Shown one piece after another: positions 1 through 64,000 of a DNA stretch of 64,000 nucleotides. The notes under the pieces are model-generated. The model searched no databases, was not told the DNA's origin, and saw only the letters and a list, made by a program, of their open reading frames with translations. The stretch lies in assembly GCF_001429625.1 (NCBI RefSeq), contig NZ_LMSU01000001.1, positions 2,044,003 through 2,108,002 on the forward strand. Direction: 5' to 3'. Source of the DNA: Nocardioides sp. Soil805 (GTDB taxonomy: Bacteria; Actinomycetota; Actinomycetes; Propionibacteriales; Nocardioidaceae). The position numbers were made by a program, and so were the translations under genes. The stretch's first letter is position 1. Each line of letters starts with the position of its first letter.

Positions 1-429
1 CGCCTCCAGCACCGTCCGGCGGCGCTCGTCGGCCAGGGCGCTGGCCTCGGGGTCGTCGCCCGCGTCGGTCGAGGCGACCAGCGCTCCGCGCCCGGCCCGC
101 TCCTCCAGGTCGTCGGGGAGCGCGTCGGCGGCGCGGACCTTGGACGCCCGGATCCGGTCGAGGCACGCGTTGACCACGACCCGGTGCAGCCAGGTGGTCA
201 CCGCCGCCTCGCCCCGGAACGAGCCGGCCCTGCGGAACGCCGCGACCATGCCGTCCTGGAGGCCGTCGGCGGCGTCGTCGGGGTTGCCCATGGTGCGCAG
301 GGCCACCGCCCAGAGCCGGTCGCGGTGCCGGGCGAAGAGCACGCCGAACGCCTCGGCGTCCCCCGCCACGTGCGCGGCCAGCAGGTCGGTGTCCGCCCGG
401 TCGTCGGCCCCGCCGTACGCAGGGGTCAC
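1..429 (-). CDS. sigM: ECF-type RNA polymerase sigma factor SigM (3' part outside window)
   Basis: Reading leftward from a GTG at 429, 143 codons are visible before the window edge. Sigma region 2 is clear: a DRLWAVALRTMGNPDDA stretch, then GLQDGMVAAFRRAGSF and TWLHRVVVNACLDRIR (regions 2.3-2.4, binding the -10 element). Region 4 lies outside. The start overlaps the stop of the pseudokinase gene by four bases (GTGA), so both are on one mRNA. In mycobacteria and other actinobacteria sigM sits beside the MurJ gene and is followed by its anti-sigma factor and thioredoxin genes; this order is the main basis for the symbol. A related group-4 sigma factor cannot be excluded without the rest of the gene. 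Confidence 0.85.
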   Translation of the reverse strand, partial: MTPAYGGADDRADTDLLAAHVAGDAEAFGVLFARHRDRLWAVALRTMGNPDDAADGLQDGMVAAFRRAGSFRGEAAVTTWLHRVVVNACLDRIRASKVRAADALPDDLEERAGRGALVASTDAGDDPEASALADERRRTVLEA

Positions 430-2261
430 CCGCCCACCACGACCTCGGAGACGGTGCCGCGGTAGGAGCCGTCGAGCTGGGGGAGGGCGGTGAGCCAGAC
501 GGTGACGTAGCGCCCCGAGACGGCCTCGTCGAGCTCGACGCTCAACGAGCCGCTGCCGGTGGCGCTCCCCACGGGTGTCAGGTCGCCGACGCCCGTGGGC
601 GACTGCCCGGTGACGTAGATCGACAGCGACGTCGGGCCGCCGAGGGTGGCGACGTCGACCTGGCGCACGCCGCGGGTGCGCCCGAGGTCCAGGACCAGGC
701 CGACACCGGTCTTGAGGCCGGCGGGACCGAGCTGCTGGTTGTAGCTCGAGGTGTACCAGGACGTGGCGGCGTTGCCGTCGAGCACGAGCGGGACGCGCTC
801 GGAGTTCTCCACCCGGCCGTCGGTGCCCTGCGGGTCGAAGTCCCGGGCCGTCACGTCGGGGAACGGGGTCGGGGGCGCCGTGGTCACCGGTGAGCTCGGG
901 GACTCGGACGTCGACTCCTCGCCGTCGGGACGCCCGAGCTGGTACGCCGCGAGGGCGGCCATCGCGACGAGCAGGCACAGGCCGATGAGCAGGGCGAGGC
1001 GGATCGAGCCGCGGCCCGGCACCGGGTCGTCGATCCCCGTGCCGGTGTCGTACGACGACCACGAGCCCGACCCGGTGTGGTGCGCGCCGTGCGACCCGGT
1101 CGACGTCCCGCCCGAGGTCGCCTCCCACGGCCAGTAGCCGCTGGACGCGGACCCGGCGCCCTCCCGGGGCCGCCGCGCGGGCTGTCCCTCAGGCGGCTCG
1201 GGGGCGAAGAGCGGCTTGGCGGGGCGCTCCTCGAACGGCGGCGGGGGCGGCGGCGGGTCGCTGCGGGCGGCGACCCAGCCGACGTCGTCGCGCTCGTCGT
1301 CGAAGACGGGCATCCCGGCCTGGGTCGGCTGCTCGACGGGGGTCGCGGGCGCCGGGTCGGTGGGAGCAGGCTCGTCGGGGGCGGTGATCCCGGCGGCCTC
1401 GGCCCGCTCGACCGCGGGCACGGTCGGCACCACCCGGGTCGCCTCGGTCGCGGGCGGCGCCCACGGCACGGTCGTCTGGTCCTGGGAGGGCTCGCGCAGG
1501 CCCGCGGCGTCGCCGACGTAGTCCCGCAGGACCTCGGCGATCACCGCGGCGGAGATTCCCGACTCCCCGGAGCGCCCGTCGTTGAGGACCTGGTCGCACA
1601 GGGCGTCGAGGGCGCGGGGGATTCCGGCGCGGACCCGGCGCGGGCGCAGCACGGCGCCGTGGTCGGTCGGGGCGTCGGGCAGCTGGGAGGACGAGACACC
1701 GGCCCACTTGCCGGTGAGGGCGGCGTACAGCAGCCCGGCCACGTCCACCAGGTCGGCGGAGCGCCGTCCGGGCGGCAGGCCGTGGAGGGCGGCGTCGACG
1801 CCGAAGCCGATGATGCGGACCTGCCCGTGGTGGTCGAGCAGGACGTTCTCGGGGACCATCCGCCCGTGGGCCAGGCCGGCCTCGTGGGCCAGGGCCAGGC
1901 TGTCGGCCACCTCGGAGACGATCCAGGCCGCGCGCCGCGGCGGCAGCGGTCCGTCGTTGGCCAGGACGACGTCGAGCGAGGTGCCCTGGCCCCACTCGTT
2001 GACGACGTAGCAGAGGTCGTCGAGCTGCTCGGCGTCCAGGACGCGCAGCAGCCGGGGGTCGGCGTGCGGGGCGACGTTGCGGGCGGCCTCGAGCAGGCCG
2101 TCGGCGCGGGAGTCGTGACGGGCGATGAGGTGGACGGCCACGTGGCGGTGCAGCACCGCGTCGTGGGCGCGCCAGAAGCGCCCGCCCTCGCTCTCCGTGA
2201 GCAGGTCGTCGAGGCGGTATCGCGACGCCAGGACCTCGCCGGCGTGGATCGAGTCAGGCAT
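426..2261 (-). CDS. MurJ-linked transmembrane pseudokinase with extracellular discoidin-like domain
   Basis: About 611 residues. The N-terminal 270 residues have a protein-kinase fold, but the key residues are gone: the VAVK lysine is VAVH, HRD is HGR (AHGRMVPENVLLD) and DFG is GFG, so catalysis is unlikely. A Pro/Glu-rich linker leads to one membrane helix (LALLIGLCLLVAMAALAAY, about residues 432-452). The outer 140 residues look like an F5/8 type C or NPCBM carbohydrate-binding fold (DGNAATSWYTS, then LVLDLG). In M. tuberculosis the same pseudokinase plus outer domain is the C-terminal half of MviN/MurJ and binds the FHA protein FhaA when phosphorylated; here it is a separate gene directly after murJ. 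The ATG at 2261 is preferred over GTG 2264 because GAGG lies six bases upstream. Confidence 0.85.
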   Translation of the reverse strand: MPDSIHAGEVLASRYRLDDLLTESEGGRFWRAHDAVLHRHVAVHLIARHDSRADGLLEAARNVAPHADPRLLRVLDAEQLDDLCYVVNEWGQGTSLDVVLANDGPLPPRRAAWIVSEVADSLALAHEAGLAHGRMVPENVLLDHHGQVRIIGFGVDAALHGLPPGRRSADLVDVAGLLYAALTGKWAGVSSSQLPDAPTDHGAVLRPRRVRAGIPRALDALCDQVLNDGRSGESGISAAVIAEVLRDYVGDAAGLREPSQDQTTVPWAPPATEATRVVPTVPAVERAEAAGITAPDEPAPTDPAPATPVEQPTQAGMPVFDDERDDVGWVAARSDPPPPPPPFEERPAKPLFAPEPPEGQPARRPREGAGSASSGYWPWEATSGGTSTGSHGAHHTGSGSWSSYDTGTGIDDPVPGRGSIRLALLIGLCLLVAMAALAAYQLGRPDGEESTSESPSSPVTTAPPTPFPDVTARDFDPQGTDGRVENSERVPLVLDGNAATSWYTSSYNQQLGPAGLKTGVGLVLDLGRTRGVRQVDVATLGGPTSLSIYVTGQSPTGVGDLTPVGSATGSGSLSVELDEAVSGRYVTVWLTALPQLDGSYRGTVSEVVVGG

Positions 2262-2315
2262 CACTCACCTCGCTCCCGCGGGTCCCGGCCGGGCTGGACG
2301 ACCACATCGTAGGAC

Positions 2316-3944
2316 TCACCGCCGGCCCACCCGGCTGGCCACGCTGTCGACGAGCGCGGTGACCTCGCGGATGCGCATCAGGTGAGCCGCACCGAGCAGG
2401 ACGAGGCACCCCGCGAGCCCGGCCAGCCCGCCGCGCAGCAGCGAGAGCAGGATCCCGGGCTCCTCGCCCAGTCCCGCCAGGGCCTGCTCGACACCCCACG
2501 CGGCCAGCGCCGCGCCGGCGCAGGCGATGACCATCCTGATGAGGAAGCGCACGAGTGCGGGGGTCCCGAGGCCGCCCAGCGTGCGGCGCAGGACGGTGTA
2601 GCTGATGGCCGAGCCCACGACGTACGAGGCCAGCCAGGCCAGCACGAGGGCGGGCGCGGTCTGGTCGGCGGTGGCCCGTCCGACCAGCACCACCGCCGCG
2701 ACGATGTTGGTGGCCGAGATGGCGCACTGGATGAAGAACACGAGCCGGGTCTGCTCGAGGGCGTAGAAGCCGCGCAGCATCATGTAGTGGACGGTGAAGA
2801 AGACCAGCGCCGGTCCGAAGACCGCCAGCGTGGGGGCGAAGGCGGCCGGGTCGCCCGCGCCGGCGTCGAAGAGCACCCCGGCCATGTCGCCGGCCAGGAT
2901 CGGCACCAGGGCCGCGAAGGGGAGCACCACGACGAGTGCGGTGCGCAGCGTGGAGCCCAGGGTGCTGCCCATGTCCGCCAGGCGCGCGTCGGTGGCGTAG
3001 CCGGAGAGTCGCGGCAGGATGGCCGTGGTGAGCGAGACCGTGATGATGGCGTGCGGGACCATCATGATCAGGAAGCTGCTGGCGTAGACCGTGTTGCCGG
3101 TGCCGCCGCCGTTGACCGTGCCGCTCGATGCCAGCCGGGTCACGACGAGGTAGGCGAGCTGGTTGACCACGACGAAGAGCACGGTCCACACGCCGAGGCG
3201 CGCGGTGTGGCCCAGCCCGGTGCCGCGGAAGTCGAAGCGCGGGCGGTAGCGGAAGCCGGCCCGGCGCAGGTAGGGCAGCAGGATGAGGAACTGCACGACG
3301 ATGCCGAGGGTGGATCCGAGGCCGAGCACCAGCTCCTGTGCGTTGCTGTAGCCGCCCACCTGCTCGGCGGCCGTCGGCTTGCCCCACACGACGAGGTAGA
3401 GGCTGAGCACCGTGATGGCGATGAGGTTGTTGGCGATGGGCGCCCACATCATCGGGCCGAACTTCTGCCGCGCGTTGAGCACCTGGCCCACCAGCACGAA
3501 CATCCCGTAGAAGAACACCTGCGGCAGGCACAGGCGGGTGAAGGCGATCGCCGAGTCGAGCTGGGCCGTGCGGTCGGGCCGGTAGTACCCGTCCGACAGG
3601 TAGACCTTCACCAGCCAGGGCGCTGCCAGCACCAGGACCACGGTCACCACGGCCAGGAAGATCGCGGACAGCGTGATGATCCGCGCCGCATAGGCCTCGC
3701 CGCCGTCCGGGTCGTTCTTCATCGTGCGCACCAGCTGGGGGACCAGCACCGCGTTGAAGACGCCGCCCGCGACGAGGATGTAGACGGCGTTGGGGATGGT
3801 GTTGGCGATGGTGAAGATGTCGGCGTGCAGGGCCTGGCCCAGCGCCGCGATGATCAGCAGGGTGCGGAAGTAGCCGCTGAAGCGGGACAGGATCGTCCCG
3901 CTCGCCATCACGGCGGTCGCGGAGAGCAGTCGGGTGTCGCTCAC
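2316..3944 (-). CDS. murJ: Lipid II flippase MurJ (MviN family)
   Basis: 542 residues, the usual size for a stand-alone MurJ with about 14 membrane helices. The N-terminus (ATAVMASGTILSRFSGYFR) carries the conserved serine/arginine-rich first helix of the MOP-superfamily flippases, which move lipid II from the inner to the outer face of the membrane for peptidoglycan synthesis. The GTG start overlaps the TGA of the DUF6049 gene (GTGA). The pseudokinase gene follows after a 54-base gap. Unlike mycobacterial MviN, the protein ends after the transport domain, the regulatory half being encoded separately. Recognition is firm from sequence and context. Confidence 0.95.
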   Translation of the reverse strand: MSDTRLLSATAVMASGTILSRFSGYFRTLLIIAALGQALHADIFTIANTIPNAVYILVAGGVFNAVLVPQLVRTMKNDPDGGEAYAARIITLSAIFLAVVTVVLVLAAPWLVKVYLSDGYYRPDRTAQLDSAIAFTRLCLPQVFFYGMFVLVGQVLNARQKFGPMMWAPIANNLIAITVLSLYLVVWGKPTAAEQVGGYSNAQELVLGLGSTLGIVVQFLILLPYLRRAGFRYRPRFDFRGTGLGHTARLGVWTVLFVVVNQLAYLVVTRLASSGTVNGGGTGNTVYASSFLIMMVPHAIITVSLTTAILPRLSGYATDARLADMGSTLGSTLRTALVVVLPFAALVPILAGDMAGVLFDAGAGDPAAFAPTLAVFGPALVFFTVHYMMLRGFYALEQTRLVFFIQCAISATNIVAAVVLVGRATADQTAPALVLAWLASYVVGSAISYTVLRRTLGGLGTPALVRFLIRMVIACAGAALAAWGVEQALAGLGEEPGILLSLLRGGLAGLAGCLVLLGAAHLMRIREVTALVDSVASRVGRR

Positions 3945-6283
3945 GTGGCGCCCTCGGGCTCGGTGCGGTCGGGCTCGCCGAGGGCGGCACCACGGTCGGT
4001 GCCGCCGTCCGGGTCGGTGTCGGGGTCGGTGTCGTCGGGGTCCGGGGCGCCGCGCCGGGCGCGGACCTGGCGGAAGAGCCGCACCGCGATCGTGCTGAAG
4101 AGCAGGACCGCGCCGAAGACCAGGATGTACCAGATGATCGCGCTGACCTGGGCGGCGCGGACGGGCAGGGACGCCGAGCCGCCGAGGGGGGTGCCGCCCT
4201 GGTCGGTCACCACCAGGCGCACCTGGTGGACCCCGAGGCGGGAGGCCTTCACGTCGAGCAGCAACCGCGAGCGGGCCCCGGGCGCGAGGTTCAGCACGTC
4301 CGACTCGGCCACCTCGAGGGAGCCGTCCGAGTCACTGCCCACCATGACGGTGACGGGCTGGTCGAGGCCGTTGACCACCGTGGCCCCGAGGGTGCCGTCC
4401 TCGCTGGAGAGCGTCACCGACGACGGCGTCACCACGTCGATGCTGGCGAGCTGGGCGTCGAGGTGCGCGGCGGCTGCGCGCGCGGACAGGACGGCCGCGC
4501 CCTGGCGGTCGCGCTGGCGGACCGAGAGGGTGGTCAGCGACTCGTCGGTGGCCTGCTGGCGCACCAGGTTGGGGCTGGACAGGACGCCCGCCATCACGGA
4601 GGCCTTGCGGCGCAGGCCCTCGGCCGCGGTGAAGCTCGACGCCCCCAGCTCTGTGGCTGCGTCCTCCTCGGTGTAGCTGAGGTCGGCGGCGCTGAGGGAC
4701 GAGGCGGGGCGGCTGGTGATGTCGGACAGCGGCACCGGGCGCAGCCACGAGACGTCGAGGGCGTCGAAGAGGTCGGAGGAGTCCTGGGGGAACCAGTCGT
4801 CCGGCAGCTCGAGGACCACCGGCGCGGTCGACCCGGCGTACAGGCGCAGGGCCGCCTCGCTCAACAGCCGCTGGCGCAGCGCGAGCGGGTCGTCGGCGGC
4901 GGTCGGGCCGGGACCGCCGGCGGCCGCTCCCGACGAGGTGACGACCACCTTGTGGCCGAGCAGGCGCACCATCGAGTTCTCCGCGTCGGGCGGGCCCGCG
5001 AACGACGTCTCGCCGAGCAGCACCGTGCCGTCGGGGGTGGCTGCCCGGAGGGCCTCGGGGCTGATGAGGCCGTCCGGCGGTGCCAGCGTCGGCGTGTGCG
5101 CGATGCCGAGCGCGGTCATCACCTCGTTGCTGCGGCTCAGGGCGAGGGGGTAGGTGTCCGGGTCGTGCGCGGCGGCGGCCGAGACGTCGAGGTCGCCGTA
5201 GGGCAGGGAGAGCACCGTGTGACCGGTGACCAGCGCCGCGAAGCGGTCCAGCCAGGCCTGCGCCAGCGCGGCGACGGCCTCCTTGTCGCCGGAGAGGGGC
5301 TCGTCCGGGGCGGCGGGCGGGCCGAGCGGGGCACCCGCGAGGTCGGGCGTCTGCGGCTGTTCCCCGGAGCCGGCGTCCTCGGCCGCGCCCTCCTCACCGC
5401 CTTCCTCGGGCACCTGGGCGGGGTCGGGAGCCAGGCTGCGGCGGGGGTTGCCGGCGGCGAGGCGGGAGACCGTCGCGAGGACCGCCGGGTCGACGAGCCA
5501 GGTGATCTGGGTGTTGCCGGACGACTCGCCGGCGTCGAGGAGCGCGTCGAGGCGACCGCCGTCGGCCAGCGAGGTGCTCCAGCGGCGTACGCCGGACACA
5601 CGACCGCCGGCGGTGTGCCGGACCTGCTCGCGGATCGGCACCACGACCGCGGTGTCGATGACGTCGTCGGTGCGGGCGACGTAGGGGATGAAGGTGCGGG
5701 CCCGACCGTCGGCGAACACGTCGCGCGGGACCGAGGAGTCGCCGATGGCGTGCACCCCGATCCAGTAGGCGCCGGGCTCGACGATGCCGAGCTGGTCGCG
5801 CGGCACGGTGATCTCGAACCCGGCGGTCTGCCCGGGCTGGAGCAGGTCCACGGTGTCGAAGGAGCCGGGCTCGACGATCCGGTCCCCGACGTACTCCGCC
5901 GGGTCGATCGTCGCGGACGCCGCCAGGGAGATGCCGTCGAGGATCGGCGTGGTGGACCGGAAGGCGTAGAGGTTGACGCCCGTCCAGGCCTCGGCGCTCT
6001 GGTTGGTGACCGTGCCGGTGAGGCGCACCGGTCGGTCGTTGTCGCTCAGCGCGGCCGGCGTGAGGGAGTCGAGGTGCACGATCAGGGGGTCGGCCTCGGC
6101 TCGTGCGGGCGCGACGGTCGAACCGGCGAGGGCCGGTGCGGTGGCGACGAGGGGGGCGCCGACCAGGGTGGCCGCGAGGGCGAGGGCCCAGCGGCGCCGG
6201 GAGCGTCCAGAGGCGGTGCGACGCGACCGGATCCGGCGTCCCCGGCCCGGCAGGGCAGGCAGGGACGAGGACGGGCGTGGCAC
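3941..6283 (-). CDS. DUF6049 family membrane-anchored extracellular protein
   Basis: 780 residues. A basic N-terminus and a hydrophobic segment (WALALAATLVGAPLVATAPALA) form a signal peptide; a single helix near the C-terminus (IIWYILVFGAVLLFSTIAV) anchors it, with a short acidic, Asp/Pro-rich cytoplasmic tail. The large outer part has Ig-like beta domains (LTGTVTNQSAEAWTGVNLY at the start and a similar domain before the anchor). It matches the actinobacterial family found beside murJ (Rv3909 in M. tuberculosis). No catalytic motif is visible. First gene of the leftward operon, translationally coupled to murJ; the function is unknown but is likely tied to envelope assembly. Confidence 0.85.
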   Translation of the reverse strand: MPRPSSSLPALPGRGRRIRSRRTASGRSRRRWALALAATLVGAPLVATAPALAGSTVAPARAEADPLIVHLDSLTPAALSDNDRPVRLTGTVTNQSAEAWTGVNLYAFRSTTPILDGISLAASATIDPAEYVGDRIVEPGSFDTVDLLQPGQTAGFEITVPRDQLGIVEPGAYWIGVHAIGDSSVPRDVFADGRARTFIPYVARTDDVIDTAVVVPIREQVRHTAGGRVSGVRRWSTSLADGGRLDALLDAGESSGNTQITWLVDPAVLATVSRLAAGNPRRSLAPDPAQVPEEGGEEGAAEDAGSGEQPQTPDLAGAPLGPPAAPDEPLSGDKEAVAALAQAWLDRFAALVTGHTVLSLPYGDLDVSAAAAHDPDTYPLALSRSNEVMTALGIAHTPTLAPPDGLISPEALRAATPDGTVLLGETSFAGPPDAENSMVRLLGHKVVVTSSGAAAGGPGPTAADDPLALRQRLLSEAALRLYAGSTAPVVLELPDDWFPQDSSDLFDALDVSWLRPVPLSDITSRPASSLSAADLSYTEEDAATELGASSFTAAEGLRRKASVMAGVLSSPNLVRQQATDESLTTLSVRQRDRQGAAVLSARAAAAHLDAQLASIDVVTPSSVTLSSEDGTLGATVVNGLDQPVTVMVGSDSDGSLEVAESDVLNLAPGARSRLLLDVKASRLGVHQVRLVVTDQGGTPLGGSASLPVRAAQVSAIIWYILVFGAVLLFSTIAVRLFRQVRARRGAPDPDDTDPDTDPDGGTDRGAALGEPDRTEPEGAT

Positions 6284-6370
6284 GCACCGACTCTAACGGC
6301 GGCGGGGTCGCCCCGGCGGAGGACTCGGCGGTGCCGGGCACGGCGGCTCGATCGCCTAGAGTGGGCGCCC

Positions 6371-7816
6371 GTGCCTGACGCTCCGCTGCCCCCGCTCCAG
6401 ATCGTCGACGTGCAGCGTCGGGTGGGCGCCGAGCTGGACCGGATCGGCCCCGTCCTCGACGAGCTGGGCGCCCGGTTCGCCGGCGCGGGCGAGGAGCTCG
6501 CCCTGGTCGGCGGGCCCGTGCGGGACGCGATGCTAGGCCGGCTCCAGAACGACCTGGACTTCACCACCTCGGCCCATCCCGACGTGACCGAGCGGCTGCT
6601 CAAGGGCTGGGCGGACGCGATCTGGGACATGGGCCGCGCGTTCGGCACCATCGGCTGCCGCAAGGGGCCCTGGCAGGTCGAGATCACGACGTACCGGGCC
6701 GAGACCTACGACCCCTCCTCCCGCAAGCCCGACGTGGAGTACGGCGACTCGCTGGCCGGCGACCTCGGCCGCCGGGACTTCACCGTCAACGCGATGGCGG
6801 TGCGCCTGCCGGGCCGCGAGGTCGAGGACCTGCACGGCGGGGTGGTCGACCTCGCGCAGCGGGTGCTGCGCACGCCGGGCACCCCGGAGGACTCCTTCTC
6901 CGACGACCCGCTGCGCATGATGCGCGCGGCCCGCTTCGCCGCCCAGCTCGGTTTCACGGTCGCGCCCGAGGTGGTCGCGGCGATGACCGCGATGGCCGGG
7001 CGGATCGAGATCATCTCCGCCGAGCGGGTGCGCGACGAGCTCGTCAAGCTGGTCTGCGCGCCGTACCCGCGTCTCGGGCTCACCCTGCTGGTGGAGACCG
7101 GGCTGGCGGCGCACGTGCTGCCCGAGCTGCCCGCGCTGGCCCTCGAGCGCGACGAGCACCACCGGCACAAGGACGTCTACGAGCACACCCTGACGGTGCT
7201 GGAGCAGTCGATCGACCTCGAGCACCGCCTCGGGGGCGGGCCCGACTTCGTGGCCCGCTTCGCGGCGCTGATGCACGACGTGGGCAAGCCGCGCACCCGG
7301 CGCTTCGAGTCCGGCGGGTTGGTGACGTTCCACCACCACGACGTGGTCGGCGCCAAGATGACCCGCAAGCGGATGCGGGCGCTGCGCTTCTCCAACCACG
7401 ACATCGACGCGGTGAGCACCCTGGTCGAGCTGCACCTGCGCTTCCACGGCTACGGCTCGGGGGAGTGGACCGACTCGGCCGTGCGCCGCTACGTGCGCGA
7501 CGCCGGCGACCAGCTCGAGCGGCTGCACATCCTCACCCGGGCCGACTGCACGACCCGCAACCAGCGCAAGGCCGACCGGTTGCGGCGTACCTACGACTCG
7601 CTCGAGGAGCGCATCGCCCGGCTCTCGGAGCAGGAGGAGCTCGCCTCCATCCGTCCCGACCTCGACGGCAACGAGATCATGGAGGTCCTCGGCCTCGGGC
7701 CGGGGCGCGAGGTGGGCGAGGCCTACCGCTTCCTGCTCGAGCTGCGCATGGACGAGGGCAGCCTCGGCGCGGACGAGGCGCGGGCCCGCCTCCTGGAGTG
7801 GTGGGCGCGCCGCTAG
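6371..7816 (+). CDS. cca: CCA tRNA nucleotidyltransferase
   Basis: 481 residues from GTG 6371. It adds or repairs the 3'-CCA end of tRNAs using CTP and ATP, without a template. The class II nucleotidyltransferase signature is present: LVGGPVRDAMLG, then DLDFTTSA with the metal-binding aspartates, and RRDFTVNAMAV. The C-terminal half holds an HD domain (HRHKDVYEHTL, ALMHDVGKPRTR). The open frame continues far upstream, but that part is antisense to the DUF6049 gene; GTG 6371 gives the expected family start and leaves 87 bases between the two divergent genes for promoters. An 8-base gap separates it from the next gene. Confidence 0.93.
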   Translation: MPDAPLPPLQIVDVQRRVGAELDRIGPVLDELGARFAGAGEELALVGGPVRDAMLGRLQNDLDFTTSAHPDVTERLLKGWADAIWDMGRAFGTIGCRKGPWQVEITTYRAETYDPSSRKPDVEYGDSLAGDLGRRDFTVNAMAVRLPGREVEDLHGGVVDLAQRVLRTPGTPEDSFSDDPLRMMRAARFAAQLGFTVAPEVVAAMTAMAGRIEIISAERVRDELVKLVCAPYPRLGLTLLVETGLAAHVLPELPALALERDEHHRHKDVYEHTLTVLEQSIDLEHRLGGGPDFVARFAALMHDVGKPRTRRFESGGLVTFHHHDVVGAKMTRKRMRALRFSNHDIDAVSTLVELHLRFHGYGSGEWTDSAVRRYVRDAGDQLERLHILTRADCTTRNQRKADRLRRTYDSLEERIARLSEQEELASIRPDLDGNEIMEVLGLGPGREVGEAYRFLLELRMDEGSLGADEARARLLEWWARR

Positions 7817-7825
7817 CCTCCCGCC

Positions 7826-8311
7826 ATGAGCCTGACCCGTGGAGTCACCCGAGACGTCGAGTCGCTGATCGAGGAGTCCGTGGAGGTGGCTGCCGACCCG
7901 GCGCGGGTCTGGTCGCTGGTCTCCGACCTGCCGCGGCTGGCCGAGTGGAGCCCCCAGGTCGTGCGGTCGTTCGTGCGGACGGGCCGTCCGATCCAGCTCG
8001 GCACCCGGTTGCTCAACGTCAACCGGCGGGGCCTGCTCGTGTGGCCGACGCAGTCGAAGGTCGTGCGGTTCGAGCCGCACCGGGAGATCGCGTTCCGGGT
8101 CAAGGACAACTACACCGTGTGGTCCTTCACCCTGGAGCCGACCGCCACCGGCACCCGCGTGGTGCACCGCCGGGAGGCCCCCGACGGGATCTCGGCCATC
8201 TCCGACCGGCTCACCCGACGCGTGCTCGGCGGCGTGCCGTCCTTCCAGGCCGAGCTGCGTGACGGCATGCGCGCCACGCTGGCCGGCCTCACGGCTGCCG
8301 CCGAGGGCTGA
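7826..8311 (+). CDS. SRPBCC (START/Bet v1-like) family protein
   Basis: 161 residues. The pattern SVEVAADPARVWSLVSDLPRLAEWSP near the start is the usual beginning of polyketide cyclase/dehydrase-type SRPBCC domains, which form a hydrophobic cavity for lipids or aromatic ligands. The rest is the expected beta sheet (AFRVKDNYTVWSFTLEP, GTRVVHRREA) and a C-terminal helix. No signal peptide or membrane segment, so cytoplasmic. It begins nine bases after cca and is probably co-transcribed, but nothing links it functionally to tRNA. The ligand cannot be predicted. Confidence 0.8.
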   Translation: MSLTRGVTRDVESLIEESVEVAADPARVWSLVSDLPRLAEWSPQVVRSFVRTGRPIQLGTRLLNVNRRGLLVWPTQSKVVRFEPHREIAFRVKDNYTVWSFTLEPTATGTRVVHRREAPDGISAISDRLTRRVLGGVPSFQAELRDGMRATLAGLTAAAEG

Positions 8312-8333
8312 CACCGGTCCGGTCCCGCTCCGG

Positions 8334-8430
8334 GCGACGCAACTGGCGGCGGACGACGGGGATCGGGTCCCCTGGGATGTCGTCTGCCGCCAGGTGCGCG
8401 GAGCGGGCGTCGTACGCCGCCAGTTGTCGC
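8334..8430. repeat. Cluster of three REP-like palindromic units
   Basis: Three copies of one 17-base core occur within 100 bases: AACTGGCGGCGGACGAC at 8341-8357, and inverted copies GTCGTCTGCCGCCAGGT at 8379-8395 (two mismatches) and GTCGTACGCCGCCAGTT at 8409-8425 (one mismatch). Copies one and two can fold into a long hairpin with an inner stem GGGGA/TCCCC. The cluster lies between the convergent SRPBCC and collagen-like genes and may act as a bidirectional terminator or be a member of a dispersed repeat family. Confidence 0.7.
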
Positions 8431-8459
8431 TGTCGAGCCTGTGTCTCAGGGCATCGTGC

Positions 8460-9047
8460 TCAGGGCACCATGAACGCGAACGACTGGTCGGTCAGCGCCG
8501 AGGTGCTGCCCGCGATGTTGAAGTAGCGGGTGTAGACCGTGAACGAGCCCGACGCGTTGCAGGTCGGGTCCCCGGACGAGTTGAGCTCGACGTTGGAGAT
8601 GGTCCCGCCACCGGTGGTCGAGTTGCCGGTGTAGTCCGCGGTCACGAGCAGCACCGCGTTGGCGCTCACCACGTTGGTGGCCCGGACGCAGTAGACGCCC
8701 GTCCCGACGCGGCTGACGGCGACGTTGCCGGACGAGCGCGTGAGGGCGCCGTTGCCCTCGACGCGACCCCAGCCGCGGGCGCTGCCGGCCGGTCCCTGCG
8801 GCCCCTGCGGGCCGGTCGCCCCCGTGGCGCCGGTCGGTCCCCGTGCTCCGGTCGGTCCCTGGGCCCCCGTCGCCCCGGTGGCTCCTGTCTTGCCGGTCTT
8901 GCCCTTGAGCTGCTTGACGACCGAGGGCTTGATCTGGCTCTTCGAGGTGATGATGTACTTGCCGGCCGCCATGGCCGTGCCGCCGCCGACGAGCAGGGCG
9001 GCGAGGACGATCGCGATGATCGCCACGCTGTTCGGGAATCTCTTCAT
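8460..9047 (-). CDS. Secreted or membrane-anchored collagen-like protein
   Basis: 195 residues from the ATG at 9047, which has an ideal AGGAGG seven bases upstream; longer upstream frames lack such a site. The N-terminus (VAIIAIVLAALLVGGGTAMA) is a signal peptide or anchor. Next comes YIITSKSQIKPSVVKQLKG, a motif seen before collagen-like tails in soil actinobacteria, then about 13 Gly-X-Y triplets (GKTGKTGATGATGAQGPTG and onwards), and a C-terminal domain of about 100 residues with two cysteines that probably trimerises. Expected at the cell surface; function unknown. The leader is almost identical to that of the short ORF at 9310-9522. Confidence 0.75.
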   Translation of the reverse strand: MKRFPNSVAIIAIVLAALLVGGGTAMAAGKYIITSKSQIKPSVVKQLKGKTGKTGATGATGAQGPTGARGPTGATGATGPQGPQGPAGSARGWGRVEGNGALTRSSGNVAVSRVGTGVYCVRATNVVSANAVLLVTADYTGNSTTGGGTISNVELNSSGDPTCNASGSFTVYTRYFNIAGSTSALTDQSFAFMVP

Positions 9048-9080
9048 GCTGCTGCCTCCTGGTGGTGGGCCGCAGCGGTT

Positions 9081-9110
9081 CCCCCGGTGCGGCGTGTGCA
9101 CCCGGTCAGA
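9081..9110 (-). promoter_or_regulatory. Duplicated leader block, copy A (before collagen-like gene)
   Basis: A 30-base block in the 5' leader of the collagen-like gene matches 29 of 30 bases of the block at 9558-9587 before the short collagen-like ORF. Both lie 33-35 bases upstream of the start codon and are followed further upstream by the heptamer CGTATCA (minus strand, about 9128-9134 and 9605-9611), which could be a -10 element. The two genes therefore probably share regulation or arose by duplication. Confidence 0.6.
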
Positions 9111-9226
9111 CCCGCCCGTCCGGGCGTTGATACGGCGGGGCCGGATGCGGCCGGACCGGTCTGGACCGGCAGGTCTGGACCGGCGGCTGTGCCGGGCGTC
9201 GTACGACGACCCGGTCCCGGGCAGCA

Positions 9227-9271
9227 CGACGAGGCGGCCCGCACACCCCCCGGGTGCGGGCCGCCTCGTCG
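9227..9271 (-). terminator. Strong hairpin downstream of the short collagen-like ORF
   Basis: An 18-bp perfect stem, 9227-9244 with 9254-9271, encloses a nine-base loop. It adjoins a second perfect 10-bp hairpin at 9271-9300 (GACGCTGTCG / CGACAGCGTC). The pair lies immediately after the stop codon at 9310 on the minus strand and is best read as a tandem terminator. It supports the idea that the short ORF upstream is transcribed. Confidence 0.65.
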
Positions 9272-9300
9272 ACGCTGTCGCCCCCCGTGCCGACAGCGTC
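9271..9300 (-). terminator. Second hairpin of a tandem terminator
   Basis: Perfect 10-bp inverted repeat GACGCTGTCG (9271-9280) and CGACAGCGTC (9291-9300) with a ten-base C-rich loop, nine bases past the stop of the ORF at 9310-9522. It shares base 9271 with the larger hairpin, so the two stack end to end. Confidence 0.6.
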
Positions 9301-9309
9301 ACCCCCTGC

Positions 9310-9522
9310 TCAGTGGTGCGTCCACCGACCGGAGCTGCCGGAAGGGGGCGTGACTGGACCGTCCCCCTGGACGCGACCCTGCCCGCGCCCCCTCCCGGTG
9401 GGCCGCTCGGGCCCCCGCGGACCGAACGCCCCCGTGGCACCGGTCCCGCCTCCGAGGAGCCGACCGGCGAGCAACGTCGCCACGACGGCCGGGACCAGAT
9501 CGAGATCCGTGTGCTGGCGCAT
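9310..9522 (-). CDS. Short collagen-like protein (possible reduced paralogue)
   Basis: 70 residues. A hydrophobic segment VPAVVATLLAGRLLGGG is followed by Gly-X-Y-like text (GTGATGAFGPRGPERPTG) and a Gly/Arg/Pro-rich tail without the C-terminal domain of the neighbouring collagen-like protein. The ATG at 9522 has GGAAGGA upstream, and the 5' leader carries the 30-base block shared with the gene at 8460-9047; a strong tandem hairpin follows the stop. These signals argue for a real gene, perhaps a duplicated copy that lost its C-terminal part. The short length and biased composition leave doubt. Confidence 0.45.
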   Translation of the reverse strand: MRQHTDLDLVPAVVATLLAGRLLGGGTGATGAFGPRGPERPTGRGRGQGRVQGDGPVTPPSGSSGRWTHH

Positions 9523-9557
9523 GGTGCGTCCTTCCGTTCGGCTCCTGGGCCGCGAAC

Positions 9558-9587
9558 CCCCCGGTGCGGCCTGTGCACCCGGTCAGA
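9558..9587 (-). promoter_or_regulatory. Duplicated leader block, copy B (before short collagen-like ORF)
   Basis: Identical to copy A (9081-9110) except for one base. It sits 35 bases upstream of the ATG at 9522. The same heptamer CGTATCA lies upstream, at 9605-9611 on the minus strand. Confidence 0.6.
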
Positions 9588-9681
9588 GCGGCGTACGACG
9601 TCGCTGATACGCCCGGCCGCCACTGGTCTGGACCACGGCGCGGCAAGCGGCGACGCCCGGAGAAGGACACCCGGAGACGCA

Positions 9682-9710
9682 GACAGCCCCGGCCGGGGGC
9701 CGGGGCTGTC
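9682..9710 (-). terminator. Terminator of the padR-ino1 unit
   Basis: A perfect 13-bp GC-rich stem (GACAGCCCCGGCC at 9682-9694 with GGCCGGGGCTGTC at 9698-9710) and a GGG loop lie 33 bases after the ino1 stop on the minus strand. There is no U-tract, as is common in high-GC actinobacteria. Confidence 0.75.
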
Positions 9711-9743
9711 GGGTGGTGCTGGTGGAACGGGGTGGAGCGAGGG

Positions 9744-10826
9744 TCACTCGCCGGCGATGAACTTCTCCAGCTCGGCGCGACCCAGGTCGTCCGGCATCTG
9801 CACCGGCGGGGACTTCATGAGGTAGGTCGAGGCCGGGATGATCGGCCCGCCGACGCCACGGTCCATGGCGATCTTCGCGGCGCGCACGGCGTCGATGATG
9901 ATGCCGGCCGAGTTGGGCGAGTCCCAGACCTCGAGCTTGTACTCCAGGTTGAGCGGGACGTCACCGAAGGCGCGACCCTCGAGGCGGACGTAGGCCCACT
10001 TGCGGTCGTCGAGCCACGCGACGTAGTCCGAGGGACCGATGTGGACGTTGCGGTCGCTGATCTTGTCGGCGAGCTCGCCCTTGAGGTTGGACGTCACGGC
10101 CTGGGTCTTGGAGACCTTCTTGGACTCCAGGCGCTCACGCTCGAGCATGTTCTTGAAGTCCATGTTGCCGCCGACGTTGAGCTGGTAGGTGCGGTCCAGC
10201 GCGACGCCGCGGTCCTCGAACAGCTTGGCCATCACGCGGTGCGTGATGGTGGCGCCGACCTGCGACTTGATGTCGTCGCCCACGATCGGGACGCCGGCGT
10301 CCTCGAACTTCTTGGCCCACTCGGGGTCCGAGGCGATGAAGACGGGCAGGGCGTTGACGAAGCCGACACCGGCGTCGATGGCGCACTGCGCGTAGAACTT
10401 GTCGGCCTCCTCGGAGCCCACCGGGAGGTAGGAGACGAGGACGTCGACGTTGTTGTCCTTGAGGACCTGGACGACGTCGACCGCCTCGGCGGGGGACTCG
10501 TCGATGGTCATCCGGTAGTACTTGCCGAGACCGTCGAGGGTCGGGCCGCGCTGGACCTCGACACCGAGGGTCGGCACGTCGGCGATCTTGATCGTGTTGT
10601 TCTCGGAGGCGTTGATGGCCTCGGAGAGGTCCTTGCCGACCTTCTTGTCGTCGACGTCGAACGCGGCGACGAACTCGACGTCACCGACGTGGTACTCGCC
10701 GAACTTGACGTGCATGAGCCCGGGGACGGTGGCCTGCGGGTCGGCGTCCCGGTAGTACTCCACGCCCTGGATGAGGGAAGTGGCGCAGTTGCCGACTCCC
10801 GCGATTGCTACTCGTACCGAACCCAT
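9744..10826 (-). CDS. ino1: Inositol-3-phosphate synthase
   Basis: 360 residues from ATG 10826 with AAGGAG six bases upstream. It converts glucose-6-phosphate to 1L-myo-inositol-3-phosphate in an NAD-dependent reaction, feeding phosphatidylinositol and mycothiol synthesis in actinobacteria. The N-terminal Rossmann motif [20 protein letters not shown] and the catalytic-region stretches [12 protein letters not shown] and [13 protein letters not shown] are typical of the short prokaryotic form. It follows the PadR gene by 26 bases on the same strand, and a strong hairpin ends the unit, so the pair is likely one transcript under PadR control. Confidence 0.95.
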
Positions 10827-10852
10827 GGGGCTCTCCTTGTCTGGCTGTGTGC

Positions 10853-11434
10853 CTACTGGTCTGTGCTGGTGACTGACGTGCTGCTGATCTGTCCGGGTGT
10901 CTCCCCGCGCTCGGCCCGGATGAGGTCCGAGAGCCAGCGCACCTCGCGCTCGACCGACTCGACCCCGTGCCGCTGGAGCTCCGCGGCGTAGCGGTCGACC
11001 TCGGCCTGGGTGCGCTCGAGGTCCTGCTGGACGCGGGCGAGACGCTCCTGGAGGCGGGTACGACGTCCCTCGAGGACGCGCAGCCGGATCTCCATGTCGG
11101 TGGAGGAGAAGAACGCGAAGCGGATGTCGAAGGTGTCGTCCTCCCACGCCGTGGGCCCGACCTCCGACATCAACCGGGAGAACTCCTCGGTGCCCGCCGC
11201 GGTGACCTGGTAGACGATCCGCGGCCGCCTGGTCATCGGGGTGGTGGTGCTGAGCTCCTCGATGAGGCCCGTCCGCAACATCTTCTTCAGGGCGGGGTAG
11301 AGCGACCCGTAGGACAGCAACCGGCCCCAGCCCAGCATCAGGTTGAGGCGCTTGCGGAGCTCGTAGCCGTGCATGGGTGCCTCGTGCAGCAGTCCGAGGA
11401 CTGCGAGCTCGATGGTCTCTCCGCGACGTGCCAC
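10853..11434 (-). CDS. PadR family transcriptional regulator
   Basis: 193 residues from GTG 11434. The N-terminal winged helix is clear ([22 protein letters not shown], with [13 protein letters not shown] as the recognition region), followed by a long C-terminal coiled coil for dimerisation ([20 protein letters not shown]). A longer frame back to 11470 adds residues not seen in the family. A perfect 5-3-5 palindrome just before the start suggests that it represses its own promoter and that of ino1, which follows after 26 bases. The inducer is unknown. Confidence 0.88.
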
Positions 11435-11440
11435 GAGACC

Positions 11441-11453
11441 TATCGTACCGATA
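11441..11453. promoter_or_regulatory. Palindrome at the padR start, probable PadR operator
   Basis: TATCG-TAC-CGATA is a perfect inverted repeat seven bases upstream of the padR GTG and overlaps a TA-rich stretch (ATATATC) that could be the -10 region. Position and symmetry suit autorepression by a PadR dimer. Confidence 0.6.
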
Positions 11454-11597
11454 TATCCGAAGGGCGCCATTCACCACGGTCGTGGTCTGCGCCACGCAGT
11501 GCTGCCCCGGTCGGCCGTGGGGTGGGCACGCACCTGCGGGTGGGGGTCGTGCGCGAGGACGGCGCCCACCCACCCCGGTGGCCGTACCCTTGCCGCC

Positions 11598-13952
11598 GTG
11601 AGTGCGAAGCGCAGAGCAAACGGTCCGGCGGTCAAGCGTCGACCCACCAAGCCCCGCAGGACCGCCGGGCAGCGGGCCCGCAGCATCCTCAAGAAGCTGC
11701 TGCTGGTGGGACTGGTCGTGGGACTGCTCGGGGCGATCGCCCTCTTCGTCCTCTACAAGGCGATCTCGATCCCGGCGCCCAACGAGGCCTTCAAGGCGCA
11801 GACGACCTTCGTCTACTACAGCGGGGGCAAGCAGGAGCTCGGCACCTTCTACGACGACCAGAACCGCGTCTCCATCCCGCTGAAGGAGATGCCGCAGCAG
11901 ATGCAGGACGCGGTGGTCGCCGCGGAGAACCAGACGTTCTGGACCGACCAGGGCATCGACCCCAAGGGCATCGTGCGCGCCGCGTTCTCCAACGCCCGCG
12001 GCAACGACCGCCAAGGCGCGTCGACGATCACCCAGCAGTACGTCAAGATCCTCTACCTCTCCAGCGAGCAGAGCTACCAGCGCAAGATCAAGGAAGCCGT
12101 CGTCTCGCTGAAGATCCAGAACGAGCTGAGCAAGGCCGAGATCCTCGAGGGCTACCTCAACACCATCTACTTCGGTCGCGGCGCGTACGGCATCCAGGCG
12201 GCCGCGCAGGCGTTCTTCGACAAGGACGCCGCGCAGCTCAACCTGCGCGAGAGCGCGGTGCTCGCCACGGTCCTCAACAACCCGTCGCGCTACGACCCCG
12301 ACGGGGGCAAGGAAGCGCGCCAGGCGCTCAAGGAGCGCTACACCTACGTCCTCAAGGCCATGGTCGACACCGAGGCGATCACCGCCGAGCAGGCGGAGAA
12401 GGCGGTCAAGCGGCTGCCCGAGTTCCCCGAGATCGCGGTGCAGAGCCAGTACGGCGGCCAGCGCGGCCACATGCTGGCGCTGGTCAAGAAGGAGCTGCTC
12501 GCCAGCGGCGAGTTCAGCGAGGAGGAGATCGACGGTGGCGGCCTGCGGATCACCACCACCTTCACCCCGGAGGCGATGAAGGCCGCCGCCGAGGGCGTCA
12601 TCGAGCAGCGCCCCGAGGGATTCGGCGACAAGGAGCTGCACGTCGGCGCCGCCACGGTCGAGGTCGGCACCGGCGCGCTGCGCGGGTTCTACGGCGGCCA
12701 GGACTACCTCGACTCGCAGATCAACTGGGCCGCGACCGGTGGCATGGCCGGGTCGACGATCAAGCCGCTCACCATCGCCGCGGCGATCCAGGACGGCTTC
12801 GAGATCACCGACAGCTTCGAGGGCAACTCGCCCTACGAGTTCCCCGACGGCACCGAGGTCCGCAACGAGGGCACCGGCTCCGACGGCCTGGGCAACGACT
12901 ACGGCGAGTCCGTGTCCCTCGTGGAGGCCGCCGAGGAGTCGATCAACACCGCCTTCGTGGACATGTCCGCCTCGATGACCGACGGCCCGCAGCAGATCTA
13001 CGACATGGCGCGCGACCTCGGCATCCCGGGCAACGACCCCTCCCGGCAGTACCCCGGCATCCCGAACCGCTCGACCGACTTCCTGCCCGACGACACCCTG
13101 ATCACGCTCGGCAAGGGCCGCGTCAGCCCCATCAACATGGCCAACGCCTACGCCTCCATCGCCAGCGGCGGCGAGCGGGCCGACGTGCACGTCGTCGAGA
13201 AGGTCGTCGACAGCAACGGCGAGGTCCGCTACTCCCGCAAGAACTCCACCCGCACGGCGGTCGACGAGGACATCGCGGCCGACACGTCGTACGCCATGCA
13301 GCAGATCGTGCAGAACGGCACCGGGCAGGCCGCGCTGGCGCTGGGCCGCCCGGCGGCCGGCAAGACCGGCACCGCGACGAACGACAAGGACCAGGTCTCC
13401 TCGGCCTGGTTCGCCGGCTACACCCCGCAGCTGGCCACCGCGGTGATGTACGTGCGTGGCGACGGGGACAACCAGCTCGACGGCTGGCTGCCGTCGTACT
13501 TCGGTGCCGTCTACCCGGCCCAGACCTGGACCGCGATCATGGAGCGGGCCATGGACGGCATGGACGTCGAGGAGTTCCCGCCGCCCGCGTACGTCGAGGG
13601 CGACGCGCCGTCGGAGGGCCACGAGCCCTACGTCCCGCCGGCCACGACCAGCACGCCGACGCCGACCCCGACGACCCCGACGAAGAAGCCGAGCCGGACG
13701 CCGACGGTGCAGACCCAGGAGCCGTCGCCGACCGAGACGCCCACCGAGACGCCGACCGAGACGGTCACCCCCACGCCGACCCCGACCCCGACGCCGACCC
13801 CGACGCCCACGCCGACGGTGCCGGCGCCGACCACGCCGACCGAGACGGTGCCGCCCCCGTCCGCACCGACGACGGCGAGCCCGACGGTGGCGCCGTCGCG
13901 CACGACGTTCGCCTCGCCGACCCGGCGGCGCCTGGCCTCCTGGCGTCCGTGA
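11598..13952 (+). CDS. Bifunctional class A penicillin-binding protein (transglycosylase/transpeptidase)
   Basis: 784 residues from GTG 11598. A basic cytoplasmic head (residues 1-30) precedes one membrane helix ([20 protein letters not shown]). The GT51 glycosyltransferase domain shows the catalytic glutamate region [16 protein letters not shown] and [12 protein letters not shown]. The transpeptidase domain has the SxxK motif in GSTIKPLT, SxN in SINTAF and KTG in AGKTGTA. The last 120 residues are a low-complexity Pro/Thr/Glu tail, probably spanning the wall. It polymerises and cross-links peptidoglycan outside the membrane. The divergent padR promoter lies 160 bases upstream. A PonA1/PonA2-type name would fit, but I cannot choose between them. 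Confidence 0.93.
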
Positions 13953-13991
13953 GGCACCGCCGTCGGACGCGGCCGACGCGAGTCGGGTGAC

Positions 13992-15425
13992 GTGGTGGGG
14001 GACCGGGTTCACCCCAGCCGCGACGACGCGCTCGTCCGCTCGCTGAGCGAGGTGGCGGGCGGGCCGCTGGGGGACCACGCCGGCCGGCACCCGTGGTGGA
14101 CGCCGCTGCGGGTGGTGCTGCTGCTGGCGGCGGTCGCGCTGTCGCTGGGCATGGTCGCCAAGGCACCGTGCCTCGACGTCGCCGGCGAGGGCGGGACCGG
14201 TCGCTACGCCGCGCTCTGCTGGTCGGACGTCTCGCAGGCCTACGTCGACCGCGGCCACGCCGAGCTGGCCTGGCCGTTCACCGACGACGCCGGGGTGCGG
14301 GATCGGTACGCCCCGGGCTGGCAGCCCCCTGTGCCGGCGTACGTCGCGTGGGCCGCCGCGCGCGTCACCCACGTGCTGGCCGGCTCGCCCGACCTCGACG
14401 AGCGGCGCGCGATGTCCGTGGCGGACGTGGCCGCCGACGACGCGGTCCACCGCGAGGCCCGGATCTTCACCGCGGTCACCGCCGTGTGGCTCGCTGCGGC
14501 GGGACTGCTGGCGGCCGGGCTCCTCGTCGGCGTGCGCCGCCGCCGGCCGTGGGACGCCGCCGCCTTCGCGGCGGCTCCGGTGCTCGTGCTCCTGTGGCCG
14601 ATCACGTGGGACCTGCTCGCGGCCGCCGCCGTCGCCGCGGTGCTGTGGGGCTGGGCGCGGGGCCGGCCGGGAGTGGCCGGGGCCGCGCTCGGGGTCGGCG
14701 CCGCGGTCTCGCCGCTCGTCGCCCTCCTGCTCGTGCCCCTGCTCGCGGTGGGGGTCCGGGACCGCCGGTCCGCGCAGGCGTGGCGGGTCGCGGCGGTCGC
14801 GGCGGTCACCTGGCTGGTGGTCGACCTGCCGGCGTACGTGTCGTCACCGGCGGCCTGGGAGGCGTCCTGGCAGGGCTACCTGCACGGCGTCGACGTGGGC
14901 TCGGTGTGGTTGCTGGTCCAGCAGGCCGGCAACGTGGCTCCCTCGCGGACGACCGTGGTGGTCGTCTCGGGCCTGCTGGTGGCGGCGTGGTTGCTGGTCG
15001 TCGCCGTCGTCGGTCTCCGCACCCGCCTCTCGCTGGCGGCCCTCGGCACCCTCGCCGTGGCCGGCACGCTGGTCGTGAGCCCGGCGGCCGCGCCGTCGTA
15101 CGCCCTGGTCCTGCTGCCGCTCGCGGCGCTGGGGGTGCCGCGCTGGCGCGACCTGCTGGTGTGGCAGGCCGGCGAGCTGGCGCACTTCGCCCTGCTGGGG
15201 TGGTACCTGGGCGGGCTGCTCGCCCCGGCCGGGGGCGGGGACGCCCGCGCCTACTGGTGGGGGATGGTGGCCCGGCTGCTCGGCCTGGCGTGGCTGGTCG
15301 CGGCCGTGCTCATCCGCGCCGGGTCCGCCGACGGGTCAGCCGACGACGACGTCGTCGAAGTCGGTCGCGGTGAAGCGGACCCGGACGTCGATGTCCTCGC
15401 CGATGGCCGGCACGCGCGCGCCTGA
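13992..15425 (+). CDS. Polytopic membrane protein, GT87/DUF2029-like glycosyltransferase
   Basis: 477 residues with roughly ten hydrophobic helices, a large outer loop after the first helix and a conserved [13 protein letters not shown] stretch. Overall form and its place downstream of a class A PBP gene match the GT87-like mannosyltransferase families of actinobacteria, which use polyprenyl-phosphate sugars. I do not see a decisive catalytic motif. The GTG start at 13992 lies 40 bases after the PBP stop. The last 30 codons run antisense across the 3' end of the neighbouring alr-like gene (90-base convergent overlap) and give an acidic tail that may be unimportant. Confidence 0.65.
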
Positions 15426-16418
15426 CGGCACGAAGAGCATCGAGGCCTGCATGTGCGGCGGCTCGGCGAAGAGCCGCTGCTTGCCGTCGATGGAGAAGGG
15501 CGAGCGCACGAAGCCGGCGGCGTCCATGCCGCCGCGGGCGAGGGTGGCCGCCCGGGCCCGGATCGACTGCTCGCCGCTGGGGGCCTCGAGGCCGATCCCG
15601 TGCGCGGTGCCGCCGCTGACCACGAGCAGGTGGCCGCTCGTCGGCATCGAGCGGCCGCGGTAGCCGAACGCCTCACCGCGATCGAGCGGGTGGACGTCGA
15701 GGACCGTCGAGGTGACCGTGAGCGCCCCGCGGTCGCCGAGCCACAGGTCGGTGCCGATGCGCGGGCGGAAGCTGAAGTCGGGGTACGTCGAGCGCAGCCG
15801 GACCAGCTCGTCGCGGGTGAGGTGGCTGACGAAGACGGTGCGGGTCGCGATGCCGGCCGCGACCGCGTCGTTGACGAGCCGGGTCACCTCGCCGAGGTGG
15901 GAGGCGTTGTTGAGCGGCAGGTGCAGGGCCAGGCCCCGGAGCCCCGGCAGGCGTCGATCGGCGACGACCTCGGCGGCCTCCGCCAGCTCTCGCCGGGTCA
16001 TGCCGTGGCGGCGCATCGAGGTGAGCTGCTCCAGCACGAAGCGGGCCCCCGGGTCGCGGTCGGTGAGGTCGCGCAGGTCCTGGACCCGGCTGATCGTGTG
16101 GACGACGCGGTGGTCGGTCGCCTCGGGCACCTCGACGGCGCCGCCGACCGGTCGCCACGGCGTGAGGACCAGCAGGTCGCCGGCGTAGCGGCTCGCGGCC
16201 TGCGCCAGCTCGCGGTAGGTGCCGACCGCCATCAGGTCGACCGGGGTGCCGGTCTGCTCGGCGTGCTCGTGCAGCCACTGCACGCGGCGGGCCAGCCGGC
16301 CGATGGTGAAGCCGTAGCCGTTGCCCTTGGCGACCGGCACGATGCCGGGATGGCCGGCTGCGGTGGCGAGCAGGTGCGCGCGCCAGCGCGGGCCGTCGAC
16401 GGTGAGGCGCAGGCTCAT
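15336..16418 (-). CDS. Alanine-racemase-like PLP-dependent protein
   Basis: 360 residues. The N-terminal TIM barrel has the PLP-lysine motif VAKGNGYGF (family: VVKANAYGHG), SMRRHGM and HLPLNNASHLGEV, as in fold-III enzymes. In the C-terminal beta domain the usual GYADG with the second catalytic tyrosine seems to be replaced by VVSGGTAHGIG, so simple alanine racemisation is doubtful. It lies 52 bases after the FemX-like gene on the same strand, implying an amino-acid supply or regulatory role in cross-bridge synthesis. Its 3' end overlaps the convergent GT87-like gene by 90 bases. Confidence 0.7.
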   Translation of the reverse strand: MSLRLTVDGPRWRAHLLATAAGHPGIVPVAKGNGYGFTIGRLARRVQWLHEHAEQTGTPVDLMAVGTYRELAQAASRYAGDLLVLTPWRPVGGAVEVPEATDHRVVHTISRVQDLRDLTDRDPGARFVLEQLTSMRRHGMTRRELAEAAEVVADRRLPGLRGLALHLPLNNASHLGEVTRLVNDAVAAGIATRTVFVSHLTRDELVRLRSTYPDFSFRPRIGTDLWLGDRGALTVTSTVLDVHPLDRGEAFGYRGRSMPTSGHLLVVSGGTAHGIGLEAPSGEQSIRARAATLARGGMDAAGFVRSPFSIDGKQRLFAEPPHMQASMLFVPSGARVPAIGEDIDVRVRFTATDFDDVVVG

Positions 16419-16470
16419 CCGAGGCCCCCGCAGGGGCGCGAGCGCAGCGAGCGGCCTGGTGGGGTGGTGC

Positions 16471-17628
16471 TCATCCGCTGCGCCGCTTCATGTAGAGGTC
16501 GAACGCCTTGTAGAGCGGCTTGTTGAGCGGGAGGTCCCACTCGCCGACGTACTCGACGGCCTCGCCACCCGTGCCGACCTTGAACTGGATGAGTCCCACG
16601 TGGGAGTCGTCGGCGTCGAGCGTGTCGGTGATGCCCCGCAGGTCGTAGACCTCGGCCCCGGCGGCCATCGCGTCGCTGATCATCGCCCACTGGACGGCGT
16701 TGGAGCCGCGGACGTCGCGCTTCTCCGTGGAGCTGGCGCCGTAGGAGTACCAGGCGTGGGTGCCGACGCCGATCGCGATGGTGCTGGCGACGAGGTCGCC
16801 CTCGTGGCGCGCGGTCCACAGCGTGATGCGCCCGTCCGCCTCGGCCGACAGTGCGTCGTACATGGTCTCGAAGTAGCGCAGCCCGCGCGGGGTGAAGTGG
16901 TCGCGCTCGGCGGTGTGGACGTAGAGGTCGTGGAAGGCCTTGAGGTCCTCGCGGCCGCCCTTCTCGACCACGACGCCCTGCTTGGTGGCCTTCTTGATGT
17001 TGCGGCGCCACAGCTGGTTCATGCCGGCGAGGACCTCGTCCTCGGTGCGCGGCGTCCCGTCGTCGTGGGTGAGCGGGATGACGAAGTTGTACTGCGGCTG
17101 GCCGGCCGCGAAGCCACCCTCGACGGCCTGGGGTCGCCAGCCGAGCTCGTGGAGCTGGGCCACGACCGCGGCGCCGGCCTGCGACCGCTCGAGCGGGGGT
17201 ACGTCGCTCAGCCGGCGCACGCCCTCGTCGGCGATGCCGTCCTTGACCTGCGCGGCGCTCCACCGGCGGGTGACGACCGGCGGACCCATCCGGACGCCGA
17301 AGGCGCCCCGGCTCGAGAGGTGGGTGGTCATCGGCGCGAGCCAGGAGCCGAGGTCCTGCATCACCTCGGGTCCGGACCAGTCGAGGACCGGGCCCTCGGG
17401 GAGGTAGGCGAGGTAGCGCTTGAGACGCGGGAGCTGGCGGTAGAGCACCAGCGCGACACCGACGAGGGTGTCGCCGCGGTGCCAGCCGATGGACTCGGCG
17501 CGCCACTCGGGCTTGACCTGCGCCCAGCCCGGCGTCTGCAGGAAGCTCGCGCTCGGCTGGGCGGCGACGTACGCGGCGTGCTCGGCGGTCGTGATGGCCC
17601 GGACGGTGAGGGGGGTCTGAGTCGTCAC
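16471..17628 (-). CDS. FemX/FemAB-type peptidoglycan bridge aminoacyltransferase
   Basis: 385 residues from GTG 17628. Two GNAT-like domains are present (SFLQTPGWAQVKPEW at the start, and a C-terminal block with LWTARHEGDLVAS and GSNAVQWAMISDA), interrupted by a helical region NQLWRRNIKKATKQGV, as in FemX. These enzymes transfer an amino acid from aminoacyl-tRNA to lipid II on the cytoplasmic face. Nocardioides walls contain LL-diaminopimelate with a glycine bridge, so glycyl transfer is the likely reaction (inference). A striking two-part hairpin lies 40 bases upstream. The alr-like gene follows and may be co-transcribed. Confidence 0.85.
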   Translation of the reverse strand: MTTQTPLTVRAITTAEHAAYVAAQPSASFLQTPGWAQVKPEWRAESIGWHRGDTLVGVALVLYRQLPRLKRYLAYLPEGPVLDWSGPEVMQDLGSWLAPMTTHLSSRGAFGVRMGPPVVTRRWSAAQVKDGIADEGVRRLSDVPPLERSQAGAAVVAQLHELGWRPQAVEGGFAAGQPQYNFVIPLTHDDGTPRTEDEVLAGMNQLWRRNIKKATKQGVVVEKGGREDLKAFHDLYVHTAERDHFTPRGLRYFETMYDALSAEADGRITLWTARHEGDLVASTIAIGVGTHAWYSYGASSTEKRDVRGSNAVQWAMISDAMAAGAEVYDLRGITDTLDADDSHVGLIQFKVGTGGEAVEYVGEWDLPLNKPLYKAFDLYMKRRSG

Positions 17629-17667
17629 CCGGGAGAGGCTACAGGGGCTCCCGGGGCCGGAAATGGC

Positions 17668-17708
17668 GCAGGGACCAGACAAGACCCCCGTACTTGTCCG
17701 ATCCCTGC
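17668..17708 (-). other. Two-part stem-loop between galK and the femX-like gene
   Basis: GCAGGGA (17668-17674) pairs with TCCCTGC (17702-17708), and inside it GACAAG (17678-17683) pairs with CTTGTC (17693-17698), separated by three unpaired bases on each side. The loop has nine bases. It could end the galK transcript or be a leader element or operator for the femX-like gene, whose GTG lies 40 bases downstream. Confidence 0.6.
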
Positions 17709-17788
17709 ACACCCCTAGACGCGACAGGACGCCGGTTGGTTGCGCTGACCGGGCAACTTTCTTCCCAGCGCGCGAAGAAGGGTGCGGA

Positions 17789-26568: not shown

Positions 26569-27993
26569 GTGAGCATCGCGGGCCAGGACCTGGGGCACGA
26601 CAGTGGACCTCGCGACCCGGAGTACGACTGGGGTGACGGACCCGCGGCCTACGAGCCGGGCAACGCGCCCCGCCAGCCTGGTGACCGCACGCCCCCGCAG
26701 GACAACGCGGCCGAGCAGTCCGTGCTCGGCTCGATGCTGATCTCCAAGGACGAGATCGCCAACGTCACCGAGACGCTGCGCGGGGTGGACTTCTACCGTC
26801 CCGCGCACGAGAAGATCCACGACGCGATCATCGACCTCTACGGTCGCAGCGAGCCGGCCGACCCGGTCACCGTCGCAGCCGAGCTCCAGCGACGTGGCGA
26901 GCTCTCCAACGTCGGCGGCGCGCCGTACCTCCACACGCTCTCGGCCAACGTGCCGATCGCCGCCAACGCGGCCTACTACGCCGAGATCGTCCGCGAGAAG
27001 GCGATCCTGCGCCGCCTCGTCGAGGCCGGCACCAAGATCGTGCAGATCGGCTACGCCGGCGAGGGCGCCGTCGACGACGTCGTCGACCAGGCCCAGGCCG
27101 AGGTCTACAAGATCACCGACCGGCGTACGGCGGAGGACTACGCGCCGCTGTCGGACATCATGAACCCCGTCCTCGACGAGATCGAGGCGATCGGCAACCG
27201 GGAGGCCGGCCTGTACGGCGTGCCCACCGGCTTCGCCGACCTCGACGACCTCACCAACGGTCTGCACTCCGGCCAGATGATCATCGTGGCGGCGCGTCCC
27301 GCCATGGGCAAGTCGACCCTCGCCCTCGACTTCTGCCGGGCGGCGTCGATCCACAACAACCTCACCAGCGTCTTCTTCAGCCTCGAGATGACGCGCTCCG
27401 AGATCATGATGCGACTCCTCTCCGCCGAGGCGAAGGTGCCGCTCAACCACATCCGCAACGGCCAGATGGGCGACCAGGACTGGGACGCGCTGGCCCGCAA
27501 GATGGGCCAGGTCTCCGGGGCGCCGATGTTCATCGACGACTCGCCCAACATGACGATGATGGAGATCCGGGCCAAGGCCCGCCGGCTCAAGCAGCGCCAC
27601 GACCTCAAGCTCATCGTCATCGACTACATGCAGCTGATGAGCTCGGGCAAGAAGGTCGAGTCCCGGCAGCTCGAGGTCTCGGAGTTCTCGCGCCAGATCA
27701 AGCTGCTGGCCAAGGAGCTCGAGCTCCCGATCATCGCGCTTTCCCAGCTCAACCGTGGTCCCGAGCAGCGTGGCGACAAGCGGCCGATGATGAGCGACCT
27801 GCGTGAGTCCGGGTCGCTGGAGCAGGACGCCGACATGGTGATCCTGCTGCACCGCGACGACGTCTACGAGAAGGAGTCGACCCGCCCCGGCGAGGCCGAC
27901 CTGATCGTGGCCAAGCACCGCAACGGCCCCACGCGCGACCTGACCGTGGCCTTCCAGGGTCACTACTCGCGCTTCGTCGACATGGCGCACTGA
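26569..27993 (+). CDS. dnaB: Replicative DNA helicase DnaB
   Basis: 474 residues from GTG 26569 behind GAGGAG. The N-terminal primase-interacting domain (PPQDNAAEQSVLGSMLIS) is followed by the RecA-like motor: Walker A VAARPAMGKSTLALDF, Walker B LIVIDYMQLM, and SQLNRGPEQR and DLRESGSLEQDADMVILLHR. The hexamer unwinds DNA at the fork. No intein interrupts the motifs, although actinobacterial DnaB proteins often carry one in the Walker A region. A flexible Asp/Gly/Pro-rich extension of about 40 residues precedes the conserved domain. Confidence 0.97.
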   Translation: MSIAGQDLGHDSGPRDPEYDWGDGPAAYEPGNAPRQPGDRTPPQDNAAEQSVLGSMLISKDEIANVTETLRGVDFYRPAHEKIHDAIIDLYGRSEPADPVTVAAELQRRGELSNVGGAPYLHTLSANVPIAANAAYYAEIVREKAILRRLVEAGTKIVQIGYAGEGAVDDVVDQAQAEVYKITDRRTAEDYAPLSDIMNPVLDEIEAIGNREAGLYGVPTGFADLDDLTNGLHSGQMIIVAARPAMGKSTLALDFCRAASIHNNLTSVFFSLEMTRSEIMMRLLSAEAKVPLNHIRNGQMGDQDWDALARKMGQVSGAPMFIDDSPNMTMMEIRAKARRLKQRHDLKLIVIDYMQLMSSGKKVESRQLEVSEFSRQIKLLAKELELPIIALSQLNRGPEQRGDKRPMMSDLRESGSLEQDADMVILLHRDDVYEKESTRPGEADLIVAKHRNGPTRDLTVAFQGHYSRFVDMAH

Positions 27994-28036
27994 GCCGGGC
28001 TGCGGCCTTCGTCGACCCGGCCGACGAGCGCTCTGG

Positions 28037-28618
28037 TCAGCGGGGATCGGTGGCCAGCAGGTCGTAGGTGAGCTCGTCGGTGAAGGTCCCGTCGATCAGT
28101 GCGTCGCTCTGGCGAGTGCGGCCGGTCAGCACGAACCCGGCCGCCTCGGCCACGCGTTGTGACCCGACGTTCCCGACGGCGACGCGCAGGGTGAGGCGAC
28201 GCAACCCACTGCCTCCCTCGGCCGCGGGCGTGAGCGCCTCGTCGACCACGGCGACTGCGGCGGCCGTCGTGGCGCGTGTGCCGCGGACCGCCGGGTGGGC
28301 CCAGTAGCCGAGCGCCGCGGTGTCGGCCAGGTCGCCGCCGCGCCCGATGAGGCTGATGTGCCCGAGCAGCTCGTCGGTCGCCGCGTCGGCGATCGCCCAG
28401 CTCATGAAGCCCCCCGCTGCGACGCGCGTGAGCGCCCGCTCGATGAACGCGTGGGCGTGGTCGAGGCTGTAGTGCTCGTTGATGACGTCGCTGCCGAGCC
28501 ACGCGACGGTCTCCGGGTCCGAGCACGCCTCCTGGACCCGGGGCGCATCCTCGGGCTTCAAAGGGCGCAGGGTGACGTGACGTCCGTCCGCGGCCTGGGT
28601 GGTCAGGTGTGCGCGCAT
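28037..28618 (-). CDS. GNAT family N-acetyltransferase (RimJ/RimL-like)
   Basis: 193 residues. It starts GRHVTLRPLKPEDAPRVQEAC and shows LGYWAHPAVRGTRATTAA (acetyl-CoA loop) and LRVAVGNVGSQRVAEAAGFVLTG, the standard RimJ/RimL-type GNAT order. The substrate may be an N-terminal amine or a small molecule and cannot be named. It is convergent with dnaB, 43 bases between the stops. Confidence 0.82.
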   Translation of the reverse strand: MRAHLTTQAADGRHVTLRPLKPEDAPRVQEACSDPETVAWLGSDVINEHYSLDHAHAFIERALTRVAAGGFMSWAIADAATDELLGHISLIGRGGDLADTAALGYWAHPAVRGTRATTAAAVAVVDEALTPAAEGGSGLRRLTLRVAVGNVGSQRVAEAAGFVLTGRTRQSDALIDGTFTDELTYDLLATDPR

Positions 28619-28746
28619 GGCGGGGACCGTACCCGGGGCGGACGTCCGCGCGGTGGACGTGTCCGGACGCCATGGTCAGACCCTCAAATCGGGCAGGTTC
28701 TCCCCGCGATCGCGACGCGCGCCCTCGTGGCGGGCATCCTCGACCC

Positions 28747-28980
28747 ATGTCCGTGCCGACGCTCGACGAGCGCTCCGCGGCGATCAGCGAGCTGGTGGTC
28801 GCGGCGGACGACTTCGCGGCGCGGGCCACGATGCAGGAGGCCTGTCGCGATCGCGCGCGGCCCGGGACCGGCCTGCACCACCAGCACGCCCACTCGGCCA
28901 CGCTGTGGCGCGTGGCCGAGCGGCAGCTCCGCGACCGGATCCGTGAGCTCGAGTCCGCGGTCGGCCCCCGCACGACGTGA
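28747..28980 (+). CDS. Small hypothetical protein
   Basis: 77 residues from ATG 28747. Predicted to be mostly helical (DERSAAISELVVAADDFAARA; LWRVAERQLRDRIRELESAV), with a His-rich middle GLHHQHAHSATLWR. Codon use fits a real gene, but there is no clear ribosome site and I recognise no family. Confidence 0.4.
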   Translation: MSVPTLDERSAAISELVVAADDFAARATMQEACRDRARPGTGLHHQHAHSATLWRVAERQLRDRIRELESAVGPRTT

Positions 28981-29178
28981 CACCGCCGACGACCGACGGC
29001 GACTGGCCCGCAGGTGCCTTGTCTCCTCGTCGTGCCGGGAGGATCGTGGGATCTACGGGTAGAGCACGAGGCACGAGCACGGTCGGTGCCACGACGTACG
29101 GGCGGACTGGCACGGATCACGTCTGAGCACGACCCCGGTCAGGCGGCAGCAGGACCGACCAGCGCGAAGGAGACGCGC

Positions 29179-29532
29179 ATGTCCCACACACACAACATCG
29201 ACACCCCGCACGAACGACGCCCGTTCCAGGACCACGGCCACATGGACGTGGTCACCCTCGGAGACTTCACCCTCGGCCGAGGCGTCTTCGAGCCCGGCTG
29301 GCGCTGGTCGAACGACGTCAAGCCGATCGCCGGCACCGACTCCTGCCAGGTCCACCACACCGGCTTCTGCCTCTCGGGACGGATGACCGTCACCTTCGCC
29401 GACGGCGAGGAGATCAGCGTCGGTCCCGGCGACGTCGTTGACCTCGACCCGGGCCATGACGCGTGGACCGTGGGCGAGGAGCCCTGCGTGATCATCGACA
29501 CCGGGGTCGCGGCGTACGCCACCCCCGGCTGA
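29179..29532 (+). CDS. Cupin domain protein
   Basis: 117 residues from ATG 29179 behind GAAGGAGA. The single cupin barrel has the two motifs: VHHTGFCLSGRMTVTFADGEE and PGDVVDLDPGHDAWTVGEEP. The metal-ligand pattern is incomplete in motif 1. N-terminal residues are His-rich (SHTHNIDTPHERRPFQDHGH), and might bind metal. A 198-base stretch before it contains no other gene. Function not assignable. Confidence 0.75.
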   Translation: MSHTHNIDTPHERRPFQDHGHMDVVTLGDFTLGRGVFEPGWRWSNDVKPIAGTDSCQVHHTGFCLSGRMTVTFADGEEISVGPGDVVDLDPGHDAWTVGEEPCVIIDTGVAAYATPG

Positions 29533-29594
29533 ACGCACCGCACCCGACGGGCGCCGCGACTGCCGCGGCGTCCGGAGGCAGGGTCGCGGACCGG

Positions 29595-29783
29595 TCAGTG
29601 TCGCCGCGCGCGGACCACGACCAGGGCGACGCCCACCACGGCCGCGAGGCCGAGGGCGGTCTCGACGGGTCGGCGTTCCGCGAAGCCCACGAACGCCGCG
29701 ATCGCGGTCCCGACCGCCTCGAGCGGCCGGGTTCCGCTCGAGACCTCCTCGATGTAGACCCCCGGGCTCTCATAGCTCGCCAT
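29595..29783 (-). CDS. Contractile-tail sheath N-terminal arm joined to a membrane helix
   Basis: 62 residues. The first 39, with SPGVYIEEVSSGTRPLEAVG and TAIAAFVGFAERRP, match the opening of sheath proteins of contractile phage tails and extracellular contractile injection systems (family form: PGVYVEEVSSGSRPIEGVGTSTAAFVGFAE). Instead of the remaining several hundred sheath residues there is one hydrophobic helix (TALGLAAVVGVALVVVRARR) and a stop. The ribosome site (AGAAGGAGA, spaced seven) and the ATG are well formed. In intact sheaths this arm threads into the neighbouring subunit. A membrane-tethered arm could dock, cap or neutralise a sheath; alternatively it is a relic of a deleted injection-system locus. 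No other tail gene is in the window. Confidence 0.6.
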   Translation of the reverse strand: MASYESPGVYIEEVSSGTRPLEAVGTAIAAFVGFAERRPVETALGLAAVVGVALVVVRARRH

Positions 29784-29819
29784 CGTCGTCTCCTTCTCAT
29801 CTCCTTGGTGGTGCCACGA

Positions 29820-30381
29820 CTACTCCGCCCCGTTCGCGGTGCGCAGGCTCGAGACGCGACGCCGGCCGCCGTCGTCGAGGTGCACCACGACGGACAGCAC
29901 ACCCGGCCCGGCCGCCTCGGTCTCGACGTCTCCCAGGGCCTGGAGCATGGCGAGGGAGGCGGGGTTGTCGGCGCGGGTCACCGTCCGTATGCGGTCGATG
30001 CCCGCGGGTCGGTCCCGCATCAGGACCTCCAGCAACGCCGTGGCCACGCCGCGTCCCTGCCACTCGTCGACGACCGTGACGCCGAGGTCGGCCGCCTCGG
30101 GATCGTCGGCGTAGCGGATGATCCGGGCCAGGCCGATCGGGACCTCCGTGCCGTCCCGGGAGATCACCAGCGCCACCAGAGCCACGTGGTCGACGCCGTC
30201 CACGTCGTCCACCAGGTGGTCGAGCATCGCGTCGGACAATGTGGGGACGGCCGCCAGGAACCTGCTGAACCGGGTCTCCAGCGACAGCTGCTCGTACTCG
30301 TCGCGCAGCGCCTCGCGGTTCGCTGCGAGGAGCGGTACGACGAAGGCGTCGGTGCCGTCGCGCAGACGCACCGGGGTGAGG

Positions 30382-30389
<8 letters not shown>
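29820..30389 (-). CDS. GNAT family N-acetyltransferase
   Basis: 189 residues from GTG 30389, which overlaps the end of the acyl-CoA synthetase gene by eight bases. The GNAT fold is shown by LRDEYEQLSLETRFSRF, LGVTVVDEWQGRGVATALLEVL (acetyl-CoA loop Q-x-x-G-x-G/A) and VTRADNPASLAMLQALG. Acetyltransferases coupled to acyl-CoA synthetases often control them by lysine acetylation, as Pat does with Acs; that role here is an inference from the overlap. Confidence 0.82.
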
Positions 30390-32229
<1,840 letters not shown>

Positions 32230-32362
32230 GGGTCCTCCGGACGTCGTGCCTCGCGCTGCGAACCACCCGCGTCAGCAGCCCGGGGGACGACCACAGCCTT
32301 CCGCCAGTCTCACCGGACGCACGGACCCCCACTAGGGACCTTCGTCCTGCGCAGGCGAGGCA

Positions 32363-33232
32363 TCAGACGTGGTCGGAGAGGAAGGCGATCTGGTCGCCGG
32401 CCACACGGTTGATGTGCTCCGCCGAGAAGCAACCGAAGTGGTCCATCGGATAGCGCACGAGCTGCGCGTGTGGAGCCGTGGCGGCGACCTTCTCGATGGG
32501 TGCCGCAGGCGCCATGCCGTCCTGGTCGCCCACCTGCAGCAGGACGGGTGCCGCGATGTCGGCCGCCCGACGCACGGGGCGGTAGCGGAACATCGCGAGT
32601 GCAGCCGAGCTGTTCACCTGGTTGCGCCAGTCGGTCCCTGCGGTCAGTGCTTCGAAGCCCCTCGGGGCCTCGGGCGCCGCGATCGCGGCGAGCGTCCCGG
32701 GCGGTCCCGCCACCGGCACGGTGACCGGGCGTCGCGTGAGCACCTCTCGCACGGCCCGCCCCATGCCGCGGAGCTGGACGCCGACGGGAGCGGGGCGCAT
32801 GTTGAAGGCGACCCCGTCGGCAACCGGTGCGATCGACACCACCGCCGCCACGCGTCGATCGTCGGCGGCCGTCAGCAGCACGTGGCCGCCGGCCACTGAC
32901 ATGCCCCACAGCACGATGCGATCGGGGTCGACCCCGGTCAGGGTGCGGGCATGGGCGACGGCTGCGCGCCAGTCCTCGAGCTGCTCGGACAACGAGAACC
33001 AACGGCGCGGCTCACCCGCGCTGTCGCCCCAGTGCCGGTGATCGAAGGTCATCGAGGCGAGACCCGCCGCAGCGAAGCGCTCGGCGTACGCGGGCAGGCC
33101 GTCGCGTCGCGTCAACGTGCCCCCGGGACCCATGACGACGCAGGCGACCGGGCCCGCGTCACCGTCCGGGCGCACGAGCGTTCCCGCGCACCGCACGCCG
33201 GACGAGGTGAAGCTGACCGCGATGGGCTCCAT
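32363..33232 (-). CDS. Alpha/beta hydrolase (dienelactone hydrolase/CocE-like lid-less type)
   Basis: 289 residues from ATG 33232. The oxyanion region MGPGGTLTRRDGLPAYAERF, the nucleophile elbow VLWGMSVAGGHVL (G-x-S-x-A-G, serine nucleophile), a late aspartate in VLLQVGDQDGMAP and histidine in YPMDHFGCF complete a catalytic triad. No signal peptide. Substrate unknown; the nearest described relatives are annotated as generic esterases or peptidases. A frame opening at 33295 offers an alternative start. Confidence 0.8.
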   Translation of the reverse strand: MEPIAVSFTSSGVRCAGTLVRPDGDAGPVACVVMGPGGTLTRRDGLPAYAERFAAAGLASMTFDHRHWGDSAGEPRRWFSLSEQLEDWRAAVAHARTLTGVDPDRIVLWGMSVAGGHVLLTAADDRRVAAVVSIAPVADGVAFNMRPAPVGVQLRGMGRAVREVLTRRPVTVPVAGPPGTLAAIAAPEAPRGFEALTAGTDWRNQVNSSAALAMFRYRPVRRAADIAAPVLLQVGDQDGMAPAAPIEKVAATAPHAQLVRYPMDHFGCFSAEHINRVAGDQIAFLSDHV

Positions 33233-33343
33233 CCAGCGACCATAGCCCTGCGCGGGTCCGGGATTCGTGGCTGCAGCAGCGCGGGCGATGACCACATCCG
33301 CGGGACGGGCGAGTGGTCGCCAGGGGCTCTGGGCCCCCGGTGG

Positions 33344-33826
33344 TCACGACCGGCGCAGGGCCCGTCCTCCGGCCCCGATCGAGCGACCGTCCAGCCAGCG
33401 GGGCACCGAGCGGCGGTACGCGTCGTACGCGCCGCCGAAGTTGGCCAGCAGGGCCCGCTCCTCGGCGCCGACCTGGAAGCGGTCGATGACGACGACGAAG
33501 GCGGCGACCGGGAGCAGCGCGGCGCGCGAGCCGCGGCGTACGGCGTGGGCGACGAGCAGCCCGGCCATGCCGACGTACATCGGGTTGCGGGTGACGGCGT
33601 TGACGCCGGTGGTCACGAGCACGGTGGCCTGCGACGGGTCGAAGGGCTCGAGGGTGGTGCCGTGGCGCCGGAACGCGCGCGCAGAGGAGGCGGCCAGTCC
33701 GACCGAGCCTCCCGCGACCGCGGTGGCGACCACGGTCCTGGGTGCCGAGGGACGGGTGGCGCCGGGGCTCAGCGCCCGCTGGGCGAGGCCCGCGGCCAGT
33801 GCCAGCAGTGGAGGTGGAGGGCGCAT
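33344..33826 (-). CDS. Isoprenylcysteine carboxyl methyltransferase-like membrane protein
   Basis: 160 residues from ATG 33826. Several hydrophobic helices and the motif VNAVTRNPMYVGMAGLLVAHA, followed by VGAEERALLANFGGAYDAYRRSVPRWL, match the ICMT/PEMT-like family, in which R-N-P-M-Y and E-E...Y-x-x-Y residues bind S-adenosylmethionine and substrate. In bacteria the substrate is usually unknown. Longer frames upstream pass through the terminator at 33893-33924 and are rejected. Confidence 0.78.
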   Translation of the reverse strand: MRPPPPLLALAAGLAQRALSPGATRPSAPRTVVATAVAGGSVGLAASSARAFRRHGTTLEPFDPSQATVLVTTGVNAVTRNPMYVGMAGLLVAHAVRRGSRAALLPVAAFVVVIDRFQVGAEERALLANFGGAYDAYRRSVPRWLDGRSIGAGGRALRRS

Positions 33827-33892
33827 CACCCCGCCCACGATGCCACCGTCGGCGCCGCCGGTCGAGGGCTCCGGCTGGCGGTCGCGGACAGC

Positions 33893-33924
33893 AGCAGGGC
33901 GGCTCCCGGAGGAGCCGCCCTGCT
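33893..33924 (-). terminator. Terminator of the secreted-protein gene
   Basis: A perfect 14-bp stem: AGCAGGGCGGCTCC (33893-33906) and GGAGCCGCCCTGCT (33911-33924) with a CGGA loop, 26 bases past the stop at 33951. Confidence 0.8.
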
Positions 33925-33950
33925 GTCGGAGATGGTGTTGTCGCCGAGGG

Positions 33951-34682
33951 TCAGCCGACGCGGACCTTCTTGGACGACGCGGCCGGGATGGCCGGCCCGG
34001 TCCCGCCGACGACGACGTCACCGGCACCGGCGAACTTGGTCCGGATCAGGGTCTTCTTGCGGGCCTTGAACTTCGCCTTCGCCACGCCGGTGCTCGGGGT
34101 GGTGACGGTCTTGAACGTCTTCCACTTCTTGCCGACCTTCTTCTGGAAGACGACCGGCTGGCCGGCGACCGGCGCGGTGTTGCCGTCGGTCTTCGCGACG
34201 AGACGCGACTTCGCGGTGACCTTGTTGCCCTTGGTCTTGGCCTTGAGCGACAGCGAGGTGGTCGCCCGGCCGACGACCTCGAAGGTGGAGGGCGTGCCGT
34301 TGAAGGGGCCGTAGTACGTCTTGCCGGCCGCGTCGGTCCAGGTCTTCAGGATCGGCTGGAGCGTCCAGGTGCCGCGGGGCTCGACGCGACCGCAGATCTG
34401 GATGGTGGTGGTGCCGGTCAGCGGGGACCCGTTGATGGTTCCGACGTAGCTGCTCACGCCCTCGGCGCCGGTCGGGTAGACGGGCTTGATCTGCAGGAAC
34501 CAGTCCTTGACGTCGGCGGGGAGGTTCACCGAGTAGTTCACCGGCTGGTCGATGCAGTTGTCCCCGACGTACGCCGTCGGCGTGGTGGCGGTGGACTCGC
34601 CGACGGCGTGGGCGGGAGCGGCCGTCGCGACGAGTGCTGCTGCGGTCATGGCGAGTGCGGCGATGCGGGCGGTGAGCTTCAT
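33951..34682 (-). CDS. Secreted protein with Lys-rich Ig-like repeat domain
   Basis: 243 residues. Signal peptide LTARIAALAMTAAALVATAAPAHA. The mature protein has two halves: an N-terminal domain with two cysteines (YVGDNCIDQPVNYSVNLPADV to IQICGRVEPRGTW) and a C-terminal beta domain very rich in Lys/Thr (LSLKAKTKGNKVTAKSRLVA; KKVGKKWKTFKTVTTPSTG), a pattern seen in extracellular repeat modules of Nocardioides. No catalytic motif. It has its own terminator and appears monocistronic. Confidence 0.7.
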   Translation of the reverse strand: MKLTARIAALAMTAAALVATAAPAHAVGESTATTPTAYVGDNCIDQPVNYSVNLPADVKDWFLQIKPVYPTGAEGVSSYVGTINGSPLTGTTTIQICGRVEPRGTWTLQPILKTWTDAAGKTYYGPFNGTPSTFEVVGRATTSLSLKAKTKGNKVTAKSRLVAKTDGNTAPVAGQPVVFQKKVGKKWKTFKTVTTPSTGVAKAKFKARKKTLIRTKFAGAGDVVVGGTGPAIPAASSKKVRVG

Positions 34683-34795
34683 CGTGGTCCTTCGTGTCGG
34701 TGGGTCGATCGGCCGGGGGTGGGCCGGGTGCGGCCTGCGGCCAGACACTCCCCCCGCGGTGCGCGCGCCAAACCCCCGCGGAGAAACCCGGGTCG

Positions 34796-35557
34796 TCAGG
34801 TCCAGAGCAGGACCGCGCCGACCAGCCCGGCGACGACGATCCCGGCCCGCAGCAGCGCGGCCGGCAACCGGCGACCGATGCGCGCGCCGACGTACCCGCC
34901 CACCACCGATCCGCTCGCAAGCAGTACGACGGCCCGCCAGTCGATGTCGGCGGCGAGGACGAAGATGACGCTCGCCACGAGGTTGGCCGCGAGCACGGCC
35001 AGCGTCTTGAGCGCGTTGGCGACGCGGAACGGCAGGTCGGTCCCGAGCCCCAGCACGGCCAGCATCATCACGCCGGACCCCGCGCCGAAGTAGCCGCCGT
35101 ACGCCCCGGTGATGGTCGCGAAGACCCCGGTGAGGGGCGACACGTGGTGGCGCTCGATCGCGTCGGTCCCGCGCCGGGTGCGCAGCCACGCCGACAGCCG
35201 GGGCTGGACGCCGACCAGCAGGCAGGTGCCGAGGATCAGCCAGGGCACCACGGCCTCGAAGACCGTCGCCGGGAGGGCGAGCAGCAGGACCGCGCCGGCC
35301 ACCGAGCCGACGGCGCAGGTGGCCAGCACGACGGCGGTCACCTGCGGGTGCTCGCGCAGCTCGCTGCGGTAGCCCCACGAGCCGCTGAGCGCGCCCGGCG
35401 TGAGGCCGACCGTGTTGGACGCGTTGGCCACCACCGGCGGGAGCCCCACGGCGACCAGCACCGGGAAGCTGAGCAGCGAGGCGATCCCGACCGTCGAGGT
35501 GAGGATCCCCGCGCCGAGCCCGGCGAGCAGCACGACGAGCTGCTCGGCCCCCGTCAC
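34796..35557 (-). CDS. TauE/SafE family permease
   Basis: 253 residues with about eight helices and the duplicated family signature GLGAGILTSTVGIASLLSFPVL and GVFATITGAYGGYFGAGSGVMMLAVL. Members move sulfite, sulfoacetate and other small anions, usually outwards. The GTG start overlaps the stop of the GntR gene (GTGA), so the regulator and the permease are one unit divergent from the matC operon; it probably moves a related anion or product. Confidence 0.85.
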   Translation of the reverse strand: MTGAEQLVVLLAGLGAGILTSTVGIASLLSFPVLVAVGLPPVVANASNTVGLTPGALSGSWGYRSELREHPQVTAVVLATCAVGSVAGAVLLLALPATVFEAVVPWLILGTCLLVGVQPRLSAWLRTRRGTDAIERHHVSPLTGVFATITGAYGGYFGAGSGVMMLAVLGLGTDLPFRVANALKTLAVLAANLVASVIFVLAADIDWRAVVLLASGSVVGGYVGARIGRRLPAALLRAGIVVAGLVGAVLLWT

Positions 35558-36282
35558 GTCGTACGGAGCACGGCGACGTCGCTGACCATCTCGACGTGGG
35601 CGTGCATCGCGCTGGCGGCGGCGGGGGGGTCGCCCGCCCGGATCGCCTCGGCGATCGCGCGGTGGCCGGCCAGGGAGGCGCGCGGCCGCTCGGGCTGGGA
35701 CAGCGACTCGATGCGCGTCTCGCGGATGAGGTCGGCGATCTCGCCCATCAGCTGCGAGAGCAACAGGCTGTGGGCGGCCGCGGTCACCGCCGCGTGGAAG
35801 TTCTCGTCGCCCTCGACGCCGCGCCCGCCGCGCTCGATGTCGGCCTCCATGCCGGCCAGCGCGTCCTCGATGCGCTGGAGGTCGGCCTCGGTACGGCGCT
35901 GCGCCGCCAGCGCCGCGATCTTGGTCTCGAGGGCGTCGCGGGTGTCGATGATCTCGGGCAGCCGGTTGGCGTGGGCGCGGACCGCCTCGACGATCCGTGT
36001 GGCGCCGAGGGACTTGGCGACGACCGTGCCGTCACCGTGGCGGACCGCCACCGCGCCGATGACCTCCAGCGCCACGAGGGCCTGGCTCAGCGTCGCCCGG
36101 CTGACCCCGAGGCGCGCGGCCAGCTCCCGCTCGGGCGGCAGCTTGTCGCCGGGCCGGAGGTCGTGCTCGGCGATCCACGTCGAGATCTGCTCGGCGACCT
36201 GCTCGTAGAGCCGCACCCGGGACAGCGGCGCCGGGAACGACGGCGCGGGGACGCGCGGAGGAGGCGGGGACGACTCGGTCAT
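35554..36282 (-). CDS. GntR/FadR-type transcriptional regulator
   Basis: 242 residues. The N-terminal winged helix is standard (YEQVAEQISTWIAEHDLRPGDKLPPERELAARLGVSRATLSQALVALE), followed by a helical FCD-type ligand domain with metal-ligand positions in DTRDALETKIA, ENFHAAVTAAAHS and HRAIAEAI. FadR-subfamily repressors usually respond to organic acids. It faces the matC-CoA-transferase-carboxyltransferase operon across a 96-base region with two inverted repeats, so it very likely represses that operon and itself. Confidence 0.88.
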   Translation of the reverse strand: MTESSPPPPRVPAPSFPAPLSRVRLYEQVAEQISTWIAEHDLRPGDKLPPERELAARLGVSRATLSQALVALEVIGAVAVRHGDGTVVAKSLGATRIVEAVRAHANRLPEIIDTRDALETKIAALAAQRRTEADLQRIEDALAGMEADIERGGRGVEGDENFHAAVTAAAHSLLLSQLMGEIADLIRETRIESLSQPERPRASLAGHRAIAEAIRAGDPPAAASAMHAHVEMVSDVAVLRTT

Positions 36283-36318
36283 GGGACCACCCTATTGACA
36301 GATGGCTGAGTGGGCTAT

Positions 36319-36357
36319 TGGCTAGGCCACTGATCCAGTACGTGACGCCGGTCACGT
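36319..36357. promoter_or_regulatory. Inverted repeats between gntR and matC, probable operators
   Basis: TGGC-TAG-GCCA (36319-36329) fits a short FadR-type inverted repeat, and ACGTGAC-GCCG-GTCACGT (36340-36357) is a perfect 7-4-7 palindrome just upstream of the matC ribosome site. A TA-rich stretch CTATTGACA sits next to the gntR start. Either or both repeats may bind the divergent regulator. Confidence 0.55.
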
Positions 36358-36378
36358 CGCAGGCAGAAGGAGCCTCCT

Positions 36379-37704
36379 ATGGGAGCGGAATGGGTGGCGA
36401 TCATCGCGTTGGTCGCCTTGTTCGTCGTGGGCACGTTGTTGCCCATCAACATGGGGGCGCTGGCGTACGTCGCGGCGTGGTTCGTCGGCATGTACGCCCT
36501 CGACCTGGACGAGAAGGAGATCCTCAGCGGGGTCAGCGGTGACCTGATCCTCACCCTGATCGGGGTCACGTACCTGTTCGCCATCGCGCGCAACAACGGG
36601 ACGGTCGACCTCATCGTGCGCACCGCGGTCAAGGCCGTCGGGGGTCGCGTGGCGCTCATCCCGTGGGTGATGTTCGCGGTGACCGCCGTGCTGACGGGCA
36701 TCGGTGCCGTCAGCCCGGCCGCCTGCGCGATCATCGGCCCGATCGCCCTCGGCTTCGCCGGCCGCTACGGCATCAGCCCGCTGATGATGGGCATGTTCGT
36801 CGTGCACGGCGCCCAGGCCGGCGGCTTCTCCCCGATCAGCATCTACGGCGTCATCACCAACTCCGTCATGGAGGGCGCGGGGCTCCCCTCGAGCGAGATC
36901 ACCGTCTTCCTCGCCAGCCTGGTCGTCAACACCGTGATGGCCGCGATCCTCTTCGTGGTCCTCGGCGGACGCAAGCTGATGGCGATGCGGATCGACCCCG
37001 ACGACCCGGACACCCTCGACGAGGACCTGCACCGCGGCGGCGCGACCGTCCCGGCCCGCGGCTACGGCACCTCGATCCCCACGGGCACGCAGGCCGTCGG
37101 CGTCCGCCGCGACCAGCTGCTCACCCTCGTCGCGTTCGTCGCGGTCGCGCTCGTGGCCCTGATGTTCGACAAGAACATCGGCTTCGTCTCGATCACGGCC
37201 GCCGTCATCCTGGCGATGCTGGCGCCCCAGGAGCACAAGGACGCGGTCAAGCAGATCGCCTGGCCCACCGTGCTGCTCGTGGCCGGCATCAGCACCTACG
37301 CGACCATCCTCACCACCGCGGGCTCCCCGGAGTTCGTCGGCAACTGGGCCGCCGGGCTCGGCGTCGCCGCCATCGGTGCGCTCGTCCTGTGCTACGTCGG
37401 CGGTGTCGTCTCGGCCTTCGCCTCGTCCACCGCGCTGCTGCCGGTGATCATCCCGATCGGGGTGCCGCTCATCGCCGACGGCGGCATCAACGCGGCGCTG
37501 TTCGTCGCGGCCCTCGCGGTCTCCTCGACCATCGTCGACGTCAGCCCGTTCTCCACCAACGGCGCCTTGATGCTGGCCAACAAGCCCGACTCCATCAGCG
37601 AGCCCGTCTACTACAAGCAGATCCTCACCTACGGCGTGATCGTCACGCTGGTCGGTCCGCTCGCCGTGTGGGCCGCGCTGGTCCTGCCCGGGTGGGGCTC
37701 GTGA
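36379..37704 (+). CDS. matC: MatC-type dicarboxylate (malonate) carrier
   Basis: 441 residues from ATG 36379 behind AGAAGGAG. It has 10-12 helices; the N-terminal part (IALVALFVVGTLLPINMGALAYVAAW, DLILTLIGVTYLFAIARNNGT) matches the dicarboxylate carrier MatC family, and AVSSTIVDVSPFSTNGALML near the end is a typical anion-transporter signature. Rhizobial MatC imports malonate; here malonate or another small dicarboxylate is likely. The stop overlaps the CoA-transferase start by four bases. Confidence 0.8.
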   Translation: MGAEWVAIIALVALFVVGTLLPINMGALAYVAAWFVGMYALDLDEKEILSGVSGDLILTLIGVTYLFAIARNNGTVDLIVRTAVKAVGGRVALIPWVMFAVTAVLTGIGAVSPAACAIIGPIALGFAGRYGISPLMMGMFVVHGAQAGGFSPISIYGVITNSVMEGAGLPSSEITVFLASLVVNTVMAAILFVVLGGRKLMAMRIDPDDPDTLDEDLHRGGATVPARGYGTSIPTGTQAVGVRRDQLLTLVAFVAVALVALMFDKNIGFVSITAAVILAMLAPQEHKDAVKQIAWPTVLLVAGISTYATILTTAGSPEFVGNWAAGLGVAAIGALVLCYVGGVVSAFASSTALLPVIIPIGVPLIADGGINAALFVAALAVSSTIVDVSPFSTNGALMLANKPDSISEPVYYKQILTYGVIVTLVGPLAVWAALVLPGWGS

Positions 37705-38873
37705 CCGGGCCCCTCGACGGGGTCCTGGTCGTCGACCTCTCCCGCGCGCTGGCCGGCCCGCACGCCACGATGATGCTGGGCGACCTCGGTGCCCGGATCG
37801 TCAAGGTCGAGGCGCCGGGCCACGGGGACGACACCCGGGGCTGGGGTCCGCCCTTCGTCGGGTCGCCGGAGGAGCGCCAGTCGACGTACTTCCTCTCGGC
37901 CAACCGCAACAAGGAGTCGATCGCCCTCGACCTCAAGGCGGACGCCGACCGCGAGCTGCTGCTGCAGCTCGTCGACCGCGCCGACGTGCTGGTCGAGAAC
38001 TTCCGGACCGGCGTGCTGGAGCGCCTGGGCCTCGGCATCGACTCGCTCCTCGAGCGCAACCCGCGTCTGGTCGTGCTGTCCATCACCGGTTTCGGCCACG
38101 ACGGCCCCGAGGGCGGGCGTGCCGGCTACGACCAGATCGCCCAGGGCGAGGCCGGCCTCATGTCGCTGACCGGGTCCGGACCCGACGACCCGCAGCGGGT
38201 CGGCGTACCGATCGGCGACCTGCTCGCCGGCATGTACGGCGCGTACGGCGTGCTCGCCGCGCTGCACGAGCGCTCGACCACCGGCCGCGGCCAGGTCGTG
38301 CGCACCTCGCTGCTGTCGGCCGTCGTGGGGGTGCACGCCTTCCAGGGCACCCGCTGGACGGTGGCCGGCGAGGTCGGCCGGGCGCAGGGCAACCACCACC
38401 CCTCGATCTCCCCCTACGGGCTCTTCCGCTGCCGGGAAGGCGCGGTGCAGATCGCGGTGGGCAGCGAGGGGCTGTGGCGTCGGCTGTGCGACGGCTTCGG
38501 GATCGACCCGGCCACGCCGGGCCTGGAGACCAACGGCGACCGCGTCAACGCACGCGAGCGCACCATCGAGGTCGTCGAGGCGGCCTTCGCCGACTGGGAC
38601 GCCGAGGCCCTGCTCGCCCGGCTCGCCGAGGTCGGCGTACCGGCCGGCAAGGTGCGGACCCTCGACGAGGTCTACGAGTGGGAGCAGACGCGCAGCCAGG
38701 GACTGCTGGTCGAGGTCGACCACGCGTCGCTCGGGCCGGTGACCCTGCCGGGTCCGCCGCTGCGCTTCTTCGACCCGTCGGGCAGCGAGACCACCCGCCG
38801 CGACCACGCCGCTCCGCCGCTGCTCGACCAGCACGGCGCCGCCGTGCGCGGCTGGCTGGAGGAGCAGGAGTGA
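37701..38873 (+). CDS. Class III (CaiB/BaiF) CoA-transferase
   Basis: 390 residues from GTG 37701 (GTGA overlap with matC). It moves CoA from an acyl-CoA donor to a free acid through an enzyme-aspartyl thioester. Family landmarks: LSRALAGPHATMMLGDLGARIVKVE, ENFRTGVLERLG, ITGFGHDGPEGGRAGYDQIAQ, and the catalytic aspartate in VPIGDLLAGMYG (residue 173). Set between a MatC carrier and a carboxyltransferase, it most likely forms the CoA ester of the imported acid, in place of the malonyl-CoA synthetase MatB found in classical mat operons. Confidence 0.88.
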   Translation: MTGPLDGVLVVDLSRALAGPHATMMLGDLGARIVKVEAPGHGDDTRGWGPPFVGSPEERQSTYFLSANRNKESIALDLKADADRELLLQLVDRADVLVENFRTGVLERLGLGIDSLLERNPRLVVLSITGFGHDGPEGGRAGYDQIAQGEAGLMSLTGSGPDDPQRVGVPIGDLLAGMYGAYGVLAALHERSTTGRGQVVRTSLLSAVVGVHAFQGTRWTVAGEVGRAQGNHHPSISPYGLFRCREGAVQIAVGSEGLWRRLCDGFGIDPATPGLETNGDRVNARERTIEVVEAAFADWDAEALLARLAEVGVPAGKVRTLDEVYEWEQTRSQGLLVEVDHASLGPVTLPGPPLRFFDPSGSETTRRDHAAPPLLDQHGAAVRGWLEEQE

Positions 38874-40333
38874 GCGCCGCGACCGCTCCGGAGTCCCGCC
38901 GCCGGTGGGGCGCCGAGGAGCTGCTGGACCTCGTGCTCGACGAGGGGTCCTGGCAGTCGTGGGACCGCCCCATCGACATCTCCGGCCACGACGAGGGCTA
39001 CCAGCGCGAGCTGCGGGCCGCGCGGGAGAAGGCGGGCACCGACGAGTCGGTCATCACCGGTCGCGGCCTGGTCCGCGGCCGGCCCGTGGCGGTGGTCGCC
39101 AACGAGTTCCGCTTCCTCGCCGGCTCGATCGGGCGGGACGCGGCGGGTCGCATCACTGCCGCCGTGCGCCGCGCGACGGCCGAGGGCCTGCCGCTCCTGG
39201 CCACCACGGCGTCGGGCGGCACCCGCATGCAGGAGGGAACGCCGGCGTTCGTCGAGATGGTCGAGATCACCCGGGCGATCGGGGCCCACAAGGCGGCCGG
39301 GCTGCCCTACCTCGTGCAGCTGCGCCACCCCACGACGGGCGGCGTCTATGCCTCGTGGGGCTCGCTGGGCCACGTGACGGTCGCCGAGCCCGGCGCGTTG
39401 GTGGGCTTCCTCGGCCCGAAGGTCTATGAAGCGCTCAACGGCGAGCCGTTCCCGGCGGGCGTCCAGCAGGCGGAGAACCTCGCCGCCAAGGGCGTCATCG
39501 ACGCCGTCGTCGCGGCCGAGCAGCTGCCCGAGCTCGTCGACCGGTCGCTGCGGGTGCTGCTCGACGCCCCCGAGCCGCCGTCACTGCCGCGCCGCGACCC
39601 CACGGCGCTGACCACCCGCACGGCGTGGGAGTCGGTCGGCATCACCCGCCTGCCCGGGCGGGCCGGGGTACGCGACCTGCTGCGGTACGGCGCCAGGGAC
39701 ACCCTGCGCCTGCGCGGCACCGACGAGGGGGAGCGCGACGAGACCGTGATCGTGGCGCTGACCCGGCTCGACGGCCAGCCGTGCGTGCTCGTCGGCCAGG
39801 ACCGGACCCGCCAGGACGCCGACCGGGCGATGGGACCGGCCGCGCTGCGGGAGGCCCGGCGCGCGATGAACCTCGCCGAGGAGCTCGGCCTGCCGCTCGT
39901 CACCGTGATCGACACCCCCGGCGCCGAGCTCTCGGTCTCCGCCGAGGAGCGGGCGGTGGCCGGGGAGATCGCCCGGTGCATCGCCACCATGACCCGGATG
40001 CGCGTGCCGACCCTCGCGGTGCTGCTGGGCCAGGGCTGCGGGGGCGGCGCGCTGGCGCTGCTGCCGGCCCGCCGGGTGCTGGCCGCGCAGCACGCGTGGC
40101 TCTCGCCGCTGCCGCCCGAGGGCGCCAGCGTCATCGTGCACGGCGACACCGCGCACGCCGAGGAGATGGCCACCCGTCAACAGGTCCGGGCGCTCGACCT
40201 CGCCGCCAACGGGACGGTGCACCGCATCGTCCCCGAGCGTGAGGACGACAGCGCCGAGTCCCTGGCCCGTGCCGTCGCGGCGGAGTGCGCCGCCATGCTG
40301 GTGAGCATGGGGGTCGAAGCCCGGCCGCGCTGA
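38870..40333 (+). CDS. Fused AccD-AccA-type carboxyltransferase without zinc finger
   Basis: 487 residues from GTG 38870 (GTGA overlap). The first half follows the beta subunit: PLLATTASGGTRMQEGTPAF (oxyanion hole), HPTTGGVYASWGSLGHVTVAEPGALVGFLG. The second half follows the alpha subunit: ALREARRAMNLAEELGLPLVTVIDTPGAELS and LLGQGCGGGALALLPARRVL, then PPEGASVIVHGD. The AccD zinc finger is missing and no biotin carboxylase, biotin carrier or phosphoribosyl-dephospho-CoA acyl carrier gene is present. It may decarboxylate the CoA ester made by the preceding enzyme, like the MdcD/MdcE pair of malonate decarboxylase, or borrow a carrier encoded elsewhere. Confidence 0.85.
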   Translation: MSAATAPESRRRWGAEELLDLVLDEGSWQSWDRPIDISGHDEGYQRELRAAREKAGTDESVITGRGLVRGRPVAVVANEFRFLAGSIGRDAAGRITAAVRRATAEGLPLLATTASGGTRMQEGTPAFVEMVEITRAIGAHKAAGLPYLVQLRHPTTGGVYASWGSLGHVTVAEPGALVGFLGPKVYEALNGEPFPAGVQQAENLAAKGVIDAVVAAEQLPELVDRSLRVLLDAPEPPSLPRRDPTALTTRTAWESVGITRLPGRAGVRDLLRYGARDTLRLRGTDEGERDETVIVALTRLDGQPCVLVGQDRTRQDADRAMGPAALREARRAMNLAEELGLPLVTVIDTPGAELSVSAEERAVAGEIARCIATMTRMRVPTLAVLLGQGCGGGALALLPARRVLAAQHAWLSPLPPEGASVIVHGDTAHAEEMATRQQVRALDLAANGTVHRIVPEREDDSAESLARAVAAECAAMLVSMGVEARPR

Positions 40334-40413
40334 CCGGGCGCTTCCTGGCCGCTGGGGCGTGCCGAGCGGGCGTTTCCTGGCCGCTGGGGGGTGCCGAGCG
40401 GGCGATTCCTGGC
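40332..40413 (+). repeat. Tandem-repeat array A (32-bp unit, 2.6 copies) at the operon's 3' end
   Basis: Units start at 40332, 40364 and 40396. The 18-base core GA[C/G]CGGGCG[C/T/A]TTCCTGGC is followed by a 14-base part CGCTGGGGCGTGCC or a close variant. The first base lies inside the TGA stop of the carboxyltransferase gene. The core is related to that of array B. Confidence 0.85.
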
Positions 40414-40417
40414 TTCG

Positions 40418-40456
40418 GTGTGGCTTCGGTGTCACCTGGTGGCACCGAAGCCACAC
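40418..40456. terminator. Terminator after the matC operon
   Basis: A perfect 14-bp stem, GTGTGGCTTCGGTG (40418-40431) and CACCGAAGCCACAC (40443-40456), with an 11-base loop, directly follows repeat array A and precedes the convergent SDR gene; it could serve both strands. Confidence 0.75.
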
Positions 40457-40509
40457 CCAGTGGGTCGACCGGGAGTCCCGCCGACCTCGGCCCCTCGGTC
40501 TGAGGTCCG

Positions 40510-41481
40510 TCAGGCGAAGGCGTCCACGCCGGTGAGCTCGGCCGAGACCTGCCAGAGCCGGGCCGCCTGCTCAGGGTCGGTGGCCCAGTCGCGCACCCCA
40601 CGGCGCGCGCCGTCCTCGACGTACGACACGGCCACGTCGACGTCCTCGCAGTAGACCCCGCCCTTGCCCTCGAGCTGGGGTGAGGTCGCGGCCCACACCT
40701 GGGTGGCGGCGCCCTGCTCGGGCGTCTTGAACTCGGCGCGCGGCGTGCCGTCCTCGTCGAACCAGCCCATCGCGACCTGCTCCTCGCGGGGGAGGTGACG
40801 CTGGAGCGGGGTGAGGATCCCGCCGGGGTGCAGGGCGAAGGCGCGCACCCCCTTGCCGCGCTCGTGGGTCTGGCCGAGCCGGTCGAGGTGGACGGCGAAG
40901 AGCACGTTGGCGGTCTTGGCCTGGCCGTAGGCGGTCCACTTCTCGTAGCCCGACTCGAACATCAGGTCGTCCCAGCGGATGGGGCTGCTCAGGTGGCCCA
41001 TCGAGGAGACGCTCACGACCCGGGCGCCCGGCGCGAGTGCCGGCCACAGCCGGTTGACCATGGCGAAGTGGCCGAGGTGGTTGGTGGCGAGCTGGGCCTC
41101 CCAGCCCGGACCGACGCGGGTCTCGGGGCATGCCATGATGCCGGCGCTGTCGATGACCATGTCGAGCACGACACCGCTGGCCAGGATGCGGTCGGCGAAC
41201 GCCTCGACGCTGGTCAGGTCGCCGAGGTCGAGCGTCTCCACCGTGACGCCGTCGATGCCGGCGAGCGCCTCGGCGGCCGTCTCGGGACGACGCGCGGGGA
41301 CGATCACCGCTGCGCCGGCCTTCGCGAGCGCCCGCGTCGTCTCCAGCCCGATGCCGGAGTACCCGCCGGTCACCAGGGCGGTCCGGCCGGTCAGGTCGAT
41401 CCCGGCGAGCACCTCGTCGGCGGTGGTGTGGCGGTCGAAGCCCGAGCCGATCGGCTCCTGCGGGGTGGGGGTGTAGGTCAT
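40510..41481 (-). CDS. Short-chain dehydrogenase/reductase (retinol-dehydrogenase-like)
   Basis: 323 residues. Classical SDR motifs: cofactor loop TALVTGGYSGIG, NxxG equivalent ATNHLGHF, catalytic serine VVSVSSMGHL and YGQAK (Y-x-x-x-K). The ARR after the second strand favours NADP(H). The length and the C-terminal region resemble the light-dependent protochlorophyllide reductase/retinol dehydrogenase group. The substrate is unknown. Repeat array B fills the space between it and the upstream gene on the same strand. Confidence 0.87.
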   Translation of the reverse strand: MTYTPTPQEPIGSGFDRHTTADEVLAGIDLTGRTALVTGGYSGIGLETTRALAKAGAAVIVPARRPETAAEALAGIDGVTVETLDLGDLTSVEAFADRILASGVVLDMVIDSAGIMACPETRVGPGWEAQLATNHLGHFAMVNRLWPALAPGARVVSVSSMGHLSSPIRWDDLMFESGYEKWTAYGQAKTANVLFAVHLDRLGQTHERGKGVRAFALHPGGILTPLQRHLPREEQVAMGWFDEDGTPRAEFKTPEQGAATQVWAATSPQLEGKGGVYCEDVDVAVSYVEDGARRGVRDWATDPEQAARLWQVSAELTGVDAFA

Positions 41482-41503
41482 GTCCCGAACGTAGCCCGCT
41501 GCT

Positions 41504-41617
41504 GTCAGGAAGTGCCCGGTCGGCGGGATCGAGGTGTCAGGAAGTGCCCGGTCGGCGGGATCGAGGTGTCAGGAAGTGCCCGGTCGGCGGGATCGAGGTG
41601 TCAGGAAGTGCCCGGTC
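41504..41617 (-). repeat. Tandem-repeat array B (32-bp unit, 3.6 identical copies)
   Basis: Plus-strand units start at 41504, 41536, 41568 and 41600. Read on the minus strand the unit is the core GACCGGGCACTTCCTGAC plus ACCTCGATCCCGCC. It begins one base after the stop of the gene at 41619-43070 and ends 22 bases before the SDR start. Core and period match array A. The full copies are identical to one another, implying recent expansion. Confidence 0.9.
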
Positions 41618-41618
41618 G

Positions 41619-43070
41619 TCAGGTGCGGGCGCTCGCGTAGCCGAGCGCGGCGGCCAGCCCGAGGGCGCTGCGGGGCTCGTACGCCGCACGCCACAGGCCG
41701 CCGTGCACCGCGGCGTACGCCTCGTCCTGCCACGGGTGCTCGTGGACCGGCTGCTCGGTGCTGAGGTCGTGCACGAGCAGGGCCGCCATCAGCGTGTTGG
41801 CGGTGTCGGGCTCGAAGACCTCCACGCCGAAGCGGTGCGCCCCGGCGAAGGCGGCGGCGAGCGCGCGGTTCTTGACCACCGAACGGGTCCGGGTGGACGG
41901 GGCGACGTGGAAGGAGACCAGCTGGCCGTCGCGGCGGGCGACGGCGGCCCGCCAGCGCTGGATCCGCTTGGCCAGCGCGTAGTTGGGGCCCTGGACCGGC
42001 ACGATGGCGTCGCTGATGCCCGGGTCGGCGGCCGGCGGGTAGGCCCGGTGCAGCAGCCGGCCCCGCGTCGCCCAGCGCAGCGGCCGCCCGACCAGCTTGG
42101 CGGCGCCGGAGCGCTCGCGGTAGGCACGGGTGGAGTGCTCGACCGCCTCGCGGGGCACGGCGAAGGCGTCGGTCGGCGTGGCCAGGAAGGCCAGGGCGGT
42201 GTCCGGGCGCGCGGCGGTGAGCCGGGTGGCCAGCGCGTCGGCGGCGGCGGCGACGCGCACGTGGGTGGCGCCGTCGGCGTACAGGTAGTTGCCCAGCACC
42301 AGCCGCCCGTCGAGGCGGGCCAGCCAGTCGGAGACCGCGGGGACCTCGGCGAGCAGGTCCGCGCCGTACGACCCGTCCTCGGAGCCGGACGGGTCGAAGG
42401 GCGCGAGCAGGCGGCCGGCCCCGGCGCGGGCGGTGCGCTCCAGGCGCTCCCACAGGGCCTCGCGCGGGAGGTCCACGGCGGCCACGGTGGCGCCCCAGCG
42501 CAGCAGCGCGGCGAGCGGCCCCATCTCGGCGCCGGCGCCGAGCACCGCGACGGTGCGGCCCTCGAGCCGCAGCCACTCCGGGTGCTCGACGACCTCCCCG
42601 ACGGCCGCGGCCGCCGACGGCTCCAGCACCCCGCGCGCGACCCACTCCTCGAGCTGGGCGAGCAGGTCGGCGCCGCGCAGCTCGCGCCCGCGGTAGGTCA
42701 GGACCAGCTCGGCCTGCCGCTCGCCCTCGCCGAGGACCTCGTGGGTGCCGAGGGTGCGCACCGCGCGCGCGGTGGCCAGCGAGTCGAGCGGCTGCTCGGT
42801 CCCGTCCGGGGCCACGACGACGAGGGTGCGGCGTACGGCCTCGAGGCCGGCCTCGGCGATCGTCGTCCAGGCCTCGGGGGTGGCGATGCCTGCCTCGACG
42901 AGCCGGCGGAAGTGCAGCACGTAGCCGCTGCGCCAGGCCGTCTCCTGCTCGGCGCCGAGGGCCCCGACCGGGTCGACCGGGCGCAGGGCGGCGGCCACGA
43001 CGGCCCGGCCCGCCCGGGTGGTGCTGCGGCGGCCGTCGCTGTCGGCGGGGAAGGAGACTCCATGCGTCAT
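41619..43070 (-). CDS. Uncharacterised protein with Rossmann-like nucleotide-binding segment
   Basis: About 483 residues from ATG 43070. A dinucleotide-binding pattern GRTVAVLGAGAEMGPLAALLRWGATVAAVDLP lies at about 190-220. Other conserved-looking parts are WRSGYVLHFRRLVEAGIATPEAW near the start and GPNYALAKRIQRWRAAVARRDGQLVSFHVAP in the C-terminal third. No membrane helix. I do not recognise a characterised family. Divergent from the TetR gene 78 bases away, which may regulate it. Confidence 0.6.
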   Translation of the reverse strand: MTHGVSFPADSDGRRSTTRAGRAVVAAALRPVDPVGALGAEQETAWRSGYVLHFRRLVEAGIATPEAWTTIAEAGLEAVRRTLVVVAPDGTEQPLDSLATARAVRTLGTHEVLGEGERQAELVLTYRGRELRGADLLAQLEEWVARGVLEPSAAAAVGEVVEHPEWLRLEGRTVAVLGAGAEMGPLAALLRWGATVAAVDLPREALWERLERTARAGAGRLLAPFDPSGSEDGSYGADLLAEVPAVSDWLARLDGRLVLGNYLYADGATHVRVAAAADALATRLTAARPDTALAFLATPTDAFAVPREAVEHSTRAYRERSGAAKLVGRPLRWATRGRLLHRAYPPAADPGISDAIVPVQGPNYALAKRIQRWRAAVARRDGQLVSFHVAPSTRTRSVVKNRALAAAFAGAHRFGVEVFEPDTANTLMAALLVHDLSTEQPVHEHPWQDEAYAAVHGGLWRAAYEPRSALGLAAALGYASART

Positions 43071-43148
43071 GGACCCATCATGGCCGGACCCGGTCGGAGG
43101 CACGCCCGTCGCCCCGCGGCTACGGTGGAGGCCACGAGAGGAGCTGCG

Positions 43149-43886
43149 ATGCCGTCACCGGACGACGTGGAGGACGCGGACGCCGCGCTGGTCAAGGGTG
43201 ATGCCCCTCCCTCACGGCACACGCCGCTCGACCGCGGGCTGATCCTCGAGGCCGCGATCACCTTCATCGACGAGCAGGGCCTGCCGGGGCTGACGATGCG
43301 GCGGCTCGGCCAGGCGCTGGGCGTCGAGGCGATGGCGCTCTACCGCTACGTCGCCGGCAAGGAGGAGCTCCTCGACGGCGTCGTGGACCGCCTGGTCGAG
43401 GGGATGCGCACCGACGCCGAGGTCCTCGACAGCCCCAGCGACGGCTGGCAGGACTTCGTGCAAAGACTCGCCCACGGCGTACGACGGGTGGCGCTGGCGC
43501 ACCCGAAGGCGTTCCCGCTGGTCGCGTCCCGACCGCCCGAGGCGCCGTGGCTGCGACCGCCGCTGCGCAGCCTGGAGTGGGTGGAGGCCTTCCTGGTCGG
43601 ACTCGAGTCGGAGGGCTTCTCCGACGAGGCGGCGGTCGCGAGCTACCGCGCCTTCACCAGCTTCCTGCTCGGCCACCTGCTCCTAGAGGTGTCCACGCAC
43701 GGGGCTGACGTCGGCCCGCTCGACGTGCTGGAGGAGTCGTCCGAGCCGGGGCTGGAGGACTACCCCACGGTGAGCCGGCTGCGCCGCCAGCTCGCCCAGG
43801 ACCACGCCAACGTGGAGTTTGAGGAGGCGCTGGAGGAGCTGCTCAACCGGCTCGCGCAGGTCCGCCAGGAGGGCAACGCGGGCTGA
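43149..43886 (+). CDS. TetR family regulator with TetR-type C-terminal domain
   Basis: 245 residues from ATG 43149 behind GAGAGGAG. The helix-turn-helix is LTMRRLGQALGVEAMALYRYVAGKEELLDGVVDRL, and the C-terminal part (FPLVASRPPEAPW, SYRAFTSFLLGHLLLE) resembles the ligand domain of the tetracycline repressor group. About 30 extra residues, acidic, precede the DNA-binding domain. The divergent Rossmann-like gene is the obvious target candidate. Confidence 0.85.
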   Translation: MPSPDDVEDADAALVKGDAPPSRHTPLDRGLILEAAITFIDEQGLPGLTMRRLGQALGVEAMALYRYVAGKEELLDGVVDRLVEGMRTDAEVLDSPSDGWQDFVQRLAHGVRRVALAHPKAFPLVASRPPEAPWLRPPLRSLEWVEAFLVGLESEGFSDEAAVASYRAFTSFLLGHLLLEVSTHGADVGPLDVLEESSEPGLEDYPTVSRLRRQLAQDHANVEFEEALEELLNRLAQVRQEGNAG

Positions 43887-43977
43887 GCCCGTCCCGGGAG
43901 ACGGGGGGAGGACGCCACCCCTGAGGTGGCACCCCTAGGGCTGGGACCGCTAGGTGGTGGCGCCGGGCTGTGCTTGG

Positions 43978-43990
43978 TTTACAACGTAAA
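43978..43990. promoter_or_regulatory. Perfect palindrome before the MscS-like gene
   Basis: TTTAC-AAC-GTAAA is a perfect 5-3-5 inverted repeat 38 bases upstream of the ATG at 44028 and is strikingly A/T-rich for this DNA. It may be an operator or include the -10 element (TACAAC). Confidence 0.5.
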
Positions 43991-44027
43991 TCGATCCTCA
44001 CCACTCCCCGTTGGAGGCACCACCCTC

Positions 44028-44771
44028 ATGGAAGACACCCTTCAGGACGGCCTGCGCGATGGCGTCAGCACCGTCTCCGAGTTCCTGCCCAAGCTGCTGC
44101 TGTTCCTCGTCGTCCTCATCGTCGGCCTGCTCATCGCCAAGGGCATCGCCAAGGCCCTCAACGCGATCCTCGAGCGGGTCGGCTTCGACCGCGCCGTCGA
44201 GCGCGGCGGCATCAAGCGCGCGATGGCCAACTCGAAGATGGACGCCAGCGACGTGGTCGCCAAGCTCATCTACTACACGCTCGTGCTCTTCGTGCTGCAG
44301 CTCGCGTTCGGCGTCTTCGGCCCGAACCCGATCAGCGACCTGATCGAGCGGGTCATCACCTTCCTGCCGAGCCTGGTCGTCGCGATCATCATCGTCGTGG
44401 TCGCCTCGGCGATCGCCGCGGCCGTCAAGACCCTCATCGAGGGCACTCTCGGCGGGCTGTCCTACGGCCGGACCATCGCCAACATCGCGTCCGTGTTCAT
44501 CCTGTTCCTCGGCATCGTGGCCGCGCTCAACCAGGTCGGCGTCGCCACCACGGTGACCCTGCCGGTGCTGGTCGCGATCCTGGCCACCGTGGCCGGCGTG
44601 ATCATCGTCGGCGTCGGCGGCGGGCTGGTCCGTCCCATGCAGCAGCGCTGGGAGGGCTACCTCTCCACGGCCGAGCGGGAGGTGCCGCGCATCAAGCAGC
44701 ACGCCGCAGCGGCCCCGTCGGTGCAGGAGCAGGCCCGTCACCAGGCCCCCTGGGTCGACGACCGGGTCTGA
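44028..44771 (+). CDS. Small mechanosensitive-channel-related membrane protein
   Basis: 247 residues. Four to five helices: LLLFLVVLIVGLLIAKGIAKAL, IYYTLVLFVLQLAFGVFG, LPSLVVAIIIVVVASAIAAAV, IASVFILFLGIVAALNQVG and LPVLVAILATVAGVIIVGVGGGL. The repeated pattern of a hydrophobic helix followed by an amphipathic one (LNAILERVGFDRAVER) is that of the conserved TM-helix family seen at the N-terminus of some MscS channels; the beta domain of MscS is missing. A role in osmotic stress is plausible. GGAGG lies ten bases before the ATG. Confidence 0.72.
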   Translation: MEDTLQDGLRDGVSTVSEFLPKLLLFLVVLIVGLLIAKGIAKALNAILERVGFDRAVERGGIKRAMANSKMDASDVVAKLIYYTLVLFVLQLAFGVFGPNPISDLIERVITFLPSLVVAIIIVVVASAIAAAVKTLIEGTLGGLSYGRTIANIASVFILFLGIVAALNQVGVATTVTLPVLVAILATVAGVIIVGVGGGLVRPMQQRWEGYLSTAEREVPRIKQHAAAAPSVQEQARHQAPWVDDRV

Positions 44772-44792
44772 GCACCACCCGCCCGCACGCCG

Positions 44793-44825
44793 CAGCCCCC
44801 GTCCCCCCAGTGGGGGCGGGGGCTG
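44793..44825. terminator. Bidirectional terminator
   Basis: CAGCCCCCG and CGGGGGCTG form the outer 9-bp stem, with an inner CCCCC/GGGGG stem across a one-base bulge. It sits between the convergent MscS-like and FHA genes. Confidence 0.75.
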
Positions 44826-44831
44826 TGCCGT

Positions 44832-45728
44832 TCAGGAGGCGCTGTCGTCCGGGTCGGGGACCGCCTGGAGCCGCTCCCGAGGGGGCTGGGGTCGCTGCCG
44901 GCCGAGCTCCCCGCCGATGCGACCGCCGTGGGGCCGGCCGTGGTCGGCGTACTCCTCGCGGGTGAAGGCCAGGATCCGCAGCGGGCCGGGACCGAGCTCG
45001 ATGCGGGTCGAGGTACGAAGGATCGAGGAGCCGACCCGGCGCCCGTGCACCCGCAGCTCGGCGTCGTCGAGGGCGTGGACGACGAACTCGTCGGCATCGT
45101 CGTGGACGACCTCGGCGTGGACCGGGGCCAGGCCGGGCAGCACGATGTCGCAGCCGGGGTCGGACCCGATGGTCGTGCGGTCGTCCTGGAGCCAGTGCGT
45201 GGGGGTGTCGGTGCGGGTGATGCCGTCACCCGGGACCTCGACGAGCCGCGGGAGGCCGCCGCGGCCGGGGTCGTGGGTCGTCGTCACCCGGCGCACCGGG
45301 CGCCGCAGGAAGGTGGGGGCCACCGGGAACGGCGTCGCCGGGGGCAGCAGGCCGGGACCCGGCAGGGTCGCGACGTCGTTGCGCAGCCGACCGCGTCCGG
45401 CGGACACGGCGCCCCGCAGGCCGGCGACGCGCATGTGGGCACTGCGGGTGAAGGGACGCTGCCACCAGGGACAGCGCACGTTTCCCAGGGTCACGAGCGG
45501 TACGTCGTCGGCGTCGCGCACCTGCACCGACACCCCGAGCTCGGCGAGCTCGGCGGCGATCCGGCGCAGGCCGGCCGCGTCGGCCCCGCCGGCGAACGCC
45601 ACCGGATCGCTGACCCGCAGGACCAGGGCGCTGCCCCGCCCCTGGAGGGAGCCGGTGACCGGCTCGTGGCCGGGGGTGTCGACGCGGAAGCAGACGTCGG
45701 CGTCGATGCGGGTCCGCAGGGTCGTCAC
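44832..45728 (-). CDS. FHA domain protein
   Basis: 298 residues from GTG 45728. The C-terminal third is a forkhead-associated domain that binds phosphothreonine: DRTTIGSDPGCDIVLPGLAPVHAEVVHD holds the conserved Gly, Ser and His. The N-terminal half is a separate domain (RIDADVCFRVDTPGHEPVTGS; VAFAGGADAAGLRRIAAELAELGVSVQV) unknown to me, with WWQRPFTRSAHMRVAGLRGA after it. The start overlaps the preceding 81-residue gene (GTGA). Likely a partner of one of the Ser/Thr kinases. Confidence 0.8.
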   Translation of the reverse strand: MTTLRTRIDADVCFRVDTPGHEPVTGSLQGRGSALVLRVSDPVAFAGGADAAGLRRIAAELAELGVSVQVRDADDVPLVTLGNVRCPWWQRPFTRSAHMRVAGLRGAVSAGRGRLRNDVATLPGPGLLPPATPFPVAPTFLRRPVRRVTTTHDPGRGGLPRLVEVPGDGITRTDTPTHWLQDDRTTIGSDPGCDIVLPGLAPVHAEVVHDDADEFVVHALDDAELRVHGRRVGSSILRTSTRIELGPGPLRILAFTREEYADHGRPHGGRIGGELGRQRPQPPRERLQAVPDPDDSAS

Positions 45729-45970
45729 GCCGCCTCCGGTGCGGGACCCCGGGTGGTGTCGTCGTCGGTGGAGATGCGCAGGGTGCCGTCGATCTTCCAG
45801 GTCGCGCGCGGCGCCTTCGGGCCGGTGTCGCGAGGCACCTCGACGGCCATGTCCACGAACTGGTAGTTGATCGCGGCGCGCCGGCCGGTCAGGAACGACC
45901 ACATCTCCCGACCGAGGTCGCTCCAGTCCACGACCGAGTCGGCACGGAAATCAGTCTGGTCCTGCGTCAT
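45725..45970 (-). CDS. Small protein coupled to the FHA gene
   Basis: 81 residues from ATG 45970 with GGAGG upstream. It contains DWSDLGREMWSFLTGRRAAINYQFVDMAVEVPRD and ends with a Thr/Asp-rich tail. No known family. The pattern W-S-F-L-T-G-R-x-A-A-I-N-Y suggests an alpha/beta domain binding the FHA protein or a partner, as they are translationally coupled. It is divergent from the MerR-DICT gene across a 79-base region with an inverted repeat. Confidence 0.65.
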   Translation of the reverse strand: MTQDQTDFRADSVVDWSDLGREMWSFLTGRRAAINYQFVDMAVEVPRDTGPKAPRATWKIDGTLRISTDDDTTRGPAPEAA

Positions 45971-46002
45971 GGTGAGCCTCCGGGTGCTGTAGGGTCTGGC
46001 TG

Positions 46003-46022
46003 AAGTTCGACACAGAACTTCG
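46003..46022. promoter_or_regulatory. Inverted repeat between merR-DICT and the FHA pair
   Basis: GAAGTTC-GACACA-GAACTTC is a perfect 7-6-7 inverted repeat in the 79-base divergent region. MerR proteins bind such repeats between -35 and -10 elements, so it is the probable site for the MerR-DICT regulator acting on itself and on the FHA pair. Confidence 0.65.
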
Positions 46023-46049
46023 ACAGACTGTTTAGGTTATGGAGCGAGT

Positions 46050-46931
46050 ATGGACACGAGCGTCGCCTCACCGCAAGGGTCGGACGATCTGTTGACCATC
46101 GGCGAGCTGTCGAAGCACGCCGGAATCTCCACCCAGCTGGTGCGGGCCTGGGAGCAGCGGTTCGGGTTCCCCGAGCCGGTCCGGCTGCCCAGCGGGCACC
46201 GCCGCTACACCGCCGCGGACGTCCGCGCCGTCCAGCGGGTCGTCGAGGAGCGCGACCGCGGCCTGCGCCTCGAGGAGGCCATCGCGGCCACCCTCCGCTC
46301 CGGACAGCTGGGGGAGGGTGCCTCGGTGTACGCCGCGCTGAGCCGTCGCCACCCCGAGCTCACGTCGTACACGCTGACCAAGCGCACGCTGCTGGCGCTG
46401 TCGTGGGCCATCGAGGACGAGGCCGTCGCGCAGTCCTCCCACGGCATCCTGCTCGGCACCTTCCAGCGGGGCCGCTACTACGGCCGGTCCCGTCGCCGGT
46501 GGGAGGACCTGGCCCGCACCGCCCGGGCGGCGGTGGCCATCGCCGACTTCGAGTCCCACGACGACGAGTCCCGCCCGGCGACGGTCGGCCTCCCGGCGGA
46601 CTCCCCGCTGCTGCGGGAGTGGATCGTGGTCCACGAGGCTCCCGACTTCGCGGTCGCGCTCGTGGCCTTCGAGCTGCCGGGCCACGGCGCGACGGGCGAC
46701 GACCGGCTCTTCGAGGCGCTGTGGTCGGTCGACGGCGGCGTCGTGCGCGACGCGGCCGTGCTGACCGCCCAGGCCGGCGCCTCGGCCGGCTCCCGCGCGT
46801 CGGCCGACGTGCTCGCCGTCCTCGAGCAGACCCCCACGCGGCCGAGCACCCCGCCGGCCGCGGCGACCGCGGTCTTCAACCGGATGGTCGCCTACACGGA
46901 CGGTACGTCGCTGCGCGCCCGGCGTTCCTGA
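46050..46931 (+). CDS. MerR family regulator with C-terminal DICT sensory domain
   Basis: 293 residues. The N-terminal MerR-type HTH is clear: LTIGELSKHAGISTQLVRAWEQRFGFPEPVRLPSGHRRY (residues 15-53). The C-terminal part, with LLALSWAIEDEAVAQSSHGILLGTFQRGRYYGRSRRRW and ALVAFELPG, is the DICT domain, found with diguanylate cyclases, two-component systems and light-related regulators. Its stop codon lies inside the first unit of repeat array C. The likely target is the divergent FHA gene pair. Confidence 0.85.
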   Translation: MDTSVASPQGSDDLLTIGELSKHAGISTQLVRAWEQRFGFPEPVRLPSGHRRYTAADVRAVQRVVEERDRGLRLEEAIAATLRSGQLGEGASVYAALSRRHPELTSYTLTKRTLLALSWAIEDEAVAQSSHGILLGTFQRGRYYGRSRRRWEDLARTARAAVAIADFESHDDESRPATVGLPADSPLLREWIVVHEAPDFAVALVAFELPGHGATGDDRLFEALWSVDGGVVRDAAVLTAQAGASAGSRASADVLAVLEQTPTRPSTPPAAATAVFNRMVAYTDGTSLRARRS

Positions 46932-47060
46932 GGTGCGGCGTTCCTGAGGTGCGGTGTTCCTGAGGTGCGGTGTTCCTGAGGTGCGGCGCACCTGAGGTGC
47001 GGCGTACCTGAGGTGCGGCGTACCTGAGGTGCGGCGTACCTGAGGTGCGGCGCACCTGAG
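46921..47060 (+). repeat. Tandem-repeat array C (16-bp unit, nearly nine copies)
   Basis: Units of GGCGTTCCTGAGGTGC start every 16 bases from 46921 to 47049. The first four read GTTCC or GTGTTCC; later ones read GCACC or GTACC, giving GCACCT-G-AGGTGC, a perfect small palindrome. The MerR-DICT stop codon (TGA) is in the first unit, and the last unit ends 40 bases before the aldo/keto reductase start. The TTCCTGA heptamer and a period half of 32 bp link it to arrays A and B. Confidence 0.9.
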
Positions 47061-47100
47061 GGTGGGGGCGGCCTCCCGCCGTCGCCGTACTGTCGAGGAC

Positions 47101-47964
47101 ATGCACACACGACACCTCGGACCCCACCAGGTCGGCGCGATCGGCCTGGGCCTGATGACCTTCGACCAGAGCGGCCCCCAGCCCCGCCAGCAGCTCCTCG
47201 ACACCGTCACCGCCGCGCTCGACGCCGGCGTCACCCTCTTCGACACCGCCGACGCCTACGGCCCCGGCGACGACGGTGCCGCCGCGCAGGGCCAGAACGA
47301 GCGCCTGATCGCCTCCCTGCTCGACGAGCTCGGCGCCCGCGACCGGGTCGTGCTCGCCACCAAGGGCGGTCACGTCCGCACCGACAGCGGCGACTGGGCC
47401 ACCGACAGCACGCCCGAGCACCTGCGCGCGGCCGTGGACGCCAGCCTCGGGCGCCTCGGCGTCGAGCAGATCGCCCTGTGGCAGCACCACCGACCCGACC
47501 CGGACGTGTCGTACGACGACGTCATCGGCACGCTGAAGGAGATCGCGGACAGCGGCAAGGTCGCCCACGTGGGGCTCTCCAACGCCGACCCCGACCAGAT
47601 CCGCGCGGCCCACGCCGTGCTCGGGGACGCGCTGGTGAGCGTCCAGAACCAGTTCAGCCCCAAGTTCCTCAGCAGCCGTCCCGAGATCGACGTGTGCGAG
47701 GAGCTCGGCCTGGCCTTCCTGCCGTGGAGCCCGCTGGGCGGCCTCAACGACGCCAAGGGCCTGGCCGACAAGCACCCGGCCTTCGCCGAGGTGGCGCAGG
47801 ACCGAGGGGTCAGCGCCCAGCAGGTCGCGCTGGCCTGGGAGCTCGCGCAGTCGCCGTGCGTGGTCCCGATCCCCGGTGCCAAGCGCCCCGACTCGGTCCG
47901 CGACTCCGCCGCGGCGGCCGACCTCGAGCTCACCGCCGACGAGCTGGCCCGCCTCGACGGCTGA
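47101..47964 (+). CDS. Aldo/keto reductase
   Basis: 287 residues from ATG 47101. The catalytic tetrad is visible: Asp in LFDTADAYGPG with Tyr, Lys in VVLATKGGHV and His in IALWQHHRPDP. The C-terminal part (IPGAKRPDSVRDSAAAADLELT) binds the NADPH 2'-phosphate. A broad-range carbonyl reductase is likely. The promoter region is occupied by repeat array C, which could affect its expression. Confidence 0.9.
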   Translation: MHTRHLGPHQVGAIGLGLMTFDQSGPQPRQQLLDTVTAALDAGVTLFDTADAYGPGDDGAAAQGQNERLIASLLDELGARDRVVLATKGGHVRTDSGDWATDSTPEHLRAAVDASLGRLGVEQIALWQHHRPDPDVSYDDVIGTLKEIADSGKVAHVGLSNADPDQIRAAHAVLGDALVSVQNQFSPKFLSSRPEIDVCEELGLAFLPWSPLGGLNDAKGLADKHPAFAEVAQDRGVSAQQVALAWELAQSPCVVPIPGAKRPDSVRDSAAAADLELTADELARLDG

Positions 47965-48013
47965 GCGACCGCGTCACCCGCGTGCTCGCCTCCGCCTTCT
48001 CAGGGGAGCGCCC

Positions 48014-49483
48014 TCACTGGAGGGCGGAGGTGAGTCGCATGACGTTGTCGACGTACCTCGACCTGCGCGAGCGCCCCTCCCACTCCTCGCGGGTCAGCTC
48101 GTGCGACAGCGAGCGGTAGGTGTCCTCGACCGCGCGCATGTCGCGGACCACCTCGTCGCCGAGCAGCATCAACGTCACCTCGGCGTTGAGGGCGAAGGAC
48201 CGCAGGTCCATGTTGCTGGACCCGATGACGGCCACCGAGTCGTCGATGGTGAAGTGCTTGGCGTGCAGCACCAGGGGTGAGGGGTAGAGGTGGATGCGGA
48301 CCCCGGCCTCCAGCAGCGCCTGGTAGTAGGAACGCTGCGCGTGGTGGACCATGAACTGGTCGGCCTCCTCGCCGACGAACAGCTCGATGGCGACGCCGCG
48401 CTGGGCGGCGGTGGTCATCGCGTAGAGCAGTGACTCGTCCGGCACGAAGTACGGGCTGGTGACCGACACCCGGTGCTGCGCGGAGTAGATCAGCGTGGTG
48501 AACATCCGCAGGTTGTTCTCCGCGACGAACCCCGGGCCGCTGGGGACCACCTGGACCACCGTCCCGCCCTCGCCCCCGCCGTGGGGCTCGGTGTGGATCC
48601 CCTCGTCGGGCAGCTCGCCGGTCTCGGTGAACCAGTCGGTGAGGAAGACCTTGTCCAGCGAGCGCACGGCGGGCCCGCGCACGGAGGTGGTCAGCTCGAC
48701 CCACTTCCGGCCCAGCTCGTGGTTCTTGGGCTTGTCGTAGCCGGGCTCGATGAGGTTCTGGGAGCCGGCGAAGGCCACGGTGTCGTCGACGACCAGGATC
48801 TTGCGGTGGTTGCGCAGGTCCGGGCGCCGCCACTCGCCGCGAAGCGGGTCGACCGGCAGCAGCCGACGCCACTCGATGGAGGTGGCCTCGAGCTTGCGCA
48901 CGGTCTCCTTGTACGACGGGATGCCGCGCGAGCCGAGGTGGTCGAGGAGCAGCCGCACCCGGACTCCGCGCTCGGTGGCTCGCACCAGGGCCGCGAAGAA
49001 CGGCTCGGTCACCTCGTCCCACCCGGTGATGTAGAACTGCACGTGCACGAAGTGCTCGGCACCGTCGACGGCCCGGGTCATCGCGGCGATCGACTCGAGG
49101 TAGTCGGGGAAGAGCTCCACGGAGTTGCCCTTGACCGCCGGCAGCGAGCCGAGGTTGCGGTTGAGCAGCGCCACGGAGGTCACGTACTCGAGCCCGTGCG
49201 CAGCCATGTCGAGCTCGGTGACCTCCGCCGTCCGCTCGCGGATGATCCGGTTGGCCCGCGCCTGGGTCTCGCGACGCTTGCGGCCGACGTCGGCCCGGCC
49301 CAGGAACAGGAAGGCGATCAGCCCGAAGAGCGGGACCGCCAGCACCAGGATCAGCCACGCCATCCCGGTGGAGGGCCGGCGGTTGCCGGGGACGATGCCC
49401 AGGGCGGCGACCACGACGGCGATCTCGAGCGCGACCAGGGACGCTCCCAGGAGCGTGGGGAGGGACGCGATCCAGTCCGGCAC
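48014..49483 (-). CDS. cls: Cardiolipin synthase (phospholipase D type)
   Basis: 489 residues from GTG 49483. Two N-terminal helices (LGASLVALEIAVVVAALGIV, MAWLILVLAVPLFGLIAFLFLG) precede two HKD catalytic domains: NHRKILVVDDTVAFAGSQN and HAKHFTIDDSVAVIGSSNMD. The enzyme joins two phosphatidylglycerols, releasing glycerol, at the membrane. Actinobacteria often use a CDP-alcohol type instead, so this may be the second route. Longer in-frame starts run into the divergent gene. Confidence 0.9.
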   Translation of the reverse strand: MPDWIASLPTLLGASLVALEIAVVVAALGIVPGNRRPSTGMAWLILVLAVPLFGLIAFLFLGRADVGRKRRETQARANRIIRERTAEVTELDMAAHGLEYVTSVALLNRNLGSLPAVKGNSVELFPDYLESIAAMTRAVDGAEHFVHVQFYITGWDEVTEPFFAALVRATERGVRVRLLLDHLGSRGIPSYKETVRKLEATSIEWRRLLPVDPLRGEWRRPDLRNHRKILVVDDTVAFAGSQNLIEPGYDKPKNHELGRKWVELTTSVRGPAVRSLDKVFLTDWFTETGELPDEGIHTEPHGGGEGGTVVQVVPSGPGFVAENNLRMFTTLIYSAQHRVSVTSPYFVPDESLLYAMTTAAQRGVAIELFVGEEADQFMVHHAQRSYYQALLEAGVRIHLYPSPLVLHAKHFTIDDSVAVIGSSNMDLRSFALNAEVTLMLLGDEVVRDMRAVEDTYRSLSHELTREEWEGRSRRSRYVDNVMRLTSALQ

Positions 49484-49583
49484 CTGCTGACGGTAGCCGC
49501 TGGCTCCGTACGCTGGCGACCATGTACAGACCCCCTGGCCCCGGTCGGTCGTGCGACGTGCAGGGCAGGGGTGGACGCGCCTG

Positions 49584-50852
49584 ATGGACGCCCAGACCCT
49601 GCTCAACCTCGGGCTGGTCCTGCTGTTCGTCCTGGTCGGTGGCGTCTTCGCCGCGACCGAGATCGCCCTGGTCTCGCTGCGCGAGAGCCAGCTGGTGGCG
49701 ATGGAGCGCACCGGGTCGCGCGGCACCCGGGTCGCCGAGGTGGCCCGCGACCCCAACCGGTTCCTCGCCGCGGTCCAGATCGGCGTCACCGTCGCCGGCT
49801 TCTTCTCCGCAGCGTACGGCGGGTCGACCCTCGCGCCCGACCTCGCGCCGTACCTCGTGGACCTCGGCCTCGGCGAGGACGCCGCGCAGACGACCGCGCT
49901 GGTCGTCCTCACCCTGCTCATCGCCTACCTGTCGCTGGTGCTGGGCGAGCTCGTGCCCAAGCGGCTCGCGCTGCAGAAGGCGGCGCCGCTCTCCCTGGCC
50001 GTGGCTCCGGTGCTCGACCGGTTCGCGACCCTGATGCGCCCGGTGATCTGGCTGCTCTCGCTGTCCACCAACGCGCTGGTCCGGGTCCTGGGCGGCGACC
50101 CGCACGCCACCAGCGAGCAGCTGTCCGAGGAGGAGCTGCGCGACCTGGTGTCCACGCACGAGGACCTCGAGGAGGAGGAGCGGCGCATCCTCTCGGACGT
50201 CTTCGCCGCCACCGAGACCTGCATCAAGGAGGTGATGCGCCCGCGCACGGACGTCTCGTTCGTCGCCGGCGACCTCACCCTGGTGCAGGCGGCCGAGCGC
50301 GTCCGCGACCTGCCCTACTCGCGCTACCCCGTCACCGGCGAGGGCTTCGACGACGTGCTCGGCTTCCTGCACGTGCGGGACCTGCTGGGCCTCGGGGCCG
50401 GTGAGGAACGGCTGGTGCGCGACGTGTGCCGACCCGTGCTGGCGCTGCCGGGCACCAAGCTGGTGCTCCCGACCGTCGCCACGATGCGGCACGAGGGCAC
50501 GCACCTCGCGGTCGTCGTCGACGAGTACGGCGGCACCGACGGCATCGTCACGCTGGAGGACCTCGTCGAGGAGATCGTCGGCGACATCCGCGACGAGTAC
50601 GACGTCGACGAGCTCGCCCCCTCCGCCGACCCCTCCGACGTCGACGCCCGGACCAGCCTCGCCGACTTCGCCGAGGACACCGGGATCGTGCTGCGCGACG
50701 GCGGCTACGACACGGTCGCGGGCTACGTCATCGCGGTCCTCGGCCACATCCCGGAGGTCGGCGAGCAGGTGGCGGTGGACGGCGGGGTGCTCGAGGTGAC
50801 CGACGTGGTCGGCAGCCGGGTGACCCGGCTCGCGCTGCACCGCGACGACTGA
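49584..50852 (+). CDS. CorC/HlyC-type hemolysin family protein (CNNM + CBS domains)
   Basis: 422 residues from ATG 49584. Order: CNNM membrane domain with four helices (LVLLFVLVGGVFAATEIALVSLRESQ; LVVLTLLIAYLSLVLGELVPKRLAL), two CBS domains (VMRPRTDVSFVAGDLTLVQAAERV; LVLPTVATMRHEGTHLAVVVDEYGGTDGIVTLEDLVEEIVGDIRDEYD) and a C-terminal CorC_HlyC domain. The family exports Mg2+ or Co2+; the hemolysin name is historical. Divergent from cls. Confidence 0.92.
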   Translation: MDAQTLLNLGLVLLFVLVGGVFAATEIALVSLRESQLVAMERTGSRGTRVAEVARDPNRFLAAVQIGVTVAGFFSAAYGGSTLAPDLAPYLVDLGLGEDAAQTTALVVLTLLIAYLSLVLGELVPKRLALQKAAPLSLAVAPVLDRFATLMRPVIWLLSLSTNALVRVLGGDPHATSEQLSEEELRDLVSTHEDLEEEERRILSDVFAATETCIKEVMRPRTDVSFVAGDLTLVQAAERVRDLPYSRYPVTGEGFDDVLGFLHVRDLLGLGAGEERLVRDVCRPVLALPGTKLVLPTVATMRHEGTHLAVVVDEYGGTDGIVTLEDLVEEIVGDIRDEYDVDELAPSADPSDVDARTSLADFAEDTGIVLRDGGYDTVAGYVIAVLGHIPEVGEQVAVDGGVLEVTDVVGSRVTRLALHRDD

Positions 50853-50879
50853 GTCACCGGGCGGCCCCGCCGGCGGGCG

Positions 50880-51650
50880 TCAGCCGGACCGGCCCTGGGC
50901 CGCGGGAGCGACCTGCGCCGCGAGCAGCACCGCGACACGACGCTGCTCGCGGGTCGGGTAGGCGACCCGGGCGGTCGCACCGACCAGGAAGTGCCCGATC
51001 TGGTGCGCTCCGCGGCGGACCGGGACGGCGACGTACTCGTCGGAGGGCAGTCCGACCCGCTCGACGTCGACCTCCCGCCCGTTGCGGATGAGGGCGCCGT
51101 CGTCGTCGAGCACGGCGACGCGCGGGTCGTGCACAGGTCCTCCGACGAAGTGGCAGCTGTCGGCGGTCAGCACCTGTGCGATCTGGCGCGCCACGACGTC
51201 GATGACCGACCGGTCGGGGACGTCGCTCATCGACACGGCCCGGGCCGCACCGAGGACCCCGTCGAGGTAGCCGGAGCGTCGTGAGGCCTGGACCTGCTGC
51301 CGGTGGCCCCACAGGGAGACCTCGGTGACCGCGAGGCTGATCACCACCAGCAGGATCGTGGCCTCCGCGTCGTCGGCGGAGGAGATCGTGAACCGGTGGT
51401 AGGGCTCGGTGAGGAAGAAGTCGAACCATGCACCCCCCGAGAGGGCAGCGATCACCCCGGCCCACCGATCGCCGCTGGCGGCCGCGGCCACCACCCAGAC
51501 GACCATGACGAGGACGGCCGTCGCCGCGGTGACCTCGTCCCGGAAGGCGGACAGGGCGGCGCACGTCAGGAACGGCCCGATGATCGCTGCCACGCGGACC
51601 ACGGTCCGCCACCGGGCGGTGCGCGGTCCACCTGCCAGCTCGACGCTCAT
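50880..51650 (-). CDS. DUF4118 membrane sensor-like protein
   Basis: 256 residues from ATG 51650. Four helices form a KdpD-like DUF4118 domain (ATAVLVMVVWVVAAAASGDRWAGVIAALSGGAWFDFFLTEPYHRFT), then a soluble part of about 130 residues resembling a GAF fold (AARAVSMSDVPDRSVIDVVARQIAQVL; EYVAVPVRRGAHQIGHFLVG). No histidine kinase domain follows, so any signal must pass through a partner. Confidence 0.8.
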   Translation of the reverse strand: MSVELAGGPRTARWRTVVRVAAIIGPFLTCAALSAFRDEVTAATAVLVMVVWVVAAAASGDRWAGVIAALSGGAWFDFFLTEPYHRFTISSADDAEATILLVVISLAVTEVSLWGHRQQVQASRRSGYLDGVLGAARAVSMSDVPDRSVIDVVARQIAQVLTADSCHFVGGPVHDPRVAVLDDDGALIRNGREVDVERVGLPSDEYVAVPVRRGAHQIGHFLVGATARVAYPTREQRRVAVLLAAQVAPAAQGRSG

Positions 51651-51863
51651 GTCATGCCCTCCGTGAGACCCCTCCTGCGTCGAGTGTGCCCCTCCTCGTG
51701 GCTCCGGGCGTCCCTCGTTGACGGAATCCTGATGCCCGACCGTGACCACCGGCCGTCGGCCCGATCGTCGCGAGGGTGCGCGCGACCACCGACCTTCGGG
51801 TGGACCGGACCCCGACCGCCGTCGGTAGCGTCGACGGTCCACGACTCCCGGGGGGTGCCCTCA

Positions 51864-52277
51864 GTGTTCTCGCTGACCTACGTCAGCTCCGCGACCGAGC
51901 TGATGACCGTGCCGCAGCTGGTCGAGATGCTGGAGCAGATCCGCCCCCGCAACCACCGCCTCGAGCTCACCGGGATGCTGCTCTACAGCGGCGGCAACAT
52001 CGTCCAGGCCCTCGAGGGCCCGGACGAGGCCGTGGAGACGGTCTTCGCCTCGATCGAGTCCGACCCGCGGCACGCCGAGGTCAAGGTCGTCCACCGCAGC
52101 CCGATCGAGCAACGGGCCTTCGAGGACTGGTCGATGGGCTTCCGCAACGTCAGCGAGCGCGAGGTGCGCGACATCGACGGGTACGCCGACTTCCTGCGGC
52201 ACCCGGTCGGCCAGGGGCTCGGCGCGCAGGCCGGACCCACCTACGACCTGCTCGAGAGGTTCCGCGCGAGCCGCTGA
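51864..52277 (+). CDS. BLUF-domain blue-light photoreceptor
   Basis: 137 residues from GTG 51864 (GTG 51855 is an alternative). The BLUF fold is nearly the whole protein. The flavin-site residues are visible: Tyr in SLTYVSSAT, Asn in PRNHRLELTGMLLYSGGNIVQALEG with the Gln of the IVQ motif, and the FEDWSMGF strand. Such short BLUF proteins bind FAD and relay blue light to separate partners. No cyclase or EAL domain is attached. The gene follows 200 bases without another gene after the divergent DUF4118 gene. Confidence 0.87.
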   Translation: MFSLTYVSSATELMTVPQLVEMLEQIRPRNHRLELTGMLLYSGGNIVQALEGPDEAVETVFASIESDPRHAEVKVVHRSPIEQRAFEDWSMGFRNVSEREVRDIDGYADFLRHPVGQGLGAQAGPTYDLLERFRASR

Positions 52278-52347
52278 CCGACCGGTGTCCCTGAACCCGG
52301 GCGGCTAGCCTCGGGACGAGTCCACGAGCACCCCGTCAGGAGGCCAG

Positions 52348-52731
52348 GTGAGCGACCCGCGCGTGATCGGCCTGGTCGGCGTGTACGACGCCGACGGCGG
52401 CCTGCTCGGCGAGGCGGCGTACGTCTGGGGCAAGCTGCGCGGCACCCGTCACTGCGCGCTGTGCGACATCACCCACGGCCGGGTGCGCCGCAAGCCCGCG
52501 TGGGACCGGCTGGTCGTGGCGCTGGGGCGGCCGGTGGACCTGCTGCACCTCGACGAGATGCCAGCGGACGTGGCCGAGGCGGTGGCGGCGTACGGGGCCC
52601 CGGTCATCCTGGCCCGCAGCGCGGACGGCCTGCGGCCGCTCGTGAGCGCCGACGAGCTCGACGGGATGCGGGGCTCGGTCGAGCGGCTGAGCGACCTGCT
52701 CCGCACCCGGCTGGCCGCGGACCCCGCCTGA
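52348..52731 (+). CDS. Small conserved protein with CALCDITHG motif, function unknown
   Basis: 127 residues from GTG 52348 with AGGAGG seven bases upstream. It opens VIGLVGVYDADGGLLGEAAYVWGKLRGTRHCALCDITHGRVRRK, holding a C-x-x-C-D-I-T-H cluster that might bind a metal. I recognise the pattern as recurring in actinobacterial hypothetical proteins but know no function. It begins 70 bases after the BLUF gene and could be its partner. Confidence 0.7.
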   Translation: MSDPRVIGLVGVYDADGGLLGEAAYVWGKLRGTRHCALCDITHGRVRRKPAWDRLVVALGRPVDLLHLDEMPADVAEAVAAYGAPVILARSADGLRPLVSADELDGMRGSVERLSDLLRTRLAADPA

Positions 52732-52766
52732 GGGGCTTCCGCGACCTAAGGCTCGGGGGATGGCGC

Positions 52767-53552
52767 CTACGGTGCGCGATGCGTCACGCGGGTCAGCACG
52801 GCACTGCCCCGCTCCGGGGACAGGTCGAGCTCCAGGACCGGCCCGATGCCGGGAGCGTAGAACTTGTTCTCCAGGACGTCCGGCTCGAGCGGCGTGGTGT
52901 TCGCGGTCTGGACGACGTCGTGGTGGAGCCCGGTCGGCGTGCGGAGGGTCTCGCGGGTGGAGAGGATCCGGGCCCGGTCCTCCGCCTCGCCCGCCAGGTG
53001 CTCCTCGCGGTAGCGGCAGCCGGCCGACAGGTGAGCGGGCAGGATGACGCCCGCCTGGGCGCCGTCGCGCCCGTGCATCCAGGACCCCTCGGTGCCGACG
53101 AACCGGCCGTCCTCGTAGGAGCGGGAGAGCTCGCCGAGGTACCACAGGCTCCCGCCGGAGTCCTGGGCGTACCAGTCCCGGGTGTCCTCGACGACCTCGC
53201 CGTCGACCCGGACCACGTCGTGCACCACCCGGGCGCGGACCGACTCGATGACCTTGGTGCGGCGGGTCACCGTGACGCGCACGGTGGCGACCTCGCCGCC
53301 ACCGCGCTCGACGTAGCGCCAGGTGGTGCCCGGGCGCATCGGCCAGTAGGGGTGGTCGATGCGCGTGGTGAAGTCCGCGGGATCCAGCCGCACCGGCTCG
53401 CCCCCGTGCGGCAGCGGGTAGGGCCCCGGCTGGGCGCAGGGATGACCGGGCCCGGACGCCGTCGGGGGCGCCGCGGAGGTGGCGTGGCCGGTGCCGGTCG
53501 CCAGGGCGGCGACCACGGCGCCCGAGACGAGTGCTGCGGTGCTGATCTTCAT
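52767..53552 (-). CDS. Secreted hypothetical protein
   Basis: 261 residues from ATG 53552 behind AGGAGA. Signal peptide KISTAALVSGAVVAALATGTGHA. The mature part (HPYWPMRPGTTWRYVERGGGEV; DTRDWYAQDSGGSLWYLGE; GVILPAHLSAGCRYREEHLAGEAEDRA) is a beta-rich domain known from many actinobacterial and proteobacterial secreted proteins of unknown function. Longer frames upstream run through the AtoE gene in another frame and are not real. Confidence 0.72.
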   Translation of the reverse strand: MKISTAALVSGAVVAALATGTGHATSAAPPTASGPGHPCAQPGPYPLPHGGEPVRLDPADFTTRIDHPYWPMRPGTTWRYVERGGGEVATVRVTVTRRTKVIESVRARVVHDVVRVDGEVVEDTRDWYAQDSGGSLWYLGELSRSYEDGRFVGTEGSWMHGRDGAQAGVILPAHLSAGCRYREEHLAGEAEDRARILSTRETLRTPTGLHHDVVQTANTTPLEPDVLENKFYAPGIGPVLELDLSPERGSAVLTRVTHRAP

Positions 53553-53656
53553 GACGGGTCTCCTGACCGGGGGTGGGCCGTGCTGCTGCCACCAGCGTGG
53601 ACCCCGGTCGCTGAAGACCTCCTGAACGGCCCCCCCGGGTGTCGCCCGAGCCGGGG

Positions 53657-55087
53657 TCAGGGCATCACCTGCGGCTCGAACTCGAAGGTCATCCCCAGCA
53701 GCCAGAGCAGCAGCAGCACCACCGGCAGGTGGAAGAGGAACTGCAGGAACGTGAAGCCGACCAGGTCCCTGGCCCGCACCCCGAGCACCGCGAGCAGCGG
53801 CAGCATGAAGAACGGGTTGACGAGGTTGGGCAGCGCCTCGGCGGCGTTGTAGATCTGCACCGTCCAGCCGAGGTTCATGCCCACGTCGGTCGCCGACTGC
53901 ATGACGTACGGCGCCTCGACGAGCCACTTGCCGCCGCCCGACGGGACGAGCAGACCCAGCAGGGCGGTGTAGAGGGCGATCACCACGGCGAAGGCGCCGC
54001 TGTCGCCGACGCGGGTGAAGAGGTCGGCCAGGTGCTCCGACACGGTGACCCCGCCGCGCCCCGGCGCCCGGGTCAGGATCGCCGCCATCGCGGCGTACAG
54101 GGGGAACTGGACGAGCACGCCGGCGGTGGTGGGGACGGCCTTCGTGACGGCGTTGAGGAAGCCTCGGGGCGTGCCGTGCAGGACCAGTCCGAGGATGAGG
54201 AAGACCATCAGGTAGCCGTTGAGGCTGCTGATCACCGACAGGAACGGCAGCGTCGCGAACTGGTGGACGAGCCAGCCCAGGGTGAGCAGGCCGACCAGCA
54301 GGGGCAGGATCCTGGAGTACTCCAGCCACTCGCCGGGCCGGGCGCGCTGCGGCATCGGCTCGACGCGGTCGGAGAGGTCGACGTCCATGTCCTCGGCGGT
54401 GCGGACGGCCTCGCCCTGCGGTGCGGACGCCCAGGCGACGACGACGCTGAGGACGATCAGCACGGCGGCCATCAGCAGCGACTGCCACGTCAGGATCGTC
54501 GCGCCGAAGTCGAGCACCCCGGTGATCTCGAGCAGCTCCGGCGGCAGCGAGGCGGGCGTCGCCTGCAGCTGGGCGGCCGAGGAGGAGAGGCCGAGGGCCC
54601 ACACGGCACCGAGGCCGAGGTACGCCGCGGCGCCCAGGGCCCGGTAGTCGGCGCGCAGGTCGCCGCGGCGCGCGATCGCCCGGGCGAGCAGGCCGCTGAA
54701 GACCAGGCTGAGCCCCCAGTTGAGCATCGAGACCAGGCACGACAGCAGCGCCACGAAGGCCACCGCCCCGCGCGGGCTCGCGGGGACGAGGGCGATCCGC
54801 TCGATGAGGCGGGCGACCGGCGGCGAGGTCGCGACGACGTACCCGGTCAGCACCACCATCGCCATCTGCAGGGTGAACTGCGCGAGGTCCCAGAAGCCGG
54901 TGCCGAAGGTCTCGGCCACCGTGACCGGGCTGGCGCCGTTGAGCATGGCGGCGACCGAGACGATCACGACGCCCGCGAGGGCGAAGACGTACGCGTCGGG
55001 GAACCACTTCTCGGTCCAGGCGGCGGTGCGCTGGGCCAGGCGGGCCAGGCCCTTCTCGTGCTCGGCGGTGGAGGTGAGGGTCGACAT
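53657..55087 (-). CDS. atoE: Short-chain fatty acid transporter AtoE family
   Basis: 476 residues with about 12 helices. The N-terminus (AAWTEKWFPDAYVFALAGVVIVSVAAMLNG) and the core (WGLSLVFSGLLARAIARR; LVPSGGGKWLVEAPYVMQSA) match AtoE, which imports short-chain fatty acids such as acetoacetate and butyrate. No ato degradation genes are nearby. Divergent from the acetyltransferase gene 68 bases away. Confidence 0.85.
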   Translation of the reverse strand: MSTLTSTAEHEKGLARLAQRTAAWTEKWFPDAYVFALAGVVIVSVAAMLNGASPVTVAETFGTGFWDLAQFTLQMAMVVLTGYVVATSPPVARLIERIALVPASPRGAVAFVALLSCLVSMLNWGLSLVFSGLLARAIARRGDLRADYRALGAAAYLGLGAVWALGLSSSAAQLQATPASLPPELLEITGVLDFGATILTWQSLLMAAVLIVLSVVVAWASAPQGEAVRTAEDMDVDLSDRVEPMPQRARPGEWLEYSRILPLLVGLLTLGWLVHQFATLPFLSVISSLNGYLMVFLILGLVLHGTPRGFLNAVTKAVPTTAGVLVQFPLYAAMAAILTRAPGRGGVTVSEHLADLFTRVGDSGAFAVVIALYTALLGLLVPSGGGKWLVEAPYVMQSATDVGMNLGWTVQIYNAAEALPNLVNPFFMLPLLAVLGVRARDLVGFTFLQFLFHLPVVLLLLWLLGMTFEFEPQVMP

Positions 55088-55155
55088 GGCACGGCAACCT
55101 AGCCGAGCGGCAGCGGGCGGTCGGCGAGGCCCCGGGACCCCGTAGGTTGGCCGCC

Positions 55156-55719
55156 ATGAGCGACGAACGGACGATGCGTGAGCGGATGCTGGCCGGGGAG
55201 CCCTACATCGCGGACGACCCCGTGCTGGGCGAGGAGTCGCGCCGGGCGCAGCGGCTGTGCCACCAGATCAACATGGCGGACCCGACGGACCGCGACCTCA
55301 AGCGCACCCTGCTGGACGAGCTGCTCGGCGCCTTCGGCGAGGACAGCGAGCTGCGTCCGCCCTTCCAGTGCGACTTCGGCTACCAGACGACGATCGGGGC
55401 CCGCACCTTCGCCAACTTCGGGCTGGTCGTCCTCGACGTGGCCACCGTGACCATCGGCGACGACGTGCAGATCGGTCCCGGGGTGCAGCTGCTCACCGCG
55501 ACGCACCCGATCGAGCCGGGCCCGCGCCGGGACAAGTGGGAGGCGGCGCAGCCCATCGTCATCGGGGACAACGTGTGGCTCGGCGGCGGCGTCATCGTCT
55601 GCCCCGGGGTCACCATCGGCGCGGACACCGTCGTCGGCGCCGGGTCGGTCGTCGTGCAGGACCTGCCGTCGGGCGTGGTGGCGGTCGGCTCGCCGGCCAG
55701 GGTCATCCGCAGCATCTAG
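55156..55719 (+). CDS. Maltose/galactoside O-acetyltransferase-like hexapeptide transferase
   Basis: 187 residues from ATG 55156. The N-terminal Maa domain (MRERMLAGEPYIADDPVLGEESRRAQRLCHQIN) precedes the left-handed beta helix: IGDDVQIGPGVQLLTATHPIEP contains the catalytic histidine, and VIGDNVWLGGGVIVCPGVTIGADTVVGAGSVV the hexapeptide repeats. It acetylates sugars or related acceptors with acetyl-CoA. It is followed after 30 bases by the monooxygenase-like gene. Confidence 0.9.
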   Translation: MSDERTMRERMLAGEPYIADDPVLGEESRRAQRLCHQINMADPTDRDLKRTLLDELLGAFGEDSELRPPFQCDFGYQTTIGARTFANFGLVVLDVATVTIGDDVQIGPGVQLLTATHPIEPGPRRDKWEAAQPIVIGDNVWLGGGVIVCPGVTIGADTVVGAGSVVVQDLPSGVVAVGSPARVIRSI

Positions 55720-55749
55720 GGTGGGCGGACACCCACGAGAGGCACACCC

Positions 55750-56046
55750 ATGAGCGAGCTGCACGTCGTCGCCACCATCCCCGTCAAGGCCGAGCACGTC
55801 GACTCGCTGCGGGAGGCGCTGGCCGGGCTGGCCGAGGCCACCCGCCAGGAGCCGGGCTGCCTCGCCTACGACCTCTACGAGTCCGCGGCCGCCCCCGGCG
55901 TCTTCGTCACCGTCGAGCGGTGGAGCGACCAGGCCGCCCTCGACGCCCACATGCAGGCCCCCCACGTGGCCGCCGCCTTCGCCGCGGCGGACGGCGCCCT
56001 CACCGGGGACGTGGCCATCCACCCGCTGGTGCCCGTCACCGGCTAG
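55750..56046 (+). CDS. ABM-domain (putative quinol monooxygenase) protein
   Basis: 98 residues, one ferredoxin-like ABM domain: VVATIPVKAEHVDSLREALAGLAEATRQEPGCLAYDLYES and ERWSDQAALDAHMQAPHVAAA with the conserved W, H and A. Dimers of this family oxidise quinols or act on polyketide-like compounds without cofactors. GAGAGGCAC precedes the ATG. Probably co-transcribed with the acetyltransferase gene. Confidence 0.85.
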   Translation: MSELHVVATIPVKAEHVDSLREALAGLAEATRQEPGCLAYDLYESAAAPGVFVTVERWSDQAALDAHMQAPHVAAAFAAADGALTGDVAIHPLVPVTG

Positions 56047-56100
56047 GCCCCTGGCCCGGGGTCACCCCTTCGGGGGCGCTGCGACGGCGCGAGCGCGGGG

Positions 56101-56118
56101 AAGGCAATTGAATGCCTT
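56101..56118. promoter_or_regulatory. Inverted repeat upstream of the second Ser/Thr kinase
   Basis: AAGGCA-ATTGAA-TGCCTT is a perfect 6-6-6 inverted repeat, A/T-rich for this DNA, 71 bases before the kinase start chosen here. It may be an operator or overlap the promoter. An ATG inside the repeat (56112) opens the kinase frame but is unlikely to be used. Confidence 0.5.
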
Positions 56119-56189
56119 ACCATCCGAAGGAAGCGTGTGCGAGGACCGCACGGGCTCGTGATGGCTCCAAGAGATGGGACCCCTTGCTC

Positions 56190-57185
56190 GTGGAACGACT
56201 CGCCGTAGGTTTTCGGCTGGGGGATCGGTACGTCCTCGAGGAGCGCATCGCCTCCGGTGGCATGGCTGACGTGTGGCGCGCCATGGACGAGGTGCTCCAG
56301 CGCGCGGTCGCGGTCAAGATCATGCGCGCCGACCCGGACAACGAGGAGATCTTCGCCAAGCGCTTCCGCGACGAGGCCCGGCACTCCGCGGCCCTCATGC
56401 ACACCAACATCACCACCGTCTTCGACTACGGCGAGGACGACCACCTCACCTACCTCGTGATGGAGCTCGTCCCGGGAGCCCCGCTGTCGGCGGTGATCCG
56501 CGAGGCGGGCGCGCTGGAGCCCGACATGGTGCGCTCGATCATCGGCCAGGCGGCGCTCGCGCTCGGCGTGGCCCACGAGGCCCGCGTGGTGCACCGAGAC
56601 GTCAAGCCCGCCAACATCCTGGTCCGCGACGACGGCGTCGTGATGCTCACCGACTTCGGGATCGCGCGCGCCCTCGACGCCCGCGGCCACACCCGCGTCG
56701 GCGAGATGCTCGGCACCCCCAACTACATCAGCCCCGAGCAGGCGCTCGGGCAGCCGGCGACCGGCGCGAGCGACCTCTACGCCCTCGGCGTGGTCGCCCA
56801 CGAGATGCTCACCGGCACCCGCCCCTTCGACCGGGGCACGCCGATCGCCACCGCGATGTCGCACGTCAACGAGCCGCCCCCGCCGCTGGCCGAGGAGGTC
56901 CCGGCGGAGCTGCGGGCCGTCGTCGCCGCCCTGCTGGAGAAGCAGCCCGCCGACCGTCCCGCCAACGCCCGGGCGGTCGCGGAGATGATGGGCATCGCCA
57001 CCACCGAGCTGGCCGGCCTGGCCGACGGCCTGGCCGCCCTGGTGGACGGCTTCCACGACGACGACACCGCCACCCCGGCCTACCGGAGCGGCCCCTCGCC
57101 GACTCCCGCGCGCGACGTCGTCGCCGACACCCCGCCGGAGGACGTCCACACGGTCGCCACCCCGGTCCGTGACCTGCTCGGCTGA
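56190..57185 (+). CDS. Cytoplasmic serine/threonine protein kinase
   Basis: 331 residues from GTG 56190; an ATG at 56112 would add 26 residues without similarity to kinases. The catalytic motifs are intact: IASGGMADVWRAMD, VAVKIMRAD, VHRDVKPANILV, LTDFGIARA and GTPNYISPEQAL. The C-terminal 60 residues are disordered, Pro/Asp/Thr-rich, with no membrane helix or PASTA repeat, unlike PknB. It resembles the PknB/PknA-like soluble kinases of actinobacteria. FHA proteins such as that at 44832-45728 are typical substrates. Confidence 0.85.
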   Translation: MERLAVGFRLGDRYVLEERIASGGMADVWRAMDEVLQRAVAVKIMRADPDNEEIFAKRFRDEARHSAALMHTNITTVFDYGEDDHLTYLVMELVPGAPLSAVIREAGALEPDMVRSIIGQAALALGVAHEARVVHRDVKPANILVRDDGVVMLTDFGIARALDARGHTRVGEMLGTPNYISPEQALGQPATGASDLYALGVVAHEMLTGTRPFDRGTPIATAMSHVNEPPPPLAEEVPAELRAVVAALLEKQPADRPANARAVAEMMGIATTELAGLADGLAALVDGFHDDDTATPAYRSGPSPTPARDVVADTPPEDVHTVATPVRDLLG

Positions 57186-57224
57186 CCTGCTCACCTGATC
57201 TGGTCGAGGACGCGGCGGTGACGG

Positions 57225-58775
57225 GTGGGACCGGGCAGCGGGTCCTCCGGCGCCGGTCGCCCCGGCCGCGCTGATCCGCGCGGGCGCGCCGTACCGCTCC
57301 TGCTCACCGCCGCCGCCGTGCTGGGCGCGGTGCTGGTGCGCCTGCCCTTCGCGGTCGGGCCGCTGACGCCCGACGAAGCCGGCTTCCTGATGGTCGGCGG
57401 CCAGTGGGCGCCGGGCAGCAGCCTCTACGGCGACTACTGGGTCGACCGACCACCCGGTCTCGTCGCGGTGGCCGGGCTCGCCTCCCAGCTCGGCGGGGGC
57501 GTCGCGTTGCGGCTCGTCGGCGCCGTCGCCGCGGCCGCCGCGGTGCTCGCCGCCGCCCTGGTCGGACGACGGCTCGCGCCGTGGCACAGGTGGTCGGGCG
57601 CCGCGTGCGCGGCGCTGACGGCGGCGCTCGTCTCCAACCCGCTGCTGGCGGTGCGGGAGATCGGTGGCGAGGTGCTGGCGCTCCCGTTCCTCCTCGGCGG
57701 CGCGTGGATGCTGTTCACCGCCGTCGAGCGGCGCTCGCGGGCCTGGGCCGCCGGGGGCGGCGTGCTCGGCGCCGGCGCCGCCTCCCTGAAGCAGAACCTG
57801 GTCGACGTCCTGGTGCTGGCCGTCCTGCTGGCGGTGGTCCTGCTCGTCGCCCGCCGGTGGCGCGACGCCGTCCGGTTGCTGGCGTGGTGCGGGGTCGGTG
57901 CCGCCGCCGTGGTGGCCGCGGTCCTCGTGCTGGCCGACACCCGGGGCACGTCGCCCGCCGGGCTCTGGGACGCGGTGGTGCTCTTCCGGCTCCGCGCGAG
58001 CGAGGTGATCTCCACCGAGGCGTCGGCTGCGACGGGCGCGCGGGCCGGCCTCCTGCTCCTGGCCCTGGTCGGCAGCGGCGTGCCGGTCGTGGCCCTGCTG
58101 CTGCTCCGCCTGCCCTGGCGGCCCACGGGTCGTGCCGCGTGGTCCGACGGATCAGGGGACCCGGGCGACCCGGCCCTCACCTGGGTGGCCGCCGGGCTCC
58201 TGGCCTGGGAGGGGCTCTCGGTGGCGGCGGGGGGCAGCTACTGGCTGCACTACCTGGTGGGTCTGGTGCCCGGACTCGTGGTCGTCCTCGCGCTCGCCCT
58301 GCGCCGGCGCGCCGCGTCCGACACCGCGGCGGGGCGCGGATCGGTCGGCACCCCGGTCGGCGTCGCCCTCGTCGCGGTGGTGGCCTCCACCGCCGTCGCG
58401 CTGGGGGTCGTGTCGCTGCGGCCGCTCCAGCGGCCCGCCGACGAGCGGGCGGTCGTCGACTACCTGCGCGCCCACCGGGAGGGGCCGCGGACGGGAGTGG
58501 TGGCGTTCGGGGCGGCCTCGGTGCTCGAGGCGGCCGGCCTCCGGAGTCCCTACCCCTACCTGTGGAGCCTGCCCGTGCGCGTGCGGGACCCCGATCTCGT
58601 CCTGCTCGACCGGGTGCTGCGCGGTGGGTCGGCCCCGACGTGGATCGTGCGGCGCGGCGCGTCGCTGTCCTCGTGGGGCATCGACGCGGACCGCGCCGAC
58701 CGGGTGATCGGTCGCCACTACGACATGGTCTTCTTGTCCGGCGACTACCAGGTGCTGGCCAGGCGGACGGACTGA
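57225..58775 (+). CDS. GT-C type membrane glycosyltransferase
   Basis: 516 residues with about 11 helices. The first outer loop has LTPDEAGFLMVGGQW and LYGDYWVDRPPGLVA, the acidic-pair and D-R-P-P-G pattern of GT-C enzymes (ArnT/PMT-like) that use polyprenyl-phosphate sugars on the outer face of the membrane. A C-terminal soluble domain (VVDYLRAHREGPRTGVVAFG to HYDMVFLSGDYQVLARR) is typical too. The acceptor is unknown. GTG 57225 is chosen because the nearby GTG 57218 frame ends quickly. Confidence 0.8.
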   Translation: MGPGSGSSGAGRPGRADPRGRAVPLLLTAAAVLGAVLVRLPFAVGPLTPDEAGFLMVGGQWAPGSSLYGDYWVDRPPGLVAVAGLASQLGGGVALRLVGAVAAAAAVLAAALVGRRLAPWHRWSGAACAALTAALVSNPLLAVREIGGEVLALPFLLGGAWMLFTAVERRSRAWAAGGGVLGAGAASLKQNLVDVLVLAVLLAVVLLVARRWRDAVRLLAWCGVGAAAVVAAVLVLADTRGTSPAGLWDAVVLFRLRASEVISTEASAATGARAGLLLLALVGSGVPVVALLLLRLPWRPTGRAAWSDGSGDPGDPALTWVAAGLLAWEGLSVAAGGSYWLHYLVGLVPGLVVVLALALRRRAASDTAAGRGSVGTPVGVALVAVVASTAVALGVVSLRPLQRPADERAVVDYLRAHREGPRTGVVAFGAASVLEAAGLRSPYPYLWSLPVRVRDPDLVLLDRVLRGGSAPTWIVRRGASLSSWGIDADRADRVIGRHYDMVFLSGDYQVLARRTD

Positions 58776-58847
58776 GGCACGGCTCGCAACCAACGGGCCC
58801 CCGACGGCGTCCCTGACGGTGACACCACCGACGCTCGGGAGACGCCC

Positions 58848-59834
58848 ATGCCCAGAACCCTCACCCCACGACTCGTCCGCGTGGCCGCAGTCCTGACCGT
58901 GCTGGGCGCCGCCGCCGGACCCGTCGCCGGCGTGCTGCCGGCGAGCGCCGTGCGTGCGGACGTCCCGGTCACCTCCGTCCGCATCGGCCAGCTCGACCGT
59001 GGCGAGGGACCCGCCGTGCCCCGGGTCGTGGGCACCGCCGTCGTCGAGGGCGACCGGGTGCTCGACGTCGACGCCGACGAGGTGCAGCTGCTCGGGACCT
59101 CGGGCGAGGAGTACGTCGTCGCGACCTGGGCCGACGGCGGGTCCGCCGTCGAGCGGGTGGCGGCCGACGGCAGCCGGAGCACGGTGCTGGACCGCGTGCC
59201 CTACGCCGTCGACCTGTCCGGCGACGGCACCCGGCTCGTCACCACCCGGACCCCGAGCCTCCGGCGTACGGTCCTCGCGGTCCGCGACTCCACCACCGGG
59301 GAGGTGCTCGTCCGCCGGGTGTTCGGCGCCGGCGCGGCGGTCCTCGACGTCGACGACGGCCGGGTGCTCGTGGGCCAGACGGGTCCGGCCCGGACCCTGT
59401 CGTGGACGGTGGCGACCGACCGGGTGACCCGGGTCGCGGGGCGCGCCGGCTATGCCGCGGACATCTCCGCCGACCGGCTCGCCGTCTTCACCGCGCCCGT
59501 GTACGACGGCGGCTGCACCGTGCTGGCGAGGCTCTCGGCACCGCGTCGGACCCTGTGGCGCTCCTGCGAGGACGCGGTCCTCGACATCTCACCCGACGGG
59601 CGTCGGGTGCTCACCACCGGCGTCTACGCGGACGGACCCCTCGGTCGGTTCCACGTGGACACGGCGCGGGGTCGTCGGGTGGCGTCGTACGACTCCCCGG
59701 GCGGCTTCGGCGTCCTCGGCTGGGAGGACGCACGCACCGTCCTCGTCACCGCGTCGGACCGACGGGGTCGCAGCGCGCTGGTGCGGTGCGACGCCGTCGG
59801 GTGCGAGCGGGCCTCGGGCGTGGTCGCGCCCTGA
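58848..59834 (+). CDS. Secreted beta-propeller-like protein
   Basis: 328 residues from ATG 58848 with GGGAGA. A signal peptide (VRVAAVLTVLGAAAGPVAGVLPASA) is followed by repeats such as PYAVDLSGDGTRLVTTRT, AGYAADISADRLAVFTAP and AVLDISPDGRRVLTTGV, which look like blades of a TolB/WD-like propeller. Two or three cysteines are near the end. Function unknown. Confidence 0.72.
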   Translation: MPRTLTPRLVRVAAVLTVLGAAAGPVAGVLPASAVRADVPVTSVRIGQLDRGEGPAVPRVVGTAVVEGDRVLDVDADEVQLLGTSGEEYVVATWADGGSAVERVAADGSRSTVLDRVPYAVDLSGDGTRLVTTRTPSLRRTVLAVRDSTTGEVLVRRVFGAGAAVLDVDDGRVLVGQTGPARTLSWTVATDRVTRVAGRAGYAADISADRLAVFTAPVYDGGCTVLARLSAPRRTLWRSCEDAVLDISPDGRRVLTTGVYADGPLGRFHVDTARGRRVASYDSPGGFGVLGWEDARTVLVTASDRRGRSALVRCDAVGCERASGVVAP

Positions 59835-59935
59835 GGCCGGCGGGTCGGCCGGGTGGTGTCGCATCCGGTGCGGGTCGTTCGTGGAGAGGGAGACGGGCGC
59901 CCGATCAGTAGGGTGCCACCGACGAGAGGACGCAC

Positions 59936-60289
59936 ATGACCACCACCCAGTACCTGCTCGGAGTCCACCACGGCGACGAGGTCACGTGGCCCGAGGGAGT
60001 GACCGCCGACCGGGTGATGGCCGACGTCGACGCCTTCAACACCAGGCTCCGGCAGGAGGGCCGGTGGGTGTTCGCGGGCGGCCTGAAGCCGGCCTCGTCG
60101 GCCACCGTCGTCGACGCCAGCGGCGCCGAGCCGGTCGTCACCGACGGTCCGTACGTCGAGTCCAAGGAGTACCTCGGCGGCTTCTGGGTCATCGAGGCGG
60201 CCGACCTCGACGAGGCGATGCGCTGGGGCACCGAGGCCTCGGCCGCGTGCCACGGCCCGGTCGAGGTGCGCCCGTTCCAGTCCGAGTGA
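59936..60289 (+). CDS. YCII-related (DGPF) protein, partner of the ECF sigma factor
   Basis: 117 residues. The DGPF-type signature is VTDGPYVESKEYLGGFWVIEAADLDEAMRWG, preceded by FAGGLKP. In actinobacteria and proteobacteria this gene regularly stands before ECF42-group sigma factors. It lies seven bases before the sigma gene, so they form an operon. Its biochemical role (sensor or regulated enzyme) is still unsettled in the literature known to me. Confidence 0.88.
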   Translation: MTTTQYLLGVHHGDEVTWPEGVTADRVMADVDAFNTRLRQEGRWVFAGGLKPASSATVVDASGAEPVVTDGPYVESKEYLGGFWVIEAADLDEAMRWGTEASAACHGPVEVRPFQSE

Positions 60290-60296
60290 GCAGCCG

Positions 60297-61508
60297 GTGA
60301 GCGGGCCCGGCGACGGGTCCGGCGCCGGGGCTGCGCTGGCCGGGGTCGTGCGCGAGGAGCACGGCCGGATCGTCGGCGCCCTGGTCCGTCGGTACGGCGA
60401 CGTGGACCTCGCCGAGGACGCCGTCGCGGAGGCCCTCGAGGTGGCCTGGCAGAAGTGGCCGGTCGACGGCGTGCCGCCCAACCCCGGTGCCTGGCTCACC
60501 ACCACCGCGCACCGCAAGGCGCTCGACCGCCTGCGCCGCGAGTCCTCGCGCACGCACCGGGAGAGGGAGGCGACGGCGATGATCGACGTCCCGGCCGAGC
60601 CCCTCGGCGTCGTCGACGACGACCGGCTCCGGCTGTTCTTCATGTGCTGCCACCCCTCGCTCGCCCGGGAGACCCAGGTCGCCCTGACGCTGCGACTCGT
60701 CGCCGGGCTGAGCGTGGCCGAGATCGCCGCGGGGCTGCTGGTGGAGGAACGGGCGATGGCGCAGCGGATCACCCGCGCCAAGCGCAAGATCCGGGACGCC
60801 CGGATCCCCTTCCGGGTGCCTGCCCGCGAGGACCTGCCCGCGCGACTCGGGGGTGTGCTCGCCGCCCTCTACCTGGCCTTCAACGAGGGCTACCTCTCCG
60901 TCGGGGACGCGAGCGGCAGCCGCCCCGACCTCGCCGACGAGGCGATCCGGCTGGCCCGTCAGCTCGTGGCCCTGCTGCCGGCCGAGCCCGAGGCGCAGGG
61001 CCTGCTCGCGCTGATGCTCCTCACCCGGGCCCGCGACGGCGCCCGGGTCGTCGAGGGCCGGCTGGTGCTGCTGCACGAGCAGGACCGCAGCCGGTGGGAC
61101 CCCGACCTGCTCGCCGAGGGCCGGCTGCTGGTGCGGGCCCTGCTCGCGATCGGCCGGCCCGGGCCCTACCAGGTGCAGGCAGCGATCGGGGCGGCGCACA
61201 CCGACGACCAGGTGCCGTGGGCCGAGGTGGTCGCGCTCTACGACCTGCTGCTCACCCTGTCGCCGAGCCCGGTCGTGCGGCTCAACCGGGCCCTGGCCCT
61301 CGCCCGGGTCGAGGGACCGGAGGAGGCGCTGCGCCTCGTCGACGACCTCGACCTCGCGTCGTACCACCCGTGGCACGTGGCGCGGGCCCACCTCCTCGGC
61401 GAGCTGGGGCGCGACGCGGAGTCGCGGGCGGCCCTCGACGCCGCGCTCGCGCTGGACCCGACGCCGCTGGAGCGCGCGCACCTCACCCGGCTGCGCGACG
61501 GCGCCTGA
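60297..61508 (+). CDS. ECF42-type RNA polymerase sigma factor with long C-terminal TPR-like extension
   Basis: 403 residues from GTG 60297. Sigma region 2 is GALVRRYGDVDLAEDAVAEALEVAWQKWP and WLTTTAHRKALDRLRRE; region 4 is RLVAGLSVAEIAAGLLVEERAMAQRITRAKRKI. The C-terminal 220 residues (FNEGYLSVGDASGSR; LARVEGPEEALRLVDDLDL; AALDAALALDPTPLERAHL) form the TPR-like domain of the ECF42 group, which is thought to replace an anti-sigma factor. The DGPF gene ahead supports the assignment. Confidence 0.92.
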   Translation: MSGPGDGSGAGAALAGVVREEHGRIVGALVRRYGDVDLAEDAVAEALEVAWQKWPVDGVPPNPGAWLTTTAHRKALDRLRRESSRTHREREATAMIDVPAEPLGVVDDDRLRLFFMCCHPSLARETQVALTLRLVAGLSVAEIAAGLLVEERAMAQRITRAKRKIRDARIPFRVPAREDLPARLGGVLAALYLAFNEGYLSVGDASGSRPDLADEAIRLARQLVALLPAEPEAQGLLALMLLTRARDGARVVEGRLVLLHEQDRSRWDPDLLAEGRLLVRALLAIGRPGPYQVQAAIGAAHTDDQVPWAEVVALYDLLLTLSPSPVVRLNRALALARVEGPEEALRLVDDLDLASYHPWHVARAHLLGELGRDAESRAALDAALALDPTPLERAHLTRLRDGA

Positions 61509-61530
61509 GGCCGGGACACGGGGGACCGGC

Positions 61531-62217
61531 TCAGCCGAAGGCGTCCGCGCCGAGGTCCTGCTCTCCCGCCGCGATCGCGTCGACGATGCGCCGGGCCACG
61601 TCCTCGGGAGCCAGCCCCTGCGGCAGCCGCGGCGCCTCCCCGGCCAGCGGCCGGGTGGCCAGGCCGGTCTCGGTGTGCGGCGGCCGGACGTCCAGGACGG
61701 TGACCCGTGCGCGGCGCAGCTCGGTGCGCAGGGCGGTGGCGACGGCGCTGAGGGCCGCCTTGCTGGCGGAGTACGCCGCCATGCCGGGCAGCGGGCGCTC
61801 GGCGACCACGGCGCTGATCTGGAGCACGAACCCCTGCGACTCCTGCAGGGCCGGCAGCAGCCGGCGGACGAGGAACAGCGGCCCGACGACGTTGGTGAGG
61901 AACAGCTCCTCGATCACCTCGTCCGGGGTGTCGACGAGGGGCCCGAAGGCCACCACGCCGGCCGCGTTGACCAGCCCGTCGAGACCGCCGTACGCCGCCT
62001 GGGCCGCCGAGGCGATCGTGTCGCCGGCCGTCGCGTCCCCGACCTCGGCGACGACGACGGGGGCGTCGATCCCGAGGGCCTCGAGGCGGGCGGCATCGCG
62101 ACCGACGAGCAGCAGCCGCGCCCCGCGGCGTACCAGCTCGTGGGCGACCAGGGAGCCCAGCGCGCCGCTGGCCCCCACCACGGCGATCCGGGCCCCGTCC
62201 AGCTCACGCGTGCTCAT
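61531..62217 (-). CDS. Short-chain dehydrogenase/reductase
   Basis: 228 residues from ATG 62217. Cofactor loop RIAVVGASGALGSLVAHEL, GRDAARLEAL (arginine favouring NADP), DGLVNAAGVVAFG, catalytic ISAVVAERPLPGMAAYSASKAALSAV. This order is standard for SDR enzymes of about 230 residues. No substrate can be assigned. Divergent from the MOSC gene 39 bases away, convergent with the sigma gene (22 bases between stops). Confidence 0.88.
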   Translation of the reverse strand: MSTRELDGARIAVVGASGALGSLVAHELVRRGARLLLVGRDAARLEALGIDAPVVVAEVGDATAGDTIASAAQAAYGGLDGLVNAAGVVAFGPLVDTPDEVIEELFLTNVVGPLFLVRRLLPALQESQGFVLQISAVVAERPLPGMAAYSASKAALSAVATALRTELRRARVTVLDVRPPHTETGLATRPLAGEAPRLPQGLAPEDVARRIVDAIAAGEQDLGADAFG

Positions 62218-62256
62218 GTCGGCGACAGTAACCGCCCCCTGACTACCGTGCCCCTC

Positions 62257-62703
62257 GTGCCGACCGTCTCCGAGATCCACGTCGCCAAGGCGACCCGGCT
62301 GCCGATGCGCGCCGTCGGGCAGGTCGAGGTCGAGGAGGGCCGCGGGATCGTCGGCGACCGCTACCACGGCACGCGGCACCGGCACGTGACCGTGCAGAGC
62401 GCGACCGCGCTGGCCGAGTCGGCCGCGGTGTTCGGCCGCGACATCCCGGCCGCCCTGACCCGCCGCAACCTGACGCTCAGCGACGGCGTGGTGCCGCGCG
62501 AGCCGGGCGCGCGGATCCGGATCGGCGACGTGCTGCTCGAGGTGGTCCGGGTCGCGGCCCCGTGCAAGCTCCTCGACGACACCATCGGCGCGGGTGCCCA
62601 GGAGGCGCTGCGCCGCCGCGCCGGCTCGGTGTGCCGGGTGCTGGCGTCGGGCACCGTGCAGGTGGGCGACACGGTCGACCTCGCGCTGCCGCCGGGCGTG
62701 TGA
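62257..62703 (+). CDS. MOSC domain protein
   Basis: 148 residues from GTG 62257 (GTG 62248 is possible). The fold is shown by GIVGDRYHGTRHRHVTVQSATALAESAAVFG, TRRNLTLSDGV and LLEVVRVAAPCKLLDDTIGAGAQEALRR. MOSC domains carry or transfer sulfur for molybdenum-cofactor sulfuration and related detoxification (YiiM-like). The conserved Cys in the APCKLLD stretch fits. The molecular partner is unknown. Confidence 0.85.
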   Translation: MPTVSEIHVAKATRLPMRAVGQVEVEEGRGIVGDRYHGTRHRHVTVQSATALAESAAVFGRDIPAALTRRNLTLSDGVVPREPGARIRIGDVLLEVVRVAAPCKLLDDTIGAGAQEALRRRAGSVCRVLASGTVQVGDTVDLALPPGV

Positions 62704-62767
62704 CCCACGTCATCGGACGCGGGCCTCGATGTGCGCGCGCCGGTGGCGCGTCGTAACGTCGAGCGAC

Positions 62768-64000
62768 GTGAGCACGCGCGAGACGACACGGCAGCAGCCC
62801 TCCGACACCGGATTCCTCGGTCAGCCCTCCGTGCTGGCCAACCTCTTCGGCGTCGAGCTGTGGGAGCGGTTCAGCTTCTACGGCATGCAGGGGATCCTGC
62901 TGATCTACCTGTACTTCAGCGTCGCGGACGGCGGCCTCGGCATCGACCAGGCCACCGCGACCGGCATCGTCGGCGCCTACGGCGGGGCGGTCTACCTCTC
63001 CACGATCCTCGGCGCCTGGCTCGCCGACCGGCTGATCGGCGCGGAGCGCACGCTCTTCTACGCCGCGGTGACGGTGATGGCCGGGCACATCGCCCTCGCG
63101 CTCGTCCCGGGGCTCACCGGGGTCGGGATCGGCCTGGTGCTGATCGCGCTGGGCAGCGGCGGGGTCAAGGCCAACGCCACCTCGCTGGTCGGCTCGCTGT
63201 ACGACGAGCACGACGAGCGCCGCGACGCCGGCTTCTCGCTCTTCTACATGGGCATCAACATCGGCGCGCTGGTCGGACCACTCCTCACCGGGCTGCTCCA
63301 GAAGCAGTGGGGCTTCCACGTCGGCTTCGCCCTGGCCGCGGTCGGCATGGCCGCCGGCCTCGTGCAGTACACCCTCGGCCGGAGCAAGCTCCCCGAGGAG
63401 ACCCAGCACGTCCCCGACCCGCTGCCCGCCGACCAGCGCGTGCGGTACGCCGCCGGGCTGGGCGCCGTCGTCGCGCTCGTCGTGGTGCTGTGCCTGGTCG
63501 GCGTCATCACCGTCGAGCGGCTGGCCAACATCGTGATCGGGGTGAGCATCGTCGCCGCGATCGGGCTCTTCACGATGATGCTCGTGGACCGCGAGGTGCA
63601 GGGAGCCGAGCGTCGCCGGGTGCTGGCGATGATCCCGCTGTTCGCGTGCAGCGCGGTCTTCTGGTCGCTCTACCAGCAGCAGTTCACCGTGGTCACGATC
63701 TACGCCGACGAGCGGCTGGACCGCGACCTGTTCGGCTGGGAGATGCCGATCTCGTGGGTGCAGTCGATCAACCCGGTCTTCATCATCGTGCTGGCCGGCG
63801 TCTTCGCGACGATGTGGACCCGCCTCGGTGACCGGGCCCCGTCCACGCCGGTGAAGTTCGGGCTCTCCACGATCCTGATGGGCGTCGCGTTCTTCCTGTT
63901 CCTGGCGATGCCGTCGGGCGCGGGTGCCGTGCCGCTCCTCGGGCTGGCGCTGATCCTGCTGGTCTTCACCCTCGCCGAGCTGCTCATCTCGCCGGTGGGG
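62768..64000 (+). CDS. POT/PTR family peptide:H+ symporter (3' end outside window)
   Basis: 411 codons are visible from GTG 62768 without a stop. The POT signature is at the N-terminus: NLFGVELWERFSFYGMQGIL (the E-x-x-E-R-F-x-Y-Y-G proton-coupling motif), then GAYGGAVYLSTILGAWLADRLIG and the family region FSLFYMGINIGALVGPLL. It imports di- and tripeptides with protons. Around 14 helices are expected; about 11 are covered. Start choice is supported by family alignment from memory only. Confidence 0.9.
   Translation, partial: MSTRETTRQQPSDTGFLGQPSVLANLFGVELWERFSFYGMQGILLIYLYFSVADGGLGIDQATATGIVGAYGGAVYLSTILGAWLADRLIGAERTLFYAAVTVMAGHIALALVPGLTGVGIGLVLIALGSGGVKANATSLVGSLYDEHDERRDAGFSLFYMGINIGALVGPLLTGLLQKQWGFHVGFALAAVGMAAGLVQYTLGRSKLPEETQHVPDPLPADQRVRYAAGLGAVVALVVVLCLVGVITVERLANIVIGVSIVAAIGLFTMMLVDREVQGAERRRVLAMIPLFACSAVFWSLYQQQFTVVTIYADERLDRDLFGWEMPISWVQSINPVFIIVLAGVFATMWTRLGDRAPSTPVKFGLSTILMGVAFFLFLAMPSGAGAVPLLGLALILLVFTLAELLISPVG

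Follow-up and report, generated by a model that had tools for sequence, protein, structure and literature searches.

Tandem arrays of a 32-bp direct repeat lie at gene ends throughout the 4.4-Mb genome of this Nocardioides (G000), most of them starting at or near the stop codon of a gene and running in the direction of that gene. We read these arrays as candidate transcript 3'-end elements, similar to REP/BIME elements, that would substitute for hairpin terminators or act alongside them, and from the sequence comparisons given here we put this reading at about an even chance. The arrays were first seen in a 64,000-nt window (the whole stretch of DNA that was analysed, bases 2044003-2108002 of contig 1). 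Their reach beyond the window is that of a genome-wide family, far larger than a preliminary description of the window had stated.

That description had placed three arrays (A, B and C), each at a stop codon, and the positions hold. The features concerned are as follows.
38870..40333, plus strand: gene before array A, acyl-CoA carboxylase carboxyltransferase (gene call; Pfam PF01039, Carboxyl_trans, E 4e-56).
40332..40413, plus strand: array A, period 32 (verified at 40335-40413), with the 32-bp unit CGGGCGNTTCCTGGCCGCTGGGGNGTGCCGAG in 2.5 copies.
40416..40457, no strand: perfect hairpin with a 19-bp stem directly 3' of array A, between convergent genes (from sequence and fold).
40510..41481, minus strand: short-chain dehydrogenase gene (gene call; Pfam PF00106), codirectional and starting shortly past array B.
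41503..41618, minus strand: array B, 3.6 copies, 100% identical, of the 32-bp unit CGACCGGGCACTTCCTGACACCTCGATCCCGC, period 32.
41619..43070, minus strand: gene before array B (gene call; no Pfam family).
46050..46931, plus strand: gene before array C, MerR-type regulator with a DICT domain (Pfam PF13411 and PF10069).
46920..47061, plus strand: array C, 8.9 copies of the quasi-palindromic 16-bp unit CGGCGTWCCTGAGGTG, period 16.

The TGA of the carboxyltransferase gene sits at the CGA position of the first unit of array A, and array B begins immediately 3' of the TGA of gene 41619-43070(-). Array A folds only together with its terminator-like hairpin (z -5.3, against 0.0 for the array alone). 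Unlike array A, array B is followed by no hairpin in the fold analysis, and as RNA it is unusually unstructured (z +3.2). All three arrays had been described as related. The relation of A to B stands, whereas array C separates from them: its unit occurs at this locus only and nowhere else in the genome, and it folds strongly into a giant hairpin (z -9.3). On these grounds a link of C to A and B through their common TTCCTGA was rejected; this motif is not enough, and membership of C in the family is not shown. Array C does keep the position rule, with the MerR-DICT TGA (46929-46931) falling in its first unit. Elsewhere in the window, imperfect 6/12/18/24-bp repeats rich in ACCCCGACCGAGACG (13726-13877) lie inside gene 11718-13952(+) and probably encode a Pro/Thr-rich protein segment.

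Arrays A and B are members of one 32-bp direct-repeat family with the unit GCCGA[C/G]CGGGC[A/G]CTTCCTG[A/G]CACCT plus about 7 variable nt; the 32-bp consensus from 146 units is nnGCCGA[C/G]CGGGC[A/G]CTTCCTG[A/G]CACCTGGGGC. A genome scan with the shared core, which the preliminary description had itself named as the test of its proposal, found many further copies. The core CGGGCNNTTCCTG has 87 + 85 = 172 matches genome-wide, compared with 2 + 5 = 7 for the reversed control. A position weight matrix of the unit gave 240 matches with a score >9 in the fetched stretches and its reverse gave 0, the matrix having been trained on units from those very stretches, with a few loci overlapping. Positions around CGGGC..TTCCTG.C are nearly invariant, an invariance that arises by construction among units selected through that core. 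The variable part, 7-9 nt long, is often common within an array and differs between arrays.

Arrays consist of 2-10 direct copies of a 31-32-bp unit, and the spacing in G000 is 32 in 162 of 183 steps and 31 in 13. The unit is found at more than 50 unlinked loci, almost always in tandem arrays and never clearly inside a gene. Three loci (L050, L062 and L065) hold a second variant within their arrays, some units reading GACCTCCCCCCTTCCTG in place of GACCGGGCACTTCCTG. At the unlinked loci L054 and L065, a common inverted sequence around GGGGAACGAGATCGGCGTACG lies between facing arrays. A coding-like CGGGCACTTCCTG copy recurs identically (AGTGCCGGGCACTTCCTGTCGCAG...) at L065 489 and 867 and at L067 30, in duplicated genes at contig ends or repeats. 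A search of the arrays against Rfam returned no credible family; its sub-threshold matches were to eukaryotic miRNAs only, which we take as chance.

Position was analysed in stretches around core matches, with genes called by a codon model trained on the data. These stretches yielded 55 arrays, a lower bound that leaves out arrays without an exact core (e.g. C1:324810 and C1:755179). In 35 of the 55, no more than 8 nt separate the array start from a stop codon on the same strand, when 1.25 would be expected for random intergenic positions (P ~1e-43, a nominal value that treats arrays as independent); in 43 the distance is at most 50 nt (7.7 expected). These data bear out, genome-wide, the stop-anchored and gene-oriented rule that had been proposed from the window. 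The stop codon is often part of the repeat itself: in many arrays TGA replaces the CGA of unit 1, and in three it is supplied by the TGA of TTCCTGA. Convergent regions contain 30 of the 55 arrays, though they account for 46 of the 236 intergenic regions in the fetched stretches, proportions that are valid for a sample picked for containing arrays. Facing pairs take up 26 arrays.

Some apparent exceptions to the rule could be resolved. One array proved to lie 3' of a DUF3073 gene missed by gene calling, another lies 3' of a tRNA-Arg gene and its hairpin, and a third, in our reading of the sequence, would start within the end of its own gene. About 8 of the 55 arrays follow no gene or RNA end, and several adjoin the start of an opposite gene. 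The array after tRNA-Arg indicates that what the arrays have in common is the end of a transcript and not a stop codon. Together with arrays that start tens of nt past the stop codon, it weakens a mechanism specific to stop codons.

When arrays of G000 were folded alone, 0 of 52 had z < -2, and solitary arrays over 200 nt were at the level of shuffled sequences (mean z -0.23), compared with z -2.69 for array-free convergent gene ends of the same genome. Facing pairs fold strongly (z -4.85) because their two arrays make one long inverted repeat. A stable hairpin soon 3' of the gene is thus present in facing pairs and in array C and is missing from solitary arrays; array A and a few others also have a hairpin, so the array is not always a hairpin substitute. 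One explanation would be that hairpins do all the work, the units being decayed or paired palindromes and the arrays ordinary intrinsic terminators. The folding of facing pairs and of array C agrees with it, as do other dialects in which the unit itself can be a hairpin (e.g. G185, G222 and G223; GACcGGGCACTTCGTGCCCGTC). Half of the arrays in G000, however, have neither a facing partner nor a folding signal, and we consider this explanation quite unlikely.

Unstructured RNA exposed behind the last ribosome could alternatively serve Rho-dependent termination, with modular copies loading Rho. Arrays start where ribosomes leave, they are unstructured (array B notably so), and C slightly exceeds G in G000 (0.376 vs 0.326). 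This excess is weak, however, and YC dinucleotides are rarer than in controls (16.9 vs 18.9-19.4 per 100). Other dialects are near balance (C-G 0.023), several have folding units, and Rho would leave the fixed spacing and the sequence conservation unexplained. Composition gives Rho no clear support, and we judge its agency rather improbable.

Related arrays occur in other species. Among 150 genomes of the family, this one alone shows an expansion of the exact core. A looser motif has a match in 46 of 216 genomes, about nine of them clearly rich, and arrays are present in other Nocardioides; 52 of 61 array clusters in eight other genomes follow a same-strand gene. Judged by rbpA, the named relatives of this genome are Nocardioides, and the 3' end of that gene allows a comparison free of any motif. 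There, a direct repeat immediately follows the stop codon in many Nocardioides, its lag being 31 or 32, and these arrays are spelled very differently between species (e.g. GTCGAGTCGGCGCGTCCTGCCCGGCTGACGGC, GTCGAGCTGTCGCGTCTGCACGCTCGGATCGT and GTGACCGGGCACTTCGTGCCCGTCTGGCAGG). Across the dialects of other Nocardioides, the period is almost without exception 31 or 32. Nocardioides aequoreus (L247) has an array of period 22 at the rbpA stop codon, and G149, a close relative, has none at rbpA. No such repeat was found 3' of rbpA in Aeromicrobium, Kribbella, Propionibacteriaceae or the other families examined. When 395 genomes of the class were searched with a two-dialect pattern, matches were confined to Nocardioides and one other Nocardioidaceae genus. 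A genome of that genus (G011) carries GTCGAGTCGGCGCG-dialect arrays at L315 and other loci, with 19 pattern matches. Two genomes have different dialects at different loci.

Arrays recur at the same genes. For 16 of the 42 array-bearing genes of other species, the orthologue in this genome also bears an array (9 distinct genes), where chance predicts 1-2%; the 16 are not independent events, since the species include close relatives. Similarity between units is higher when loci within a genome are compared (0.67) than when orthologous loci in different genomes are (0.58), a modest difference in a comparison where the unit-finding pattern fixes part of each unit. This uniformity within genomes points to concerted evolution. 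Template slippage, one mechanism proposed in the preliminary description, is insufficient alone to explain why one unit occupies more than 50 unlinked loci as well as the ends of orthologous genes in other species. A mobile repeat, the second proposal, stays in play, although the Y1/RAYT transposase (PF01797) is absent from 22 of 22 genomes in a search that detected its positive controls. Among the proposed mechanisms, a role at transcript 3' ends fits best.

A selfish or neutral repeat that inserts and duplicates anywhere, survives mainly outside genes and settles at gene ends as the least harmful sites would need no function at all. The high copy number across the genome, the sporadic strength between species and the missing rbpA array in G149 suit such a history, and a clustering no more than 20 bp from 3' ends is likewise seen in REPs of other bacteria (PMC3733652). 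Neutral survival accounts for the avoidance of genes; however, it does not account for orientation with the upstream gene or for recurrence at orthologous genes. The lack of a Y1 transposase in the 22 genomes searched also speaks against a selfish repeat, as does a search of viral contigs and plasmids, which found no arrays. We therefore regard this explanation as somewhat unlikely.

The E2 junction, where genes converge, offers a further comparison. In ten species (G000, G149, G228, G315, G185, G082, G219, G222, G223 and G142) it holds facing arrays, each in the dialect of its own species, and in five (G243, G267, G118, G328 and G302) it holds one long hairpin of unrelated sequence. We read this exchange of arrays for a long hairpin as possible functional interchange. 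At the E2 junctions of G243, G267, G118 and G328 (L285, L287, L289 and L290), the different long hairpin has the common stem GGGACG..C.GGTAGG, perhaps representing a second family of gene-end palindromes.

These patterns suggest that the arrays probably mark or stop transcript ends. The arrays, with units of 31-32 bp, begin where translation stops, point downstream and mostly separate convergent genes; we propose them as putative boundary elements that stop or insulate transcription, replacing hairpin terminators or working beside them. Three features of the arrays also fit tolerated repeats. A facing pair forms one long inverted repeat able to fold as RNA, a property of its sequence, so that a hairpin is available there. 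A solitary array, having no hairpin, would have to rely on something else, and the most plausible candidate is a protein that binds one unit after another, at one site per about three helical turns. Two observations lead us to favor a protein for solitary arrays: the spacing approximates three helical turns, and it is the sequence, not a fold, that is conserved. In its full form, the model has a sequence-specific DNA-binding protein that reads directional sites about three helical turns apart and halts RNA polymerase, while the protein and the sequence it recognizes co-evolve to give the species dialects; this full form we think unlikely. The fixed spacing could instead be a relic of tandem duplication rather than helical phasing (compare the period of 22 at rbpA in N. 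aequoreus). The arrays appear to be long-lived at particular genes, and concerted evolution of some form may maintain the uniformity of sequence seen within a genome.

U-tailed hairpins are scarce in high-GC Actinobacteria, and the way in which transcripts are ended there is still debated. Oriented arrays that are anchored at matching gene ends in many species and interchange with hairpins between species would provide natural matched pairs for testing transcript ending. The dialects pose an evolutionary question of their own, namely what keeps tens of unlinked arrays alike without a visible transposase. If the protein model is true, such protein-read punctuation would be the first bacterial system in which termination depends on a protein genome-wide.

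Compared with known terminators, solitary arrays do not have the stable hairpin of intrinsic terminators. Rho-dependent terminators would call for unstructured, C-rich and G-poor RNA past the stop codon; the arrays are unstructured, with a weak C excess and no enrichment of YC. In vertebrate rDNA, tandem directional Sal-box sites 3' of the gene stop the polymerase through TTF-I. Only if the protein model holds would the arrays work alike; Sal-box terminators are eukaryotic, serve a single gene cluster and have no relation by descent to the arrays. Mycobacterial interspersed repetitive units (MIRUs) are likewise tandem repeats of Actinobacteria that overlap stop codons and run in the direction of the genes. 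They differ in having 40-100-bp units with small reading frames inside operons, between translationally coupled genes, whereas the unit described here, whose 32 bp are not divisible by 3, maintains no frame and sits mostly at convergent ends.

Neisseria DUS come in species dialects and form inverted pairs at gene ends, with thousands of dispersed copies that are also intragenic (PMC3630211). The arrays share the dialects of one repeat and the inverted pairs, and DUS dialects too contain UGA and form terminator-like pairs (PMC3630211), so the arrays could in principle be a DNA uptake or self-recognition sequence. However, there are about 240 units rather than thousands, and these occur at tens of loci as arrays only, nearly all in tandem and none clearly intragenic, unlike the mostly dispersed and often intragenic DUS. 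We consider a DUS-like role very improbable.

A close comparison is with REP elements, which are extragenic, are found between genes that converge or run in one direction, for the most part no further than 20 bp from a 3' end, reach high copy numbers, often form facing pairs and sometimes supply the stop codon (PMC3733652). REPs are palindromes, with GTAG- and CGTC-tagged classes of which the GTAG class is tied to RAYTs, and the families listed include no Actinobacteria (PMC3733652). The arrays differ from REP/BIME elements in being direct tandem repeats with a fixed 31-32-bp spacing and an orientation set by the gene. Their unit in G000 forms no stem-loop, has no GTAG in its consensus and is not palindromic, whereas some other dialects do have palindromic units, the unit hairpin of G185 and G222 ending in CGTC. 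The 22 genomes searched contain no RAYT (Y1_Tnp, PF01797), in contrast to the GTAG class. No description of such arrays came up in open-licence literature on repeats in Nocardioides, on the target sites of MIRUs or on gene-end repeats of Actinobacteria, which does not prove absence, and the stop-anchored orientation rule appears to be undescribed. The class of element, however, is already known: like REP/BIME elements, the arrays are extragenic, high-copy and near the 3' ends of genes, prefer convergent regions, form facing pairs and can provide the stop codon from the repeat.
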